A stretch of 64,000 nt of DNA, taken from the NCBI GenBank assembly GCA_903824665.1, contig CAIJXT010000030.1, forward strand, positions 186,001 to 250,000, read 5' to 3'. Below are positions 1-64,000 of the stretch, in pieces (the first letter of the stretch is position 1; every line of letters starts with the position of its first letter). The notes beneath the pieces are model-generated. The model was not told where the DNA came from. It saw only the letters and a list, made by a program, of their open reading frames with translations, and made no database searches. The position numbers were made by a program, and so were the translations under genes. This stretch comes from an uncultured Bacteroidota bacterium (lineage in GTDB: Bacteria; Bacteroidota; Bacteroidia; Chitinophagales; Chitinophagaceae).

Positions 1-3000
1 ATTTCTTCCACAGGTTGTTATACAACGGCAATTGTAACCATCAACCCAACACCACAGCCTATTACAGGACCATTGCAGGTGTGTGTCAATGACAGCGTAA
101 CGCTGAGCAATGTCACTACCGGCGGCTCATGGAGCAGCAGTAATCCGGCTGTAGCAGTCATAGGCTCCGCAACGGGTGTTGTCAGAGGTATTTTGCCGGG
201 CACATCAGTTATTACTTATACATTACCTTCAAGTTGTCCGCGTGTAGTTGTAGTTACAGTCAATCCGCTCCCGGCTACCATTTCCGGTGCATTGTCCATA
301 TGTCAGGGCGACACAACTACGCTCACCAGTGCCACGCCCGGAGGAACGTGGGCCAGCAGCGCACCACTAACCGCGTTTATATTTATGCCTTCGGGTGTGA
401 TGATTGGTATAGCGACCGGAACAGCTACCATAACGTACAAGTTGCCAACAGGTTGTTTCACCGCGTCAACAGTGATTGTCAATCCCATACCTCTTTCATC
501 TTTAATCTCGGGTAGTAGGCAGGTCTGCGTTAATGCTACCACTACTTTATCGTACCCCGCAGCTGGTGGCACATGGTCTAGTGCACATCCGCTGATCGCC
601 ACCATTACGCCGTCAGGGGGCGTTGTAACTGGTATTGCTCCTGGTACGGCTCGTATTACTTATACACTGCCCACCGGCTGTGATACATTCATAACAGTAA
701 CGGTAAACCCGATACCATCAGCGATTACTGGTGTCGCCCAGGTTTGTGTAAACAGCACTACTACACTTAGTACAATTACTACCGGCGGCACCTGGAGCAG
801 CAGTAACCTCGCAATTGGTTCTATCAATTCCAGTGGTGTGTTTACCGGTATCGCACAGGGCACCAGTACGGTGTCTTATATATTGCCAACCGGTTGCTTT
901 ATTACCAGAATCGTGACGGTAAATCCGCTGCCCGGTCCTATTGTTGGGGTCGCTGTCATCTGTAATGGTTCCAGCACTATATTGTCATCAACACCTACTG
1001 GTGGTGGATGGAGTACTGGCAATCCGTTTGTAGCATCTGTATCTGCATTTTCAACAGGTTTTGATTCTGCTGTTGTAACCGGACTCAATGTAGGTACTGC
1101 ACGCATAACCTACACATTACCTACAGGATGTATTTCAACGATTGTAGTTACTGTTCAACCAATGCCGACTACTGTTTTAGGACCTGATTCTGTATGCGTC
1201 GGATCTACAATAACACTCACAAGCGGACCAACCGCCGGTGTTTGGATAAGTGGAAATGCTGCAGTGGGTACTGTCGATGCATTGACAGGTGTTTACACCG
1301 GAATCAGTGTTGGGGTTGATACTATTACTTTCACTATTACCTACCCACCAATTGGCTGTTCTGTAACACACGTTATTACTGTTAATCCGGTACCAACAGC
1401 AATTTTTGGCGATACCAGCGTCTGTGTTGGTTTCACAATTACTGCGATCGATACTACAGCTGGTGGAACATGGAGTATCAGCGATGGTACGATAGCTTCA
1501 ATTAACCCTGTTACTGGTGTAATTACTGGTATCGCAGAGGGGTCTGCAACCATCACCTACACATTACCTACTACTTGTTTTGTGGTTCGCAGAATTCACG
1601 TAAGGCCGATACCTAATATCGGTGTGACAAATAGCAATCCTACCGTGATTTGTAAATACGCATCAGTCACACTCACCGCATCGGGTGCAGGTCCGGGTGG
1701 CAATTATTTCTGGACGCCGCCTACGGGGCTGTCCGGAACATCAGGCCCGGTAGTTACTGCAAGTCCTACAATCACAACTACATACACTGTTATCGGAACC
1801 ACACAATATGGTTGTCCGGATACGGCTTTTGTAACGGTATTTGTTGACTCATTACTTAATGGTATCATCATAACAGGGCAGGATAGTATCTGTAAAGGTG
1901 ATTGTACATTGCTGATCGCCAATGGCAGAGAAGGTACTTACTTCAACTGGAAGCCTTCTGTAGGACTGTCCTGCACTATTTGCGACACAGTTACAGCTTG
2001 CCCGGTTACAACAACTACTTACAATGCAGTTGCAATCGATTCATTGGGTTGCCGTGATTCACTGTACTTCACAGTAACGGTTATGCCTTTGCCGCTCGTT
2101 AAAGTACTGCCAAACCCGGCCATAGTATGTAATGGTAGCTCAACACAGTTGTTCGCAACCGACTCATTCTCGTCTGCCGGCAACGTAACAAAATTTGCTT
2201 GGTTCCCCAATGCGTACATCTCTTGCGATACTTGCCCAAGTCCGTTCGTTTCCAACACATTCAATCTGGTGTACAGGGTTACCGGTATCACACCGTTTGG
2301 CTGTCAGGATTCTATCAGGGTGCCGGTAACCGTACTCGACAGCGCGTTCAACAGCATCAACAAGGATACCGTTATCTGTATCGGTGGTAGCGCTCAGCTC
2401 AATATTACAAGCTTCAATCCTGATGGTTCCAGGTCTGACTATTTGTGGTCAAATCCGGGTAATACACTAAACAACATCTATATACACAACCCGATTGCCA
2501 CACCTCAGGTAACAACTACCTATTCTGTGATAGTTACACCTAACGTGTGCTGGCCGGATACTTTGTATACTACCGTTGTCGTAGTGCCTTATCCGTCTAT
2601 TACTATCACTCCGGCAGGGCCAATTACTGTGTCTCCGGGCACTTCGGTTCCGCTTGCTGCTACAATCGACAATGAGATGATCATCACCTCCTACGCATGG
2701 ACAAATCCGGCAACACTGTCTTGCACTGAGTGTTATAACACTGTAGCGAGCCCAACTGGTAATACTACCTATACATTCAGCGCAACATCGATATATGGCT
2801 GTACGTCGACAAAGACCGTGACCATAAATCTGGGATGCGAAGAGTCTCAGGTGTTCATTCCAAACGTGTTTACACCGAATGGCGATGGTATGAACGACCG
2901 GTTCTATGTGAGCTCAAAAGGTATATCCAAGATCACCAAAATGCTCATTTACAACCGTTGGGGTGAATTGGTGTACGAGCGGTACAACATTGGTGGCGAC

Positions 3001-3138
3001 AACCCTGCTGAAGGTTGGGATGGTCAATACAAAGGTGTAGTGCTGGCGCCAGATGTGTTCTACTACTTCATTGAGGCAGAGTGTGCTATTGATGGAATAA
3101 AGTATAAATACAAGGGTGACGTTGCTATAGTAAGATAA
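1..3138 (+). CDS. Giant secreted Ig-repeat protein with CHU_C (type B T9SS) C-terminal domain, 5'-truncated
   Basis: The reading frame is open from the first base, so the start and signal peptide lie outside the window; 1,045 residues are visible. The first half is at least seven tandem Ig-like (BIG_2-type) repeats of about 75-85 residues. Each begins near an I-x-G-x-x-x-V-C-V motif, has a GGTWSSSN-like centre and ends in TVNPxP. Four or so longer PKD-like units with paired cysteines follow. The last about 90 residues (FIPNVFTPNGDGMND...YNRWGELVYE...GDVAIVR) form a gliding motility-associated C-terminal domain, a type B signal for export by the T9SS. It is likely a very large cell-surface or adhesin-like protein; its ligand cannot be read from sequence. 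A PorP/SprF-like gene follows 28 bp downstream, as is common for this cargo class. Confidence 0.9.
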   Translation: MSSTGCYTTAIVTINPTPQPITGPLQVCVNDSVTLSNVTTGGSWSSSNPAVAVIGSATGVVRGILPGTSVITYTLPSSCPRVVVVTVNPLPATISGALSICQGDTTTLTSATPGGTWASSAPLTAFIFMPSGVMIGIATGTATITYKLPTGCFTASTVIVNPIPLSSLISGSRQVCVNATTTLSYPAAGGTWSSAHPLIATITPSGGVVTGIAPGTARITYTLPTGCDTFITVTVNPIPSAITGVAQVCVNSTTTLSTITTGGTWSSSNLAIGSINSSGVFTGIAQGTSTVSYILPTGCFITRIVTVNPLPGPIVGVAVICNGSSTILSSTPTGGGWSTGNPFVASVSAFSTGFDSAVVTGLNVGTARITYTLPTGCISTIVVTVQPMPTTVLGPDSVCVGSTITLTSGPTAGVWISGNAAVGTVDALTGVYTGISVGVDTITFTITYPPIGCSVTHVITVNPVPTAIFGDTSVCVGFTITAIDTTAGGTWSISDGTIASINPVTGVITGIAEGSATITYTLPTTCFVVRRIHVRPIPNIGVTNSNPTVICKYASVTLTASGAGPGGNYFWTPPTGLSGTSGPVVTASPTITTTYTVIGTTQYGCPDTAFVTVFVDSLLNGIIITGQDSICKGDCTLLIANGREGTYFNWKPSVGLSCTICDTVTACPVTTTTYNAVAIDSLGCRDSLYFTVTVMPLPLVKVLPNPAIVCNGSSTQLFATDSFSSAGNVTKFAWFPNAYISCDTCPSPFVSNTFNLVYRVTGITPFGCQDSIRVPVTVLDSAFNSINKDTVICIGGSAQLNITSFNPDGSRSDYLWSNPGNTLNNIYIHNPIATPQVTTTYSVIVTPNVCWPDTLYTTVVVVPYPSITITPAGPITVSPGTSVPLAATIDNEMIITSYAWTNPATLSCTECYNTVASPTGNTTYTFSATSIYGCTSTKTVTINLGCEESQVFIPNVFTPNGDGMNDRFYVSSKGISKITKMLIYNRWGELVYERYNIGGDNPAEGWDGQYKGVVLAPDVFYYFIEAECAIDGIKYKYKGDVAIVR

Positions 3139-3166
3139 TTGAGTTAATTCAATAAAAAGAAAAGAG

Positions 3167-4228
3167 ATGAAGCGTTATTTTAAAAAGGCGTTTGCGGGTT
3201 TGCTGGTCGGGATGAGCCTTACAGGCTATGCTCAGGACGTGCACTATTCGCAGTTCTACGAAAACGCATTGTTGCGCAATCCGGCACTTACAGGTATTTT
3301 CACCGGTGATTATAAGATCGGGTTGAATTACCGCAATCAGTGGGCTGCTGTCTCCAATCCATATAGTACGGTGATGATCTCTGGCGAAACACGTATCCTC
3401 GTCAACAGAGAGATTGCTGATTATCTGAGTTTTGGTCTTGCAGCCAACTTTGATAAGGCTGGCTCTGTAAATATGACCAGTACGCAGGTGTTTCCTGCTA
3501 TAAGCTACAACAAAGCACTGGAAGATCAGTATCATACGTACCTCTCGGTTGGTTTGTCAGCAGGCTACATTACCCGCTCTATTGACTGGAGTAAAGCGCA
3601 GACCAGCAATCAGTGGCAGAATGGTGGTTATAATCCCGGTAACTCAACCGGCGAAAATGCCACCTACAAAAGCAGGAATAATTACGACATAGGTGCAGGT
3701 ATTAGCCTTAACAGCTCTCTTGATCTGGACGGAACTTTTAATTACTACCTTGGCGTAAGTGCTTACCACATCAATACACCTACTCAGGAATTCACAGGTG
3801 CCGATCCGGTTAATCTCCCTATGAAGTGGCAGTTCAATGCAGGTTTCCACTCTTCATTCAGCGAGCAGTTTGGTGTTACAGTGCATGGCAACTACAGCTT
3901 GCAGCAGCCTAGTACCGAGTTGATTCTCGGAGGTTTTTTCACATGGCGTAGTGTACCCGTAGGCTTGCCCAGCATTTTTGCACTCAATTTCGGTGCATTC
4001 TATCGTAATCAGGATGCCTTCATACCTATGATCCGTATTGACTACAAGGACGTTTCCATTGGCTTCTCACAGGACGTAACAAATTCTGCGCTTGCAGCCA
4101 ATGTGGCCGGTACTGGCGCAACAGAAATTTCACTGTATATCCGCGGCAATTACCTGCACAACAAGAATCCGCGCGACCCGCTGTTCTGTCCTCGTTTCGA
4201 AGATCTGAACAACTACAATTTCAGGTAA
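3167..4228 (+). CDS. PorP/SprF family type IX secretion outer-membrane protein
   Basis: The 353-residue protein has a signal peptide (MKRYFKKAFAGLLVGMSLTG..YAQ) followed by the family hallmark DVHYSQFYENALLRNPALTG and a beta-rich body expected to form an outer-membrane barrel. In characterised species SprF-type proteins are needed for surface delivery of their neighbouring type B cargo, such as SprB. The gene lies 28 bp after the CHU_C protein on the same strand, so the two probably form a cargo/partner operon. A strong terminator follows. The family call is firm; the claim that it serves the upstream protein is inference from context. Confidence 0.92.
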   Translation: MKRYFKKAFAGLLVGMSLTGYAQDVHYSQFYENALLRNPALTGIFTGDYKIGLNYRNQWAAVSNPYSTVMISGETRILVNREIADYLSFGLAANFDKAGSVNMTSTQVFPAISYNKALEDQYHTYLSVGLSAGYITRSIDWSKAQTSNQWQNGGYNPGNSTGENATYKSRNNYDIGAGISLNSSLDLDGTFNYYLGVSAYHINTPTQEFTGADPVNLPMKWQFNAGFHSSFSEQFGVTVHGNYSLQQPSTELILGGFFTWRSVPVGLPSIFALNFGAFYRNQDAFIPMIRIDYKDVSIGFSQDVTNSALAANVAGTGATEISLYIRGNYLHNKNPRDPLFCPRFEDLNNYNFR

Positions 4229-4250
4229 TAGTTTGAGAACTTACTTTATT

Positions 4251-4286
4251 AAAAAACCCGCCAGTCTTACGATTGGCGGGTTTTTT
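4251..4286. terminator. Bidirectional rho-independent terminator
   Basis: AAAAAACCCGCCA and TGGCGGGTTTTTT form a perfect 13-bp inverted repeat around a 10-nt loop. There are T runs on both strands, so it can end both the porP/sprF-like gene on the plus strand and the convergent thiolase on the minus strand. Confidence 0.92.
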
Positions 4287-4371
4287 GTGTATTGTTGTTT
4301 TTTTATTTTGGATACTCCTGACCATTACGCAGTTCAAAGCGTCTGGACAATGGTCAGGAGTTCTTTACCAA

Positions 4372-5550
4372 TTACATGAGCTCAATAACTACAGAGCTTG
4401 CACCGCCACCGCCATTGCAGATCGCAGCTGCACCATAGCGGCCATTGTTCTGCTGCAATACGCTGATCAGTGTGGTGATGATACGTGCACCACTGCTACC
4501 CAGCGGATGACCCAAGGCCACAGCACCACCGTTTACATTTACTTTAGCAGGGTTCAGGTTCATTTTCTGCATATTTACCAGACCCACCACGCTAAAGGCT
4601 TCGTTGAGCTCAAAGAAGTCAACATCTTCCATTTTGAGGCCTGCTTTAGCAACCGCTTTAGGTACAGCTATAGACGGCGATGTGGTAAACCACTCCGGTG
4701 CCTGCTCAGCGTCTGCATAACCAATGATTTTCGCAATGGGCTTTATACCTAATGCGTCAGCTTTTTCTTTGCTCATCAGTACCATTGCTGTTGCACCATC
4801 ATTCATGGTCGATGCATTAGCTGCGGTTACTGTGCCATCTTTCGAGAACGCTGGACGTAGTCCGGCTATCTTATCAAATTTTACATTCCATGGATCCTCG
4901 TCCTTGCTGATCTTTATTGGATCGCCTTTCTTCTGCGGTACTTCAACAGGTACTATCTCTTTGTCAAATTTGCCTGCATCCCATGCTGCCTGGCTGCGTT
5001 TGTAGCTTTCTATCGCAAATTCATCCTGTGCTTCGCGGCTGATGTTGCACTCCTTTGCACAAAGATCGGCAGCATTGCCCATTGCATAGTTGTGGTACAC
5101 ATCTATCAGACCATCTTTTGCAAGGCCGTCTATCAATGTTACATTACCATACTTGTTACCCCAACGCAGGTTTTCGTTGTAAAACGGTACATTGCTCATG
5201 CTCTCCATGCCGCCTGCTACTACCACATCGGCATCGCCCAGCAGAATAGCTTGAGTACCTTGCATCACAGCTTTCATACCACTTGCACATACCTTGTTCA
5301 CCGTGGTGCAGGGCACATTGTCCGGAACACCGGCAAATCGTGCCGCCTGGCGTGCAGGTGCCTGACCCAGATTGGCCTGTAGCACGCTACCCATCAAAAC
5401 TTCGTTAACCTCAGACGGGTCAACACCTGCTCTTTCCAGAGCGCCCTTGATAGCTATAGAGCCGAGTTTCGTAGCTGAAAAGTCTTTCAAAGCACCACCC
5501 CAGCTACCAATCGGTGTGCGTACTGCTGATACTATATACACTTCTTTCAT
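4372..5550 (-). CDS. Acetyl-CoA C-acetyltransferase (thiolase)
   Basis: This is a full-length thiolase of 392 residues. Thiolases condense two acetyl-CoA to acetoacetyl-CoA or cleave 3-ketoacyl-CoA, acting in the cytoplasm. The nucleophilic Cys88 sits in NKVCASGMKAV, the active-site histidine in GGAVALGHPLGSSGARI, and the second catalytic cysteine in AAICNGGGGASS near the C-terminus. The MKEVYIVSAVRTPIGSWGG start is typical and the ATG is unambiguous. The gene stands alone, convergent with the preceding operon. Sequence alone does not separate biosynthetic (AtoB/PhaA-like) from degradative (FadA-like) use; the length and lack of a fadB neighbour favour AtoB-like. Confidence 0.95.
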   Translation of the reverse strand: MKEVYIVSAVRTPIGSWGGALKDFSATKLGSIAIKGALERAGVDPSEVNEVLMGSVLQANLGQAPARQAARFAGVPDNVPCTTVNKVCASGMKAVMQGTQAILLGDADVVVAGGMESMSNVPFYNENLRWGNKYGNVTLIDGLAKDGLIDVYHNYAMGNAADLCAKECNISREAQDEFAIESYKRSQAAWDAGKFDKEIVPVEVPQKKGDPIKISKDEDPWNVKFDKIAGLRPAFSKDGTVTAANASTMNDGATAMVLMSKEKADALGIKPIAKIIGYADAEQAPEWFTTSPSIAVPKAVAKAGLKMEDVDFFELNEAFSVVGLVNMQKMNLNPAKVNVNGGAVALGHPLGSSGARIITTLISVLQQNNGRYGAAAICNGGGGASSVVIELM

Positions 5551-5788
5551 GAACAGTTTTTAAAAAGTCGTGCAAAGGTAAGGAAAAGTGACCAAGGCTT
5601 GATCTGAAATGGTTATTGTGTTGGGTGTTAACGTTATAATGGTTGTCCGGCTTCGATATATCGAAACATAATGTATGTGCAATTTGCGTTAAATATATCC
5701 TATAATGCAACTCCGGGAGCGCTTGCTCTATTCTTTTCTGCCTCATTTTAGCTATTTTTCAATTGCCATCCCAATACTCCACCACACT

Positions 5789-7012
5789 ATGACAACACCT
5801 ATTATCATTACATTATGCTCTTTGCTGTTGTTGGCATACATGTTCGACATCAGTTCCCGGCTTACGCGCATTCCCTCCGTCATTCTCCTGCTGGTTTTGG
5901 GCTGGGCGGTCAGGCAACTAACCGGTTTTTTCGGGATTCCGATACCCGATCTGGCACCCCTGCTGCCCGCATTCGGTACCATTGGCCTCATCCTGATCGT
6001 TATGGAGGGCTCCCTCGAGATCGAGTTCAATGCTTCTAAATTTTCCCTCATCAAGCGATCATTGCTCATCGTCATCATCCCTCTGGTCCTGTTGGCTGCG
6101 TTGCTGTCGCTTACTTTTCATTTTGCTGGTGGCGTACCCATGAAGACAGCGCTCATAAATGCCATACCTTTTTGCGTCATCAGCAGTGCGGTAGCCATAC
6201 CCAGCGTCCGCAACCTCCCTGCCCACATGCGCGAGTTCGTTACCTACGAAAGCAGTCTGTGCGACATAGTAGGCGTGCTGTTTTTCAATTTCTTCGCTTA
6301 CAACAGTGTTATCAATGCGGCATCCTTCGGGCACTTTTTTTTCGAGCTGCTGATAGTCATCATCATATCCTTCGTTTCCGTATTAGGGCTGTCGTTCCTG
6401 CTCAGCCGTATCAGGTACCACATCACTTTCGCTCCTATTATGTTGCTCGTTATTTTGCTCTACTATGTGTCCAAGGTATATCATTTGCCGGGGCTCATAT
6501 TCATTATGGTTTTCGGTCTTTTCCTCGGCAATCTCGATGAACTCAAACACTATCGCTGGATAAAGTGGTTCCGTCCTCAGAAACTGGACAGGGAAGTGGT
6601 GAAATTCAAAGAGATCACCACAGAGGCTACCTTTTTTATCCGTGCGTTGTTCTTCCTCATTTTTGGCTTTCAGATGAACGCCAGCGAGCTGCTCAATGTG
6701 GCTACGCTGCCCTGGGCAGCAGGCATTACAGTTGCGCTTATCGGTATCCGCTGGGCCACCCTGAAAGTCGCCCGGCAGCCCGTCACACCGCTCGTTTTTG
6801 TAGCTCCCCGTGGGCTCATCACTATATTGCTTTTTATGTCCATAATACCCGCCAACGCTACACCACTGGTCAACAAGTCGCTTGTGATACAGGTAGTCAT
6901 TCTCTCTGTCCTCATCATGATGGTGGGGCTCATGCTGCAGCGGCCGCAATCCACGCCACCTGCTGCCGGCGGAGAGGATGGGCAAATCCCGCTACACCCC
7001 GGGCAGCACTAA
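5789..7012 (+). CDS. Cation:proton antiporter (CPA family membrane protein)
   Basis: About 407 residues of mostly hydrophobic sequence with 10-12 predicted membrane segments, beginning MTTPIIITLCSLLLLAYMFD. The SRLTRIPSVILLLVLGWAVR and PAFGTIGLILIVMEGSLEIE stretches match the N-terminal repeats of sodium/proton and potassium/proton exchangers. ESSLCDIVGVLFFN carries an acidic residue in a mid-protein helix, as expected for the ion-binding site. A soluble loop (HYRWIKWFRPQKLDREVVKF) lies after residue 250. An upstream in-frame ATG at 5705 would add 28 residues, but the later ATG gives the usual start directly before the first membrane helix. The ion cannot be told from sequence. The gene is monocistronic and divergent from the thiolase. 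Confidence 0.85.
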   Translation: MTTPIIITLCSLLLLAYMFDISSRLTRIPSVILLLVLGWAVRQLTGFFGIPIPDLAPLLPAFGTIGLILIVMEGSLEIEFNASKFSLIKRSLLIVIIPLVLLAALLSLTFHFAGGVPMKTALINAIPFCVISSAVAIPSVRNLPAHMREFVTYESSLCDIVGVLFFNFFAYNSVINAASFGHFFFELLIVIIISFVSVLGLSFLLSRIRYHITFAPIMLLVILLYYVSKVYHLPGLIFIMVFGLFLGNLDELKHYRWIKWFRPQKLDREVVKFKEITTEATFFIRALFFLIFGFQMNASELLNVATLPWAAGITVALIGIRWATLKVARQPVTPLVFVAPRGLITILLFMSIIPANATPLVNKSLVIQVVILSVLIMMVGLMLQRPQSTPPAAGGEDGQIPLHPGQH

Positions 7013-7196
7013 CAAGATTTTGCACCGCAGCACTACTTAACCCTAACAAACGCTCAGATTTTGCCGTCTTATAGGTATAAGGTGCCCGAAAACAGCCTTT
7101 TTCGGCAAAATCTTTCGGCATAATTTAAAATGAATACATTATTTTTACGGAACTTAACGCTACCTGTACCCACGGGTATGCATAAACATTGATTGT

Positions 7197-8828
7197 ATGA
7201 TACGTAAGATTACACTACTGTTGTTGTTGTGTATTGGTTTTCATGGTTTTGTGAGCGCTCAGACCGAGGACTCCGTGACCATTTACCTACCCTATGGCAC
7301 AGATACCACCTGCCCCGGCGTACAGCTCGATTTCACTGCCATCGAGAGCAACGATACTGCAATTGGTTCTACATTCGGGTGGTTTGCCAATGGTGTTTAT
7401 ACAGGTGTATCTATCGATACCTTCCATACTACAGCGCTCAATGATGGCGATACCGTGCATTGCTTCGTATACTTTACCAATAGCCTTGGTCTGCCAGATA
7501 CTGCCCGGTCAAATACCATCACCATTTACCGCAGCACTACGATAATGCCACACGTACTCAACTCTATTACCGCAGGCAGCAATCCTGATTGTCCGGGTAG
7601 TCCCCTTACCTTCAGCTCCTATCCTGTCAACGGTGGTACGGCTCCGCAATACCAGTGGTATATAGACAATGTGCCGGTTATGGGTGCTACCTCTGCTACT
7701 TACACCAATATCTTCAACGATGGCGATACGGTGAGCTTGATGATGGTCTCTAATTCTACCTGCGCATTCCCTACCGATACTGCCTACTCCAATGGCATTG
7801 AGGTCATTCACGACTCGCTCACTGCAATGCTCTCCATTTCTGTTACAGACAATCCCATCTGTGCCGGTGATACCAATACCTTTGCTGCCCTGGTAACCGA
7901 TGCTGGTTTGGGTTCTACTATCTACTGGTTTGTAAATGGAGCTTATGTTGCTGGTGCAGTTGGTCCGGGCTACACTACCGATACGCTACACAATGCAGAC
8001 ATTGTGTATGCTATGCTCATCGCTACTGATGCATGTGTTATCAACGATACTACAATCTCCACACCTATCACCATGACGGTGATACCCAATATCAACCCCA
8101 CTGCCAGTATCACGCTTACGCATGGTGCCAATCCGGGCTGTATTGACTCCGCTATCACCTTTACAGCTACCTACGGTTCAGGTGGCACCGCGCCCGACCT
8201 GCTGTGGCTCGTAAACGATACCGTGGTGGCAATTGGCTCTACCCACACACAGGCATACGAAAACGGCGATCTGCTTACATTCAGAATCCGCACTACAGAT
8301 GGCGGCTGCTATTTCAACGATTCTATTACCACTCCTGCAGTGCTTATGGTGCGCGACAGTACCCCTGTTGCTCCGCTCGTTTCGCTTATAGACAATATGC
8401 TGGTTGCAAACACTGCCGGTACCTATATCTGGTTCAAAAACGGTGTGATCATTCCCGGTGCCAATGCACAAACCTACCATCCTACTTCGCTGGGTTACTA
8501 CCACGCTATCCGCGATACTGGCAACTGCCAGTCACTGCCTTCAAACCTGATCTTTGTTTCCCTGCTCGATGTGAAGAATCTGGCTGCGGCAAATGTGAAA
8601 CTGTACCCCAACCCCACAACTGGTATGCTCACTCTCGATCGTACTGGTGCCAACGTAAGCGCAAAAGCTACAGTATACAATGTAGTAGGTCAGGTAATGG
8701 CTGAAATGGATATCAACAAATCAAAGCAGGATATAGACCTTACTGCTATGCCTGCAGGCAACTACATTCTGGCACTCAGGGGCGAAGACGGTAGCGTCTC
8801 TACCCACAAGGTTATGGTAGCCAGATAA
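7197..8828 (+). CDS. Secreted repeat protein with type A T9SS sorting domain
   Basis: The 543-residue protein starts with a clear signal peptide ending FHGFVSAQ. Four or more Ig/PKD-like repeats of about 95 residues follow, each with a YQWYIDN- or IYWFVNG-like strand, a T-x-x-x-x-NGD-x-V turn and paired cysteines. The last about 75 residues hold the sorting domain, recognised from VKLYPNPTTGMLTLDR, the central GNYILALRG and the terminal HKVMVAR. Such proteins are exported by the T9SS, trimmed by PorU and fixed to the cell surface or released. No enzymatic domain is visible, so an adhesive or structural role is the most likely reading. Confidence 0.88.
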   Translation: MIRKITLLLLLCIGFHGFVSAQTEDSVTIYLPYGTDTTCPGVQLDFTAIESNDTAIGSTFGWFANGVYTGVSIDTFHTTALNDGDTVHCFVYFTNSLGLPDTARSNTITIYRSTTIMPHVLNSITAGSNPDCPGSPLTFSSYPVNGGTAPQYQWYIDNVPVMGATSATYTNIFNDGDTVSLMMVSNSTCAFPTDTAYSNGIEVIHDSLTAMLSISVTDNPICAGDTNTFAALVTDAGLGSTIYWFVNGAYVAGAVGPGYTTDTLHNADIVYAMLIATDACVINDTTISTPITMTVIPNINPTASITLTHGANPGCIDSAITFTATYGSGGTAPDLLWLVNDTVVAIGSTHTQAYENGDLLTFRIRTTDGGCYFNDSITTPAVLMVRDSTPVAPLVSLIDNMLVANTAGTYIWFKNGVIIPGANAQTYHPTSLGYYHAIRDTGNCQSLPSNLIFVSLLDVKNLAAANVKLYPNPTTGMLTLDRTGANVSAKATVYNVVGQVMAEMDINKSKQDIDLTAMPAGNYILALRGEDGSVSTHKVMVAR

Positions 8829-8852
8829 CAATCTTATAGTTTATTCATTGTT

Positions 8853-8879
8853 CACGGGCCGCTCTTGCGGTCCGTGCTT
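8853..8879 (+). terminator. Probable terminator hairpin
   Basis: CACGGGCCGC and GCGGTCCGTG pair over 10 bp (one G-U) around a TCTT loop, 24 bp after the secreted-protein stop. The following CTTCGTTT is a poor T tract, so termination strength is uncertain. Confidence 0.5.
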
Positions 8880-8931
8880 CGTTTGGGGGTGGGGCAGTGC
8901 ATGGGGGCACTGTGCTCTGGCAGCCTTATTT

Positions 8932-9507
8932 TTACTGATTGAAGTGCTTGTTGGCTATAGTGTCCAGCGCACCATAAAAATCCTCACCATATTTGCGTAT
9001 GATAGAGTCTTTCAGAAATTTGTAAACAGGCACTTTCAGTTTTCTGCCCAGCTTGCAGGCCGGTTTGCAGAGCGATGGGCGCGGCTCATAGTTTACAGCC
9101 TCATAGCCCGGGTGCGATGTGATGCGTATCGGGTACAGGTGGCACGATATAGGCTTGCGGAAATCTGTCTTGCCTTCCTTCCACGCCTTCTCTATACCAC
9201 ACTTCACCACACCTGCGTCATCGGTATAGCCATATACACATATGCCGCCATTTACGGTGGGCGTCACATAGCCATATTCATTGTCCATGGTGTGTGTGCC
9301 TTGTCGTTCTATTTCGGGTAGGTAGGCAGGGTCCAGGCTCGATTTGATATCGGGGTATATGCGCGCTATGATGTGGGTCTCCTCCTCTGTTAGTGGTGCA
9401 CCGCAGTCGCCGTCTACACAGCAGCCGCCCTTGCATTTGTCCAGGTCGCACACAAATTGTTCCTGTATGATCTCATCACTCAGCAGTACATTGTCAATAG
9501 CTATCAT
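8932..9507 (-). CDS. DUF3109 family cysteine-rich protein
   Basis: The 191-residue protein matches DUF3109 (YkgJ-like zinc- or iron-cluster family). Eight or more cysteines are arranged in an N-terminal group CDLDKCKGGCCVDGDCG (residues 20-36), then GGICVYG, VKCGIEKAW, ISCHLYPIRI and SLCKPACKLG. The pattern suggests metal or Fe-S binding, but the biochemical role of the family is not established. Its ATG at 9507 directly abuts the stop of the CBS-domain gene upstream, so the two are co-transcribed and probably translationally coupled. Confidence 0.88.
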   Translation of the reverse strand: MIAIDNVLLSDEIIQEQFVCDLDKCKGGCCVDGDCGAPLTEEETHIIARIYPDIKSSLDPAYLPEIERQGTHTMDNEYGYVTPTVNGGICVYGYTDDAGVVKCGIEKAWKEGKTDFRKPISCHLYPIRITSHPGYEAVNYEPRPSLCKPACKLGRKLKVPVYKFLKDSIIRKYGEDFYGALDTIANKHFNQ

Positions 9508-10167
9508 CTACATATTGATATAGTTCATCAGCAGATTGTACTTGCCGATGATGTCTTCGTCATTCGTTTCTTTACCATACACTTCCAGCACATGGTAATT
9601 GTGCCGTTCGAACGATGAAACTACTGCGTCCAGCACCGTTCTGTTCAGTTTCAGGGTCACCTGCAGCATGCCTAGCTCATTGGTGCGCGAGTGCATGGCC
9701 AGCAGTATCACATCTTCATTTTCGCATATCCGCGCTATCTCGTACATAGAGTAGTTGCGGGGCGGTAGCTCCAGCACTATAATGCCACCGGGGTTAGCTA
9801 TACCACTTTGCCCGGCTATATAGGCCAGCAGCGTTTCTTTGGTGATGCTGCCCAGGTACCGGCCCTCGTTGTCTGTAACCGGCAGCACAGGCAGCAATGC
9901 CTGGTGCATAAAAGTAAGCGCATCAAATGGATGGGCGTAGGCCGATACAGCAGGCTTGTATTGCAACAGGCCTGTATCAGTCAGCAGCATATCAGGTTCG
10001 TCGATCTCTGCAAGGCTGTCTTCGGTGATCAGCGCTACATATTCGTCGTCTGCTACCACCGGCAGGCCGCTCAGCTTGTGGTCTTCAAGTATATCCAGTG
10101 CCCTGCTTACAGTATCTCCGGGAGACAGTACAGGTACCGAATGTGCTATTAACTGCTCTATGCCCAT
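9508..10167 (-). CDS. CBS-domain protein with C-terminal ACT-like region
   Basis: Of 219 residues, about 1-125 form a CBS pair. The two halves are recognised from GDTVSRALDILEDHKLSGLP and DALTFMHQALLPVLPVTDNE followed by YLGSITKETLLAYIAG. Residues about 140-215 look like an ACT-type regulatory fold, again predicted to bind a small ligand. CBS pairs usually sense adenosine nucleotides. Proteins of this form (AcuB-like) are common in Bacteroidota, but their target is unknown. The gene overlaps no neighbour upstream and abuts the DUF3109 gene downstream. Confidence 0.85.
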   Translation of the reverse strand: MGIEQLIAHSVPVLSPGDTVSRALDILEDHKLSGLPVVADDEYVALITEDSLAEIDEPDMLLTDTGLLQYKPAVSAYAHPFDALTFMHQALLPVLPVTDNEGRYLGSITKETLLAYIAGQSGIANPGGIIVLELPPRNYSMYEIARICENEDVILLAMHSRTNELGMLQVTLKLNRTVLDAVVSSFERHNYHVLEVYGKETNDEDIIGKYNLLMNYINM

Positions 10168-10260
10168 AGTGTTTAGAAGGTCTTATTAATTACTGCAATT
10201 TACGTACCAGATCCGAAGACGGTTTGTGTTGGGGTGTAGTAATTACTATTTTGGGGTCGT

Positions 10261-11022
10261 TCAGCTTTTGTGTTTTGCCAGGAAACCAGAGAGGATCGCA
10301 TTAAACTCTACCGGTACTTCCATCATCGGTGCATGCCCGCATTTGTCTATCCAGTGCAGCTCAGATGTCGGCAGCAGTTTATGAAACTCCTCAGCCACCA
10401 TTGGCGGTGTTATGGTGTCGTTCTTACCCCATACCAGGCATACAGGTTGTTTGATCTCTGTGAGTTCGTCGCCCAGATTGTGCCTTATCGCGCTACGAGC
10501 CAGCGCTATGATCTTCAACGCTTTCAGGCGGTTGTTGATGATGTTGAACACCTCATCTACCAGTTCCTTGGTGGCTACTTTAGGGTCGTAAAAGGTAAGT
10601 TCCGTTTTCTTCTGTACATAGTTGTAGTCGCCGCGCTTGGGGTAGGTTTCGCCCATGCCGTTCTCAAACAGGCCAGAGCTGCCGGTAAGTGTGATTGTTT
10701 TTACCAGTTCCGGATGCTTAAGGGTAAATACCAGACCCACATGCCCGCCCAGCGAGTTGCCCAGCAGGTGCACATTGCGCAGTTTGCGCTGCTCAAAGAA
10801 TTTGTATACAAACTTCGACAAGCCCGAAACACTTGTTTCTATGAGGCTAAGGTCATACAATGGAAGCAAGGGAATGATGACAAGGTGCGTTTGTTTGAAA
10901 TAGTCGACTAGGTCTTTGAAATTGCTCAGCGCGCCAAACAGACCATGCAGCAAAACCAACGGCTCTCCTGCACCTTCTTCTACATACTTATATTTGCCCG
11001 AATGTTTTATTTCGTAGTCCAT
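10261..11022 (-). CDS. Alpha/beta-fold hydrolase
   Basis: The 253-residue protein has the alpha/beta hydrolase core: an oxyanion-loop HGLFGALSNF near residue 26, the nucleophile elbow GNSLGG with Ser90, an acid in VWGKNDTITPP and the catalytic histidine in DKCGHAPMMEVP near residue 232. No signal peptide is seen, so it should be cytoplasmic. The ATG at 11022 is preferred over a TTG codon one triplet upstream. It resembles MhpC/BioH-type esterases, but the substrate cannot be inferred. It lies 93 bp upstream of the CBS gene on the same strand and may be in the same transcript. Confidence 0.88.
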   Translation of the reverse strand: MDYEIKHSGKYKYVEEGAGEPLVLLHGLFGALSNFKDLVDYFKQTHLVIIPLLPLYDLSLIETSVSGLSKFVYKFFEQRKLRNVHLLGNSLGGHVGLVFTLKHPELVKTITLTGSSGLFENGMGETYPKRGDYNYVQKKTELTFYDPKVATKELVDEVFNIINNRLKALKIIALARSAIRHNLGDELTEIKQPVCLVWGKNDTITPPMVAEEFHKLLPTSELHWIDKCGHAPMMEVPVEFNAILSGFLAKHKS

Positions 11023-11245
11023 CAATCGTTAGTGTATACTGCTAAAATACTATTGTTTGGGGTAAAAATACAACTTAGTGGCGATGTGCAAACATTTTAG
11101 ATACCGATTGTTGGTTTTGCCCGCTGCCGGTGGGTGCCGGTAACAGTGGTTTTGCCGGCCATTGCGGTGCTGTTTTTCTGTTCCCGGCATGCTACTATTC
11201 CCGGCATCTCTGCTATGTACCCCCCATAGACTGCTGCTAGCAAAA

Positions 11246-11271
11246 GTGCGCAATTCAGGCAAATTGCGCAC
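11246..11271. repeat. Perfect inverted repeat, TGCGCA family
   Basis: GTGCGCAATT and AATTGCGCAC are perfect 10-bp arms around CAGGCA. There is no T tract on either strand, so it is not an obvious terminator. The arms share the ATTGCGCA core with the hairpins of the 15.7-16.2 kb tandem repeat. Confidence 0.75.
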
Positions 11272-11461
11272 CGTGCGAAATTTTCTTTTACAATCCCGTG
11301 TAATTTTGTAAGTTGCAGATAATCAGTGTTTTACAGCTTTTTCGTTCATTTGTTTTTGCGCAAAAATTGCGCACTTGCTGCCTGTGTTGGTATGTGGTTT
11401 GCATTGAATATAAAAGGGCGCCGCGGTATTTCATCATCTAAAGATCGGGTATGTAGCGGTG

Positions 11462-11599
11462 ATGGGCAAACAATGGTTTTATGATGACGCATTGGCGGTA
11501 CATCATAAGCCGCTAAGCGCATATGATAAAAATCCAATGCCGCTGTGGGTAAGGGTTTGGGGCGAAAAAGACCGTTGTGTGGTGGTGCTGATGGTATAG
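11462..11599 (+). CDS. Possible 45-residue small ORF, unknown
   Basis: An ATG frame encodes MGKQWFYDDALAVHHKPLSA..., ending VVVLMV and TAG. The composition is protein-like, with several aromatic residues and a hydrophobic end, but there is no recognised family and no clear ribosome site. It sits alone in an otherwise empty interval and may be chance or a gene remnant. Confidence 0.18.
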   Translation: MGKQWFYDDALAVHHKPLSAYDKNPMPLWVRVWGEKDRCVVVLMV

Positions 11600-11885
11600 C
11601 TGAAGTACAGGGCAGGTTAGCTATACTTGTGATGCGGGCAAATGCCAGTATGTGGATAGGTTATGGGGAGTGGCGAATACCCCGGCCACTTTGGGGAGTA
11701 AGGGCAATCATTTGGCCGCATCAATATGAAGACGTTCGGAGAACGGGTATTATTGGTTGTACCGGATGCGCTGCGCCAACATCCGGTATAACGGAGGTGT
11801 ATTGATATTTATTGGGTTAGATGGGCATTTATACCTACAAATAACATCAGAATTGTCTGTATCTTTATTAGATAAAATCGATCTT

Positions 11886-14426
11886 ATGAAAAGGGTATTG
11901 CTGCTTTTTCTATGCTTGCCAATTTTGACTAACGCTCAAATTATTACAACAATAGCGGGAAATGGTACATCTCCTAATACCGGGAACGGTGGTCTTGCGG
12001 TTAATGCAGGCTTCAACCTGATTAACGGTGTTTCCTTTAACAATAATGGAAAATTATTAATTTGTAGTAACGGCTGTGTTCGGAAATTAGATACTTTGAC
12101 CGGGATCATAACCCGGTTTGCAGGCGACTCGCTTGGTGGTACTGCACTCGGAGATGGGGGGCTGGCATATTTTGCTTATATATCTCCCATAACGGCGTGT
12201 GTTGATAATACAGGTAATACCTACATATCAGATAATGGGGCACTCGGGAATCCGAGAATTCGAAAGGTAAATTCAACCACCGGCATTATCACCACTATAG
12301 CCGGTACTGGCGTTGCCGGATATAGTGGCGATGGAGGGCCTGCAACTAGTGCTGAAATTAAAGGTGGATGGATATGCCTGGATACAATGGGTAATTTGTT
12401 TATCGCAGATACATGGAATTTCAGGATAAGAAAAGTGAACTTGTCAACAGGAATAATAACTACTTACGCCGGAACAGGCACAAGCGGATTTTCAGGGGAT
12501 GGTGGGCCAGCTACAGCCGCCAATGTTAGCCAGATTGATGGTATCTGTTCAGACCTTTCCGGGAACATATATTTTGGCGACAGAGCAAATGGCAGAATAA
12601 GAAAAGTTAATTCTGCTACTGGGATTATAACAACCTTTGCAGGCAATGGGATAATAGGGTATGGAGGCGACGGTGGCAATGCAGATACCGCAAAGTTTAA
12701 CCTTGTTTCCGGAATGACAATTGACAATAATGGACATCTCTACTTTGCTGACAGAGGGAATAACAGGGTCCGAAAAATAAACGCGGCAACGCACGTTATT
12801 ACTACCATAGCTGGTAACGGTCCGGAATGTCCACCCTCAGGCCCAGGAGGTTGTGGAACGTTCGGAGGAGATGGGGGACCGGCTACTTCGGGATATTTGC
12901 ATTCTCCACAGGGTGTGTGCATTGATAATTCGGGCAATGTTTATGTTGGTGATTACGCTAATTACAGAGTAAGAAAAGTTGGTTATGGAGTATTGACACC
13001 AACTTTTATTGGTGGTGCGGTGCAACCATTGAATATTTGCGTTAGTGCAACTGGCGTGTCTCTTAGTTCGCTTATGTCAATCTCCGACCCAAGTGTTGGT
13101 TTGACAGATACTTGGAGCGTTATTGCGTCCCCACTACACGGCACTTTAGGTGGGTTTAACGCAACTGCTACCTCTACTGGAGGTATCGTAATTCCTACAG
13201 GGACTAGCTATACTCCGGTCGCCGGCTATACTGGCACCGACGCTTTCACGATAAAAGTAAAAAATGGACAAGATTCAACTGTAACAACTATTAACGTCAC
13301 TGTAAACCCAATGCCGTCAGCAATAACGGGAATACCAAACGTTTGCGTCGGTAATTCAACCAGTTTTAGCGCTTCACCAGCAGGAGGAGTATGGTCAAGT
13401 AGTAGCACGACCATAGCACCAATTGTTTATGCAACAGGGGTTGCTACTGGCATGACAGCAGGGACCAGCCTGATCACATATATGACTGCTCCTGGGTGTA
13501 TAGACACTGCGTATCTAACTGTTCTGCCCTTGCCTGCATCTATTACCGGGCCTGATATAGTGTGTGCTGGAGAAAATATTTCACTGACCAATTCCACTGT
13601 CGGGGGCACATGGAGTAGCAGTAATGCCAATGTGACCATCGGGGTATCTTCAGGGACTGTTGCCGGTGTTGCGGTTGGAACTTCGATTATCACCTATATG
13701 CTGGCATCGGGGTGTTTGAAAACTGCAACGGTATCTGTATCTGCCACTCCATCTGCTATATCGGGTAGTACTAATATTTGCGTTGGATTAGCAACGTCGC
13801 TAACGGCTACTCCTGCAGGGGGATTTTGGTACAGTAGCGATTGGCCTGTCGCAATTGTATCGGGTCTTGGCCTTGTTACCACGTTATCTACAGGAACTGT
13901 TACTATTTCTTACACGCTTGGGACATGCATGTCAACTAAACTATTAACAGTTTTTGCGTTGCCTGAAATAGCAGGAGATACAACGCTATGCCAAGGTTCA
14001 ACAACACTTTTAAATAATGGTGCTCCTGGCGGTTCATGGAGCAGCAGCGATATATCAGTTGCAACTATTTCAACTGTAGGCCTTGTAACTGGCTTATTGC
14101 CGGGCACATCTTTAATATCATACACACTCAGTTCAGGCTGCAATACAACAAAGATAGCCGAAGTGAACGATTGCACATTAATGGTAGCCACCAATAACGG
14201 AACTAAAACCAAAGTAATTATCTACCCTAACCCGGCACAAAAAGGATTAACTATCATTAGTTCTGAGCCAATCAATGAATTGGTCGTTACTGATCTTTTA
14301 GGACGGGTCGTCTACAGCAATTATTTTAATTCACAAAATGTACAACTCAACATTGCTGATTGGCTTAATGGATCGTATATACTTAAAATAAATGGTCAAG
14401 TTGTGCGACAATTTATAAAGAGATAG
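11886..14426 (+). CDS. Secreted NHL-propeller and Ig-repeat protein with T9SS sorting domain
   Basis: The 846-residue protein begins with a signal peptide (MKRVLLLFLCLPILTNAQ). This ATG is chosen over in-frame upstream codons because those would bury the signal peptide. Residues about 20-365 hold five or six NHL-type blades, each with a TTIAGxGxxGYSGDGGPA loop and a GNxYxADxxNxRIRKV strand, predicting a beta-propeller. A cadherin/Ig-like segment follows, then four Ig repeats of the same GGTWSSS/VCVG family found in the truncated protein at the window start. The C-terminus (IIYPNPAQKGLTIISS...GSYILKINGQVVRQFIKR) is a type A T9SS sorting domain. Ligand or substrate is unknown. Confidence 0.88.
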   Translation: MKRVLLLFLCLPILTNAQIITTIAGNGTSPNTGNGGLAVNAGFNLINGVSFNNNGKLLICSNGCVRKLDTLTGIITRFAGDSLGGTALGDGGLAYFAYISPITACVDNTGNTYISDNGALGNPRIRKVNSTTGIITTIAGTGVAGYSGDGGPATSAEIKGGWICLDTMGNLFIADTWNFRIRKVNLSTGIITTYAGTGTSGFSGDGGPATAANVSQIDGICSDLSGNIYFGDRANGRIRKVNSATGIITTFAGNGIIGYGGDGGNADTAKFNLVSGMTIDNNGHLYFADRGNNRVRKINAATHVITTIAGNGPECPPSGPGGCGTFGGDGGPATSGYLHSPQGVCIDNSGNVYVGDYANYRVRKVGYGVLTPTFIGGAVQPLNICVSATGVSLSSLMSISDPSVGLTDTWSVIASPLHGTLGGFNATATSTGGIVIPTGTSYTPVAGYTGTDAFTIKVKNGQDSTVTTINVTVNPMPSAITGIPNVCVGNSTSFSASPAGGVWSSSSTTIAPIVYATGVATGMTAGTSLITYMTAPGCIDTAYLTVLPLPASITGPDIVCAGENISLTNSTVGGTWSSSNANVTIGVSSGTVAGVAVGTSIITYMLASGCLKTATVSVSATPSAISGSTNICVGLATSLTATPAGGFWYSSDWPVAIVSGLGLVTTLSTGTVTISYTLGTCMSTKLLTVFALPEIAGDTTLCQGSTTLLNNGAPGGSWSSSDISVATISTVGLVTGLLPGTSLISYTLSSGCNTTKIAEVNDCTLMVATNNGTKTKVIIYPNPAQKGLTIISSEPINELVVTDLLGRVVYSNYFNSQNVQLNIADWLNGSYILKINGQVVRQFIKR

Positions 14427-14454
14427 AATCAAATTTTAGCAGTCTCCCTGATGT

Positions 14455-14492
14455 CGGCGGGTCTCCGGCAGAAAAAGCGGGAAGACCCGCCG
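14455..14492. repeat. Inverted repeat downstream of the NHL/Ig protein
   Basis: CGGCGGGTCT and AGACCCGCCG are perfect 10-bp arms around an 18-nt loop. It sits 28 bp after the stop codon and may act as a weak terminator or RNA-stabilising stem, but no T tract follows on the plus strand. Confidence 0.5.
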
Positions 14493-14570
14493 AAGACGGA
14501 TTAATCTGGTCAATAGAGCAATCGCAGGTAAATGAGATTCAAAATATCAACCCAACAGAAAGCTATTTCC

Positions 14571-15242
14571 CTAAACCCGATTTACAACGGCTATTACCAT
14601 CCCATCAAAATCCTTAACGCCAACTGTTTGTAAGATAGTAGCAGTAACATTTTTGTTTTTGCTGAGCATCTCATTTAGCCGTTGAACACCCCGTACGCTT
14701 TCGTCCGTACTATTCTTGTCAAGAACTTTCCCATCTCTGATTACATTGTCACAAATGATCAGTGTACCGGGGCGGGATAACTGTACCGCATAGTTGAAAT
14801 ACTCGGTATACGGTGGTTTATCTGCGTCAATGAATATCACATCGAATGGCACTTCGTTGTTCGCAATAAGCTCCTGCAAAATATCCAATGCCTTGCCCGT
14901 TCTCAATTCTACTTTGTGTAAAAGACCAGCGATATCTATGTTTTTTCTTGCAACATCGCTATGATGTGCATTCACATCTATCGTAATAACCTTGCCGTTT
15001 TCCGGCAAAGCCCTTGCTAACCAAATGGTACTGTAACCTCCTAAAGTACCCAATTCCAAAACCCTTTTCGCATTGCAGGTAATCATCAGCACCTGCAAAA
15101 ACTTCCCTTGATTTGCAGATATGCTGTGTTGTGGCAAGCCTTCATTAACGAGTGTTGTAATAGTGTCTGAAAGGGCTTTGTCTTCCGGTGCGAGTAGGTT
15201 ACTGATATAATGATCAACCTCGCTAAATATTTCATTGTTCAC
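14571..15242 (-). CDS. O-methyltransferase, class I SAM-dependent
   Basis: The 223-residue protein matches the small catechol/caffeoyl-CoA O-methyltransferase family. The SAM-binding motif is VLELGTLGGYSTIWLA (61-76), the acidic strand is VITIDVN, and the metal-binding motif VIFIDADKPPY precedes LIICDNVIRDGKV. It would transfer methyl from SAM to a hydroxylated, often catechol-like, acceptor in the presence of a divalent metal. The start must be the GTG at 15242: the nearby ATG is out of frame and the next in-frame methionine is residue 53. The gene is isolated, facing a gene-poor repeat region upstream. Confidence 0.92.
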   Translation of the reverse strand: MNNEIFSEVDHYISNLLAPEDKALSDTITTLVNEGLPQHSISANQGKFLQVLMITCNAKRVLELGTLGGYSTIWLARALPENGKVITIDVNAHHSDVARKNIDIAGLLHKVELRTGKALDILQELIANNEVPFDVIFIDADKPPYTEYFNYAVQLSRPGTLIICDNVIRDGKVLDKNSTDESVRGVQRLNEMLSKNKNVTATILQTVGVKDFDGMVIAVVNRV

Positions 15243-15715
15243 TTTTTAGGATTTTGTTGTGAGACAAATTTAAGGGTTCCTATATTAGCTTGGACGGGAC
15301 TTATCTTTGCTCCTGATATTCCGAAAGGCATCCGGAACGCCGAATAGAAACCGTGCTCTGAACATCGTCACATCGTTGCAGACAAATGTATAGTACTAAA
15401 CTGTTTCGTCTCTTCAAAACTGCTGGTTTTTGCAGCTACACGTTCAAAAATCCTACTTTACCTACAAAGCAAAATGTCGGGCAAAACCATAGTGCAATTA
15501 GTAAAGATGGCATGATATTTGTGCCGGTATTTCGCAGTCTTTTTATCGCGCTGGTACCTACAGCCGCATCGGGGCAGAGCCCTATGTTTTTTGGTATCAG
15601 CACGATCCCCGGTGGGAAGAGGTTGCGCAATTTTTGCGCAAAAACGCAGGGGTGAATATGTTGCAAAGCATTGATAACCATAGAGGTAATTCAATTCAAC
15701 TTCGCTACAAAAAAA

Positions 15716-16185
15716 ATTGCGCACCCTGCGCAATTCCACAATATCCACCTCGCCGGCGTCCCACACTTCCAAAGTGTGCCACACCTTGTCAACGAAACAG
15801 CAATTACCCCAAAACGCATAAACGAAATATGATCTGCGCCGCCCAACGAAATCACGGGCACCTGCGCAAAAGTGCGCAAGAAGTGCGCAAAAATGAAAAT
15901 CTAAAACACTTAAAATTAATAACTTATGATTTTTAGAAAAATTGCGCACCCTGTGCAATTCCACAATATCCTTCACCGCCGTGGCACACTTCCAAAGTGT
16001 GCCCCACCTTGTCAACAACAGCAATTACCCCAAAACGCATAAACGAAACATGATCCGCGCCGCCCAACGAAATCACGGGCACCTGCGCAAAAGTGCGCAA
16101 GAAGTGCGCAAAAATGAAAATCTAAAACACTTAAAATCAATAACTTATGATTTTTCAGAAAAAATTGCGCACCCTGTACAATTCC
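15716..16185. repeat. 225-bp tandem direct repeat (two copies plus a partial third)
   Basis: Copy 1 runs 15716-15940, copy 2 15941-16163, and copy 3 is a 20-odd-bp stub from 16164. Each copy starts with an ATTGCGCA-CCC-TGCGCAAT hairpin, continues with an ACACTT-CCA-AAGTGT hairpin and ends with an array of GTGCGCAA words followed by an AT-rich tail. The copies differ at scattered positions; in copy 2 the first hairpin has one C-to-T change that keeps pairing as G-U, and the second hairpin is extended to 9 bp. Confidence 0.9.
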
Positions 16186-16339
16186 ACGATTGTCACCCTG
16201 CCATTGTAGCAGATATGCATAGTGCGCCAAGCTTTCACCAGCACAAAAAGCAACAATCAGGCAAAATAGGAATCCGCTCAGGTGGGCATCGGGGGGAGGA
16301 CAGAACTACCCGTAGTTCAGTTGCTCACTGGCATAAAAA

Positions 16340-16372
16340 AAGGAAGGCTCCAGCAGAGCTGAAACCTTCCTT
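16340..16372 (-). terminator. Hairpin with a T tract on the minus strand
   Basis: AAGGAAGG and CCTTCCTT form an 8-bp stem. Seven A residues precede it on the plus strand, so it reads as a terminator on the minus strand, yet no minus-strand gene lies upstream of it. It may insulate the repeat region. Confidence 0.45.
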
Positions 16373-16521
16373 ACACCTTATGAAAAATATACCCACCACA
16401 AATGTAGTACTATTTCTGAACTAACAAACAATAAAATTGTTAAAAAACCTTTAAACGATTTTTTACCACCAAAACAGGCCCGAAAATGTAATTTTGGTAC
16501 GCAAGTTGATATACAGTACGT

Positions 16522-17100
16522 ATGACACACAGAATTATAGTTTTATTGTTGCTCCTGGCATCTCTGGGCGCAAACGCACAGACGAAGAACAATTATTTAT
16601 CAGACTCGGCATACATGCTGCCCGATGCAAAGATTACCGCTCCCTGGCTCAACGATACTGACCGTTACCACTACAACCAGACAAAGCACTACGTCACCAT
16701 GATATTGCCTTACCTCAATGCAGCTACGCAATTGTTTAAGGAGGTAAATGAAAAGGTGAATGAGCCCGGCGTAAGCAAAAAGGAAAAGCGCAGGTATGTA
16801 AATACCCGTGAAGACGAAATGCGCACAAAGTTTGAAGACAAAGTAAAGCAGTTGAATACTACTCAGGGCGCATTGCTGGTGAAGCTGATATCAAGGCAAA
16901 CAGAGCTGAATATCTACAACATACTACAGGAATTTAAAAATCCGCTTACGGCAATGAAGTGGCAGGCATGGTCGAGAATGAACGGCATGAACCTCGACAG
17001 GAAGTACCATCCGGAGGAAGAGCAAATGCTGGAACTGATCATGGAAGAGCTGGGATATCCGCTACCTGCAAGCTATGTAACTGAGTATGTGAGGGGATAA
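16522..17100 (+). CDS. DUF4294 family exported protein
   Basis: The 192-residue protein has a signal peptide ending LGANAQ, so it should be periplasmic or secreted. Residues about 55-185 match DUF4294, a Bacteroidota-specific family. The matching features are the basic/amphipathic helix HYVTMILPYLNAATQLFKEV, the KKEKRRYVNTREDEMRTKFE charged stretch, the TTQGALLVKLISRQT core and the late KWQAWSRMNGMNLDRKYHPEE. No enzymatic motif is visible and the family has no assigned function. The gene appears to be monocistronic. Confidence 0.83.
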   Translation: MTHRIIVLLLLLASLGANAQTKNNYLSDSAYMLPDAKITAPWLNDTDRYHYNQTKHYVTMILPYLNAATQLFKEVNEKVNEPGVSKKEKRRYVNTREDEMRTKFEDKVKQLNTTQGALLVKLISRQTELNIYNILQEFKNPLTAMKWQAWSRMNGMNLDRKYHPEEEQMLELIMEELGYPLPASYVTEYVRG

Positions 17101-17189
17101 GCCAATGGTTAATCGGCAGTTATTGTACATAATTTCTTTTTTGTTTCGGGGACAAAATATACCTTTAGAGTGATTATTTGGAAGTACCC

Positions 17190-17552
17190 ATGAAACAGCC
17201 TCCTTATTCTTACGCAGAGGCGAAGAGCATCTGCGAAGAATATCAATATCTGGCAGGACATATTTTTGAGCGTGGCAGCAATGATGTAATAGATCAGGTT
17301 GTTATGGCACCTTTTGACCATTTCAAGAAGAACCGGTTCATCATGATTTACCTGATGCTCAATGACGCCAAAGCCGCACTGGAAATGGATTATACCGGAT
17401 TGCAGTACGATGTGATTGTGATATCAGGCTCCATAAATGACAAGGGTTTGCGCCACTTGGATCTGCATAGTTGGGTAGGTGCCAACGAACAAAATGCTGA
17501 AATTGCCCACAGTGTACAGACAGGCAATGCGCAATCTGTGTCTCTGGGCTGA
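17190..17552 (+). CDS. Hypothetical protein, 120 residues
   Basis: The ATG at 17190 gives MKQPPYSYAEAKSICEEYQY; a TTG four codons upstream is the only longer alternative. The first 90 residues look like a compact soluble alpha/beta domain, and the C-terminal 30 are polar and probably disordered. No signal peptide, membrane segment or family motif is recognised. It follows the DUF4294 gene by 89 bp on the same strand and is convergent with purL, 47 bp away. Codon use resembles its neighbours, so it is probably real. Confidence 0.6.
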   Translation: MKQPPYSYAEAKSICEEYQYLAGHIFERGSNDVIDQVVMAPFDHFKKNRFIMIYLMLNDAKAALEMDYTGLQYDVIVISGSINDKGLRHLDLHSWVGANEQNAEIAHSVQTGNAQSVSLG

Positions 17553-17599
17553 TCTCAGCATTTCTAGTATTCTCCCTCTGCAAATCTTTGCTTCAGGTT

Positions 17600-19804
17600 T
17601 TATGCACTCAGCATTTTTTCGAGTGAGTCGTCGTAGGCTTTTTTCCAGTCTTCGATGTATCCCCAGCTTTCTGTGTCGATGCATATTTCTTTGCTGGCAT
17701 TGACATGGCCAATCTTTGTAAAAGGTGTTCCTTTAAGTTCTGCCTCAAACATTGGGCTCAGGTCAGGATTTACAGTAACCACCACACGGCTCTGTCCCTC
17801 ACCAAACAGCGTAGCGTCTTTGCGAACACTATCGCCTGTAGTAATAGTAAAGCCAAGTCCATTCACCATTGCCGACTCCAGCAGGCAGGCAAATAGACCA
17901 CCCTCAGAAATGTCATGAGCCGATTTGATGATCTTGCCACTGATAATACGTGCAACAGTCTGCTGTATGGCATATTCCTCATCCAGATCGAAGCGGGGTG
18001 CAGGGCTGTGAGTAACACCGCATATATGGTGCAGGTACTCTGAGCAGTTGATATCGTCTGTATTTACACCCAGCAGGTATATACTGTCTCCTGCATGCTG
18101 GAAGCCCAGTGTCATTTTCTGGCTCAGAGAGTCCATCACACCCACCATACCAATAGTAGGTGTCGGGTACACAGGGCCATCCTCACTCTGGTTGTAGAAG
18201 CTTACATTGCCACCCGTAACAGGTGTATCCAACTTGCGACAGGCATCGCCCATACCCTTTATGGCATGTACAAATTGGTAGTACACCTCCGGATTGTAAG
18301 GGTTGCCAAAGTTGAGACAGTTAGTGATCGCTACTGGCTGCGCTCCGCTGCATACTATATTGCGGGCCGCCTCGCAAACGGCTATCATTGCACCCTTGTA
18401 AGGGTCGGCATATACATACCTGCTGTTGCAGTCTGTAGTTACGGCAAGCCCTTTTTCTGAGCCATGCACGCGTACCACAGGCGCATCGCTTGGGGCGTTG
18501 GTATGGGTGTTGCCGGTGCCTACCATGCTGTCGTACTGGTCATATATCCAGTGCTTAGAGGCTATGTTGGGCAGTTGTATGAGCTCGTATGCCACACCTT
18601 TCAGATCGGCAGGTACCGCTATAGAAGACGGGTCGAATTTAGCAATTTCTTTAAGATATCCTGGCTCGTGATATTCTCTTGTATATATGGGAGCACCGCC
18701 ACCCAGTACCAGACTTTCGGCAGGTACATCGGCCACGAGTTCACCATTCATGTAGTACTTCAGGTTTGCATCGGTGGTTACTTCACCTATCTGTACACAG
18801 TGTATGTCCCATTTGTCGAAGATCTGCTGCACCTCTGCTTCGCGGCCTTTCTTCACCACTATAAGCATGCGCTCCTGGCTTTCGCTCAGCAGCATCTCCC
18901 AGGGTTTCATATTGTCCTGGCGTGTAGGTACTTTATCCAGGTGAATGATCATGCCATGCTCGCCTTTGGCACTCATCTCGCTGGTGCTGCACGTGATGCC
19001 GGCTGCACCCATATCCTGCATGCCTATAAGTGCACCTGTTGGTATCATCTCCAGACAAGCTTCCAGCAGCTTCTTCTCCTCAAAGGGGTCGCCCACCTGT
19101 ACTGCAGGCAGCTGCTCTGCACTGTTCTCGCTGATGTCGGCCGATGCGAATGATGCGCCACCGATTCCATCCTTGCCGGTAGATGCGCCAACGATGTATA
19201 CCGGGTTGCCCGCGCCATGCGATGTAGCAGATACTGTTTGTCCTACACGTACCACGCCCACACTCATTGCATTTACTAGCGGATTGGTCTGATAGCAGCT
19301 TTCAAAGTATGCCTCGCCGGCTACTGTAGGTACACCAAAGCAGTTGCCATAGTGCCCTATACCCTTAACCACACCCTTCACCAGCCACCTGGTTTTGGGA
19401 TTATCTACCTTGCCAAACCGCAGCGAGTTGAGCGAGGCAATAGGCCGGGCACCCATTGTGAATATATCGCGATGTATACCGCCCACACCCGTAGCAGCAC
19501 CCTGAAAGGGCTCTATAGCTGAGGGGTGGTTATGACTTTCGATCTTGAATACGCAGCCCCAGCCATCGCCAATGTCAACGAGGCCGGCATTTTCTTCGCC
19601 AGCTTTAACCAGGAGTTTGGCACCATCGCGTGGGAGTGTTTTGAGCCAGGTAATGGAGTTTTTGTAGCTGCAATGCTCGCTCCACATTACGGAGTACATA
19701 GCTGCTTCAGTGAAATTGGGTGTTCTGCCCAGTATCTCTTTGATTTTTTCAAATTCTTCTTCGCGAAGGCCCAGTTTCTGAGCTTGTTCGAGTGTGGCTT
19801 GCAT
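17600..19804 (-). CDS. purL: Phosphoribosylformylglycinamidine synthase subunit PurL
   Basis: At 734 residues this is the short PurL form, the ATP-dependent synthetase subunit that converts FGAR plus ammonia to FGAM in purine synthesis. It needs PurQ and PurS partners, which are not in this window. Recognisable parts are the N-terminal GRTPNFTEAAMYSVMWSEHC, KIESHNHPSAIEPFQGAATG with its ATP/Mg-binding residues, LNSLRFG, and the second-half repeat TDCNSRYVYADPYKGAMIAV and VTGGNVSFYNQSE. The ATG at 19804 is preferred to a TTG seven codons upstream. It diverges from the dcw operon across a long regulatory interval. Confidence 0.97.
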   Translation of the reverse strand: MQATLEQAQKLGLREEEFEKIKEILGRTPNFTEAAMYSVMWSEHCSYKNSITWLKTLPRDGAKLLVKAGEENAGLVDIGDGWGCVFKIESHNHPSAIEPFQGAATGVGGIHRDIFTMGARPIASLNSLRFGKVDNPKTRWLVKGVVKGIGHYGNCFGVPTVAGEAYFESCYQTNPLVNAMSVGVVRVGQTVSATSHGAGNPVYIVGASTGKDGIGGASFASADISENSAEQLPAVQVGDPFEEKKLLEACLEMIPTGALIGMQDMGAAGITCSTSEMSAKGEHGMIIHLDKVPTRQDNMKPWEMLLSESQERMLIVVKKGREAEVQQIFDKWDIHCVQIGEVTTDANLKYYMNGELVADVPAESLVLGGGAPIYTREYHEPGYLKEIAKFDPSSIAVPADLKGVAYELIQLPNIASKHWIYDQYDSMVGTGNTHTNAPSDAPVVRVHGSEKGLAVTTDCNSRYVYADPYKGAMIAVCEAARNIVCSGAQPVAITNCLNFGNPYNPEVYYQFVHAIKGMGDACRKLDTPVTGGNVSFYNQSEDGPVYPTPTIGMVGVMDSLSQKMTLGFQHAGDSIYLLGVNTDDINCSEYLHHICGVTHSPAPRFDLDEEYAIQQTVARIISGKIIKSAHDISEGGLFACLLESAMVNGLGFTITTGDSVRKDATLFGEGQSRVVVTVNPDLSPMFEAELKGTPFTKIGHVNASKEICIDTESWGYIEDWKKAYDDSLEKMLSA

Positions 19805-20476
19805 GGCAGCAAAGTTAATGTGCAAATGTGAGAAAGTGCCAATGCAGCAGGATTTTGTCAGAACGTCATCTGAAAGAATCGGCCTTTACAAATAAGTACC
19901 GTTATTGGGGATTATATGCCTATTGAAAGTCATTTGAGTGTCTATGCCTACACCAAATAGTAAAGGCGTCAAAAATCTCTAGTCCTCGGCACATTTACCG
20001 ATAACCTATATTTCGTGAAGTGCAGCAGCAGGTGAACAATGACTGCAGTAGTGCCTGATTGCGGGTATTGAAGCAGAGAAAGCACTTTGTGCTTGCACGG
20101 CTTTTATTGGTTGAATTTTGGGTTTTTCAGTAAAAATTGGCAAAAATCAGCATGAAAGTGGGGGATTTTATCGCCAATATTCCACCGGGAAAAGCCATTT
20201 TCTGACTCACCGGATTAGGTTATTCACAAGTTGGATATTATGAATGTGATCAGGTTTTGTATGGTGCGGAAGCAGTTACACACAGTTATTCACATTAACT
20301 CACAAGTTATCCACATTGATTCTGCAGTTTGAGAGCCTTTAATAATGCCCAAAACCGCTACAGACAAGTGTTTTACCCACCACATAGGTATGTGGATAAA
20401 GATATTGTGCTTAATACTATGTTTTTTCGTGTCAAAAGGTGTTATTTTGTGTAGAAATTATCCATCAAACGCATCA
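19805..20476. other. 672-bp intergenic interval between purL and mraZ, with DnaA boxes
   Basis: This divergent interval carries no gene I can support. An open frame does extend upstream of mraZ, but it lacks MraZ-like sequence. Its right-hand third holds four DnaA-box matches. It must also contain the purL promoter and the promoter of the dcw operon. An AAAGTGGGGG word at about 20155 recalls the GTGGG sites bound by MraZ in other bacteria, but I see only one good copy. Confidence 0.7.
20220..20399. promoter_or_regulatory. Cluster of four DnaA-box sequences
   Basis: TTATTCACA occurs at 20220-20228 and 20286-20294, TTATCCACA at 20307-20315, and its reverse complement TGTGGATAA at 20391-20399. 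The last two match the canonical 9-mer exactly and the first two differ at one position. A weaker TTATCCATC lies at 20458-20466. The sites fall within 180 bp, just before mraZ. They could be a replication origin or DnaA control of the division operon. Confidence 0.6.
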
Positions 20477-20965
20477 ATGACCAGTTTTTTAGGTGAAAGT
20501 GAAGTTGCAATGGATGCCAAAGGGCGTTTTCTGCTACCTGCGTCTATACGCAAGCAGATACCCGAAGGCTTGGGGGATAAGTTTGTCATCAACAGAGGGT
20601 TTGAAAGCTGCTTAACGATATACACGATGGATGTTTGGAATGTGATATTTGACAAAGTGAGCAGGTTAAATGATTTCAAACCGGAAGTAAGAGAGTTTAA
20701 ACGGTTGTTTCTGAATGGTGCATCGATAGTTGAGCTGGATAGCGCAGACCGAATGCTGGTATCGAAACCACTATTGGAATATGCAGGTATAGAGATCAAG
20801 TCAGACGCGGTATTGGCAGCTCAGGGCAACAAGCTGGAGTTGTGGGATAAAGTTACTTATTATAACTATCTGAAACAAAATTCAGGTGGATTCAGCAAAC
20901 TGGCTGCACAGGTGGCAAACGATTTCGGAAACCCATTTGATGTAATGCCCTATGGAATCAACTAA
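20477..20965 (+). CDS. mraZ: Division/cell-wall cluster regulator MraZ
   Basis: The 162-residue protein begins MTSFLGESEVAMDAKGRFLL, the standard MraZ start. The open frame reaches 44 codons further upstream, but that part is not MraZ-like. Two AbrB-like SpoVT/MraZ repeats are visible: EVAMDAKGRFLLPASIRKQI and its second half ASIVELDSADRMLVSKPLLEYA. MraZ is a DNA-binding repressor of its own dcw operon in bacteria where it has been studied, and affects RsmH activity. It is the first gene of the operon and overlaps rsmH by 14 bp. Confidence 0.96.
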   Translation: MTSFLGESEVAMDAKGRFLLPASIRKQIPEGLGDKFVINRGFESCLTIYTMDVWNVIFDKVSRLNDFKPEVREFKRLFLNGASIVELDSADRMLVSKPLLEYAGIEIKSDAVLAAQGNKLELWDKVTYYNYLKQNSGGFSKLAAQVANDFGNPFDVMPYGIN

Positions 20966-21857
20966 TTATTACCATACAACGGTACTGCTGAAAGAGGCTG
21001 TAGACGGACTGAATATAAAGGAAGATGGAGTGTATGTAGACGCAACATTCGGTGGTGGTGGACATAGCAGGGAGATACTGGCAAGGCTGGGCAAGAAGGG
21101 AAAGCTAATAGCGTTTGATCAGGACGAAGACGCATGGAAGAACAAACCGGATGATGAAAGGCTGATACAGGTTACAGAGAATTTTAAATACATGCGTCGT
21201 TTTCTGAGGCTGCACGGACATAGTGAGGTAGATGGGATACTGGCAGATTTGGGTGTAAGTTCTTTTCAGTTTGATACAGCAGAACGGGGATTTTCGATAC
21301 GGTTTGACGGGCCGCTGGATATGCGAATGGATAAGCGCGGAGAGCTTACGGCTGCAGAGATCATTCGCAAATACACAGAGCCACAGTTGCATCAGCTGTT
21401 TGAGCAATATGGCGAAGTGCGTAACTCGAAGCAACTGGCAAAACACATAGTCACACAGCGTGGCGCACAGAAGGTAACAACCATTGCTGCACTGAAAGCA
21501 CTGCTGGGGCCGGTAATGCGGGGCAACCCAAACAAGTATCTGGCTCAGGTTTTTCAGGCATTGAGAATAGAGGTGAACGATGAACTGGGTGTGCTTAAAG
21601 AATTGCTGACACAGTCGGCAGTGAGCCTGAAACCGGGAGGAAGATTAAGTGTGATATCATTTCACTCGCTGGAAGACAGGCTGGTGAAACATTATATAAA
21701 ACGGGGCCGTTGGGATGAAGCAGGAGAATACGAAGAGGCAATAACACCGCCGATGCGACCGGTAACTGCTAAGCCGATAGAACCAACAGAAACAGAAATA
21801 AAAAACAATCCGAGAGCCAGAAGCGCCCGGCTGCGGATTGGAGAAAAAACAGGGTAG
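20952..21857 (+). CDS. rsmH: 16S rRNA (cytosine(1402)-N4)-methyltransferase
   Basis: The 301-residue protein methylates N4 of C1402 in 16S rRNA. Its SAM loop is DATFGGGGHS (residues 30-39), followed by LIAFDQDEDAW. Family motifs ILADLGVSSFQFD, ERGFSIRFDGPLDMRMD and LSVISFHSLEDRLVK are all present. Its first 14 bases overlap the end of mraZ, so translation is probably coupled. Length is normal for the family. Confidence 0.97.
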   Translation: MESTNYYHTTVLLKEAVDGLNIKEDGVYVDATFGGGGHSREILARLGKKGKLIAFDQDEDAWKNKPDDERLIQVTENFKYMRRFLRLHGHSEVDGILADLGVSSFQFDTAERGFSIRFDGPLDMRMDKRGELTAAEIIRKYTEPQLHQLFEQYGEVRNSKQLAKHIVTQRGAQKVTTIAALKALLGPVMRGNPNKYLAQVFQALRIEVNDELGVLKELLTQSAVSLKPGGRLSVISFHSLEDRLVKHYIKRGRWDEAGEYEEAITPPMRPVTAKPIEPTETEIKNNPRARSARLRIGEKTG

Positions 21858-21887
21858 GCTGATAACAAGCAAAAAACTGCAGTAAGA

Positions 21888-22334
21888 GTGGAGGAGAAGG
21901 GGAAGAAGACCGGTAAGCGCAACAGTCGCAGCAGCACAGACCAAAACGCTCCTACAACGGAGCCCATTATAGCGCGTATGAGCAGCGAGGAAACAATAGT
22001 GCAGCCGGACGGGCTGTCACCTGCGCAGAGAGTGAGAAGCGACTGGAAGTCGTTGGTGGAGAAAGTGTCTTATAAAGCGATCGTAAATAATATTCCATTT
22101 CTTGCTTTTCTGGTGTTGTTGTGTGTGCTGTATATCAGCAATAGTCAGCGTGCTATAGACATGCAACGAGAGCTGAACGCTAAGAACAAAGAACTTAAGG
22201 AACTGCGGTGGAAGTACATGGACGTGAAGTCGCAACTGATGTATGTAAAGACAGAAACACAAGTGATGAAAAATGCCGAAAAACTGGGTCTTAAACCCTC
22301 GTTGATGCCGGCATATAAAATAAAGAACAAGTAA
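21888..22334 (+). CDS. ftsL: FtsL-like cell division protein
   Basis: The 148-residue bitopic protein has a charged cytoplasmic segment of about 65 residues, a single membrane helix (about 68-84, NIPFLAFLVLLCVLYISNSQ) and a periplasmic coiled coil (about 88-130) rich in heptad Leu/Met. That architecture and the position between rsmH and ftsI identify the divergent Bacteroidota FtsL, which joins FtsQ and FtsB in the divisome. It starts at a GTG; no suitable ATG lies near. The gap to ftsI is 2 bp. Confidence 0.85.
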   Translation: MEEKGKKTGKRNSRSSTDQNAPTTEPIIARMSSEETIVQPDGLSPAQRVRSDWKSLVEKVSYKAIVNNIPFLAFLVLLCVLYISNSQRAIDMQRELNAKNKELKELRWKYMDVKSQLMYVKTETQVMKNAEKLGLKPSLMPAYKIKNK

Positions 22335-22336
22335 AA

Positions 22337-24457
22337 GTGAAAAGCAACGCCAACACAAATGTGAAGAAGGACATCAGGTTCAGGGTGTACGTAGCGTTTA
22401 CGTTCATCTTCCTGCTTGGGTGTGCCATAATTGTACAGGCTGCGCTCATACAGGCTAAGGAAGGGCCGCGTTTGCGCTCTATGGCGAGAGAAATGCATAC
22501 ACGGTTTGATACACTGATGGCAGAAAGGGGCAACATACTGAATGAAGACGGCATATTGCTCAGTTCATCTATACCGGATTTTGAGGTGCATATTGATTTC
22601 TCAGTTATTGACTCTGCCCTTTTTGAAAAGAAAATTGATACCCTGTGCACCTGTATGGCTGCCCTGTTTGTAAAGAAGGGAAAGACAGCTGAGGAATATA
22701 AAGAAGAGTTTGTGCGCGCCTACGACGCCGGTAACAAATACTATCTGCTGGACCGCAAACTGAAATACTTTGAGTATGAGGCGCTGCGTGGTTTTCCGAT
22801 CTTTAACAAAGGGAAAGCTAAAGGTGGATTTATAGCAGAACCAAAGGAGAAGAGAAAACTGCCCTATGACAAGCTGGCAAGGCGTACGCTGGGGATTTTC
22901 CGTGATAGCAATATCACCGGACTGGAAGCAAAATACAACAAGTACCTGGTGGGTGAGAATGGACGCAGGGTGGTACAGAAAGCCACTGGTAGTGTATGGG
23001 TGCCAATTGAAGGCAGCGAGGTAGATCCGGTAAACGGCCGCGACATTATCACCACAATAGACATGGATGTGCAATCTGTAGCGCATCATGCACTACTCAG
23101 CAAGCTGCAGGAACATGAGTGTCAGTATGGAACATGCATAGTGATGGAAGTGGCAACCGGGAAAATACGCACAATTGTAAATCTGGGCAGGCAGGAAGAT
23201 GGTAGCTACGACGAAGACTTCAACTATGCTACGATCCCTACTGAACCCGGCTCTACCTTCAAGTTGGCTACACTGATATCGCTGCTGGGCGATAAGAAGA
23301 TAAATGTGAACCAGAATGTGGATATTCAGGGTGGCAGAAAGCAGTTTGGCAACAGGCTGATGTCTGATTCTCACCCTGATGCCAGGCTGGGCACGATGCC
23401 GATCTGGAAAGCATATGCCATATCCAGTAATGTAGGAATGGCCAAGCTGGCAGATATGTATTACCATGACAATCCGACGGCATTTGTAGAAAACCTGAAG
23501 AAGTTGCAACTCGACAAACTTACCGGTATTGATCTGCTGGGCGAGCGCAGACCATTTATTACCAGTCCAAGCGGTAAGCTATGGAGCGGAACTACGCTGC
23601 CCTGGATGGCCACGGGCTACGGCATAATGATAACACCGCTGCATACCTGTATGCTGTACAATGCTGTGGCCAACAATGGAAAAATGATGCGCCCCTATCT
23701 TGTGAGCGCTATCAGGGAGTATGGCAAGGATGTAGTGCGGTATGAACCAAAGGTTGTTGCTACGATAGGCGATTCGGCAACTGTGGCACAACTGAAGATA
23801 TGCACCCGTGCTGTTGTTACAGATGGTACCGGCAAGGGCATAGAATCGCCATATTACACCATGGCGGGCAAAACCGGAACAGCACAGGTGGCCGATAAGG
23901 GCATCAGGTATACTGATGGCGTATACCAGGGATCTTATGTAGGGTATATGCCTGCAGAAAATCCAAAGTATACGATCTGCGTCGTGATTCGTACCAAGGC
24001 GCATTCTGCATCTTATTATGGCGGAACCATTGCAGCGCCTGTGTTCCGTATGGTAGCCGATAAGATATTCTCCAGCAACATGGGTGCATGGTCTGCACCA
24101 CTGGACAGCATGGCAAAAACAGGCTCGGGCAACATACCAGCAAGAGCTGCTACTGCCGGTACTTACAATGTACTGTTGGGTACACTGAACAGAAAGCTGC
24201 CAATAGCCAGCGACTACAGCAATGCGATGGTGCAATTGGTTACCGATACCAACCGGCACACAGAGGTAATGCCCAAGCATGTATACCGCGGCATAATGCC
24301 GGATGTGAAGGGGATGACATTGAAAGACGCTGTGTACATGCTGGAGAACTATGGCATGCATGTACAGGTGAAAGGAAAGGGGCGGGTGCAAACACAATCG
24401 GTGCCGGAAGGGACAAGGTTATATAAAGGACAACAGATAATACTGCAATTGAGCTAA
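22337..24457 (+). CDS. ftsI: Peptidoglycan transpeptidase FtsI (PBP3-like) with C-terminal PASTA domain
   Basis: The 706-residue class B penicillin-binding protein cross-links septal peptidoglycan. A membrane anchor spans about residues 16-37, then comes the dimerisation/pedestal region. The transpeptidase domain has all three motifs: STFK (Ser306, Lys309), SSN (363-365) and KTG (512-514). A single PASTA domain (about 645-706, YRGIMPDVKGMTLKDAVYML) ends the protein; many proteobacterial FtsI lack it. The start is GTG, 2 bp after ftsL, and the stop shares one base with the murE ATG. Confidence 0.95.
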   Translation: MKSNANTNVKKDIRFRVYVAFTFIFLLGCAIIVQAALIQAKEGPRLRSMAREMHTRFDTLMAERGNILNEDGILLSSSIPDFEVHIDFSVIDSALFEKKIDTLCTCMAALFVKKGKTAEEYKEEFVRAYDAGNKYYLLDRKLKYFEYEALRGFPIFNKGKAKGGFIAEPKEKRKLPYDKLARRTLGIFRDSNITGLEAKYNKYLVGENGRRVVQKATGSVWVPIEGSEVDPVNGRDIITTIDMDVQSVAHHALLSKLQEHECQYGTCIVMEVATGKIRTIVNLGRQEDGSYDEDFNYATIPTEPGSTFKLATLISLLGDKKINVNQNVDIQGGRKQFGNRLMSDSHPDARLGTMPIWKAYAISSNVGMAKLADMYYHDNPTAFVENLKKLQLDKLTGIDLLGERRPFITSPSGKLWSGTTLPWMATGYGIMITPLHTCMLYNAVANNGKMMRPYLVSAIREYGKDVVRYEPKVVATIGDSATVAQLKICTRAVVTDGTGKGIESPYYTMAGKTGTAQVADKGIRYTDGVYQGSYVGYMPAENPKYTICVVIRTKAHSASYYGGTIAAPVFRMVADKIFSSNMGAWSAPLDSMAKTGSGNIPARAATAGTYNVLLGTLNRKLPIASDYSNAMVQLVTDTNRHTEVMPKHVYRGIMPDVKGMTLKDAVYMLENYGMHVQVKGKGRVQTQSVPEGTRLYKGQQIILQLS

Positions 24458-25923
24458 TGCAAACACTAAAAAACATATTGACTAACGTAAACCCATTGCA
24501 GGTGCATGGCGATCTATCGGTATCGGTAGGCAGTATCTGCATCGACTCGCGCAGGGTGGTATCCGGTAGTTTGTTTGTTGCTGTGAGGGGTACATTGGCA
24601 GATGGGCATGGCTTTATTGGCAAAGCGATAGCGTTGGGTGCAACGGTAATTGTCTGCGAAATATTGCCGGACGAGCTTGCAACAGCAATTACTTATGTAC
24701 AGGTAGAAGATAGTGCCCTGGCAACAGGATTGCTGGCAGATGCATTTTATGAGCACCCATCGTCGGGGCTACAGGTAATAGGGATAACCGGCACTAACGG
24801 AAAGACTACTACAGCAACATTGCTCTACAAGCTATTCGAAGCACTTGGGTATAAATGTGGTCTTATCTCTACCGTTCAGAATCATATCCACACGCGTATA
24901 GTTCAGGCTACACATACTACACCCGATGCTGTAGCGGTACACGCCCTGCTAAGTGAGATGGCTGATGCAGGATGTACCCATGTGTTTATGGAAGTAAGCT
25001 CGCATGCAGTACACCAGCACCGTATTGCCGGTATAAAGTTTGCCGGCGGTGTTTTTACCAATATTACACACGATCACCTTGATTATCATAAAACCTTCGA
25101 CGAGTATATCAGGGTAAAAAAGATGTTCTTTGATGGATTGCCGGCAGGATCTTTTGCACTCACCAATGCCGATGACAAGCGTGGTATGGTGATGCTGCAA
25201 AACACACGTGCAGAGCGCTGCGCTTACAGTTTGCGTACACCTGCTACTGTGAAGGGAAAGGTACTGGAAAATAACCTGACCGGTCTGGTGATGATTGTAG
25301 ACGGGCTGGAGGCGCATTTCAGGATGATTGGCACTTTCAATGCCTACAACTTGCTGGCGGTATATGGAACAGCTGTATTGCTTGGCGAAGATAAAATGAA
25401 CGTGCTGGCAGTATTGAGTGGCTTGCACGGTGCCGCTGGAAGGTTCGAGACAATTATGTCGCCAACTGATAAGATACTGGGTATCGTAGACTATGCCCAT
25501 ACACCTGATGCACTGATCAATGTACTGGCAACGATCAATCAATTGAGGACCAGCGGACAGCAGCTGATTACTGTTGTGGGCTGTGGAGGTGACCGCGATA
25601 CTACCAAGCGACCTGTAATGGGGCAGGTAGCCTGTGAGCACAGCGATAAAGCAATACTGACCTCAGACAACCCGCGTAGTGAAGACCCGGAAACGATACT
25701 CAATGATATGGAATCGGGATTGACACTGGCACAAAAACGCAAAAGCCTAAGGATCACAGATAGAAGAGAAGCAATCAAAGTGGCCTGCACCCTGGCGCAA
25801 CCCGGAGACATAGTTCTGATCGCTGGCAAAGGGCATGAAGATTACCAGGAGATAAAAGGTGTGAAACACCACTTTGACGATAGAGAAGTACTGACTGAAG
25901 TTTTTAATACACTCAATAAATAA
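24457..25923 (+). CDS. murE: UDP-MurNAc-L-Ala-D-Glu:meso-diaminopimelate ligase
   Basis: The 488-residue Mur ligase adds the third residue of the peptidoglycan stem peptide. The ATP loop is GITGTNGKTTT (109-119). The carbamylated-lysine region and EVSSHAVHQHRI are present. The specificity motif reads DNPR (404-407) followed by SEDP, which in characterised MurE enzymes selects meso-diaminopimelate rather than lysine. The ATG overlaps the ftsI stop by one base. Confidence 0.96.
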   Translation: MQTLKNILTNVNPLQVHGDLSVSVGSICIDSRRVVSGSLFVAVRGTLADGHGFIGKAIALGATVIVCEILPDELATAITYVQVEDSALATGLLADAFYEHPSSGLQVIGITGTNGKTTTATLLYKLFEALGYKCGLISTVQNHIHTRIVQATHTTPDAVAVHALLSEMADAGCTHVFMEVSSHAVHQHRIAGIKFAGGVFTNITHDHLDYHKTFDEYIRVKKMFFDGLPAGSFALTNADDKRGMVMLQNTRAERCAYSLRTPATVKGKVLENNLTGLVMIVDGLEAHFRMIGTFNAYNLLAVYGTAVLLGEDKMNVLAVLSGLHGAAGRFETIMSPTDKILGIVDYAHTPDALINVLATINQLRTSGQQLITVVGCGGDRDTTKRPVMGQVACEHSDKAILTSDNPRSEDPETILNDMESGLTLAQKRKSLRITDRREAIKVACTLAQPGDIVLIAGKGHEDYQEIKGVKHHFDDREVLTEVFNTLNK

Positions 25924-25932
25924 CTGGCTGTA

Positions 25933-27204
25933 ATGCTGTACTACTTGTTCACATATCTGCGCGACTCTATCCACCTGGCTGGAGCAGGTGTGTTTAACTA
26001 CATCACCTTCAGGGTAGCGATGGCAATCATATTGTCATTGGTCATCTCTATGGTGTTCGGCAAGCGGCTGATCAAATTCCTGCAATACAAACAGATAGGA
26101 GAAACTATCAGAGATCTGGGCCTTGCAGGAGAGCAGCAGAAGAAAGGTACTCCTACAATGGGTGGACTCATCATCATTGCATCTATACTGATACCTACAC
26201 TGTTGTTTGCAAGAGTGCTGAATGTGTACATACTGCTGATGCTTGTATCTACAGTCTGGTTGGGGCTTGTAGGGTTTCTTGATGACTATATCAAAGTTTT
26301 TAAGAAGAATAAAGAAGGTCTTGCCGGACGTTTCAAGATAATGGGCCAGATAGGACTTGGCATTATCGTTGGTCTTACAATGTATTACAATGATCATGTA
26401 GTGATCAGCAGGGAAGTAACCAAAGGTGACAGTGGTGTGCACAGTGCTGCCGAAAAACTGGAGCCGGGCAGGTTTGTACGTAAGGATGATAAAGGGCGCG
26501 AACATACCTATATCAATGTCCGCACAGCTACAACAACGATACCTTTTCTGAAAACACACGAATTCAGGTATGAGAAGATTGCTGCAGTATTCGGAGAGAA
26601 GAATGTGGCACTTACCACTCCCATAATTTACATTCTCTTCGTCATATTTATCATTGTTGCCGTATCTAACGGCGCCAATATGACGGACGGGATAGATGGG
26701 CTGGCCACCGGTACATCGGCGATAATAGGGGTTTGTCTGGGTGTGTTTGCATATGTATCGGGCAACTACGTGTTTGCGAGTTATCTGGGTATAATGGACA
26801 TACCTAATCTTGGAGAACTGTCCATATTTATAGGGGCGTTCGTTGGGGCTTGTGTGGGTTTTCTTTGGTACAACGCCTATCCGGCACAGGTATTCATGGG
26901 CGATACCGGTAGCCTTGCATTAGGCGGTATAATAGCATCGCTCGCTATCATAGTGCGTAAAGAGTTGCTGATCCCCATTATTTGCGGCATTTTTCTGGTC
27001 GAGAATCTGTCAGTGATATTGCAGGTGTGGTACTTCAAGCGTACAAAGAAAAAATATGGAGAAGGAAGACGCATTTTTCTGATGTCTCCGCTGCACCATC
27101 ATTATCAAAAGAAAGGCTATCACGAATCTAAAATTGTAACCCGCTTCTGGATCATTGGCATCCTGCTGGCGATATTGAGTATAGTAACATTAAAACTGCA
27201 GTAA
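25933..27204 (+). CDS. mraY: Phospho-N-acetylmuramoyl-pentapeptide transferase
   Basis: The 423-residue membrane enzyme makes lipid I from UDP-MurNAc-pentapeptide and undecaprenyl phosphate. About ten membrane segments are visible. Catalytic acidic motifs are FLDDYIKV (Asp117, Asp118) and [12 protein letters not shown] (249-260); the conserved [12 protein letters not shown] follows near the end. It is about 60 residues longer than the E. coli enzyme, because of a hydrophilic insertion at about 155-215 that includes SRE...[16 protein letters not shown]. Related insertions occur in Bacteroidota. The stop overlaps the murD start by one base. Confidence 0.96.
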
Positions 27205-28559
27205 TGACAAACGCTACACAACGCCTGGTGATACTTGGTGCCGCAGAAAGCGGTGTGGGCGCAGCTTTCCTGGGAAAGCAGCAGGGGTGGGAGGTGTTTG
27301 TGAGCGACGGTGGTAAGATAAAGCAGCAGTTTAAAGATGTGCTCGTAGCAGAGCAAATCGAATTCGAAGAAGGCGGACATACTTTGGATCTGGTATTGAA
27401 TGCTGACTGTGTTGTAAAGAGTCCGGGGATAAGTGATAAAGTGGAGATCATAAAGAAAATCCGCGGTGCAGGTATTGAGGTATGCAGCGAGATCGAGTTT
27501 GGATTTCGGTATAAAGGCGACAGCAAGATCATAGCCATTACCGGAAGCAACGGGAAGAGCACTACTACCATGCTGACTTACACCATACTCAGCGAAGCCG
27601 GATACGATGTTGCACTCGTTGGAAACATCGGTTACAGTTTTGCCAGGCAGATAGCAGAGAAACCATGTGCCTGGTATGTAATGGAGATCAGCAGCTTTCA
27701 GCTTGACGATATTCATACATTCAGGCCGGATGTAGCGATTCTGCTCAACATCACACCAGATCATCTGGATCGTTATGATTATAAATTTGAAAATTATGTA
27801 GCGTCAAAATTCAGAATCACCCAAAACCAGAACACAACAGATTTCTTTATCGTGAACAGGGACGATACTGCGATACAACAATACCTGACTAACCATTCTA
27901 CTCACGCGACAACAATTTTTTTTACAATGAACGACAACATATCAGGCAGCGACGGCGGCTTCATCAATGATGACCGGATGCGCCTACAGTATGAGGGCGA
28001 ATACTCAGATATGTCAATCCATGACCTGGCTATCAAGGGAAAACACAATCAATATAACAGTATGGCAGCAGGCATATCCGCCCGCATAGCAGGCGTGAGA
28101 ACGGAGAAGATCAGGGAGACATTTACCAGATTTAAAGGGCTTGCGCACAGGCTGGAATATGTGGCTACTATACGGGGGGTTGATTTCATAAATGACAGTA
28201 AGGCTACGAATGTGAATTCGGTTTGGTTTGCACTGGAGAGTATGGAGAAGCCGACCATCTTGATACTGGGTGGGCAGGACAAAGGAAATGACTACACGGA
28301 GATCATGGAACTGGTAAAGCATAAGGTAAAAGCGATCATTTGCCTTGGTATAAACAACCAGCCCATTCACGATGCGTTTGATAGTGTGGTAGACACCATC
28401 ATTGAGACGGGAAGTGCCGCCGAGGCTGTTCAAGCAGCCTATGCCTGTGCTGAGAATGGAGATGTGGTGCTGCTGGCACCGGCATGCGCCAGTTTCGACC
28501 GCTTCAATAATTTCGAAGACAGGGGCGAACAATTTAAAGAGGCGGTGCGCAATCTGTAA
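27204..28559 (+). CDS. murD: UDP-N-acetylmuramoylalanine-D-glutamate ligase
   Basis: The 451-residue Mur ligase adds D-glutamate to UDP-MurNAc-L-alanine. An N-terminal Rossmann-like start (RLVILGAAESGVGAAFLGKQ) binds the UDP substrate, the ATP loop is ITGSNGKST (112-120), and the C-terminal domain has the family motif DFINDSKATNVNSVWFALES and LILGGQDKGNDY. Length is normal. It is translationally coupled to mraY through TAATG and is followed by a 43-bp gap before ftsW. Confidence 0.96.
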   Translation: MTNATQRLVILGAAESGVGAAFLGKQQGWEVFVSDGGKIKQQFKDVLVAEQIEFEEGGHTLDLVLNADCVVKSPGISDKVEIIKKIRGAGIEVCSEIEFGFRYKGDSKIIAITGSNGKSTTTMLTYTILSEAGYDVALVGNIGYSFARQIAEKPCAWYVMEISSFQLDDIHTFRPDVAILLNITPDHLDRYDYKFENYVASKFRITQNQNTTDFFIVNRDDTAIQQYLTNHSTHATTIFFTMNDNISGSDGGFINDDRMRLQYEGEYSDMSIHDLAIKGKHNQYNSMAAGISARIAGVRTEKIRETFTRFKGLAHRLEYVATIRGVDFINDSKATNVNSVWFALESMEKPTILILGGQDKGNDYTEIMELVKHKVKAIICLGINNQPIHDAFDSVVDTIIETGSAAEAVQAAYACAENGDVVLLAPACASFDRFNNFEDRGEQFKEAVRNL

Positions 28560-28602
28560 GTCAGGTGCACACAAGTACAGTACCAAATAAAACCAGGAGT
28601 AT

Positions 28603-29952
28603 ATGGCAGACCATATGAAACAATTGCTGACAAGGACTAAAGGCGACAAAGTGATTTGGGGCGTTGTGCTGCTGCTTTCGTTCATCAGCCTGCTCGCCGT
28701 ATACAGCTCCACTGGCTCACTTGCTTACCGGATGGAAAAGAATTCCGGATACTACCTTGCAAAGCAGGTAATGGTGCTCGGTCTTGGTTTGCTCATTATT
28801 TATCAGGTACACAAAGTTAACTACACCCGTTTTGCCAAAATCGCAGTGGTATTGTATCTGCTCAGTTTGCCATTGCTTGTGTATACTTTGTTTTTCGGCA
28901 CAAGCCTGAATGAAGGTTCACGATGGATAAAGCTGCCTGTTATTAACCTTACCTTCCAGACTTCGGATCTTGCCAAGCTGGCTTTGTTTATGTTTCTGGC
29001 ACGTGTGCTGAGCATAAAGCAGGAAGTGATAAAGGATTTTAAAAAGGGCTTCCTGCCGGTGCTGGTGCCTATGTTGCTTACTTGTATGCTCATAGCCCCG
29101 GCCAATCTTTCTACCGCACTGATGCTGGGTATGACCTGCAGTATTGTGTTTTTTATTGGCAGGGTACAGGTAAAGCATCTTATGCTGATGGCAGGCGCGG
29201 GATTCATTTGCTTGTGTGTATTGTTCACAGTCTCGAAGATCACAGGTTGGGGGCGTGCCGCGACATGGGAGCAGCGCATTGTAGACTTTGCAAGCAAAAA
29301 GAAAGAAGGAAAACATCAAGATGTATATCAGGTAGAGCAGGCAAAGATTGCGATTGCAAATGGTGGTATTACAGGACGTGGTCCTGGGAAAAGCCTCCAG
29401 AAGAATTTCTTGCCGCATCCCTACTCTGATTTCATATTCTCTATTATTGTAGAGGAGTATGGCTTGCTGGGAGGAGGTTTTGTGGTGATTTTATACCTGC
29501 TTTTCCTGTGGCGAAGCGTACTTATTTTCAAGCGGTGTCCGTTTGCCTTTGGTGCTTTTCTTGCCGTAGGGCTCAGCATTACACTGGTTTTTCAGGCAAT
29601 GCTGAATATGGCTGTAAATGTGCATCTGGTGCCCGTTACCGGACTTACGTTGCCAATGATCAGTATGGGTGGTTCATCGATCTGGTTTACAAGTATTGCG
29701 ATTGGTATTGTGCTGAGTGTAAGTAAGTATGTTGATGAAATGGAAGGTGAGAAGAAGAATGCGGCAAAGGCCGCCGCTGATGCAGCCGCAGCAGAGGTAG
29801 CTAATGCAGATGCTGAAGACACGGCCATAGCAGCACTGAAGGGAGGTGCTGCATCTCCGTCGGCATCGGGCGGGCAGGATGTAATTGCCCAGATAGAAAG
29901 GAAACCAGGCAGAGCACCGAAAATAAAAGTATCTCAAATACCAATTGAATAA
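28603..29952 (+). CDS. ftsW: Septal peptidoglycan glycosyltransferase FtsW (SEDS family)
   Basis: The 449-residue SEDS protein polymerises lipid II together with FtsI. About ten membrane helices cover residues 15-375. Family motifs include LNEGSRWIKLP, VEEYGLLGGGFVVILY and GLTLPMISMGGSSIWFTSIA. After the last helix lies an unusual about 70-residue cytoplasmic tail, rich in alanine (KNAAKAAADAAAAEVANADA) and probably disordered. The end of the gene runs 10 bp before the murG ATG. Confidence 0.95.
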   Translation: MADHMKQLLTRTKGDKVIWGVVLLLSFISLLAVYSSTGSLAYRMEKNSGYYLAKQVMVLGLGLLIIYQVHKVNYTRFAKIAVVLYLLSLPLLVYTLFFGTSLNEGSRWIKLPVINLTFQTSDLAKLALFMFLARVLSIKQEVIKDFKKGFLPVLVPMLLTCMLIAPANLSTALMLGMTCSIVFFIGRVQVKHLMLMAGAGFICLCVLFTVSKITGWGRAATWEQRIVDFASKKKEGKHQDVYQVEQAKIAIANGGITGRGPGKSLQKNFLPHPYSDFIFSIIVEEYGLLGGGFVVILYLLFLWRSVLIFKRCPFAFGAFLAVGLSITLVFQAMLNMAVNVHLVPVTGLTLPMISMGGSSIWFTSIAIGIVLSVSKYVDEMEGEKKNAAKAAADAAAAEVANADAEDTAIAALKGGAASPSASGGQDVIAQIERKPGRAPKIKVSQIPIE

Positions 29953-29959
29953 ACAGACA

Positions 29960-31063
29960 ATGAGCGAATTGCGTGTGATAATAGCGGGAGGTGGTACCGG
30001 CGGGCATATTTTCCCGGCCGTGGCCATAGGCCATGCTTTGCAGCGGCTGAGGCCGGGCACGCAATTGCTGTTTGTGGGTGCGAATGGTAAGATGGAGATG
30101 GAAAAAGTGCCTAAAGAGGGATTTACAATAATAGGATTAGATATTGCCGGCTTTAACCGTAGAAGCATCTGGAAGAATATTATGCTGCCTTTTAAGTTGC
30201 TGAAGAGTAGGTTGCAGGCAAGAAGCATCATACAGAAGTTCAACCCCGGTGTGGTGGTTGGTGTTGGTGGGTATGCCAGTTTTCCGGTATTGCATGCTGC
30301 ACAGGCAATGAATATACCAACATTGATACAGGAGCAGAATTCGTATGCTGGCAAAAGCAATAAAATATTGGGGAAGAAAGCGAATGCTATTTGTGTAGCC
30401 TATCCCCAAATGGAACAGTTTTTCCCTGCCGACAGGCTAATGCTTACAGGAAACCCAGTACGGAAGAGTATCGCTCAGATGAACGTAACTGCAGCACAGG
30501 CGCGTATCCGTTTTGGACTGAAGGATGGGATGAAAACGATCCTGATCGTTGGTGGTAGTCTTGGTGCGAAGTCGGTGAACGAAGTGATTGATGATCAGAT
30601 GGGCGCAATACTGAAAGACGACATTCAGATCATCTGGCAAACCGGAAAGCCTTATTACCAGCTGGCTATGAAGCGTGCAGAGGGTTTTGGCACCAGAGTG
30701 AAGGTGTATGATTTTATTCCGGATATGGAGCTGGCCTATGCTGCAGCAGATGTAGTGGTGTCCAGGGCAGGCGCATTGGCAGTAGCAGAGTTGTGTATCG
30801 CTGCGAAGCCCGTGATTTTTGTGCCCTTTCCGCATGCTGCTGAGAATCATCAGGAGCGTAATGCACAGGCACTGGTAACGAACAATGCGGCGATAATGGT
30901 GCTGGATAAGAACATAAAATCTGGTCTTGTGCAGCAGCTGAAGTCGCTGATGAGTGATGAAAAGAAACAGAAATCAATGTCTGCAAATCTGAGGGCCATG
31001 GCAATAACAGACGCCGACCAGCAGATTGCAGCAAAAGTAATAGCACTGGCAGGAAGCCGGTAA
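29960..31063 (+). CDS. murG: UDP-GlcNAc:lipid I N-acetylglucosaminyltransferase
   Basis: The 367-residue peripheral membrane glycosyltransferase converts lipid I to lipid II. The N-terminal glycine loop is GGGTGGH (10-16), followed by IFPAVAIGHAL. The C-terminal UDP-GlcNAc site holds ILIVGGSLGAKSVNE and SRAGALAVAEL and PFPHAAENHQERNA. The ATG at 29960 is preferred; a TTG at 29945 would overlap ftsW. Length is standard. Confidence 0.96.
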   Translation: MSELRVIIAGGGTGGHIFPAVAIGHALQRLRPGTQLLFVGANGKMEMEKVPKEGFTIIGLDIAGFNRRSIWKNIMLPFKLLKSRLQARSIIQKFNPGVVVGVGGYASFPVLHAAQAMNIPTLIQEQNSYAGKSNKILGKKANAICVAYPQMEQFFPADRLMLTGNPVRKSIAQMNVTAAQARIRFGLKDGMKTILIVGGSLGAKSVNEVIDDQMGAILKDDIQIIWQTGKPYYQLAMKRAEGFGTRVKVYDFIPDMELAYAAADVVVSRAGALAVAELCIAAKPVIFVPFPHAAENHQERNAQALVTNNAAIMVLDKNIKSGLVQQLKSLMSDEKKQKSMSANLRAMAITDADQQIAAKVIALAGSR

Positions 31064-31098
31064 AAAAGAAGATTAGTGATAGTAGCAACCGTACAGGT

Positions 31099-32457
31099 AT
31101 GAATGTAAAAGAGGTCAGCAGAGTGTATTTTGTAGGTATTGGCGGCATCGGCATGAGCGCCCTGGCCAGGTTTTTTCTGGGCCGCGGAGCAGTTGTGAGC
31201 GGCTACGACCGTACCGAAACAGACCTTACAAAGCGTCTGGCTGCAGAGGGTATGGCCATACATTATACAGACGATGTGGCACTGTGCGATAAAGACACTC
31301 AGCTCGTTATCTACACACCAGCTATACCCAAAGATCACAAGGAGCTCAACTGGTTTCGTGACAACAACTATCCTGTATATAAGCGCAGCGATGTATTGCA
31401 GTGGATCACCGAAGCCATGTTTGCCGTAACAGTTGCGGGTACACATGGTAAGACCACGATATCTACGATGATCGCATACCTGTTGCGCGAAACAGGTTAT
31501 GGTTGCAATGCTTTTCTGGGTGGTATTTCTGTCAACTACGAAAGCAACTACTGGGCCAGTGAAAATGACACCGCTGTTATTGAAGCAGATGAGTATGACC
31601 GGAGTTTTCTGAAGCTGCATCCGGATATTGCCGTACTTACTTCTATAGATCCTGACCATCTGGACATCTATGGTACTGCGGCGGAAATGGAAGCAGCATT
31701 TATTCAGTATACAAAGAACATAAAGCCGGAAGGAACACTGCTGGTAAAGCATGGTTTACACAGGCACACAGAGCTAAAGGGACCCGAGACAATCACCTAT
31801 AGTCTGCAAAATGATGCAGCAGATATCTACGCTGATAACCTTGTACTCGATAAGGGTGGTTACCGTTTTGATGTAGTGGCAAAAGACTGGCGGCTCAATA
31901 ATCTGAGCCTGCGTATAGGTGGTATGCACAATGTGGAAAACACAGTAGCAGCTATTGCTGTAACAAAGATGCTTAAGATAGACGGCGATGTCGTTCGTGC
32001 CGCGCTTGCAGCATTCCGGGGTATCAAACGCAGATTTGAATACCTGGTGAGCAATGATGAGGTTGTATATATCGATGACTATGCTCATCATCCTGCCGAG
32101 TTGGCTGCTTTGATAAAGAGTGCGAAGCGCCTGTTTCCGGGTCGCAGATGTGTTGTGGCATTTCAGCCGCACCTCTTCAGCCGCACCCGCGATTTGGTTG
32201 ATGGTTTCGCTGAAAGCCTGGATATGGCAGATGAGGTGATTTTGCTTGATATATATCCTGCACGCGAATTGCCGATGGAGGGTGTTACATCTGCAATGAT
32301 CAGCGACAGAATGGCAAATCCGGCTGTAACTATTTTGTCGAAGGAAGGGTTGCTGGAGTTTGTAAAGCAGGCACCATTGCAGTTGTTCATCACTGCCGGC
32401 GCAGGAGATATAGATAAATTGACAGGACCTATAAAACAGATATTGGAGGGAAAATAA
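31099..32457 (+). CDS. murC: UDP-N-acetylmuramate-L-alanine ligase
   Basis: The 452-residue Mur ligase starts the stem peptide by adding L-alanine to UDP-MurNAc. The UDP-binding motif is YFVGIGGIGMSALARF near the N-terminus and the ATP loop is GTHGKTT (114-120). EADEYDRSFLKLHP and YIDDYAHHPAELAALI are the other family markers. It follows murG by 35 bp and its stop overlaps the ftsQ ATG by one base. Confidence 0.96.
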   Translation: MNVKEVSRVYFVGIGGIGMSALARFFLGRGAVVSGYDRTETDLTKRLAAEGMAIHYTDDVALCDKDTQLVIYTPAIPKDHKELNWFRDNNYPVYKRSDVLQWITEAMFAVTVAGTHGKTTISTMIAYLLRETGYGCNAFLGGISVNYESNYWASENDTAVIEADEYDRSFLKLHPDIAVLTSIDPDHLDIYGTAAEMEAAFIQYTKNIKPEGTLLVKHGLHRHTELKGPETITYSLQNDAADIYADNLVLDKGGYRFDVVAKDWRLNNLSLRIGGMHNVENTVAAIAVTKMLKIDGDVVRAALAAFRGIKRRFEYLVSNDEVVYIDDYAHHPAELAALIKSAKRLFPGRRCVVAFQPHLFSRTRDLVDGFAESLDMADEVILLDIYPARELPMEGVTSAMISDRMANPAVTILSKEGLLEFVKQAPLQLFITAGAGDIDKLTGPIKQILEGK

Positions 32458-33854
32458 TGGCAGAGCAGCGCAAAATATCGGTGCGTAAGATCATACAGGT
32501 ATCGCTTACAGCGGTAGTGGCTACCTGTTGCGTCATCGCTATGGTAAGCGCGTCGCGTATAGAAGGTGCGATGCCTTTGAAGTCGTTGCCTGTTGTGCAT
32601 ATAAAGAATGATCGGAAGTATCAATTTATTGAGCAGACAAAGATCATGGACCTTGCGATTTACAACCGCAATATCGACATCCGTAATACACCTGTTTCAC
32701 GGATAGATGTACATGGTATTGAGCGGGCAATTAAGGCCGATCCATGGGTAGCTGATGCTCAGGTGTTCATTGACATTGAGCGGGTGATGCATATTTATGT
32801 CACTCAGCGTGTACCTGTTGCCAGGATATTCGGCGAAGACGGAGATAGTTATTACATGGACAGCACATTGCACACCATGCCGCTATCCGACAACTATACC
32901 TACTACACCATGGTAGTTGCCAACGCTCCTGAAATGAAAAATGACAGTGCCGGTGCTGGAATGAAGAAGCAGATAGCGAGGCTTGTAAAGGTGATCGGTA
33001 CAGACAGTTTCTGGAGTGCGCAGGTGTCACATATTGTAGTCGATTCAGTAGGGCATTTTGAGCTGATACCTGTGATCGGCAATCAGCGGATACTGCTTGG
33101 CGATACCAGCAACATAAAAGGCAAGCTGGGCAATTTGTTTGTATTCTACCGCAATGTACTGAACCGGATAGGCTGGGATAAGTATGAAACACTCGACGTC
33201 CGGTTTACTAATCAGGTCGTTGCATCGCCCTCATTGCCCTATAAAGGACCAGTGGATAGAGCGATCACAAAGATGAACTGGATCACGAGTATCGAGGTGA
33301 CAGAGGCGCAGAAGATGCATGAGGATTCGGTAAGAGATGTGAATGCACAGTTAGCTAGGATAGAGGCGCAGCGTAACGTTGTTATAGCCCGGGCAAAGGC
33401 AAAAGCTGATGCCGCAGCTGCGGAGCTGAGGGCGGCGCAGGAAGCCAAAGCAGCAGCGCTGAAAAGCAAAACGAAAACACTGCAGGCTGCGCCTAAACAA
33501 GCAAAGCAGACGCCTGCCGCTAAAGAAAACAATAAGCCGGTTAAAGCCGCTGCAAAGCATGCCCCGGAACCAAAGCAAGCGGCTGGTGATGATAAGCATA
33601 AAAGCAGTAGAGCCAAGCCCAATGCAAAGGGTGTAGGCCCCAAGCAAAAGCAGGCAAAGGGCGTAGCAGCAAAGCCACCCAAAAAAGCGGCAAAGCCGGC
33701 TACAGCACCAAAAACAAAGGCAGGAAAGAAGGAAGACCGAAAGAATAAGAAGCAGGAAAAGAAAGCACAGAAGGACAAGAAAAAGAAGGAAAAAGAAAAC
33801 AATAAAAAACCGGGTAGTGCTAAGTATACCTACCCTGAAAATAAAAAGAAATAA
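32457..33854 (+). CDS. ftsQ: FtsQ-like division protein with long Lys/Ala-rich tail
   Basis: The 465-residue protein has the FtsQ plan: a short cytoplasmic start, one membrane helix (about 14-32), a POTRA-like segment (about 45-120, including RNTPVSRIDVHGIERAIKAD) and a FtsQ/DivIB beta domain to about residue 275. FtsQ recruits FtsL/FtsB and controls septal synthesis. After that comes an unusual tail of roughly 185 residues made mainly of Lys, Ala, Pro and Gln, beginning with a likely helical stretch (KMHEDSVRDVNAQLARIEAQ) and becoming strongly basic toward the end (KKEDRKNKKQEKKAQKDKKK). Typical FtsQ proteins end near residue 270-300. The frame stays open without break, so the tail is not a sequencing frameshift. 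Confidence 0.88.
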   Translation: MAEQRKISVRKIIQVSLTAVVATCCVIAMVSASRIEGAMPLKSLPVVHIKNDRKYQFIEQTKIMDLAIYNRNIDIRNTPVSRIDVHGIERAIKADPWVADAQVFIDIERVMHIYVTQRVPVARIFGEDGDSYYMDSTLHTMPLSDNYTYYTMVVANAPEMKNDSAGAGMKKQIARLVKVIGTDSFWSAQVSHIVVDSVGHFELIPVIGNQRILLGDTSNIKGKLGNLFVFYRNVLNRIGWDKYETLDVRFTNQVVASPSLPYKGPVDRAITKMNWITSIEVTEAQKMHEDSVRDVNAQLARIEAQRNVVIARAKAKADAAAAELRAAQEAKAAALKSKTKTLQAAPKQAKQTPAAKENNKPVKAAAKHAPEPKQAAGDDKHKSSRAKPNAKGVGPKQKQAKGVAAKPPKKAAKPATAPKTKAGKKEDRKNKKQEKKAQKDKKKKEKENNKKPGSAKYTYPENKKK

Positions 33855-33878
33855 CTGATACTTAAAATTCAATGCAAT

Positions 33879-35291
33879 ATGAACAAGAAACAGCAACCCA
33901 TTATCGTAGGCCTCGATATAGGCACCACCAAAGTGGTAGCGATCGCAGGCAGAAAAAATGAGTTTGGCAAACTGGAGATACTCAGTTTTGGCCGTGCCGA
34001 TTCAGAAGGTGTGAATCATGGCGTAGTCATCAACATCGAACAGTGTGTTCACTCTGTTGAGATAGCCATGAAACGCTGTCTGGAGTTCAACCCGTCTCTG
34101 GTCATATCAGAGGTGTATGTGGGTATTGCAGGTAAGCACATCAAGAGTATGCAGGCGCAGGGCAGCCGCGTACGGTCTAATGTAGACAATGAGATCAGTA
34201 AGGAAGATATAGATCAGTTGCTGCGTGATCAGTACAGAACGTACTTGCCTACCGGCGATCAGATCATCGATATCATTGCGCAGGATTATACTGTTGACAA
34301 TATCCCCAACATCATAGATCCGGTGGGCATGAGTGGCGTGAAGATCGGTGCCAACTTTCATGTGATCACCGGCGACAGCACTGCTATCCGCAATATAAAA
34401 CGCTGCGTAGATCGGTCTAATCTCAAGCCCTGCGATCTCGTGTTGCAACCGCTTGCTTCAGCAGCAGCGGTGGTCAACGACGAAGATATGGAGGCTGGTG
34501 TATGTATCGTAGATATAGGCGGTGGTACCACAGACATGGCTGTCTTCTGCGATGGTATTCTCAAGCATACAGCAGTTATACCTTATGCTGGGGTCAATAT
34601 CACCAACGATATTATTTCAGGACTCCGTGTGCTGAAGTCCCAGGCAGAGCAGATGAAAGTACAATTCGGTACAGCGCTTGTGGGCGAAGCCAATCGCAAT
34701 TCATACATTACGATACCCGGACTGCGTGGCTTGCCTGCAAAGGAAGTGTCTGTTGTCAATCTCGCCAATATTATCCAGGCGCGTATGGAGGAGATACTGG
34801 AGTATGTGATGTTCCATATCAGGCAGATGGGATTGGAGCATCGCCTCAATGGTGGCATCATACTTACAGGTGGTGGTGCACGGCTCAAGCATATTACACA
34901 GCTTACAGAGTATGTTACCGGACTTGGAGCCCGTATCGGATATCCCAACGAGCATCTTGCAGCCGGGCATATAGAGGCGCTGATGAGCCCTATGTACGCA
35001 ACATGTATTGGACTCATTCTGCGTGGCTATCACGATTTCGAGAGTGGCCGAACTGAGTTTACAGGTGATAGCGCTAACTTTCTGAATGTTGATGGAACCA
35101 TAGCTGAGCCTGTGGCTGAAGTGGAGCTGGAAGCTGCTCCTGAGGCCAGCGAAGATACTGATGATGAGCTGTCTTCCAACAAGTGGGACAAGTTCAAAAA
35201 ACGTCAGGAAACCATGAAAGAATTGTTCGACAGGTTGCGTGGAAAGTTCATGGAATTGTTTGAAGATATAGACGATAAGGAACTTGAATAA
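33879..35291 (+). CDS. ftsA: Cell division protein FtsA
   Basis: The 470-residue actin-like ATPase tethers FtsZ to the membrane. The phosphate-1 loop is VGLDIGTTKVVAIAG, phosphate-2 is CIVDIGGGTTDMAVF and the adenosine motif is GGIILTGGGARLKHI. The SHS2 (1C) domain lies between about 85 and 165. After residue 400 a Glu/Asp-rich linker leads to a C-terminal amphipathic stretch (MKELFDRLRGKFMELFEDID) that probably binds the membrane. It lies 24 bp after ftsQ and 87 bp before ftsZ. Confidence 0.96.
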   Translation: MNKKQQPIIVGLDIGTTKVVAIAGRKNEFGKLEILSFGRADSEGVNHGVVINIEQCVHSVEIAMKRCLEFNPSLVISEVYVGIAGKHIKSMQAQGSRVRSNVDNEISKEDIDQLLRDQYRTYLPTGDQIIDIIAQDYTVDNIPNIIDPVGMSGVKIGANFHVITGDSTAIRNIKRCVDRSNLKPCDLVLQPLASAAAVVNDEDMEAGVCIVDIGGGTTDMAVFCDGILKHTAVIPYAGVNITNDIISGLRVLKSQAEQMKVQFGTALVGEANRNSYITIPGLRGLPAKEVSVVNLANIIQARMEEILEYVMFHIRQMGLEHRLNGGIILTGGGARLKHITQLTEYVTGLGARIGYPNEHLAAGHIEALMSPMYATCIGLILRGYHDFESGRTEFTGDSANFLNVDGTIAEPVAEVELEAAPEASEDTDDELSSNKWDKFKKRQETMKELFDRLRGKFMELFEDIDDKELE

Positions 35292-35316
35292 AATACCCGT
35301 TAATTTGCACAAAATT

Positions 35317-35348
35317 CTCACAACGCTTATAATAACTCACAACGCTTA
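35317..35348. promoter_or_regulatory. 13-bp direct repeat upstream of ftsZ
   Basis: CTCACAACGCTTA occurs at 35317-35329 and again at 35336-35348, a 19-bp period (about two helical turns). It lies in the 87-bp ftsA-ftsZ gap, one of the few real gaps within the operon. A regulator site or internal ftsZ promoter is plausible but not shown. Confidence 0.5.
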
Positions 35349-35378
35349 AATTAATTACTAACCCACAAAAAACAGGAT

Positions 35379-36998
35379 ATGATACATTTCGAAATTCCCA
35401 AGAATCAATCATCTATCATCAAGGTGATAGGCGTAGGCGGCGGCGGAAGCAATGCCGTTAATTACATGCACAGCCTCGGGATAGAAGGCGTAGATTTTGT
35501 CGTTTGTAATACTGATTCACAGGCACTGTCGCTAAGCCCGGTTGCAAACAAGGTTCAGCTTGGTCCACATCTTACTCAGGGTCTGGGTGCAGGTGCCAAC
35601 CCCGAGATCGGCAAGCAGTCTTGCGAAGAAAGTTTTGAAGATATTTCCAAAATATTGAAGGTCAATACCCGCATGGCATTTATTACAGCCGGCATGGGTG
35701 GTGGTACCGGTACTGGTGGTGCACCCGTAGTTTCTAAGATCTGCAAAGAGTTAGGCATTCTTACCGTGGGTATTGTTACCACGCCGTTTACATACGAGGG
35801 CCGCAAACGGCTGAAGCAGGCTCAGGAAGGTATTGACCGCATGCGCGATCATGTTGATACTATCCTCATCATATCAAATGATAAGCTGCGCCAGCAGTTT
35901 GGTAATCTGCCTTTTACCAAGGCTTTTGCCAAGGCAGATGATATTCTGGCTACTGCTGCCAAGTGTATCACTGATGTTATTACTTCTACCGGTCAGATCA
36001 ATGTTGACTTTGCGGATGTATGCACCGTTATGAAGAATGGCGGCGTGGCCATATTGGGCAGTTCTTCGGCTTCTGGCGAAAATCGTGCGCTGCAGGCTGT
36101 TGAAGATGCACTCAATTCACCATTGCTCAATGATAGCGATATCCGTGGCGCTAAATGGCTACTGCTCAATATCACATCGGCTGCAGGCGAGCATGAACAT
36201 ACTATGGACGAGGCCGAAGCAATACAGGCATATGTACAGATGCAGGCCGGAGAAAACTGCGATGTAATACTGGGTATGGGCCACGACCCGAATCTGGGCG
36301 ACAAAATTGCTGTCACTGTTATCGCAACAGGTTTCAACTACAAAGAGATAAATGTAGAATTCCCTGCACGTAAGTCAGAGCCGGAAAAAGTTGTGGTAAC
36401 ACTCGGTGGCCTCAACAGCCAGCCTGAGATGCAGATCGAAGAATATCCAACTGTACAATACAGTGCTGAGAGCATGGCTCCGGTTCTGGTTGAGGAAAGA
36501 GAGCCAATTGCTACCTATATACCTGCAGAAGAGCCGGTAGAAGCTGAGCGCTTTGTACTTCAAGTAGAAGAAGAGCCAGTACAGATACACCACCAGCTAG
36601 TATATATGCAGGAGGTTACACGTGAGCCAGAACCTGCATATGAGCCGGTTGCCAGAGTAGAGCCTGTGCGCGAGCCTGTAGTCATGAAGATTGGTGAGCG
36701 TGTACTGTCTGAAGAAGAGATTGAAGAAAAAAGAAGATTTGAGGAACAGAAGAGAGCTTTTGAAGATCGTGCAGCCAGGTTGCGTAGCCTCAGCATCAAC
36801 ATCCGCGACAATGACAGCAGCGACGAAATAGAGTCAGTGCCGGCCTACAAACGGAAAAACCTTGCCGTTGAGAATCCGCAGGCATCAAGCGATTCATTTT
36901 ATAGCGGTTATACCATCGGTATGAATGGTCAGAAGCCAAATGAACAGGCGTCAATTCAGACGATCAATACCTTTCTCGATGGTCGCAAGCCAGATTGA
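35379..36998 (+). CDS. ftsZ: Cell division GTPase FtsZ
   Basis: The 539-residue tubulin homologue forms the Z ring. The GTPase core (about 1-320) has the VGGGGSNAVNYM start, the tubulin signature GGGTGTG (107-113) and the T7-loop region NVDFADVCTVM. A long linker (about 330-520) rich in Glu, Pro and Val follows, with a charged helix EEEIEEKRRFEEQKRAFEDR. The protein ends in INTFLDGRKPD, which resembles the Bacteroidota version of the conserved C-terminal peptide that binds FtsA. It is the last gene of the operon; a strong terminator follows. Confidence 0.97.
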   Translation: MIHFEIPKNQSSIIKVIGVGGGGSNAVNYMHSLGIEGVDFVVCNTDSQALSLSPVANKVQLGPHLTQGLGAGANPEIGKQSCEESFEDISKILKVNTRMAFITAGMGGGTGTGGAPVVSKICKELGILTVGIVTTPFTYEGRKRLKQAQEGIDRMRDHVDTILIISNDKLRQQFGNLPFTKAFAKADDILATAAKCITDVITSTGQINVDFADVCTVMKNGGVAILGSSSASGENRALQAVEDALNSPLLNDSDIRGAKWLLLNITSAAGEHEHTMDEAEAIQAYVQMQAGENCDVILGMGHDPNLGDKIAVTVIATGFNYKEINVEFPARKSEPEKVVVTLGGLNSQPEMQIEEYPTVQYSAESMAPVLVEEREPIATYIPAEEPVEAERFVLQVEEEPVQIHHQLVYMQEVTREPEPAYEPVARVEPVREPVVMKIGERVLSEEEIEEKRRFEEQKRAFEDRAARLRSLSINIRDNDSSDEIESVPAYKRKNLAVENPQASSDSFYSGYTIGMNGQKPNEQASIQTINTFLDGRKPD

Positions 36999-37340
36999 TA
37001 AAATGATAATGTGATAATTTTTCAAGCCCCCCGGTCATCGTCCGGGGGGCTTTTTAGTGGTTTATTACGTACCTATTAATTGCTGGTTAGTTTCTATTTG
37101 TCCTATTATAGTTTTAAAAAACGAATAAAACATTATTTTTTGTGTAACTTCACCTAACTTTTGCAACTTTTTGTATGTCTTAAAGCAAAACCACTCTCGG
37201 TTTTTACATTGGAAATTTAAATATTATTCGTCGTTTTTGAATTTTATAGAGATATTACTATATTTAACACGTTAAAGTATACCCAAAAAAAGTACAAAAC
37301 GTAAAAAACACTGCCTCAGGTTTCTAAATATCGGTCAAGT
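36999..37340. other. Intergenic stretch after ftsZ
   Basis: The 342 bp hold the ftsZ terminator at the left end and then a very AT-rich stretch that must contain the promoter of the CHU_C protein. I cannot place a convincing Bacteroidota -33/-7 promoter pair and see no gene. Confidence 0.6.
37024..37055 (+). terminator. Strong rho-independent terminator of the dcw operon
   Basis: AAGCCCCCCGG and CCGGGGGGCTT form a perfect 11-bp GC-rich stem around a 7-nt loop, followed by a run of T. It lies 26 bp after the ftsZ stop. Confidence 0.95.
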
Positions 37341-40300
37341 ATGAAAAAACACTACTTATTCTTATTTCTCTTTTGCTTGGTTGTAAGTGGCGCTAAGCGC
37401 GTCAATGCACAGATTTCAGGCGCCAACTGCTTTTTGCAGGGCAGGTACCTGGAGATTGGCGAAATTGGTAATGGCGCATTTGGTGCCAGCGGCATACCCG
37501 CCGGCTACCATCCTCACCTTTCCGGTACAGGTGTACCCCCCGCTGGTACTTTCCTGGCAGAGGTTTATGATTACGGTCTGGACGGATGGGCTGTAGGCGC
37601 ACCTCCTTATATGGGCGACTACACTTATCCTGGATCTCCGTTTGAAGGATGGGGACTTCAGGTGAATGTGGGTCGTACACACGCGTTCGTACCCGGAGGC
37701 TTTAATAGTGCAGCTGGTGGCTCACTTACAGGTACTATTGCCGGTTATTCCAATACTGGCGGTCGTGCTATCTGCCGTTGGACCGGTACTGCCTCTGCCG
37801 GTGGTATGCAGGTTAGGCAGGAGACACGGGTAGACACACTCGCTTCATGGGTGGTGGTTACAACCGTTATGCGCAATACCACTGGTGCTGCTATGCCAGG
37901 CGTATATTATTTGCGCTCTTGTGATCCGGACAACAACCAGACATGGGCAGGCGGTGGCTTCCCCACAAACAATCAGGTGATTTATCAGAATGACGTACAG
38001 CACAGAGTACTGGTAAGGGCTACAAGTTCTACCGGACCAGCATCTTACTTCGGTCTTGGTACACGTGATTGTCGTGCCAAAGTGTTTATCTACAACTCAT
38101 GGTCTATGTCTACTGCGGTTGACTTCGCAGATATGTACAACCAGACTGTTCCTGCTGCTTATGGTGCTTATTATTATGATTTTGCCAATCACCCCGGTGA
38201 TATCGGTATCGGCCTGGTTTACAGGATCGGTACTATTGCTGCAGGTGACAGTGCCATCGTTTCTTACGCATATACCTTTAATAACGATGCCGGTTTAGAT
38301 CAGGCATTCCCGCACCCACAACTGGTTGTGAACGGTACACCATTCCCTGTTGTTGCACCACCTGCGCCAAACTACGATACGTTCGACGTTTGTCTGCACC
38401 CGGGTATGACAACACTTCCTGTAAACATCAATTTCGGTAGCGACAAAAACTGGAGCTGGAGCAAATGGACATGGTCTCCGGGCACTGGTCTGGCCACCAC
38501 AACGGGCGTTGTTAACACAATCAATGTTGGCGTACTTCCTCCAATTATTACCTATACCATTACTGGTACTGATAGTGCTTTCGGTATGTCGTCATGCAAC
38601 AATAAAGTGTTCTACCTTACTATACTTACCTGCAATGGTGCTGTTTGTAACAGCCCATGTGAAGGTGATACGCTGTGGTTCAATGCACCTGGTGACTCCT
38701 CGGCTGCTACCTATCAGTGGTATGGTCCTGCTCCGTCAACTACGGTATTTGCCACCACACAAAAAGCATTTATCTATCCTGCATCTTCCGCACATAATGG
38801 TTTGTTCGCCGTTATCAAGACCGTGGCAGGTGTACCGGATACCTCATTCACTACCGCCGTTGTGCGCCACAAACCTAATGTTGTAGCATCCAGCAATGCA
38901 CCATTGTGTATAGGTACTAACACCCTGCTGCTGACATCAGTAGTAGACTCACCCGGTGTTACGTATGCGTGGTCAGCCTTCCCGTCATCGTTTACTTCCG
39001 GCGTCTCCAATCCTACGATCAGTGGATTCTCAATAACAGATACCGGAACGTATAGGGTGATTGTCACCTCCGTATTTGGCTGTAAAGACACGGCTACGAC
39101 GCACGTGACATTGGTACCACCACCTGCGCCACCGATAGTTTTTGCTCATACACCATATTGTCAGGGCGATGCATTTATACCGTTTACTGTTACTGGTCTT
39201 GTACCAGGTGGCGTGGTGCTATGGTATTCAGCCCCGGTAGGTGGTACAGGTAGTACTACTGCTCCGGTTGTTAATACTGCGGTTGCCGGTCTCAATACAT
39301 ATTACTTCAGCCAGATAACAGGCAGCTGCGAGAGTCTTCGTGATTCAATAAAAGTGTTGGTCAATCCGGTTCCGGCTCCAATACTTGGGACAACAGGTGT
39401 ATGTCAATACTTTACTACTACACTCACATCTACTACGCCAGGTGGTGCGTGGTCGAGCAGCAATCCGGCTGTTGCAGTTATAGATCCGGTTACAGGTGTT
39501 GTTACCGGTGTCAGTGGTGCAACATCTGGTACTACGGCTACTATTACTTATAGACTGATTACCTCTTGCCAAGCCACTACAGTGGTGACTGTTTATGGCA
39601 AGCCTTCACCTCCGGGAGTGCCCGAAGTTCGCTATTGCCAGTACACACTTGCCAATCCAATAAATGCAGCTGCAGGCAGCACACTTGCCGGCAGCACTAT
39701 CAAGTGGTATGGTCTGGGTGTAACACCTGCGCTCGTAGGTATTAATGGCCCAATACCACGTACAGATACTGCTCCTGGCGTTTATAATTATTATGTGACG
39801 CAGACATCATCATTTGGTTGTGTCAGCGACAGCGCTACATACCCGGTACGCATAATCGCAGAGCCATCAGCACCAATCACACGCGATACTGAATACTGTC
39901 AGCATTACGAGTTTGCGGCACCACTGACTGCAAAAGGTGACAGCCTGCGCTGGTACACATCGGCTACAATGCCACCTGTAGGTACAGGTAGTTACATCGC
40001 ACCTACTCCGCCAACCGTATATCCGGGCATAACTACACATTTTGTAACACAGACAATCAACAAATGTGAGAGTCCACGTGCACCATTGAATGTAGAGATT
40101 CTTTATACTCCGGAGTTTGAGATTCTTGCTGATCGTGACTGGGTTTGCCAGTTCGATTCTCTGAGGTTGAAATATGATGGTCCTAATCCTTTGGTTAATA
40201 TGGCGTTCTACTGGCAGTTGCCAATCGGTGCATCATTCGTAGCGGGTACAACCAATGCCGATAGCATTGTAAGAGTACGCTTCGATACAGCATGGGGTCA

Positions 40301-41210
40301 GCACGATGTAATTCTTACAGTTACAAACTATGGTGGCAAATGTCGTGGAAACGATACACAGCGTATCAAAGTGGTACCGGCACCAAATACACATCCATAC
40401 ATGAGTCCTGATGTGTGTGTTGGCGATACTATTACATTGGCACTTGGCGACAGAACTGCAAATGCGCATTCATTTACATGGATGATAGACGGCCAGCCAA
40501 TGGCTATCTCTCCAGCATTGAAGATCATCTCTGCAAATTCGCATAGTGGTGGTCCATACCTTATCAGCTGGCAGGATACCGGTCGCCATATCATTGGCGT
40601 ACAGGGTCTTACATCAGAGGGTTGCAGGGCACTGCCAACGGCTGATACGGTGAACGTTCACTCATTGCCAGATCCACGTTTCTCTCTGTTGCTTGATGCC
40701 AGCATATCAGACAAGAATAGCAAAAAGCTGTGTATTGAAGATAGCGTGCTGTTTGCAGCCAATGTTAAAGACTACAGCTGCAATTACAAATGGGAGCCTG
40801 AGCATTACTTCGCAAACGAAAACAAGCCAGTAATCTGGGGTAAAGTAGAGCAGGAGCGCAGTATGATCAAGCTTACTGTAACTGATCCGTTTGGTTGCCG
40901 CGCCAGCTATGAGAAGAAGTTTGTTACAGACCTTTGCTGTACTGTTTCTTTCCCTAATGCCTTTACGCCTAATCAGGATAGTCACAATGATGTGTTCCGT
41001 CCAATATTCGCAGGCTACCGCAGGTTCCACATCTTCCGTGTGAGCAACCGTTGGGGACAGACAGTGTTTGAGAGTGCCAACTCTAATCCATCATGGGATG
41101 GTATGTACAATGGTGTTCCTCAGGATATGGGTACTTACTACTACTTCATACGTTATGATTGCGGTGGCAAGACACTCGAAGCCAAGGGTGATATAACTCT
41201 GATCAGATAA
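37341..41210 (+). CDS. Large secreted CHU_C protein with Ig-like domains
   Basis: The 1,289-residue protein starts with a signal peptide ending RVNAQ. Residues about 25-330 form a beta-rich region without a recognised family, with many Gly, Tyr and Thr residues. Several PKD/Ig-like domains of about 85 residues follow (residues about 430-1190), most with a conserved early cysteine. One of them, near residue 680, is the same GGAWSSSN Ig repeat seen in the proteins at 0-3 kb and 13-14 kb. The C-terminal 85 residues (FPNAFTPNQDSHNDVFRPIF...NRWGQTVFES...GDITLIR) are a gliding motility-associated, type B T9SS domain. No PorP/SprF-like gene lies next to it. Surface adhesion is the likely role. Confidence 0.9.
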   Translation: MKKHYLFLFLFCLVVSGAKRVNAQISGANCFLQGRYLEIGEIGNGAFGASGIPAGYHPHLSGTGVPPAGTFLAEVYDYGLDGWAVGAPPYMGDYTYPGSPFEGWGLQVNVGRTHAFVPGGFNSAAGGSLTGTIAGYSNTGGRAICRWTGTASAGGMQVRQETRVDTLASWVVVTTVMRNTTGAAMPGVYYLRSCDPDNNQTWAGGGFPTNNQVIYQNDVQHRVLVRATSSTGPASYFGLGTRDCRAKVFIYNSWSMSTAVDFADMYNQTVPAAYGAYYYDFANHPGDIGIGLVYRIGTIAAGDSAIVSYAYTFNNDAGLDQAFPHPQLVVNGTPFPVVAPPAPNYDTFDVCLHPGMTTLPVNINFGSDKNWSWSKWTWSPGTGLATTTGVVNTINVGVLPPIITYTITGTDSAFGMSSCNNKVFYLTILTCNGAVCNSPCEGDTLWFNAPGDSSAATYQWYGPAPSTTVFATTQKAFIYPASSAHNGLFAVIKTVAGVPDTSFTTAVVRHKPNVVASSNAPLCIGTNTLLLTSVVDSPGVTYAWSAFPSSFTSGVSNPTISGFSITDTGTYRVIVTSVFGCKDTATTHVTLVPPPAPPIVFAHTPYCQGDAFIPFTVTGLVPGGVVLWYSAPVGGTGSTTAPVVNTAVAGLNTYYFSQITGSCESLRDSIKVLVNPVPAPILGTTGVCQYFTTTLTSTTPGGAWSSSNPAVAVIDPVTGVVTGVSGATSGTTATITYRLITSCQATTVVTVYGKPSPPGVPEVRYCQYTLANPINAAAGSTLAGSTIKWYGLGVTPALVGINGPIPRTDTAPGVYNYYVTQTSSFGCVSDSATYPVRIIAEPSAPITRDTEYCQHYEFAAPLTAKGDSLRWYTSATMPPVGTGSYIAPTPPTVYPGITTHFVTQTINKCESPRAPLNVEILYTPEFEILADRDWVCQFDSLRLKYDGPNPLVNMAFYWQLPIGASFVAGTTNADSIVRVRFDTAWGQHDVILTVTNYGGKCRGNDTQRIKVVPAPNTHPYMSPDVCVGDTITLALGDRTANAHSFTWMIDGQPMAISPALKIISANSHSGGPYLISWQDTGRHIIGVQGLTSEGCRALPTADTVNVHSLPDPRFSLLLDASISDKNSKKLCIEDSVLFAANVKDYSCNYKWEPEHYFANENKPVIWGKVEQERSMIKLTVTDPFGCRASYEKKFVTDLCCTVSFPNAFTPNQDSHNDVFRPIFAGYRRFHIFRVSNRWGQTVFESANSNPSWDGMYNGVPQDMGTYYYFIRYDCGGKTLEAKGDITLIR

Positions 41211-41562
41211 TTTCTGAGAGATATACAATAGTAAAAACTGCCATCCTGATTTCCGGATGGCAGTTTTTGTTTACCAAGGTATTCGGAGTTTAGTAGTTGT
41301 GTTGCAATTAGGAATTTGTATCACTAAGAAATACACAGATGTTGCACTTTTTCGTTCTTTTTAACACCGCCGAATAATCTGTTGATCAGCAATGAGTTGT
41401 TGCAACATTCATTGTGCAAGCAGTCTTTTTTGCTGTTTTTTTGGGGGTATCGATATTTGGTAAATCAGTCATTTAGTCTTAACTTCAACTTTGTTTGTAG
41501 TGCGTCTATTTCTACTTACTTAACTTGTTTTATTTTTATCAACTTTTTGTTTCAAATTATTC
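41211..41562. other. Intergenic stretch before the SBBP-repeat protein
   Basis: The 352 bp contain the terminator at 41233-41268 and an AT-rich, T-heavy region leading to the next start codon. I see no gene and no convincing promoter. Confidence 0.6.
41233..41268 (+). terminator. Rho-independent terminator after the CHU_C protein
   Basis: AAAAACTGCCATCC and GGATGGCAGTTTTT form a perfect 14-bp stem around an 8-nt loop, followed by GTTT. It could work in both directions, but only the plus strand has a gene feeding into it. Confidence 0.92.
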
Positions 41563-44034
41563 ATGAAATATCTATCTATTATTGCTATCCTGTCTGTACT
41601 GAGTATTACGGCCAGCGCCAGAGTAGCTCCTGTAGCCATTAATGGCAAATTCTCATTTTTGGAGAATAAAGGTCAGATAAAAGACCAGAACGGCAAACCA
41701 CGGGCGGATATTCAGTTTGTTTTACCAGGCAGTGGGATTAATCTTTTTGTCGGAAATGGACAGTTGCACTATCAGTTTGCAAAGGCTGTAGTTGCCAACC
41801 CGCACCAGCCGGGTACCTACATAGCACCACAGTTCCGTATTCATCCGGATCAGGATCGGTACGAAGAGCCTATGACAGCAACCATCAATACTTACAGGCT
41901 GGATGTGGAGTTGGTGGGGGCAAATATGAACGCACCATTTATAGCCGGTGAACCACAAGCATATTACGAGAATTACTACCTGCCCGGTGCTCCCACAAAT
42001 GGCATACGGGCGCATGCCTTTAATAAGATCACCTACAAGAATGTATACCCAGATATTGACTGGGTTATTTTTGTGGACGGTACAAAACTGGAACATGAGT
42101 TTGTAGTAGGTCGTAACGGAGATGCTTCTCGCATACAGATTCGTTACAAAGGTCAGACATCGCTCAAAATTACTACAGACGGCAGCATTATTGCAGGTAC
42201 CCCATTGGGTACGGTTACAGAGAAGGCACCGGTTTGTTATAATGCCGATGGTTCACTGCAGCCTTCTGCTTACCGGCTCAACGGCAGTTTGCTTACTTAT
42301 GACCTGCATGGTGCCAAGGACGAAATATTGATTGACCCGGAACTGATCTGGGGTACCTACTATGGTCCCGACTCAAGTACCACACAGTTTTACGACAATG
42401 CCGTATGCGATTCTGCCAATCTGTATGCCTGTGGCCTTACGTGGTCGGGCGTGGCAGGTACCATTGCTACCAGCGGTGCCTATCAGTCGGTTTTTGGGGG
42501 TGGTACCGATGCCTACCTTGTTCGGTTTGATACAGGTGGGCACAGAATATGGGCTACATACTATGGTGGTAACGATGCCGACTGGGCTACTGGTGTTGAT
42601 TGTGATGCCAATGGCCTGATCTACATGTGTGGGGTGACGGCGAGTACAACCGGCATATCTACCCCGGGTGCACAGCAAACAACCTATGGCGGTAATCCTT
42701 ATGACGCATTTGTAGTGAAATTCGACGCTGATGGTGTACGCAAATGGGCAACTTACGCAGGTGGCGGCGGCTCCAACTATCCGTGGAGTATTTCCTGCAC
42801 AGCAAATGGTAAGGTTTACCTCGCCGGAGACTCTAACGAAAATACAAACATAGCTACATCTACAGGATACCACCCAACAAAGTCAGGTGGTTTTGACTGG
42901 TACATTGTGTCTTACGATACGCTGGGTGTGCGCCAGTGGGGTAGCTATTATGGCGGCAGTACCAATGATTTTTCTGGTATGGCTTTTGGCGATTATTATG
43001 CGGTATACCTTACCGGCTGGACAACAAGCGCTGCTGGTATCTCCAGTTCATTTGCGCATCAGCCTGCTTTGGGAGGCGCATCCGATGCTGTGCTGATCAA
43101 GACTTTCGAAGATGGCTCATTCTCCTGGGGCACATACTATGGTGGCTCCTCTTCAGAGCTTGTCGGTGGTGTTACCTGCGATCTGTTTGGTAATATATTC
43201 CTCTTCGGGCATACCGAAAGTGACAACAACATCAGTGTGCCCGGTGCTTTCCAGACTGCGAGAGCAGGTGGTGCAGATGCCTTTCTGGTCAAGTTTCATC
43301 CGGAGATAGGGTTCAGACTTTGGGCTACCTATTTTGGCGGACCACTCGACGAAAAGACCGACCTCAGCCGTATCGTTACAGACGACTCTGGAAATGTCTA
43401 CGTTACCGGAAATACCAAAAGTCTTACTGGAGTAGCTTTTGACACAGCCTGGCAGACAGTATATGGCGGTGGTGAAAAGGATGGCTTCCTGGCCAAGTTC
43501 AGCGCCATTGGTATTCCTAAATGGTCCACGTATTATGGCGGTCTGGGTGTAGATGAGCCACGTGCTACCGCGTTTTATGGTGAGTCGGTATACCTTTGTG
43601 GGTTTACAACCAGCGCCGAGAATATAACTACTCCGGGTGCATTTTTGCCTACCGGTGCCGGCCATGAGTTTTACAATCAGGGCTTCCTGTCACGCTTTGC
43701 CGATCCCGATACTACTACCATTCCTGTAGACACGGTGACACCTCCGCCAACATTGGTAAAGGGTCCGGCTGAGAGCCACCCTCAGATCAGTCTGTTCCCC
43801 AACCCTAACAACGGTACCTTCACACTGGCAGGAGTGCTGGGCAATCGCAACGGCCTGGTTTCTGTAACGGTTACAGACATGACCGGTCGTGTGGTGTTGC
43901 AGGACAAAGCGGCCTTACACAATGGCAAGCTGCAGGAACAACTGGGCCTTTCGGGCTCCACGCCTGCAGGAGTGTATCTGCTGCGGCTGCAGGCTCCGGG
44001 TATCAATGAGGTAATACCTTTCAGGAAGCAGTAA
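41563..44034 (+). CDS. Secreted SBBP-repeat beta-propeller protein with T9SS sorting domain
   Basis: The 823-residue protein begins with a signal peptide (MKYLSIIAILSVLSITASA). Residues about 25-250 match the N-terminal domain usually paired with SBBP repeats, seen from FLENKGQIKDQNGKP and YPDIDWVIFVDGTKLEHEF. About nine SBBP repeats follow to residue 710, each with a WATYYGG or WGTYYGG strand, a G-x-x-YLAG turn and a DAFLVKFD strand, predicting beta-propeller blades. The C-terminus (ISLFPNPNNGTFTLAG...GVYLLRLQAPGINEVIPFRK) is a type A T9SS sorting domain. No catalytic residues are evident, so binding or a structural role is likely. Confidence 0.9.
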   Translation: MKYLSIIAILSVLSITASARVAPVAINGKFSFLENKGQIKDQNGKPRADIQFVLPGSGINLFVGNGQLHYQFAKAVVANPHQPGTYIAPQFRIHPDQDRYEEPMTATINTYRLDVELVGANMNAPFIAGEPQAYYENYYLPGAPTNGIRAHAFNKITYKNVYPDIDWVIFVDGTKLEHEFVVGRNGDASRIQIRYKGQTSLKITTDGSIIAGTPLGTVTEKAPVCYNADGSLQPSAYRLNGSLLTYDLHGAKDEILIDPELIWGTYYGPDSSTTQFYDNAVCDSANLYACGLTWSGVAGTIATSGAYQSVFGGGTDAYLVRFDTGGHRIWATYYGGNDADWATGVDCDANGLIYMCGVTASTTGISTPGAQQTTYGGNPYDAFVVKFDADGVRKWATYAGGGGSNYPWSISCTANGKVYLAGDSNENTNIATSTGYHPTKSGGFDWYIVSYDTLGVRQWGSYYGGSTNDFSGMAFGDYYAVYLTGWTTSAAGISSSFAHQPALGGASDAVLIKTFEDGSFSWGTYYGGSSSELVGGVTCDLFGNIFLFGHTESDNNISVPGAFQTARAGGADAFLVKFHPEIGFRLWATYFGGPLDEKTDLSRIVTDDSGNVYVTGNTKSLTGVAFDTAWQTVYGGGEKDGFLAKFSAIGIPKWSTYYGGLGVDEPRATAFYGESVYLCGFTTSAENITTPGAFLPTGAGHEFYNQGFLSRFADPDTTTIPVDTVTPPPTLVKGPAESHPQISLFPNPNNGTFTLAGVLGNRNGLVSVTVTDMTGRVVLQDKAALHNGKLQEQLGLSGSTPAGVYLLRLQAPGINEVIPFRKQ

Positions 44035-44107
44035 TACGTCGGTAGGCTACTACTTTGTTTAATCAAAGCTACGCGTGCAGCGGTATTTAAAATCGTAGTT
44101 TCGTGCC

Positions 44108-44701
44108 ATGAACTATCTGGGGCATGCTTTTCTTTCGTTTGGCGATCCGGCTGTACTTGCCGGTAATATGATGGCCGATCATATCAAAGGCAAAGTAGCG
44201 CTAGAATCACTGCCGGAAGGCGTGCGCAAGGGCATACTGCTGCACCGCAGGATAGATGAGATGACCGATAACCATCCTGCCACACAACGGGCCAAACTGT
44301 TGTTTCGCGAAGACTATGGCCTGTACTCCGGTGCCATAATGGATACGCTTTACGATCACTTTCTGGCCAATGATCCCAAACACTTTCCATCTGAAGATGC
44401 ATTGATGGCTTTTACACAGCAGGTGTATGCCATGCTTGATAACTATACCGAAGTTTTTGCGCCCGGTTTCGCAGCTTATTATCCGTATATGAAGGAACAA
44501 AACTGGCTACTTGGCTATCGCAATATAAAGGGTATGGAGCGGGCATTGCATGGTCTGGAACGCAGGGCTAAGTACATGCCACCGCCGGAAAAAGCATACG
44601 CCACGTTTGTAGCAGGGTATTACCATTTGAATCAGTGCTATTATGATTTTATAGACGATATGATTAAATTTGTAAAAACAGAGCTTAGTAAAGATGTGTA
44701 G
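44108..44701 (+). CDS. Acyl carrier protein phosphodiesterase (AcpH family, DUF479)
   Basis: The 197-residue protein matches the AcpH family, HD-like metal-dependent hydrolases that remove phosphopantetheine from holo-ACP in E. coli. Conserved features are MNYLGHAFLS with His6, AGNMMADHIKG with Asp24 and His25, the LLHRRIDEMTDNHP motif (about 45-57) and YDHFLANDP near residue 83. No signal peptide is present. Many Bacteroidota carry this gene away from other fatty-acid genes, as here, so its true substrate in this organism is less certain than the family call. Confidence 0.88.
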   Translation: MNYLGHAFLSFGDPAVLAGNMMADHIKGKVALESLPEGVRKGILLHRRIDEMTDNHPATQRAKLLFREDYGLYSGAIMDTLYDHFLANDPKHFPSEDALMAFTQQVYAMLDNYTEVFAPGFAAYYPYMKEQNWLLGYRNIKGMERALHGLERRAKYMPPPEKAYATFVAGYYHLNQCYYDFIDDMIKFVKTELSKDV

Positions 44702-44826
44702 TTACGGAAATTTACGTTTTTTTGCCGACCGCTGCAGGCAAGGCAGTCAGAAAGAACATTTTCGCGGACGCTTTTTTAACTTTTAACTTAAATAACTAAC
44801 CTTAAATTGCCCTTCCAGAGTTGCTT

Positions 44827-46020
44827 ATGAGATTGACGTCGTCTTTTATGGGAGTATTTTTCCTGTTACTTTTATTGATTGCCTGCAACACGCCTGTACC
44901 ACCTGCAGCAGCGCGCACGCCCGGCTTTCACGAAGACCCGGCTCAGCCCCCCAAAGCGCCTCTTATCTACGATACACTGAGCGATAACAACCGCAGCATC
45001 ATTTCCCAGCTCGACAACTACTACCGTATCCAATCACGGGTAGGTTTCAATGGCGCAGTGCTTATCGGATACAAAGGCAAGGTGGTGTATGAGCGTTACT
45101 ACGGCTACAGCAACCGGGAACGCAAGATTCCGCTGGCTTTCAATTCTTCCAGCCAGCTGGCTTCCGTTTCCAAAACTTTCACCAGCATTGCTATTCTTTA
45201 TCTGTACGAGCACAAGCAGCTCAATATCGACTATCCGGTACAGAATTATATCAAGGATTTTCCGTACCCCAATATTTCGTTGCGTATGCTGCTGAGCCAT
45301 CGCTCTGGCCTGCCCGACTATACCAAGTGGGTGCCCGTTTACAACCGCAACGCATCAAAGCCGATCAGCAATGAAGAGATGATACGGCTGATGGTTAAGC
45401 ACAAACCCCGCCTGGAGTCGCGGCCCAATACCAGGTTTAAATACTGTAACACCAATTTTGCACTGCTGGCACGAGTGATAGAGGAAGTATCAGGTATGAG
45501 TTATGCAGGCTTTATGGAGAAATACATTTTCCGTCCGCTGGGCATGTTCAACACCTTTGTCTACGACCCTGCGCATGGCCTGCCTGGCAACGCAGCGATC
45601 AGCTACCGGTACAACTGGGTGCGCGAGCCTGATATGTTTGCTGATGGCGTTACCGGCGACAAGGGCATTTACAGCACTGTTCAGGATATGTTCAGATGGG
45701 ATCAGTCGTTGTACAACAATACGCTACTCAGCAAGGATATGATAGAGCTTTCTTACGGACCTTGTTCATTTGAGAAGCCGGGTGTAAAGAACTATGGTTT
45801 GGGTTGGCGTATGCTGTGCTATGCCAACGGCAACAAGATCATATATCATAATGGCTGGTGGCATGGCAACAATACTTCTTTTTACCGCCTCATCAAGGAG
45901 AACATGACCATTATTGTATTAGGCAACCGATTCAATAAGAATATCTACAAGCAGGCACCGGTCATCTATGGCATTGTGAAGGGCGCTGCTGCTGCCCATG
46001 GCTTTGATGATGAGGGCTAG
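44827..46020 (+). CDS. Beta-lactamase-family serine hydrolase, predicted lipoprotein
   Basis: The ATG at 44827 gives 397 residues with a lipoprotein signal, LLLLLIAC and Cys20 as the lipidated residue. The class C beta-lactamase/DD-peptidase fold is supported by SVSK (Ser113, Lys116), the YCN triad (Tyr206-Asn208), and a C-terminal HNGWWHGNN in the place of the KTG motif. Members are D-amino-acid peptidases, esterases or transpeptidase-like enzymes; true beta-lactamase activity is not implied. A TTG two codons upstream is less likely. The gene appears monocistronic. Confidence 0.88.
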   Translation: MRLTSSFMGVFFLLLLLIACNTPVPPAAARTPGFHEDPAQPPKAPLIYDTLSDNNRSIISQLDNYYRIQSRVGFNGAVLIGYKGKVVYERYYGYSNRERKIPLAFNSSSQLASVSKTFTSIAILYLYEHKQLNIDYPVQNYIKDFPYPNISLRMLLSHRSGLPDYTKWVPVYNRNASKPISNEEMIRLMVKHKPRLESRPNTRFKYCNTNFALLARVIEEVSGMSYAGFMEKYIFRPLGMFNTFVYDPAHGLPGNAAISYRYNWVREPDMFADGVTGDKGIYSTVQDMFRWDQSLYNNTLLSKDMIELSYGPCSFEKPGVKNYGLGWRMLCYANGNKIIYHNGWWHGNNTSFYRLIKENMTIIVLGNRFNKNIYKQAPVIYGIVKGAAAAHGFDDEG

Positions 46021-46397
46021 TATTACAGGCAGCGCTGACGTACATACCGGTCAGAAATTCTATTTAATTACCTTTTGCGTACACGAGTTGAGCTCCGCTC
46101 TACGGATCGGTTTTAATAACCTGTTCCCGCATCATCTATGGTATTAAAAGACTGGAAAGCATGCGTGTTTTAAACACTAGTGCAGGTTTTGTAAGATTGA
46201 TTAGCTAAACCAGATTGTTCGCCAAAATATACATCCTCATTGTGTATGCAACTAAGGGCATTGTCGCTATGGTGCACTTTTTGGTCATCCTGAGGCTGTT
46301 TCTATAACCAGCGCACGCGTATAGAATTATAGACTACAGCCAAACAAAAAAAAGCCCCGGCATTGCCGGGGCTTTTCAATCAATAATTTTTCGTTGT
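46021..46397. other. Intergenic stretch between the hydrolase and porV
   Basis: These 377 bp separate two convergent genes. Only the porV terminator at 46346-46378 is evident; the rest holds no gene or repeat that I can see. Confidence 0.6.
46346..46378 (-). terminator. Rho-independent terminator of porV
   Basis: AAAGCCCCGGC and GCCGGGGCTTT form a perfect 11-bp stem around ATT. The long T tract is on the minus strand, 20 bp past the porV stop. Confidence 0.93.
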
Positions 46398-47594
46398 TTA
46401 CTGACCGGTAGAAGGCGCCGCTGCTTCTTCGTCGTCAGTGGTGCTCACCTTGTCTTCCATTTTGTCGAACTCAAACACCAGGCTGAAGCGAAGTGTGTTA
46501 GACAATGGGTTGCGGTTGATACCTGATCCCTGTGGAACAAGGTATGACGCATTCAGCTGAAACACGTTGTAGCGCAGTCCCAGTCCGCAGGTGATGTACT
46601 GACGGTCGCCATTGGTTTTGTCTTCGTAGAAATAACCAGCACGGATCGCAAAAGTATTCTGGTACCAATATTCTGCACCCAGTGCAGCGTTGATCTGCCT
46701 CAGCTGGTTGCCGGTAGTGAATGAGTTGAAAATACCGCTGATGATCGATACTGTAGTATCAGACCCTGTATACTGCAAAGACGGTACCAGCAGCTTGTTC
46801 AGGTCCAGTGCAAACGTGATCTTGTTGTACGCGTCGAACTGTGTAGTATATGCGGCACCCACACCCAGATTCATCGGGATAAAGTCCCTTCTGTTAGAGT
46901 TGTAAGTGATCTTGGAACCGATATTGCTCAATACAGCACCGAAGTTGAAGGTATTCACCTGGTATTCTGTCTTTTCTTTCGATTTGGTGTAGTACATACC
47001 CAGATCGGCTGCAAACGCATTACCGGGTTTGTAGTCGCCGCCGGTAGCAGCTAAGTTTACACCAGAGGCAATTGCAGAGTGTATATACCTCATGCTCAGA
47101 CCAGTAGACAGAAACTCAGACAACTTGCGTGAATAGCCCAGATCGAATGCATATTCGCGGGGCATACCAGTACCTATAGAGCTTGCATTCACATCGGTAT
47201 AGTTGATGTTACCCAATGAGAAGTAGCGCATAGAAGCACTTACAGCCTGCTCATTTTCTTCGCCAAATTTGGCATAACCAGCCAGATAAGCGAGGAAGAT
47301 ATCAGGTACCAGATCCTTAAGCCAAGGTGTGTATGTTGCTGATATACCGTATGTCTTGTCGGTAAATGGAATCTTACCTACATTCCAGTATTGTGCATTC
47401 GGGTCGGGCGATACAGCTATGCTCGCATCTCCCATTGCGCCCGCGCGGGCATCGGGCGAAATGCGCAAAAACGGAACGGCCGTGGTTACAAAGTTGTTAC
47501 TTGTTCCATTCAGGTTCGTCGTCTGGGCCTTCACTTCAGTCGTAGCTATCCCGGCCAGCATTGTCAATCCTATTAAAGCAAAGCGTCTTGCCAT
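46398..47594 (-). CDS. porV: Type IX secretion outer-membrane protein PorV
   Basis: The 398-residue protein is of the PorV (LptO) family, a FadL-like 14-stranded outer-membrane barrel that binds CTD-bearing T9SS cargo and carries it to the PorU/PorZ attachment complex. The ATG at 47594 starts a clear signal peptide (MARRFALIGLTMLAGIATTE..KAQ); an earlier in-frame ATG would add 18 residues and spoil it. The early motif VPFLRISPDARAGAMGDASI and PNAQYWNVGKIPF are family hallmarks. A short Glu/Asp-rich tail ends the protein. It lies 84 bp after porU. Confidence 0.95.
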   Translation of the reverse strand: MARRFALIGLTMLAGIATTEVKAQTTNLNGTSNNFVTTAVPFLRISPDARAGAMGDASIAVSPDPNAQYWNVGKIPFTDKTYGISATYTPWLKDLVPDIFLAYLAGYAKFGEENEQAVSASMRYFSLGNINYTDVNASSIGTGMPREYAFDLGYSRKLSEFLSTGLSMRYIHSAIASGVNLAATGGDYKPGNAFAADLGMYYTKSKEKTEYQVNTFNFGAVLSNIGSKITYNSNRRDFIPMNLGVGAAYTTQFDAYNKITFALDLNKLLVPSLQYTGSDTTVSIISGIFNSFTTGNQLRQINAALGAEYWYQNTFAIRAGYFYEDKTNGDRQYITCGLGLRYNVFQLNASYLVPQGSGINRNPLSNTLRFSLVFEFDKMEDKVSTTDDEEAAAPSTGQ

Positions 47595-47622
47595 CTTGTT
47601 ATTATTATAAAAATTTAAGTTT

Positions 47623-47646
47623 GGGCAAAAATATTTCTTTTTGCCC
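47623..47646. repeat. Inverted repeat between porU and porV
   Basis: GGGCAAAAA and TTTTTGCCC are perfect 9-bp arms around TATTTC in the 84-bp porU-porV gap. It may be an RNA stem that tunes the ratio of the two products; there is no following T tract to make it a clear terminator. Confidence 0.5.
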
Positions 47647-47678
47647 ATATAGTCAACAATAATTTTGTGAATATCCTA

Positions 47679-50600
47679 TTAACGTACAATCACCAGTTTT
47701 TGGTATGCACTCGACTTAAAACCTTGTTCAGTTGAGATCAGCACTCTGTATACATATACCCCTGATGGCAACCTGTTTCCCTGGTTGTCTGCACCATCCC
47801 AAACGATCTCGTTGCTGCGGCTGCCTGTAGGCGTAAACTGCTGATCTATGTTTTTTACAATTGCACCTGCGGCATTGTAGATGTTGATCTGTACATCTAG
47901 TGCCTCCTCAGGGTGATTGTGCTCAAACACAAAGTGCGTTTCGCCGCTGAATGGGTTGGGATAGTTCATCAGGTTCTCTATGGCCATCACCTTGCCATCG
48001 AGCACTATGAAGTCTACACTGCCTTCGCCCGAATTGTTGTTCACATCCCATGCCTTCACCCTTATGGTGTGCTTTCCGTTGGGTATCCCGTTTATCGGGA
48101 AGCTTACAGTTCCGCGTTGGTAGGTGTTTGGTGCGGTTTCGTAGTAATCATTTAGTATATATGGCTGCTCAATATTGCCATCCAGCACCGCTGTAAGGTC
48201 GTGTCCCAGCTTGTTGCCCGATACATTGATGCCAGTTTCAGAGAACAATTTCACAAAAAGTGATGTGTTGCTGCCAGTGATACCGCCATTCAGAAAAAGA
48301 CTGTCGTTGATATAGGGTTGCACAACCGGAGGTACATCACTGGTCACAGGGTTGTCAGAGTAGCCACCTACAGCAATGCCGGTGTCTACACCTGCAGCAT
48401 CGGTTATGCCATTGTGGGCATAGTGGCTGATCTTGCCAGTGCCAAAATTGTAGTTGATGTCCTTAGGGGCGATAAAGGTATACGAGTAGCGGCCATTGGT
48501 TACTGTTACCTTGCCTTTGTATACCAGATTGTCCTGCAGCTGAAAGGTTTTGTTCACACTGGTTATTGTCGCGATATTGCGGGGTTTGTCGTAAAACGAT
48601 ACAGACAGTATGCCATTAAAGCCATCCAGTGTATTGCCGTTATTATCGTGTACCCTGCCGCTGATGCGGTATGCGCCCAGCGCCTTTATGGTATCGGCTG
48701 GTGTAGCGGTTGCTACATCTGTTATGCTGTCTACATGCACAAAATGCTCAGGGAAATTGGGGGTAAGTGCCGGGTCGCCCAATAGCGAAAATTTACGGTA
48801 GTTAGCCAGCTCGTTAGGGTTGTTCGAGGTAAGGTAAGTAGCATTTTTACCTATCCTCGATGCGTCGCCAAAGCTGTGCCATTTGCCATTTGCTTTTTGA
48901 GTAAGCTGTGTCTTCAGAAATATCGCATTCAGCGGATTGTTGTAGTTGGCATATACTGCCGCAGTAGTAGTGAAGATAGAGATCACACCACCACCTTTAT
49001 GCAGCACCAGTTGCTCAGCTGCCGATATATACTGCGGATGATCAAACTGGCCGTAGTCGCAGGTAGCTGTCACCATAAAAGGCATCATGTTTACATTATT
49101 CCAGCGATTAAAGTCGTCCTGAGTAAGTATGCGCTCTTCTGTCCATACCTGAGTATTGCCGTGGCCGCTGTAGTTGATCAGCATTGTCCCCTTGTATATC
49201 CGGTCGCTGATAGATGCATTGGCATTGGGGCAGCGTAGTCCTGCGGGTGTAGATATCCTCGGTATAGCATCCAGGTATACCTTGCTGTGGTTATAGAGGT
49301 TATGTGTAGTGCCGGTTATTACCTCACCCATTTCTTCTGCATCCTGCATATGGTTTCCGGCACCATCGTTATTATCTGCGATCAATGTTGATGCTATGCG
49401 CCATGGCCCTAGTGTTGCGGCGCTTTTGTAGTTGGTGATCTTGGCTACTATTGCTACGGCGTCGGCTACGGTCCTTGCAGGTAGCCTGCCTACGCCTATA
49501 TCCAGAGCATTGAACAGGGTATGCTTTTCTATGTCTTCATTGTCATCCAGAAAACCATAAAAGTCATCAGTAGAGAAGCTGTTGAGGTTGTATGCCGATT
49601 CAGCCGATTCGAAAACGGGAACAAAATTAGAGTTGTTAGGCAATCTGTTTTTGTAGTCGTAAGATGCCCCGCCCAACAGGGTCAGGTACCGCGGCATTTG
49701 TGTAGTATCATTACCGGCACGTTTGTAAAACATTCTTGCAAAGTCCCTTATGGCACTGATGTCCTGCGCACCCGACGAGAATTCGTTGTATACCTGCTCC
49801 GGAGTTACTACTACTACACGCATGTTGTCATGTGCGCGGTGATAATCGGCGAGCTGGTTGGCCTGAGCCAGATAGTTTTTGTGGCTTACAATAATGTTAT
49901 CTACCTGCGGCACTCCGTGAAGGTTCTGGTTAGCTACGCTGCCTGCGTATACAGGTGCATACAGGTTCAGGCTGTTCATGGCGGCAAACTCATGCAGTAT
50001 CTGTGCATCGCAGGAGAATGTGTAGGTGCTGCCGCTAAGTGCACCGTTTAGGATCACCGGTACCTGTGGGTTGGTTACATCCCATACCCGGGTTGAACCG
50101 CCGGCACCCTGTAGTATGTAGTTGGCAGTATTGCCAGGTCCTTTGCTTTGCAGGTCGCGAAAGCTTAGTTGGTCTCCGCTAAGTACCAGTGGTCTTCTTG
50201 CGTTCAGCTCTACGAAGTTCAGGTATCCTTGCGCGTCTGAAGCTGCTGGTGTGAAGGTGAGCCGCACCTGAGCCGATGCTGCGTTAATCCCCACAGTTCC
50301 GGCAATTTCCTTGATCTGCATTACGGTATTATCGCTTGTTCCCGACGGGAAAGCAATAGATCCAAGTGCATTTCCATTTACTGTAGCATCAAAAGCGCAG
50401 TTGGGTGCACCAACCACTCCCGCAGACACCTTGCAGTATACATTGGATACTGCTGCCCCTATATCGAAATTGAACGATTGTGTCAGGTTATTGGCTAATG
50501 GATTGAACTGTTCTCCATACCATGTTTTACCAATGCCCGCCGGATTTACCAGATCTACATCATGTACATCATAGTAGTTGTAGTCTGTTACTGTTACATT

Positions 50601-51416
50601 ACCTCCGGGAGGTGCGTTTTGCTCGCTGATGCGCAATCCGGGCCCTTTATCAAACGTTATAAAATAGTAAGCAGTGTCGCTGTATAGATTTTTTAAATGC
50701 GTGAATCTTTTATTTATTGTATCTGCATCCCAACCCATGGGGCCCAGGCCATAGAATACTGCATAGTCTCCTGTATTGAAAATGTTGTCACCTCCATCAT
50801 AAACAAGCAGTGCGTTTTCTACTAGGTCGGTCGCCCTGGGCACACTGTTCGCTTCCGACAGCATTTTACCACCATTTCCGTATACCCTGATATTGGCGGG
50901 GTTGATGCTGGCGGGTGTCAGTCCCATAGAAGTAATGAAGGCTGCGTCTATCTTGTGAAATCCGGTGCGGGTAATACCAATCTTGTACCACGTACCAGTT
51001 GCCAGTGCCGACGAGGTAATGTCTGCAGTGGGTTTCGCTGATGCGGTATTTATGCTGGTGGTGTTTTCGGTCAGGTCCAGTGTCAGGCTGGTGATCTGCT
51101 GCACAATTCCGGCCGCATCTTTCTGATAGGCTGGTATGCGTATTACGGCAAATGGGCGTTTGCGCTCCATACCCAGCACCACTTCTGTTTGCTCAACCGC
51201 CATTGGTTGTACACCATCCGGTAGCGTAGCCACAGTATAACTTAAATCGGTAACTTTTACCTGTGGTAAAGCATAGTTTTGCAGCCATACCTTTTTAATT
51301 ATGTAGCCGCCATAAACCTCCCTTGGGTTCACCTGATGAACTTCGGTATAGGCAAATGCTGAAGACGATAGGGTAGTGCTGAGAAAAAGTAATACAGCAG
51401 GGATTATTTTTTTCAT
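47679..51416 (-). CDS. porU: Type IX secretion sortase/C-terminal signal peptidase PorU
   Basis: The 1,245-residue gingipain-like C25 protein removes the C-terminal domain from T9SS cargo and attaches A-LPS at the cell surface. The catalytic histidine is in INYSGHGNTQVW (about His752) and the cysteine in VTATCDYGQFDHP (about Cys786). The N-terminus has a signal peptide (MKKIIPAVLLFLSTTLSSSAFA). PorU keeps its own C-terminal domain, seen in MNYPNPFSGETHFVFEH, GNRLPSGVYVYRVLI and the terminal YQKLVIVR. The start 8 codons after the first in-frame methionine is chosen for the signal peptide. porV follows in the same operon; gldJ diverges. Confidence 0.95.
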   Translation of the reverse strand: MKKIIPAVLLFLSTTLSSSAFAYTEVHQVNPREVYGGYIIKKVWLQNYALPQVKVTDLSYTVATLPDGVQPMAVEQTEVVLGMERKRPFAVIRIPAYQKDAAGIVQQITSLTLDLTENTTSINTASAKPTADITSSALATGTWYKIGITRTGFHKIDAAFITSMGLTPASINPANIRVYGNGGKMLSEANSVPRATDLVENALLVYDGGDNIFNTGDYAVFYGLGPMGWDADTINKRFTHLKNLYSDTAYYFITFDKGPGLRISEQNAPPGGNVTVTDYNYYDVHDVDLVNPAGIGKTWYGEQFNPLANNLTQSFNFDIGAAVSNVYCKVSAGVVGAPNCAFDATVNGNALGSIAFPSGTSDNTVMQIKEIAGTVGINAASAQVRLTFTPAASDAQGYLNFVELNARRPLVLSGDQLSFRDLQSKGPGNTANYILQGAGGSTRVWDVTNPQVPVILNGALSGSTYTFSCDAQILHEFAAMNSLNLYAPVYAGSVANQNLHGVPQVDNIIVSHKNYLAQANQLADYHRAHDNMRVVVVTPEQVYNEFSSGAQDISAIRDFARMFYKRAGNDTTQMPRYLTLLGGASYDYKNRLPNNSNFVPVFESAESAYNLNSFSTDDFYGFLDDNEDIEKHTLFNALDIGVGRLPARTVADAVAIVAKITNYKSAATLGPWRIASTLIADNNDGAGNHMQDAEEMGEVITGTTHNLYNHSKVYLDAIPRISTPAGLRCPNANASISDRIYKGTMLINYSGHGNTQVWTEERILTQDDFNRWNNVNMMPFMVTATCDYGQFDHPQYISAAEQLVLHKGGGVISIFTTTAAVYANYNNPLNAIFLKTQLTQKANGKWHSFGDASRIGKNATYLTSNNPNELANYRKFSLLGDPALTPNFPEHFVHVDSITDVATATPADTIKALGAYRISGRVHDNNGNTLDGFNGILSVSFYDKPRNIATITSVNKTFQLQDNLVYKGKVTVTNGRYSYTFIAPKDINYNFGTGKISHYAHNGITDAAGVDTGIAVGGYSDNPVTSDVPPVVQPYINDSLFLNGGITGSNTSLFVKLFSETGINVSGNKLGHDLTAVLDGNIEQPYILNDYYETAPNTYQRGTVSFPINGIPNGKHTIRVKAWDVNNNSGEGSVDFIVLDGKVMAIENLMNYPNPFSGETHFVFEHNHPEEALDVQINIYNAAGAIVKNIDQQFTPTGSRSNEIVWDGADNQGNRLPSGVYVYRVLISTEQGFKSSAYQKLVIVR

Positions 51417-51689
51417 ACTTTTAAAATAGGTTTTGAGCACCCGGACGGGAAAATGAACTAAATCAAAATTAAGTAATAAACAGTGTTCAACGGAAAAAAC
51501 CGTGCAATTGCTGTGTTAAATAGTTAACGTAAATCTTTTTCAAATATTATATTTGCTGAAAAAAATAGAAAAACTGGCTTTTTTTTTAAAAAGGCTTTGA
51601 AAACTTGAAAATTTAAAAAGAATGCGGTATCATTGTAACTGCTTTTAACAAAATACCTGCAAAAAGGCGTAACTTTTTTAGCGAAAATT

Positions 51690-53228
51690 ATGAAAAGAAA
51701 AATCATAGGCATCGGCTTGCTTTGTATTGGAGCTGCTACTTTATTTTCTGCATGTGCCTCCAATTCACAAAAGAAAGGTAGAGGTTTTGGTGAGTCCAGA
51801 GTCACTGGTTGGGAATTGAACAACAGCTCATGGGGTGGCTTCGAAGCAAGGGATTATGCCGGGCAACCAACACCAATCGGTATGGCTTTTGTACAGGGCG
51901 GTAGGTTTACAATGGGAGCAGTTGATGACGAAATGCCTACTCTTGAAAACAACAGCATGAGGCGTACCGTTTCCGTTTCTTCTTTTTATATGGACGAAAC
52001 AGAAATTGAGAACCAAAGCTACCGTGAATACATCTATTGGCTCAATCGTACTTATTTCACTGACTATCCGGAGATTATAATGGCCGCCAAGCCCGACTCC
52101 AACGTGTGGCGCTCGGCTCTGGCTTACAACGAGCCTTATGTGAAATATTACTTCATGGCTAATGCCTACAACCACTATCCTGTGGTGGGTGTAAACTGGT
52201 ATCAGGCTTCCGACTTCTGCGAATGGCGTACAGATCGTTTCAACGAAGGTTTGCTGATCAAGTATGGTTTCCTGTATCCTAACGTTAACCAGTCTGGTGA
52301 AGACGTATTTACTACCAAGTCTTACGTTTCTGGTCAGTATGAAGGTTCTAAAAGAAACAGAAAGTTGGATCTCGAACCAAACGGTTCTCATGAGCGTCCT
52401 GTAAACTATGGTGATGGTCTTTTCCAACCCGATTTCAGGCTGCCTACAGAAGCTGAGTGGGAATACGCTGCACTTGGTCTTATCGGTAACAACCCAAGCC
52501 CCGAAAACAAACGTCGTCGTGGTGAGGAAGTTATCACAGATCGCAACACGCTGCCATGGGGACCAAAGAACACTACACGCTACGGTCTGCACAATCAGTA
52601 CCAGGGCGAGTTTGAAGGTAACTTCATGAGAGGCAAAGGTGATTACATGGGTGTTGCCGGTGGTCTTAACGACAATGGTGATGGTCCTACTTTAGTAAAT
52701 ACATTCCTCCGCAATCCATTTGGTCTTTACAACATGGCCGGCAACGTGAATGAGTGGGTTATGGATACTTACCGCCCAAGTTCACACGAAGATGTTGACG
52801 ACTTCCGTCCTTTCCGTGGTAACGTCTACAAGAAAGATTTGTATCAGGAAGATTGGACTCCTGAAGAAAAAGACAGCATAGGTCACATGCCTACTGCAGT
52901 ACTCACAGATGAAGAGGTTCGCAACAATAACCATTTCAAAACACGTTCTGGTGTGCTTCATAGCTACAGAGATGGTGATAGTCTTTCTCAGGCAGCTTAC
53001 GGTTATGGTTCTGCTTCTCTGATCAACGATTCTACCAAAGTTTACAAAGGTGGTTCATGGGCAGACCGTGCTTACTGGTTGTCTCCCGGGACTCGCCGCT
53101 ACATGCAGGGAAATCTGTCTTCTTCTACCATCGGTTTCCGTTGTGTAATGGATCGCTTCGGTAGCCCAACTGGCGACATGCAGCCAGGTGGTAACAACTT
53201 CGGCAGGCAGAAATACCACAAAAGATAA
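51690..53228 (+). CDS. gldJ: Gliding motility/T9SS lipoprotein GldJ
   Basis: The 512-residue lipoprotein has a signal peptide with lipobox FSAC (Cys22). It is related to sulfatase-modifying (FGE/SUMF1) proteins, with an early FVQGGRFTMGAVDDEMP and FYMDETEIENQSYREYIYWL, a middle RLPTEAEWEYAALG and a late FGLYNMAGNVNEWVMDTY and GGSWADRAYW and GFRCVMDRF. GldJ is needed for gliding and T9SS function in Flavobacterium, partly by stabilising GldK. Divergence from porU/porV matches the usual Bacteroidota neighbourhood. The start is the only ATG before the signal peptide. Confidence 0.95.
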   Translation: MKRKIIGIGLLCIGAATLFSACASNSQKKGRGFGESRVTGWELNNSSWGGFEARDYAGQPTPIGMAFVQGGRFTMGAVDDEMPTLENNSMRRTVSVSSFYMDETEIENQSYREYIYWLNRTYFTDYPEIIMAAKPDSNVWRSALAYNEPYVKYYFMANAYNHYPVVGVNWYQASDFCEWRTDRFNEGLLIKYGFLYPNVNQSGEDVFTTKSYVSGQYEGSKRNRKLDLEPNGSHERPVNYGDGLFQPDFRLPTEAEWEYAALGLIGNNPSPENKRRRGEEVITDRNTLPWGPKNTTRYGLHNQYQGEFEGNFMRGKGDYMGVAGGLNDNGDGPTLVNTFLRNPFGLYNMAGNVNEWVMDTYRPSSHEDVDDFRPFRGNVYKKDLYQEDWTPEEKDSIGHMPTAVLTDEEVRNNNHFKTRSGVLHSYRDGDSLSQAAYGYGSASLINDSTKVYKGGSWADRAYWLSPGTRRYMQGNLSSSTIGFRCVMDRFGSPTGDMQPGGNNFGRQKYHKR

Positions 53229-53250
53229 TTTGCACACTATTTCATAATAA

Positions 53251-53279
53251 AGCCCCTTTCTTATCGGAAGGGGTTTTTT
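53251..53279 (+). terminator. Terminator of gldJ
   Basis: CCCCTTTC and GGAAGGGG form an 8-bp stem with one G-U pair around TTATC, followed by six T residues. It sits between gldJ and murF, so murF has its own promoter or depends on read-through. Confidence 0.85.
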
Positions 53280-53302
53280 ATTTTTACACCAAATTTACCT
53301 CC

Positions 53303-54604
53303 GTGACTATTACCGATTTATATCAGAAGTATCTGGCGCATCCGCTGGTGATAACAGATACGCGAAAGCTGCAACCAGGCGGAATTTACTTTGCTTTAAA
53401 GGGCGATAACTTCAATGGCAACACCTTCGCATCAAAAGCATTGGCCGCGGGTGCCGCATACGCTGTAATAGATGAGGCGGAGTACAATTCCGATGAGCGT
53501 TGCATTCTGGTACCTGATGTATTAGATACACTGCAGCAGCTGGCTCTCCACCATCGGCAACAGTTCGTTGTTCCGTTTATAGCAATTACAGGTTCTAATG
53601 GCAAAACCACTACCAAGGAGCTGGTAGCGGCGGTGCTCTCCCGGCAGTATATCACCTATGCCACAGAGGGCAATCTGAACAATCATATTGGCATACCACT
53701 TACTCTGCTAAGGATAGCTGAGGGAGTGCAGATGGCAGTGATAGAAATGGGTGCCAATCATCAGAAGGAAATAGAGGGATATTGCAGGGTAGCAGAGCCT
53801 ACCCACGGTATCATTACTAATTGCGGCAAGGCACATATTGAGGGGTTTGGTGGAATAGAAGGGGTAAGGAAAGGTAAGGGTGAATTGTACGACTATATTG
53901 CAGCTGCAGGCGGCACCATTTTCCGAAATACAGATCTCGATTATCTGCAGGACATGGGTAGGGGTGTACTCCGTCAGATCACCTATGGTACAGCCCTTGG
54001 CGACATCACAGGCGTTCCTGTAATGAATGGTGTGTTTCTGTCTGTTGCTGTAAAGAATAAGGATGAAGACTCGATGATCAATACACGCCTTGTTGGCGAA
54101 TACAACTACCCTAATGTGATGACAGCAGTTGCCGTAGGTACTCATTTCGGTGTGCCCATGCAGGAAATAAAGGCGGCAATAGAAAGCTACGAGCCCGATA
54201 ACAGCCGGTCGCAGTGGCTACAGAAAGGTAGCAACCGCATTATACTCGATGCCTACAATGCCAACCCTACAAGCATGCGTGCTGCAATACTGAATTTTGC
54301 CGGCGCGTCACTAGCCGCCAAGACGCTGTGGATTGGGGGTATGAAAGAGATGGGTAGTGCCGAACAGTACGAACACAAAGAACTGGTGTCGCTCATAGCT
54401 GCATATCAGTGGCAGGATGTGATATTGGTAGGCAGGGAATTTGAGGGCGTAGCTGGCAATTATAAGTGGTTTGCTGACAGCACTGCCGCAGCGGAATATG
54501 TAAGTAAAAACCCACCACGGGACAGCGCTATTCTTATAAAAGGTTCAAGAGGCAGTAAAATGGAGCTGATGCTACGCGCACTAGGTGATACCGCCACTAC
54601 ATGA
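53303..54604 (+). CDS. murF: UDP-MurNAc-tripeptide:D-alanyl-D-alanine ligase
   Basis: The 433-residue Mur ligase adds D-Ala-D-Ala to complete the stem pentapeptide. The substrate loop DTRKLQPGGIYFALKG is near the start, the ATP loop is ITGSNGKTT (95-103), and FEMGANHQKE-like EMGANHQKEIEGY follows. The C-terminal domain includes ILDAYNANPTSMRAAI and LWIGGMKEMG. The start is GTG, 23 bp after the gldJ terminator. It lies well outside the dcw operon, which carries murE and murD but not murF. Confidence 0.96.
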   Translation: MTITDLYQKYLAHPLVITDTRKLQPGGIYFALKGDNFNGNTFASKALAAGAAYAVIDEAEYNSDERCILVPDVLDTLQQLALHHRQQFVVPFIAITGSNGKTTTKELVAAVLSRQYITYATEGNLNNHIGIPLTLLRIAEGVQMAVIEMGANHQKEIEGYCRVAEPTHGIITNCGKAHIEGFGGIEGVRKGKGELYDYIAAAGGTIFRNTDLDYLQDMGRGVLRQITYGTALGDITGVPVMNGVFLSVAVKNKDEDSMINTRLVGEYNYPNVMTAVAVGTHFGVPMQEIKAAIESYEPDNSRSQWLQKGSNRIILDAYNANPTSMRAAILNFAGASLAAKTLWIGGMKEMGSAEQYEHKELVSLIAAYQWQDVILVGREFEGVAGNYKWFADSTAAAEYVSKNPPRDSAILIKGSRGSKMELMLRALGDTATT

Positions 54605-54659
54605 TCCCGGATGCAGCAGTGATAACGCATTATTACAACTACTCAGAATCTAATACAGG

Positions 54660-55448
54660 TCATTTTCCATGTTTCAGACCCAATATCAGAGATTTCAGCT
54701 CTTGCATATCTGTTTCGGGTTGTGGTAGTGTACCGGTCTGGTGTTTATAGTACTTCCATATTTCCAGTATGCCATCAATAGATACAGTATATGGTGCGTA
54801 ATTTTTATTCAGCGATTTCAGTAGCACGGTACCATTATCCTGTACTGTTACCTGCTTAAAAACAAAGTCCTGCTCACCCTTAAGAATTACAACACATGGT
54901 GTGTTGGGTTTTAAGCTTTTCCAGTCCTGTACATATTCGGCTATCACCTCGCTGTTTTCGGGCAATGGCAGCATAGAGTCTCCAGTTGTTGGAAACATTC
55001 TGTATGTGCCTGATTTTGGCAGATTTGGCAGTGTAAATCTGGGCAGGGCTGCTATATATTCAGGGTCATTATAGCCTGCCATGTAGCCCGCTTTCGCCTT
55101 TATAGGTATGTATTCGGTATTCTCCTTGTTGCGCTTATCTACGGTTATTGCCAGTACCCGTATCTTGCTGCCGGTCATATACACATCATTTCCGGTCAGT
55201 AGTTCCTTTAGTTTCAGCTCGCCCAGTTTCATCAGGTCAGCTTTCAGCAGGCTGTCTACACTAACCTTGAAGTATTCGGAGAATTTTACCAGATCCATAG
55301 CTGATGGATTGATTGTTTTACCAGACTCCAGCGCCTGTAGTTTATTCCGCGACAGGTCCAGTTCAGACGATACTTCTTCCTGGCTTTTTTTCTTCCGCTC
55401 GCGCAGAAACCGGATGTTGCTATGAAAAAAAATTTTTGCAGTTGTCAT
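54660..55448 (-). CDS. XRE-family repressor with S24 (LexA-like) peptidase domain
   Basis: The 262-residue protein has an N-terminal Cro/C1 helix-turn-helix (about 11-70, with SQEEVSSELDLSRNKLQALE) and a C-terminal LexA-like S24 domain. The expected autocleavage dyad is Ser158 (in TTGDSMLPLP) and Lys198 (in FVFKQVTV), and a candidate Ala-Gly cleavage site is A120-G121 in IPIKAKAGYMAGY. Order and spacing resemble LexA and phage repressors, which cleave themselves when RecA filaments form. It diverges from imuA, with a palindrome in the 69-bp gap, so it probably represses the imu cassette and itself. Autocleavage is inference from the residues. Confidence 0.9.
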   Translation of the reverse strand: MTTAKIFFHSNIRFLRERKKKSQEEVSSELDLSRNKLQALESGKTINPSAMDLVKFSEYFKVSVDSLLKADLMKLGELKLKELLTGNDVYMTGSKIRVLAITVDKRNKENTEYIPIKAKAGYMAGYNDPEYIAALPRFTLPNLPKSGTYRMFPTTGDSMLPLPENSEVIAEYVQDWKSLKPNTPCVVILKGEQDFVFKQVTVQDNGTVLLKSLNKNYAPYTVSIDGILEIWKYYKHQTGTLPQPETDMQELKSLILGLKHGK

Positions 55449-55477
55449 TTTCTATTGTTATTATTGGAAACATGCAA

Positions 55478-55496
55478 TTGTTGCTATAAGCAACAA
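55478..55496. promoter_or_regulatory. Palindromic operator candidate in the repressor-imuA gap
   Basis: TTGTTGC and GCAACAA are perfect 7-bp arms around TATAA, midway between the divergent start codons. A related half-site, TTGTTGATAAA on the minus strand, lies nearer imuA (about 55510-55520). The arrangement suits a dimeric HTH repressor controlling both directions. Confidence 0.65.
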
Positions 55497-55517
55497 AAAT
55501 AAACAACTTTATCAACA

Positions 55518-56246
55518 ATGCAACTTTCCAAAAGTGATATTATCCGGCAACTGCAAAAGGAAGTGCTGGCAATACAGCGGCCACACCGGCAGTCGGGCAG
55601 CAGCCTCAATACTGGTTTGTGGGAGATGGAGCAGGCATTTCCCGGCAACACCTTCCCGCTGGGTGCTGTACACGAGTTTGTGAGCAATGCCAGAGAAGAG
55701 GCGGCCGCAACTAATGGATTCATGGCCGCACTGATGAGCCGCCTGATGCAGAAAGGCAAGAACACGGTGTGGATCAGTGCTGGACGAACACTTTTTCCTC
55801 CGGCACTGCACCTGTTTGGTATAGACCCAGACCGGGTCATTTTTATAGACCTCCTGAAACAAAAGGACGTTTTATGGGCTATAGAGGAAACACTGAAGTG
55901 CAGCGCTTTGGCAGCAGTTATTGGCGAATTGAAAGAACTCAGTTTCACAGAGTCCAGACGGCTGCAGCTGGCAGTAGAGCAAAGCATGGTTACGGGCTTT
56001 ATACATCGCCATAACCCGGGCAGACAGAACAATGTTGCATGCGTTACACGCTGGCGTATCAGACCAGTATCCAGCGATACAGGTGGTGTTCCGGGAGTTG
56101 GCTTCCCCAGATGGAAGGTCGAATTGCTCAAGGTAAGGAACGGAAAGCCTGGGGCATGGCAGATAGAATGGTCGGCTGGAAATTTCCGGCAGATTAAACA
56201 GAATTTATTCTCAATACCAGATTTTCAAAAACGCAAAAGCGGATAG
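55518..56246 (+). CDS. imuA: ImuA-like protein of the SOS mutagenesis cassette
   Basis: The 242-residue protein is the Bacteroidota ImuA, a distant RecA-fold relative encoded with ImuB and DnaE2. RecA-like segments FPLGAVHEFVSNAREEAAAT, TVWISAGRTLFPPALHLFGI and DRVIFIDLLKQKDVLWAIEE are visible. The usual ATP loop (GxxxxGKT) is absent: the equivalent turn reads SNAREEAAATNGF. In other phyla ImuA is needed for DnaE2-dependent mutagenesis, and is thought to deliver the complex to damaged DNA. It lies 1 bp before imuB and 70 bp from the divergent repressor. Confidence 0.85.
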   Translation: MQLSKSDIIRQLQKEVLAIQRPHRQSGSSLNTGLWEMEQAFPGNTFPLGAVHEFVSNAREEAAATNGFMAALMSRLMQKGKNTVWISAGRTLFPPALHLFGIDPDRVIFIDLLKQKDVLWAIEETLKCSALAAVIGELKELSFTESRRLQLAVEQSMVTGFIHRHNPGRQNNVACVTRWRIRPVSSDTGGVPGVGFPRWKVELLKVRNGKPGAWQIEWSAGNFRQIKQNLFSIPDFQKRKSG

Positions 56247-56247
56247 T

Positions 56248-57747
56248 ATGCCAAGGCGATATGCAGCAATATGGTTTCCTCAATTAACTACTGACAGATG
56301 GGTGCGATGCAACCCTGCGCTCCGTGATGTGCCTTTTGTGCTGGCTGCGCCAGAACGTGGAAGAATGATCATAAAAGCAGCTAATGCAGCAGCACGCACC
56401 AGGGGCATACACGTACAAATGGTGGTTGCTGACTGTAGAGCCATAATGCCGGCTCTGCAGGTGTTTGACGATGAGCCCGGGCTGCCGGCTAAACTGCTGG
56501 ATGCGCTTGCCGAATGGTGCCTGCGCTATACGCCTGTTGTAGCCGTAGATATGCCCGACGGACTGTTGCTTGATGTGACCGGATGCCCCCACTTGTGGGG
56601 TGGCGAAGAACCTTACCTGAAAGATATCGTTAGCAAACTGAAGGGATACGGGTATGATGTGCGTGCTGCAATTGCCGATACCATCGGTACAGCATGGGCT
56701 GTATGTCGATTTGCAGCTTGTGCGCACATAATAGAAAAGGGAGGTAACCTCGATGCATTGCTGCCCCTGCCGCCAACTGCTCTGCGACTGGACAAAAACA
56801 TTGTTGACCGTCTGGATAAACTGGGACTATACCAGATTCGCAATATTGTGTCTATGCAGCGGAAGGCACTCAGCAGGCGCTTTGGGCAGGCGCTTCTTTC
56901 CAGATTAGACCAGGCTCTGGGGCAGGAGCATGAAGTATTGCAGCCCATACAGCCATTGCAACCCTATATAGAACGCTTGCCTTGCCTGGAGCCAATCAGA
57001 ACCGCAAAAGGTATAGAAATAGCATTACAGCAGTTGCTGGAGCAGCTGTGCAGACGGCTGGCAAAAGAAGAAAAGGGAGTCAGAAAATGTGTTTTGAAAG
57101 CATACAGAATGGATGGAAATGTACAGATGATAGAAATTGGCACCAGCAGGCCATCTAAAAACGTAACACACTTGTTTAAGTTGTTTGAACTTAAGATAGC
57201 AACAATTGAGCCTGCTTTGGGGATAGAGGTGTTTACAATAGAAGCACCTGTTGTAGAAGATGTACCGGCAACACAGGATGTGCTATGGGATTTTACAGAA
57301 GGCGGAAATGGTACAGCAGTAGCGGAATTGCTGGACAGAATAGCAGGCAAACTGGGAGTGCAGACCATACACCGCTACCTGCCCGATGAGCATTACTGGC
57401 CCGAAAGATCTGTTAAGCTCGCTTTATCCCTTGCCGATGAGCCACAGACCGCATGGCGCGCAGATCTTCCCCGGCCTATACACCTGCTACCCCGGCCCGA
57501 AAAAATTGAAGTAACCGTTCCTATGCCCGACTATCCGCCTATGCTGTTTCGCTACAATGGTATGTTGCACCAGGTAAGCAAGGCCGATGGGCCCGAAAGA
57601 ATAGAGCAGGAGTGGTGGCTGCAGCAGGGCCTGTACCGGGATTACTACTGCATAGAAGATGAGCATGGTGCACGGTATTGGTTGTTCAGATCGGGTAGTT
57701 ACGAGAGTGGCGAACCCGAATGGTTTATTCACGGATTTTTTGCATAG
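56248..57747 (+). CDS. imuB: ImuB, catalytically inactive Y-family polymerase relative
   Basis: The 499-residue protein has the DinB/UmuC-like palm and little-finger order. It starts RRYAAIWFPQLTTDRWVRCN where active enzymes have a DMD-type metal-binding motif. The second motif reads VDMPDGLLLDVTGCPHL (Asp101, Asp104 region) instead of SxDE. Missing acidic residues indicate an adaptor rather than a polymerase, as for ImuB elsewhere, where it links DnaE2 to the sliding clamp. A long C-terminal part (about 350-499) ends in a conserved WYRDYYCIED-like LYRDYYCIEDEHGARYWLF. It abuts imuA (1 bp) and dnaE2 (3 bp). Confidence 0.9.
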   Translation: MPRRYAAIWFPQLTTDRWVRCNPALRDVPFVLAAPERGRMIIKAANAAARTRGIHVQMVVADCRAIMPALQVFDDEPGLPAKLLDALAEWCLRYTPVVAVDMPDGLLLDVTGCPHLWGGEEPYLKDIVSKLKGYGYDVRAAIADTIGTAWAVCRFAACAHIIEKGGNLDALLPLPPTALRLDKNIVDRLDKLGLYQIRNIVSMQRKALSRRFGQALLSRLDQALGQEHEVLQPIQPLQPYIERLPCLEPIRTAKGIEIALQQLLEQLCRRLAKEEKGVRKCVLKAYRMDGNVQMIEIGTSRPSKNVTHLFKLFELKIATIEPALGIEVFTIEAPVVEDVPATQDVLWDFTEGGNGTAVAELLDRIAGKLGVQTIHRYLPDEHYWPERSVKLALSLADEPQTAWRADLPRPIHLLPRPEKIEVTVPMPDYPPMLFRYNGMLHQVSKADGPERIEQEWWLQQGLYRDYYCIEDEHGARYWLFRSGSYESGEPEWFIHGFFA

Positions 57748-57750
57748 CAT

Positions 57751-60700
57751 ATGAGGTATACAGAGTTACAGATTACATCCAATTTCAGTTTTCTCAGAGG
57801 GGGGTCACATCCCGAAGAGATGATAGACCGCGCATTGGAATTGGGCTACAGAGAGATAGCGATCACCGACAGAAACACACTTGCAGGTATAGTACGTGCG
57901 CATATAGCAGCAAAGGGAAAGGCGATACGCATTATTCCCGCCTGCCGCCTGGACCTGCAGGACGGTGCAAGCCTGCTTGCATACCCTACAGACCGCGATG
58001 CATATGCAAGGCTTTCTGCTCTGCTTTCTGAAGGTAATATCCGTACAGAAAAGGGTCATTGTCTGTTATACAAAGCAGATGTTTTCAGGTACGCCAAAGG
58101 AATAAAATTCATTGCAGTTCCGCCACCATCATTAGATGCTGCTTACGAGCTCTCACCTGAGTTTATCAGCGACTTAAAGACCTATAGGCTTGCGCTAGGC
58201 AAAAACCTGTATCTGGGCGCAGCACGTGCCTACAGGGCTTACGACAGCAAGATGCTGTACCGGTTAGCTGAAGTCGCAACAAAACTTGGTATCCCTTTGG
58301 TAGCAACAAATGATGTGCACTACCACATAAGGGGGCGCCGGGAGCTGCAGGATGTACTTACCTGTATCCGGGAAAAGTGTACTATTTACAATGCCGGTTT
58401 TCGCCTGTACCAGAATGCAGAAAGATACATTAAGCCCATACACGAAATGCATCGCCTGTTCAGGCAGTATCCTGATGCTATAACCCGCACACAGGAAATA
58501 GCAGATGCATGCCGCTTTGATCTCAATAGCCTCGAATACGTATATCCTGAAGAAATAACAACAGACGGGCGCACACCGCAGCAAGAGTTGGTACAGCTTA
58601 CATGGCAGGGGGCAAAAGATCATTTTGGCGGCAATATACCGCAGAAAATAAGTGAGCTGATCATACATGAGCTGGAGTTCATGGAGCGCAAGAATTATGC
58701 AGCATATTTTCTCACCGTATACGACCTTGTGCGGTTTGCACGAAACAGGGGTATATTATGTCAGGGACGCGGATCGGCAGCCAATTCGGTAGTGTGCTAT
58801 TGTCTCGGTATTACTTCTGTCGATCCTTCAAAGTTCAAGCTGCTGTTTGCGCGGTTTATGTCAGACGCTAGAGACGAGCCGCCGGATATTGATGTGGATT
58901 TTGAGCATGAGCGCAGGGAAGAGGTTATTCAGTACATCTATGAGAAGTATGGTCGCGACCGTGCAGCTATCGTAGCTACCGTTACACAGGTGCATTTTAA
59001 AGGTGCCGTGCGTGATGTGGCTAAAGCTATGGGTTTGTCTGTCGATGCTATCAACCGTTTGTCTGCTTCTTCATGGGAGTTTACCAGTGAGTGGTTTGAT
59101 GGTAAGAAGATATCAGAAGGGGGCTTTAATCCAAACGATTCACACCTCATGAAGGTGTTGCGCCTTACACAGCAGTACATAGGTTTCCCAAGACAACTGG
59201 GGCAGCATACTGGCGGTTTCGTTATCACCCGTGGCAAACTTTCAGACCTCTGCCCAATACTCAATGCGCGTATGGAAAACCGTACCTGCATTGAATGGAA
59301 CAAAGATGATATTGAAGCGTTGGGATTCCTGAAGGTTGATGTGCTGGCACTGGGTATGCTCACATGTATCCGCAAGGCGTTCGATCTGGTAAAACAACAT
59401 TATGGCAGGGTCCTTACATTGGCCAATATTCCGCAGGACGATCCTGCCGTATATGAAATGATCAGTCATGCAGATACTATTGGCGTATTCCAGATAGAGA
59501 GCCGTGCGCAGATGTCAATGCTGCCCCGGCTGAAGCCCCGGTGTTTTTATGATCTGGTGATAGAGGTGGCTATCGTAAGACCGGGACCTATACAGGGAGA
59601 TATGGTGCACCCGTATCTGCGCCGCCGCAACGGGCAGGAACCCGTTGTCTATCCGTCGGCAGAGCTTGAGGCTATTTTGGGCAGAACACTGGGTGTTCCA
59701 TTGTTTCAGGAGCAGGCAATGGAGATTGCCATTGTTGCCGCAGGCTTCACTCCTGCCGAGGCCGACCAGCTCAGACGCAGCATGGCAACCTTCAAGGCCA
59801 AAGGTCTTGTGACACAGTTTGAAAAGAAAATGGTAGATGGAATGACAGCCAAAGGATATACAGAGGAGTTTGCAAAGCGTGTATTCAAGCAGCTGGAGGG
59901 TTTTGGCAGTTATGGTTTTCCGGAAAGTCATGCAGCCAGTTTTGCATTGCTGGTATATGTGTCTTCTTGGATCAAGTGTTACTATCCCGATGTATTTGCA
60001 ACTGCACTGCTCAACAGCATGCCTATGGGATTTTATCAGCCTGCACAGATTGTTATTGATGCGCGCAAGCATGGTGTTGTCGTATTGCCGGTAGATGTAA
60101 ACTACTCTTGCTGGGACAATATATTCGAACAGAAAGAGGGTAAGTATTATCAGGTGCGTCTCGGCTTCAGGCAGGTAAAAGGGTTAAGGGAAGAGGATAT
60201 GACAGTGCTGGTATCAGCAAGAATAATTCCCTTTTCAGATATCGCAGCATTGCGCGATGCTGGTGTGCCTATGGCTGCACTGGAGGGCCTGGCAGATGCA
60301 GATGCCTTCAGATCGCTGGGACTGGACAGGAGGCAGGCTTTATGGGAGGTATCAGCAATCAACGATCGTCCTTCGGGCATGTTTGCAGGGCAGCCTTCTG
60401 CCTCTGTCGACGAGCATACCGTATTACCGGCAATGTCTTTGTCTGAGCATGTTGTACAGGATTATACCGCTACTTCATTGTCTTTGAAAGCACACCCGGT
60501 AAGTTTTGTAAGAGAAAAATTAGCTATGCTCCAAATCCTGGCCAACAGAGATCTGGATAGATGTAATGCCGGTGCATTGGTCAAGGTTGCGGGGCTCGTA
60601 CTGGTAAGGCAACGACCGGGTACTGCCAGCGGCATCTGCTTTATTACAATAGAAGATGAAACCGGTATTGCCAATCTGGTTGTTTTCAAGAAACTGTTTG

Positions 60701-60978
60701 AGCAATACCGAAAGGAGATATTGCAGTCGAGGTTGCTGATGGTCGAAGGCAAACTGCAGCGCGAAGGCGAAGTGACCCATGTAGTGGTTACCCGTTGTTT
60801 CAATATGTCGGCACTGTTACAGAAGCTCACCACTACCGATGAGCCGGTAAATACACTGCAGACCTTGTCAAGAGCAGACGAGAAAGTAGACGAAAACTAT
60901 GCTACAAAGGATACCAGAACCAAAGGGCGTACGGTTGTTCAGGGAGAGATGTTTCACTCAGGCAGAAATTTTAGGTAG
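57751..60978 (+). CDS. dnaE2: Error-prone DNA polymerase III alpha subunit DnaE2
   Basis: The 1,075-residue C-family polymerase is the translesion polymerase of the ImuABC pathway. It begins with a PHP domain (MRYTELQITSNFSFLRGGSH). The catalytic palm includes GRGSAANSVVCYCLGI and PDIDVDF (378-384), with a further acidic residue in KVDVLALGML. A late EQAMEIAIVAAGF/ARQLRRSM-like helix-hairpin-helix region and a C-terminal OB fold (LVKVAGLVLVRQRPGTASGI) complete the DnaE2 plan. The tail after 1,020 is polar. It is the last gene of the cassette; convergent zapA starts 32 bp beyond its stop. Confidence 0.95.
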   Translation: MRYTELQITSNFSFLRGGSHPEEMIDRALELGYREIAITDRNTLAGIVRAHIAAKGKAIRIIPACRLDLQDGASLLAYPTDRDAYARLSALLSEGNIRTEKGHCLLYKADVFRYAKGIKFIAVPPPSLDAAYELSPEFISDLKTYRLALGKNLYLGAARAYRAYDSKMLYRLAEVATKLGIPLVATNDVHYHIRGRRELQDVLTCIREKCTIYNAGFRLYQNAERYIKPIHEMHRLFRQYPDAITRTQEIADACRFDLNSLEYVYPEEITTDGRTPQQELVQLTWQGAKDHFGGNIPQKISELIIHELEFMERKNYAAYFLTVYDLVRFARNRGILCQGRGSAANSVVCYCLGITSVDPSKFKLLFARFMSDARDEPPDIDVDFEHERREEVIQYIYEKYGRDRAAIVATVTQVHFKGAVRDVAKAMGLSVDAINRLSASSWEFTSEWFDGKKISEGGFNPNDSHLMKVLRLTQQYIGFPRQLGQHTGGFVITRGKLSDLCPILNARMENRTCIEWNKDDIEALGFLKVDVLALGMLTCIRKAFDLVKQHYGRVLTLANIPQDDPAVYEMISHADTIGVFQIESRAQMSMLPRLKPRCFYDLVIEVAIVRPGPIQGDMVHPYLRRRNGQEPVVYPSAELEAILGRTLGVPLFQEQAMEIAIVAAGFTPAEADQLRRSMATFKAKGLVTQFEKKMVDGMTAKGYTEEFAKRVFKQLEGFGSYGFPESHAASFALLVYVSSWIKCYYPDVFATALLNSMPMGFYQPAQIVIDARKHGVVVLPVDVNYSCWDNIFEQKEGKYYQVRLGFRQVKGLREEDMTVLVSARIIPFSDIAALRDAGVPMAALEGLADADAFRSLGLDRRQALWEVSAINDRPSGMFAGQPSASVDEHTVLPAMSLSEHVVQDYTATSLSLKAHPVSFVREKLAMLQILANRDLDRCNAGALVKVAGLVLVRQRPGTASGICFITIEDETGIANLVVFKKLFEQYRKEILQSRLLMVEGKLQREGEVTHVVVTRCFNMSALLQKLTTTDEPVNTLQTLSRADEKVDENYATKDTRTKGRTVVQGEMFHSGRNFR

Positions 60979-61010
60979 TGGTCTTACTTGCTTTCAAAAA
61001 AATGAACAGA

Positions 61011-61328
61011 CTATTCTTCAGTAGTCTTCAATGCTTTGTCTATTTTTTTGGATAGCTTGTTCAGCTCTTCCTGCAGCAAAGGATTGTTGAAGGTTTCAAT
61101 TGCAGTATCCGCAGCATAGGTCAGCAGGCACATAGCCATGAAGTCCTGATCGTCCTTGCCGGCATAGTGCGTACGCAGCTCCATTATCTTCTGGTCTGCC
61201 AGTTTCACTGCCTTACGCACTGCCGACTCTTCTTCCGGCTTTATGCGTATACGGTAGCTGCGGCCGGCCAGCCATACCGTTATGGATAGCGTTTCTTCTT
61301 CAGTATTGTCCGGCTTCGATTGCATCAT
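61011..61328 (-). CDS. zapA: Cell division protein ZapA
   Basis: The 105-residue protein matches ZapA, a small coiled-coil protein that bundles FtsZ filaments. The N-terminal globular part (ITVWLAGRSYRIRIKPEEES) is followed by a helix with AVRKAVKLADQKIMELRTHY and a second coiled coil (LLTYAADTAIETFNNPLLQE) rich in heptad hydrophobics. It starts at one of two adjacent ATGs, 12 bp after lspA, so the two are probably one transcript. Confidence 0.92.
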   Translation of the reverse strand: MMQSKPDNTEEETLSITVWLAGRSYRIRIKPEEESAVRKAVKLADQKIMELRTHYAGKDDQDFMAMCLLTYAADTAIETFNNPLLQEELNKLSKKIDKALKTTEE

Positions 61329-61340
61329 ACAAAGATAAAC

Positions 61341-62069
61341 TTAACCGTTGATTTCATTTGTTTCAGGCAGTGCGTCTGGTGTTGTTGCGGCTTGCTGCTC
61401 ACTGCCGGGCAGGTGCACCAGCCGTTTCTGAAATAACAGCAGTGTGATGATCCCTACAGATATAGCCGCATCAGCAATATTGAAAACCGGCTCGAAAAAT
61501 ATAAAATTTCTGCCACCCCACACCGGTACCCAGGAGGGTAGTGTGGTTTCCAGTAGCGGGAAGTACAGCATATCTACAACCTTGCCTTGCAGAAACTTTC
61601 CATATCCATGTCCGAAGGAGGTGAAATGTGCCACCGCCTCCTTATTGTGATTTTGCAACATGTTTTGCAGGTTGTCATAGTTGCCAGAGAAGCACGAGTA
61701 CGGACTGTCTGAGAAGATAAGACCATAAAACATACTGTCCAGCAGATTGCCCAGAGCACCTGCAAGGATCAGTGATCCGCATATCAGTAAGCCTTTGCTG
61801 TATCCTTTATTGATCAGCCTTTTCAGCAGGTAGAACCCGAATACCACCGCAACCAGCCGGAATGACGACAACAATATTTTGCCGATGGGCGACTCGCTGA
61901 GCTTCATGCCATATGCCATCCCTTCATTTTCAATAAAATGAAGCCGGCCCCAGCTACCCAGCATAGGCACATCATCGCCAATGGCGAAATGTGTTTTTAT
62001 GTATATTTTCAGCGCCTGGTCTGCAACTATTACCAGCAGCACTATCAGCAACGCGTTACGGTATTTCAA
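61341..62069 (-). CDS. lspA: Lipoprotein signal peptidase
   Basis: The 242-residue aspartic peptidase cleaves prolipoprotein signal peptides. Four membrane helices are visible. The catalytic aspartates lie in KVVDMLYFPL and FNIADAAISVG; ENEGMAYGM and LGNLLDSMFYG are the other family motifs. About 40 extra residues between GNLLD and VVD (LIFSDSPYSCFSGNYDNLQN...) form a periplasmic insertion typical of Bacteroidota LspA. The protein starts at a TTG: no ATG precedes the first membrane helix. zapA follows 12 bp downstream. Confidence 0.93.
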   Translation of the reverse strand: MKYRNALLIVLLVIVADQALKIYIKTHFAIGDDVPMLGSWGRLHFIENEGMAYGMKLSESPIGKILLSSFRLVAVVFGFYLLKRLINKGYSKGLLICGSLILAGALGNLLDSMFYGLIFSDSPYSCFSGNYDNLQNMLQNHNKEAVAHFTSFGHGYGKFLQGKVVDMLYFPLLETTLPSWVPVWGGRNFIFFEPVFNIADAAISVGIITLLLFQKRLVHLPGSEQQAATTPDALPETNEING

Positions 62070-62245
62070 GTTCCGGGAAGTTCTAATTTGTAATCGGGCA
62101 AATATACAATACTATGCACATACCGCCGCCCGTATAGCTACTGCGTATGTAAGAATTAACTTTTTTATCTGTTGTGCAGTTTGTCGCTTCTGTGCCGTTG
62201 TCCGGTATTATCAGCTACAGTACTTGCAGATCAGATTACTTTGAT

Positions 62246-62674
62246 CTATTTCAGATTCTCAAAATACCTTATCGGTAGCGTGAATTCAAGTACCTCGTTT
62301 CTCATAATATCGTTAATGATCACAGGATCCTGACTGAAAATTTTGTTTGCTTCTTTTTCTGTTTCTGCCTTGATCACTACCATACCCCACAATCTTTTGT
62401 CACTTGGCTCATAGTCTGTTCTGCCGGCAAATATCAGAATGCCCTCCTTTCCAAGTGAATCATAAAAGCGTGCATGCGCTGATAGAACATCAGATGTTTC
62501 TTTTGTCCAGCTTTTTTTGTCCTTATAGTATTCTGCAAGGCGCAGATGCGAACAATACATTTTAGTAGATGCTTTATTAGATCCCGGCTTCGGGGTTTTT
62601 GCATACTTGCTGCTCTGGCTATAAGCGGCCGTTGACAATAAAAGCATCAGGCAAATGGTCTGAATGTATTTCAT
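62246..62674 (-). CDS. Secreted YCII-related domain protein
   Basis: The 142-residue protein has a signal peptide ending TAAYSQ and should be periplasmic or lipid-free secreted. Residues about 38-125 resemble the ferredoxin-like YCII fold, with HARFYDSLGKEGILIFAGRT, LWGMVVIKAETEKEANKIFS and DPVIINDIMRNEVLEF. YCII proteins are small hydrolase- or dehalogenase-like enzymes of poorly known function; the His-Asp pair usual in the family is only partly clear here. It is separated from lspA by 176 bp and from the radical SAM gene by 143 bp. Confidence 0.75.
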   Translation of the reverse strand: MKYIQTICLMLLLSTAAYSQSSKYAKTPKPGSNKASTKMYCSHLRLAEYYKDKKSWTKETSDVLSAHARFYDSLGKEGILIFAGRTDYEPSDKRLWGMVVIKAETEKEANKIFSQDPVIINDIMRNEVLEFTLPIRYFENLK

Positions 62675-62817
62675 TTTTTGTTTTCTGTTTTTTCAAAGAT
62701 AATAGCTTACTCATTATCCGGAAGAAGAATTTGTTCCGTACTCATAATATTGCTTGAATCTTAGCCATACAGACATATACAGTTCACTATCACCTTATCA
62801 CATAATGGTGGTTATAG

Positions 62818-63750
62818 TCAGTGATATTCATGCATTTTACCATTGAAATCGATAGTGTTCTTTCGGTCACTGATAAAATTTAAGGGCACCGGTATTTTGC
62901 CATGCCCGTTCTTGATGTCAATAATGTAAGTAGGGCAGGCTATACCGCTAAGTGTTGCCGTCAGCCGGGTGGCAATAGCTGTTTCTTTTGCAATATCGCC
63001 GGCAAAATGCCCAATACCATTTACATCGTCGCAGTGATACAGGTAGTAGGGTATTACACCTGCGTGGTAAAGACGGGTATACAGATCGTGCAGCACATCG
63101 TATTCATCATTTATGCCCTTCAGGAAAACGGTTTGCGATAGCAATGTTACGCGCAGTTGCCTTAGCAATTTTATCACATCCATTGCTTCTGTTGTCAGCT
63201 CGTCCGGGTGGTTTACATGCAGCAGTATAAAGAAGGGTTTCTTCTTTCCTGTCTCATCAATTAATGAGAGCAGCTCCTTGATGGTATTGCGCTGAAAAGC
63301 GCCAGGCAATTGTAACGGCAGTCTGGTCCCTATTCGCAACACATTCACTGAAGGTATGTGTCGTAGCTGTTCCAGCAGTTGTGTAGTGATGCCGGGGCTG
63401 TAAAGCGGGTCACCGCCAGATAGTATCACGTCATCGATCTCAGGGTGCCTGGTAAGGTATTCCATGATACTGGAGACATCTGTTGCTGTAAGATTGCCGG
63501 CATTGGTGCCTATCTGTCTGATGCGTGTACAGAATCGGCAGTGGGCTGCACATTGATAGCTAACCTTAATGAGTGCGCGGTTTGGGTATTTGTGCACAAG
63601 CCCTTTTACTACTTCATGTTCATCTTCCAGCAAGGGGTCGTCATACTCCAAATCGCAGGCGTTGGGTTCTGCGGTTGTAGCAAGGTACTGCGCTGCTATT
63701 GCAGGCAGCCCGGATAGGTTTTTGAGGTATGGCGTCAGCTTCTCCTTCAT
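62818..63750 (-). CDS. KamA/EpmB-family radical SAM aminomutase-like protein
   Basis: The 310-residue protein has the radical SAM cluster motif C-x3-C-x2-C at Cys67, Cys71 and Cys74, in YQCAAHCRFCTRIR. The GGDPLYSP and RIGTRLPLQLP motifs are those of lysine 2,3-aminomutases, and the PLP-binding lysine is Lys285 in GHGKIPVPL. At 310 residues it is shorter than true lysine aminomutase (about 400) and near EpmB, which makes beta-lysine for EF-P modification. No epmA or efp is in the window, so the substrate is open. It lies 3 bp after a partial lipoprotein gene and is probably co-transcribed. Confidence 0.87.
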   Translation of the reverse strand: MKEKLTPYLKNLSGLPAIAAQYLATTAEPNACDLEYDDPLLEDEHEVVKGLVHKYPNRALIKVSYQCAAHCRFCTRIRQIGTNAGNLTATDVSSIMEYLTRHPEIDDVILSGGDPLYSPGITTQLLEQLRHIPSVNVLRIGTRLPLQLPGAFQRNTIKELLSLIDETGKKKPFFILLHVNHPDELTTEAMDVIKLLRQLRVTLLSQTVFLKGINDEYDVLHDLYTRLYHAGVIPYYLYHCDDVNGIGHFAGDIAKETAIATRLTATLSGIACPTYIIDIKNGHGKIPVPLNFISDRKNTIDFNGKMHEYH

Positions 63751-63753
63751 TGG

Positions 63754-64000
63754 TCAGTATTGTATGTCTAATGTGTTTTCAGCGCAAAATGGGTACAACG
63801 GATGTGCTTTCGCCTTGCTGAAAAAATCGGCAGCCGTTACCAGATATATATCAGAGTTGATCTGACCTATTAACGGATATACCTCATCAATGTTCCCCGC
63901 TTTTATTCCGTTTGCAGCATCTATGAATGGTATCGCAGCCAGATTCAGTATTGGTTTATTAACCGTGGTTGTGAAAATAGTTTCGCATCCCGATAGATAA
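63754..64000 (-). CDS. C-terminal part of a probable lipoprotein, truncated by the window
   Basis: The minus-strand frame reads 81 residues from the window edge to TGA: YLSGCETIFTTTVNKPILNL, then IPFIDAANGIKAGNIDEVYP and ...DIYLVTAADFFSKAKAHPLY, ending CAENTLDIQY. The beginning resembles a lipobox (LSGC), suggesting the signal peptide lies just outside and the mature protein is about 78 residues. No family is recognised. It is followed after 3 bp by the kamA-like gene, so it heads that operon. Function unknown. Confidence 0.6.
   Translation of the reverse strand, partial: YLSGCETIFTTTVNKPILNLAAIPFIDAANGIKAGNIDEVYPLIGQINSDIYLVTAADFFSKAKAHPLYPFCAENTLDIQY

Follow-up and report, generated by a model that had tools for sequence, protein, structure and literature searches.

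The mraZ locus and its box cluster

The draft genome consists of 4,728,622 bases in 35 contigs, and the window analysed here is a stretch of 64,000 nucleotides from one of them (C30:186001-250000). Positions refer to the window unless a contig is named, and negative positions are distances upstream of mraZ. A cluster of DnaA-type boxes is situated between a divergent purL-like gene and mraZ, the first gene of the dcw operon (Table 1); dnaA is located on a separate contig, C19. Among the best 80 rsmH matches listed, the closest named relatives were uncultured Bacteroidetes MAGs (82% and 80%) and Flavipsychrobacter (74%), followed by Chitinophagaceae, which makes a Chitinophagaceae-type Bacteroidota the probable source. 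The purL-like gene was rejected as a regulatory target and is probably not one, because the sister genome G215 retains the array beside mraZ next to a different neighbour.

Table 1. Features of the mraZ locus and the BUS-like element near nadA (window positions unless a contig is named)
Feature	Position	Strand	Remarks
purL-like gene	17600..19825	-	divergent; Pfam AIRS and FGAR-AT linker domains
DnaA-type box TTATTCACA	20220..20228	+	257 bp before mraZ; outlier upstream of the array
Array box 1, TTATTCACA	20286..20294	+	
Array box 2, weak, TAACTCACA	20296..20304	+	10 bp after box 1
Array box 3, exact TTATCCACA	20307..20315	+	11 bp after box 2
Inverted DnaA-type box, exact TTATCCACA	20391..20399	-	86 bp before mraZ
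MraZ operator-like GTG repeats	20429..20453	+	copies at 20429, 20439 and 20449; 10-bp pitch
TTATTTTG, possible Bacteroidota -7 promoter element	20442..20449	+	conserved column block in the alignment of relatives
mraZ	20477..20965	+	first dcw gene; Pfam PF02381
rsmH	20952-21857	+	Pfam, ORFs
ftsL-like gene	21888-22334	+	Pfam, ORFs
ftsI-type PBP gene	22337-24457	+	Pfam, ORFs
Mur ligase gene (murE-like)	24457-25923	+	Pfam, ORFs
mraY	25933-27204	+	Pfam, ORFs
BUS-like element CACACCCTTAATAGTAATAG	C1:63516-63535		single copy in own genome

The original prediction had listed four boxes in this interval, three forward (20220, 20286 and 20307) and one inverted (20391), and all four are present. It had overlooked the weak centre box TAACTCACA at 20296; once this box is counted, the segment 20286-20315 forms a head-to-tail array with a pitch of 10 and 11 bp. 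The weaker fifth box that it had placed at 20458, TTATCCATC, carries two mismatches, was rejected as a DnaA box and was excluded from the box count. Between the inverted box and mraZ, three GTG repeats at 10-bp pitch were found, in line with the three or more GTGK repeats expected of an MraZ operator. The element TTATTTTG resembles TAnnTTTG, which we take to be the Bacteroidota -7 consensus. Judged by their sequences, MraZ-type and DnaA-type sites coexist at the mraZ promoter.

Genome-wide, the nonamer TTATYCACA occurs in 92 copies, and the four within 180 bp at mraZ are the only cluster of such boxes in the genome; the next closest pair, on contig C31, is separated by 389 bp. Under a Poisson model, the estimate for a cluster of this kind at any place in the genome was about 6e-7, which agrees with the original prediction that the cluster is far from expected by chance. 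Over the full window, boxes with at most one mismatch were about as numerous as expected (20 found, 18.5 expected), which would suit a chance or compositional origin of the boxes; what is unusual is their clustering.

Conservation and geometry in relatives

Conservation across the family was assessed with one genome from each of 46 of the 48 family genera encountered, g62 and g63 being left out. A forward box was found in 40/46 genera, an inverted box likewise in 40/46, both together in 35/46, and the GTG triple at 10-bp pitch in 42/46, whereas dinucleotide shuffles gave means of 0.90 for the forward box, 0.42 for the inverted box and 0.01 for both. Within the genus, the forward box was present in all 33 loci and the inverted box in 31 of 33 (exact TTATCCACA in 30, one mismatch in 1, absent in 2), so that the boxes, whose presence in sister species was to be checked according to the original prediction, were kept and not lost. 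A set of named relatives was compiled from the best 80 loci listed, of which 58 were retained; loci named as or judged to be of other groups (19) and loci with a cut upstream region were dropped after the box results had been seen. The mraZ gene was located in 79 of the 80 loci, and in 57 of the 58 in a further count. At least two boxes were present in 52/58 of the retained upstream regions, compared with 10/1368 control windows from the same loci. This conservation refutes chance, which we regard as a practically negligible explanation. The array varied too much to be captured by a DNA pattern, the best of which matched 5 of the 33 genus loci.

The module is incomplete or absent in part of the group. 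One or both box types were missing in 11 of the 46 genera. Among 13 loci named Mucilaginibacter, Pedobacter or Daejeonella, the inverted box was found 75-112 bp before mraZ in four and a forward box at -235..-125 in none, and no inverted box was in place in four loci named Flavobacterium, Hyunsoonleella or Flavobacteriaceae; most Sphingobacteriales- and Flavobacteriaceae-named loci were without the module. In a class-level set of 30 loci, in several of which the mraZ start codon is uncertain, an inverted box (no more than one mismatch, at 75-112 bp before mraZ) was found in five, belonging to families f53 and f43 and to the own family, while GTGG repeats, unlike the inverted box, were widespread. 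Given the incomplete genera and the Sphingobacteriales and Flavobacteriaceae loci without it, dcw control in Bacteroidota can do without the module.

Two further observations were made in these sets. In families f45 and f50 (Bacteroidia), five loci (L239, L243, L245, L247 and L252) have a forward TTATCAACA upstream of the first GTGG of the MraZ-type repeats, at a distance of exactly 11 bp; it would be either a DnaA-like box of weak match or part of an extended MraZ site. On contig C67 of genome G007 (L069), a second rsmH, 51% identical, is accompanied by its own mraZ and an inverted TTATCCACA at -86; this copy is perhaps a contamination of the assembly (4% estimated).

Strand and position of the boxes were tabulated for 109 non-redundant upstream regions, with several boxes from one array entering the counts. 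At -225..-151 there were 94 forward and 4 inverted boxes, and at -100..-76 there were 64 inverted and 3 forward boxes; binned by position, the relatives showed no general counterpart to the outlying box at 20220. The inverted box usually lies 80-97 bp before mraZ in relatives. With a relaxed motif, tandem spacings were mainly 10, 11, 20, 21 and 31 bp (157 forward-strand and 17 reverse-strand sites), a pitch of 10 or 11 bp corresponding to a gap of 1 or 2 bp between boxes. Between the inverted box and the forward box closest to it, distances clustered near 81, 91-93 and 102 bp. Their period of about 10.75 bp (R 0.68, n=35) would place array and inverted box on the same face of the helix, and is given as a description, not as a p-value, because the 35 genomes are related. 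Measured from the GTGG contained in the inverted box, the first downstream GTGG copy was 36 bp away in 49 of 64 regions.

This fixed spacing to the MraZ repeats, together with the GTGG that the inverted site shares with them, would fit the view that a regulator other than DnaA, MraZ for instance, uses the boxes or at any rate the inverted box. That view is nevertheless improbable. Conservation extends over the whole 9-mer, with A or T in third place (TTWTCCACA), the inverted site stands off the 10-bp GTG register (offsets 26, 36 and 56), the forward boxes lie on the opposite strand, and the same 9-mer makes up clusters of boxes where relatives have their putative oriC. The E. coli mraZ upstream region also argues against it, having a GTGG triple at -44/-34/-24 with neither a forward array nor an inverted box near -95 and with a lone TTTTCCACA at -244.

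Location of the replication origin

The tight DnaA-box cluster at mraZ is what an oriC would contain, and the original prediction had offered a chromosomal origin as one reading. Several features of the own draft assembly point the same way towards oriC or a second origin: the cumulative GC-skew minimum of contig C30 lies at about 195.7 kb, some 10 kb left of the locus at 206.2 kb; the GC skew of the window flips at the cluster, where the dcw operon starts; contig C1 has negative skew to the left and right of the own nadA, with no clean flip; and each box upstream of that nadA has one mismatch. The window's flip probably reflects the long co-oriented operon that starts there. Because the skew of the own draft on C30 and C1 gives no clear answer, the origin test rests on relatives.

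GC skew was sampled in four complete genomes out of 18 single-contig family genomes listed. In all four, the sign change was near nadA and not mraZ, which was 0.5-0.74 Mb away. In G215 the skew turned from mostly negative to mostly positive at about 0.15 Mb, apart from one stretch of the wrong sign at 170-190 kb (nadA at 0.148 Mb, rsmH at 0.659 Mb). The sign changed at 7.075-7.12 Mb in G281 (nadA 7.074, rsmH 7.770 Mb) and at 0.64-0.65 Mb in G110 (nadA 0.639, rsmH 0.040 Mb). In G217 the skew was weak and slightly negative at 1.0 Mb, with a sign change at 5.57-5.62 Mb (nadA 5.566, rsmH 6.307 Mb). Across 14 complete genomes compared, nadA and rsmH were separated by 8-29% of the chromosome. A skew minimum elsewhere, which had been proposed as a check on the origin reading, was accordingly found in the four relatives, the own draft being unclear on this point.

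A conserved element upstream of nadA, TCACA-NCC-N-TAATAGTAATAG, has the layout of a basal unwinding system (BUS), namely a DnaA box, a GC step and a DnaA-trio (trio 3'-GAT-5', as defined in PMC8287927). The strict pattern CACRNCCNTARTAGTARTRG had a single match in each of 11 of 20 genomes, the own genome among them, and every match was just upstream of nadA; the reversed-pattern control gave zero matches in the 20 genomes. The nine genomes missed by the strict pattern were G215, G161, G217, G133, G269, G301, G163, G195 and G257; variant elements were present in both of the two that were inspected, G215 and G217. A DnaA box with GC step and DnaA-trio was found in 0 of 180 mraZ upstream regions, which came from two overlapping sets. 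Boxes with at most one mismatch upstream of nadA numbered 12 in G146, 5-6 in G251, G110, G293, G217 and G326, 5 in the own genome and 2 in G215, against 0.18-0.33 expected from mononucleotide shuffles. Sites resembling parS were detected in 16 of the 20 genomes and lay within 15 kb of nadA in 15 of these 16; the only site of G261 is 285 kb from nadA, and G146 has one extra far-off site.

The family's oriC is thus likely to lie upstream of nadA. In the own genome it would correspond to C1:63366-64428 (L096 3366-4428), a segment upstream of nadA with five one-mismatch DnaA boxes; mnmG and two parS-like sites are located 3-5 kb away, and a tRNA-like sequence was noticed by eye at about 3900-4030 of L096 (C1), between nadA and the next gene. 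An origin at mraZ was rejected on skew, BUS motif and parS, and we consider it very unlikely. The origin reading of the original prediction was therefore not borne out, since the skew change of relatives and the BUS-like motif lie near nadA instead; the skew change elsewhere refutes oriC, and the retention of the boxes in sister loci leaves regulation standing. On the same sequence evidence, the mraZ cluster is a conserved module separate from the predicted origin, with a forward tandem array, an inverted box and then a putative MraZ operator. A likely oriC upstream of nadA would also be an aid for orienting genomes of the family and for marker-frequency work.

Close tandem box pairs were found at 17 places in 11 of the 20 genomes, five at mraZ, three at nadA and nine elsewhere, so that such pairs are not confined to mraZ and nadA. 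The nine off-site pairs occur in G293, G305, G233, G217, G281, G076, G110 and G161 (complete or near-complete genomes) and are possibly other DnaA targets.

Proposed control of the dcw operon and comparison with known systems

The cluster is most probably a DnaA-responsive regulatory module of the mraZ/dcw promoter and not a replication origin. DnaA control of the dcw genes had been the second reading of the original prediction, and it is supported by conservation in 35/46 genera, by the geometry and by the phasing. From these data we infer DnaA occupancy, looping and a sign of regulation as follows. DnaA, most likely in its ATP form, would assemble on the forward tandem array and contact DnaA bound at the inverted box about 60-115 bp downstream, and the DNA between them would bend or loop. 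The inverted box would stand directly before a promoter open to repression by MraZ at the 10-bp-pitch operator; as it adjoins this promoter, DnaA would tune dcw transcription together with MraZ. The state of replication would thereby be linked to the supply of division and cell-wall enzymes. Activation or anti-repression is slightly favoured as the effect of DnaA, because the inverted box is upstream of the presumed core promoter and the MraZ repeats overlap it; repression is the less probable sign and a serious possibility.

The DnaA of this genome contains the motif FDHTTVIHS, which we take to match the recognition motif of E. coli DnaA. This motif, the clustering of the same boxes at nadA and the tandem-box preference of E. 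coli DnaA suggest that DnaA binds the module. No box with at most one mismatch was present in the 500 bp before the own dnaA (L001, C19:221215-224700), so that other DnaA-regulated promoters were not found in this genome; according to PMC8203912, dnaA promoters are autoregulated by DnaA in several other bacteria.

The cluster might alternatively be a site of DnaA titration or of DnaA-ATP/ADP conversion that is merely located at mraZ. Loci of the datA/DARS type have accessory-protein sites and an effect on the DnaA-ATP level; the cluster at mraZ would resemble them in being compact, in holding several boxes at a distance from oriC and in the fixed geometry of its array and inverted box. The cluster nevertheless stays at the mraZ promoter across genera, at a near-constant distance from the mraZ operator (36 bp in 49/64 regions), which counts against titration because a free-standing titration site has no need for such spacing; we hold such a function to be improbable.

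Returning to regulation by DnaA, chances are about even that Chitinophagaceae, and possibly some neighbouring Bacteroidota families, possess an old composite DnaA-MraZ switch in which a helically phased loop lets the initiator directly gate dcw expression with the replication cycle. If true, this would be a direct link of DNA replication to the making of the division machinery. Heading dcw in 35 of 46 genera, the module can be put to a direct test in culturable genera such as Chitinophaga. The literature search, which left out most subscription papers, listed no report of such a DnaA-box module at mraZ/dcw.

The arrangement was compared with four known systems. With bacterial origins carrying a BUS (PMC8287927), the mraZ region shares the presence of DnaA boxes; it differs in that the DnaA-trio was found at none of the 180 mraZ regions and the BUS-like element is upstream of nadA. 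With the autoregulatory dcw operator of MraZ in E. coli and Mollicutes (PMC5282649, PMC8475190), it shares GTGK repeats spaced 10 bp apart immediately before mraZ. The MraZ site is described as (AAAGTGKN3)3 in PMC5282649, and MraZ represses dcw in E. coli according to PMC8475190, citing Eraso 2014. The DnaA array is present here and absent from the E. coli operator region.

In vivo, E. coli DnaA favours tandem boxes with 2-3 bp between them, close matches being present at 15 of the 16 bound regions (PMC11317965, whose main text does not contain the word mraZ). Head-to-tail boxes one helical turn apart are common to those regions and to the present array; a pitch of 11 bp, with its 2-bp gap, falls within the E. 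coli preference, whereas a pitch of 10 bp, with a 1-bp gap, falls outside. The present locus differs in having three boxes and a distant inverted box, with mraZ as the target.

DnaA sites at division-gene promoters away from the origin are described for B. subtilis ftsL and Caulobacter ftsZ in PMC8203912. DnaA binding has been shown in both, whereas at mraZ we infer it. DnaA-type sites at a division-gene promoter off the origin are shared by all three; here, in contrast to ftsL and ftsZ, they stand at the head of the whole mraZ/dcw operon, as a phased array with an inverted box beside an MraZ-type operator.
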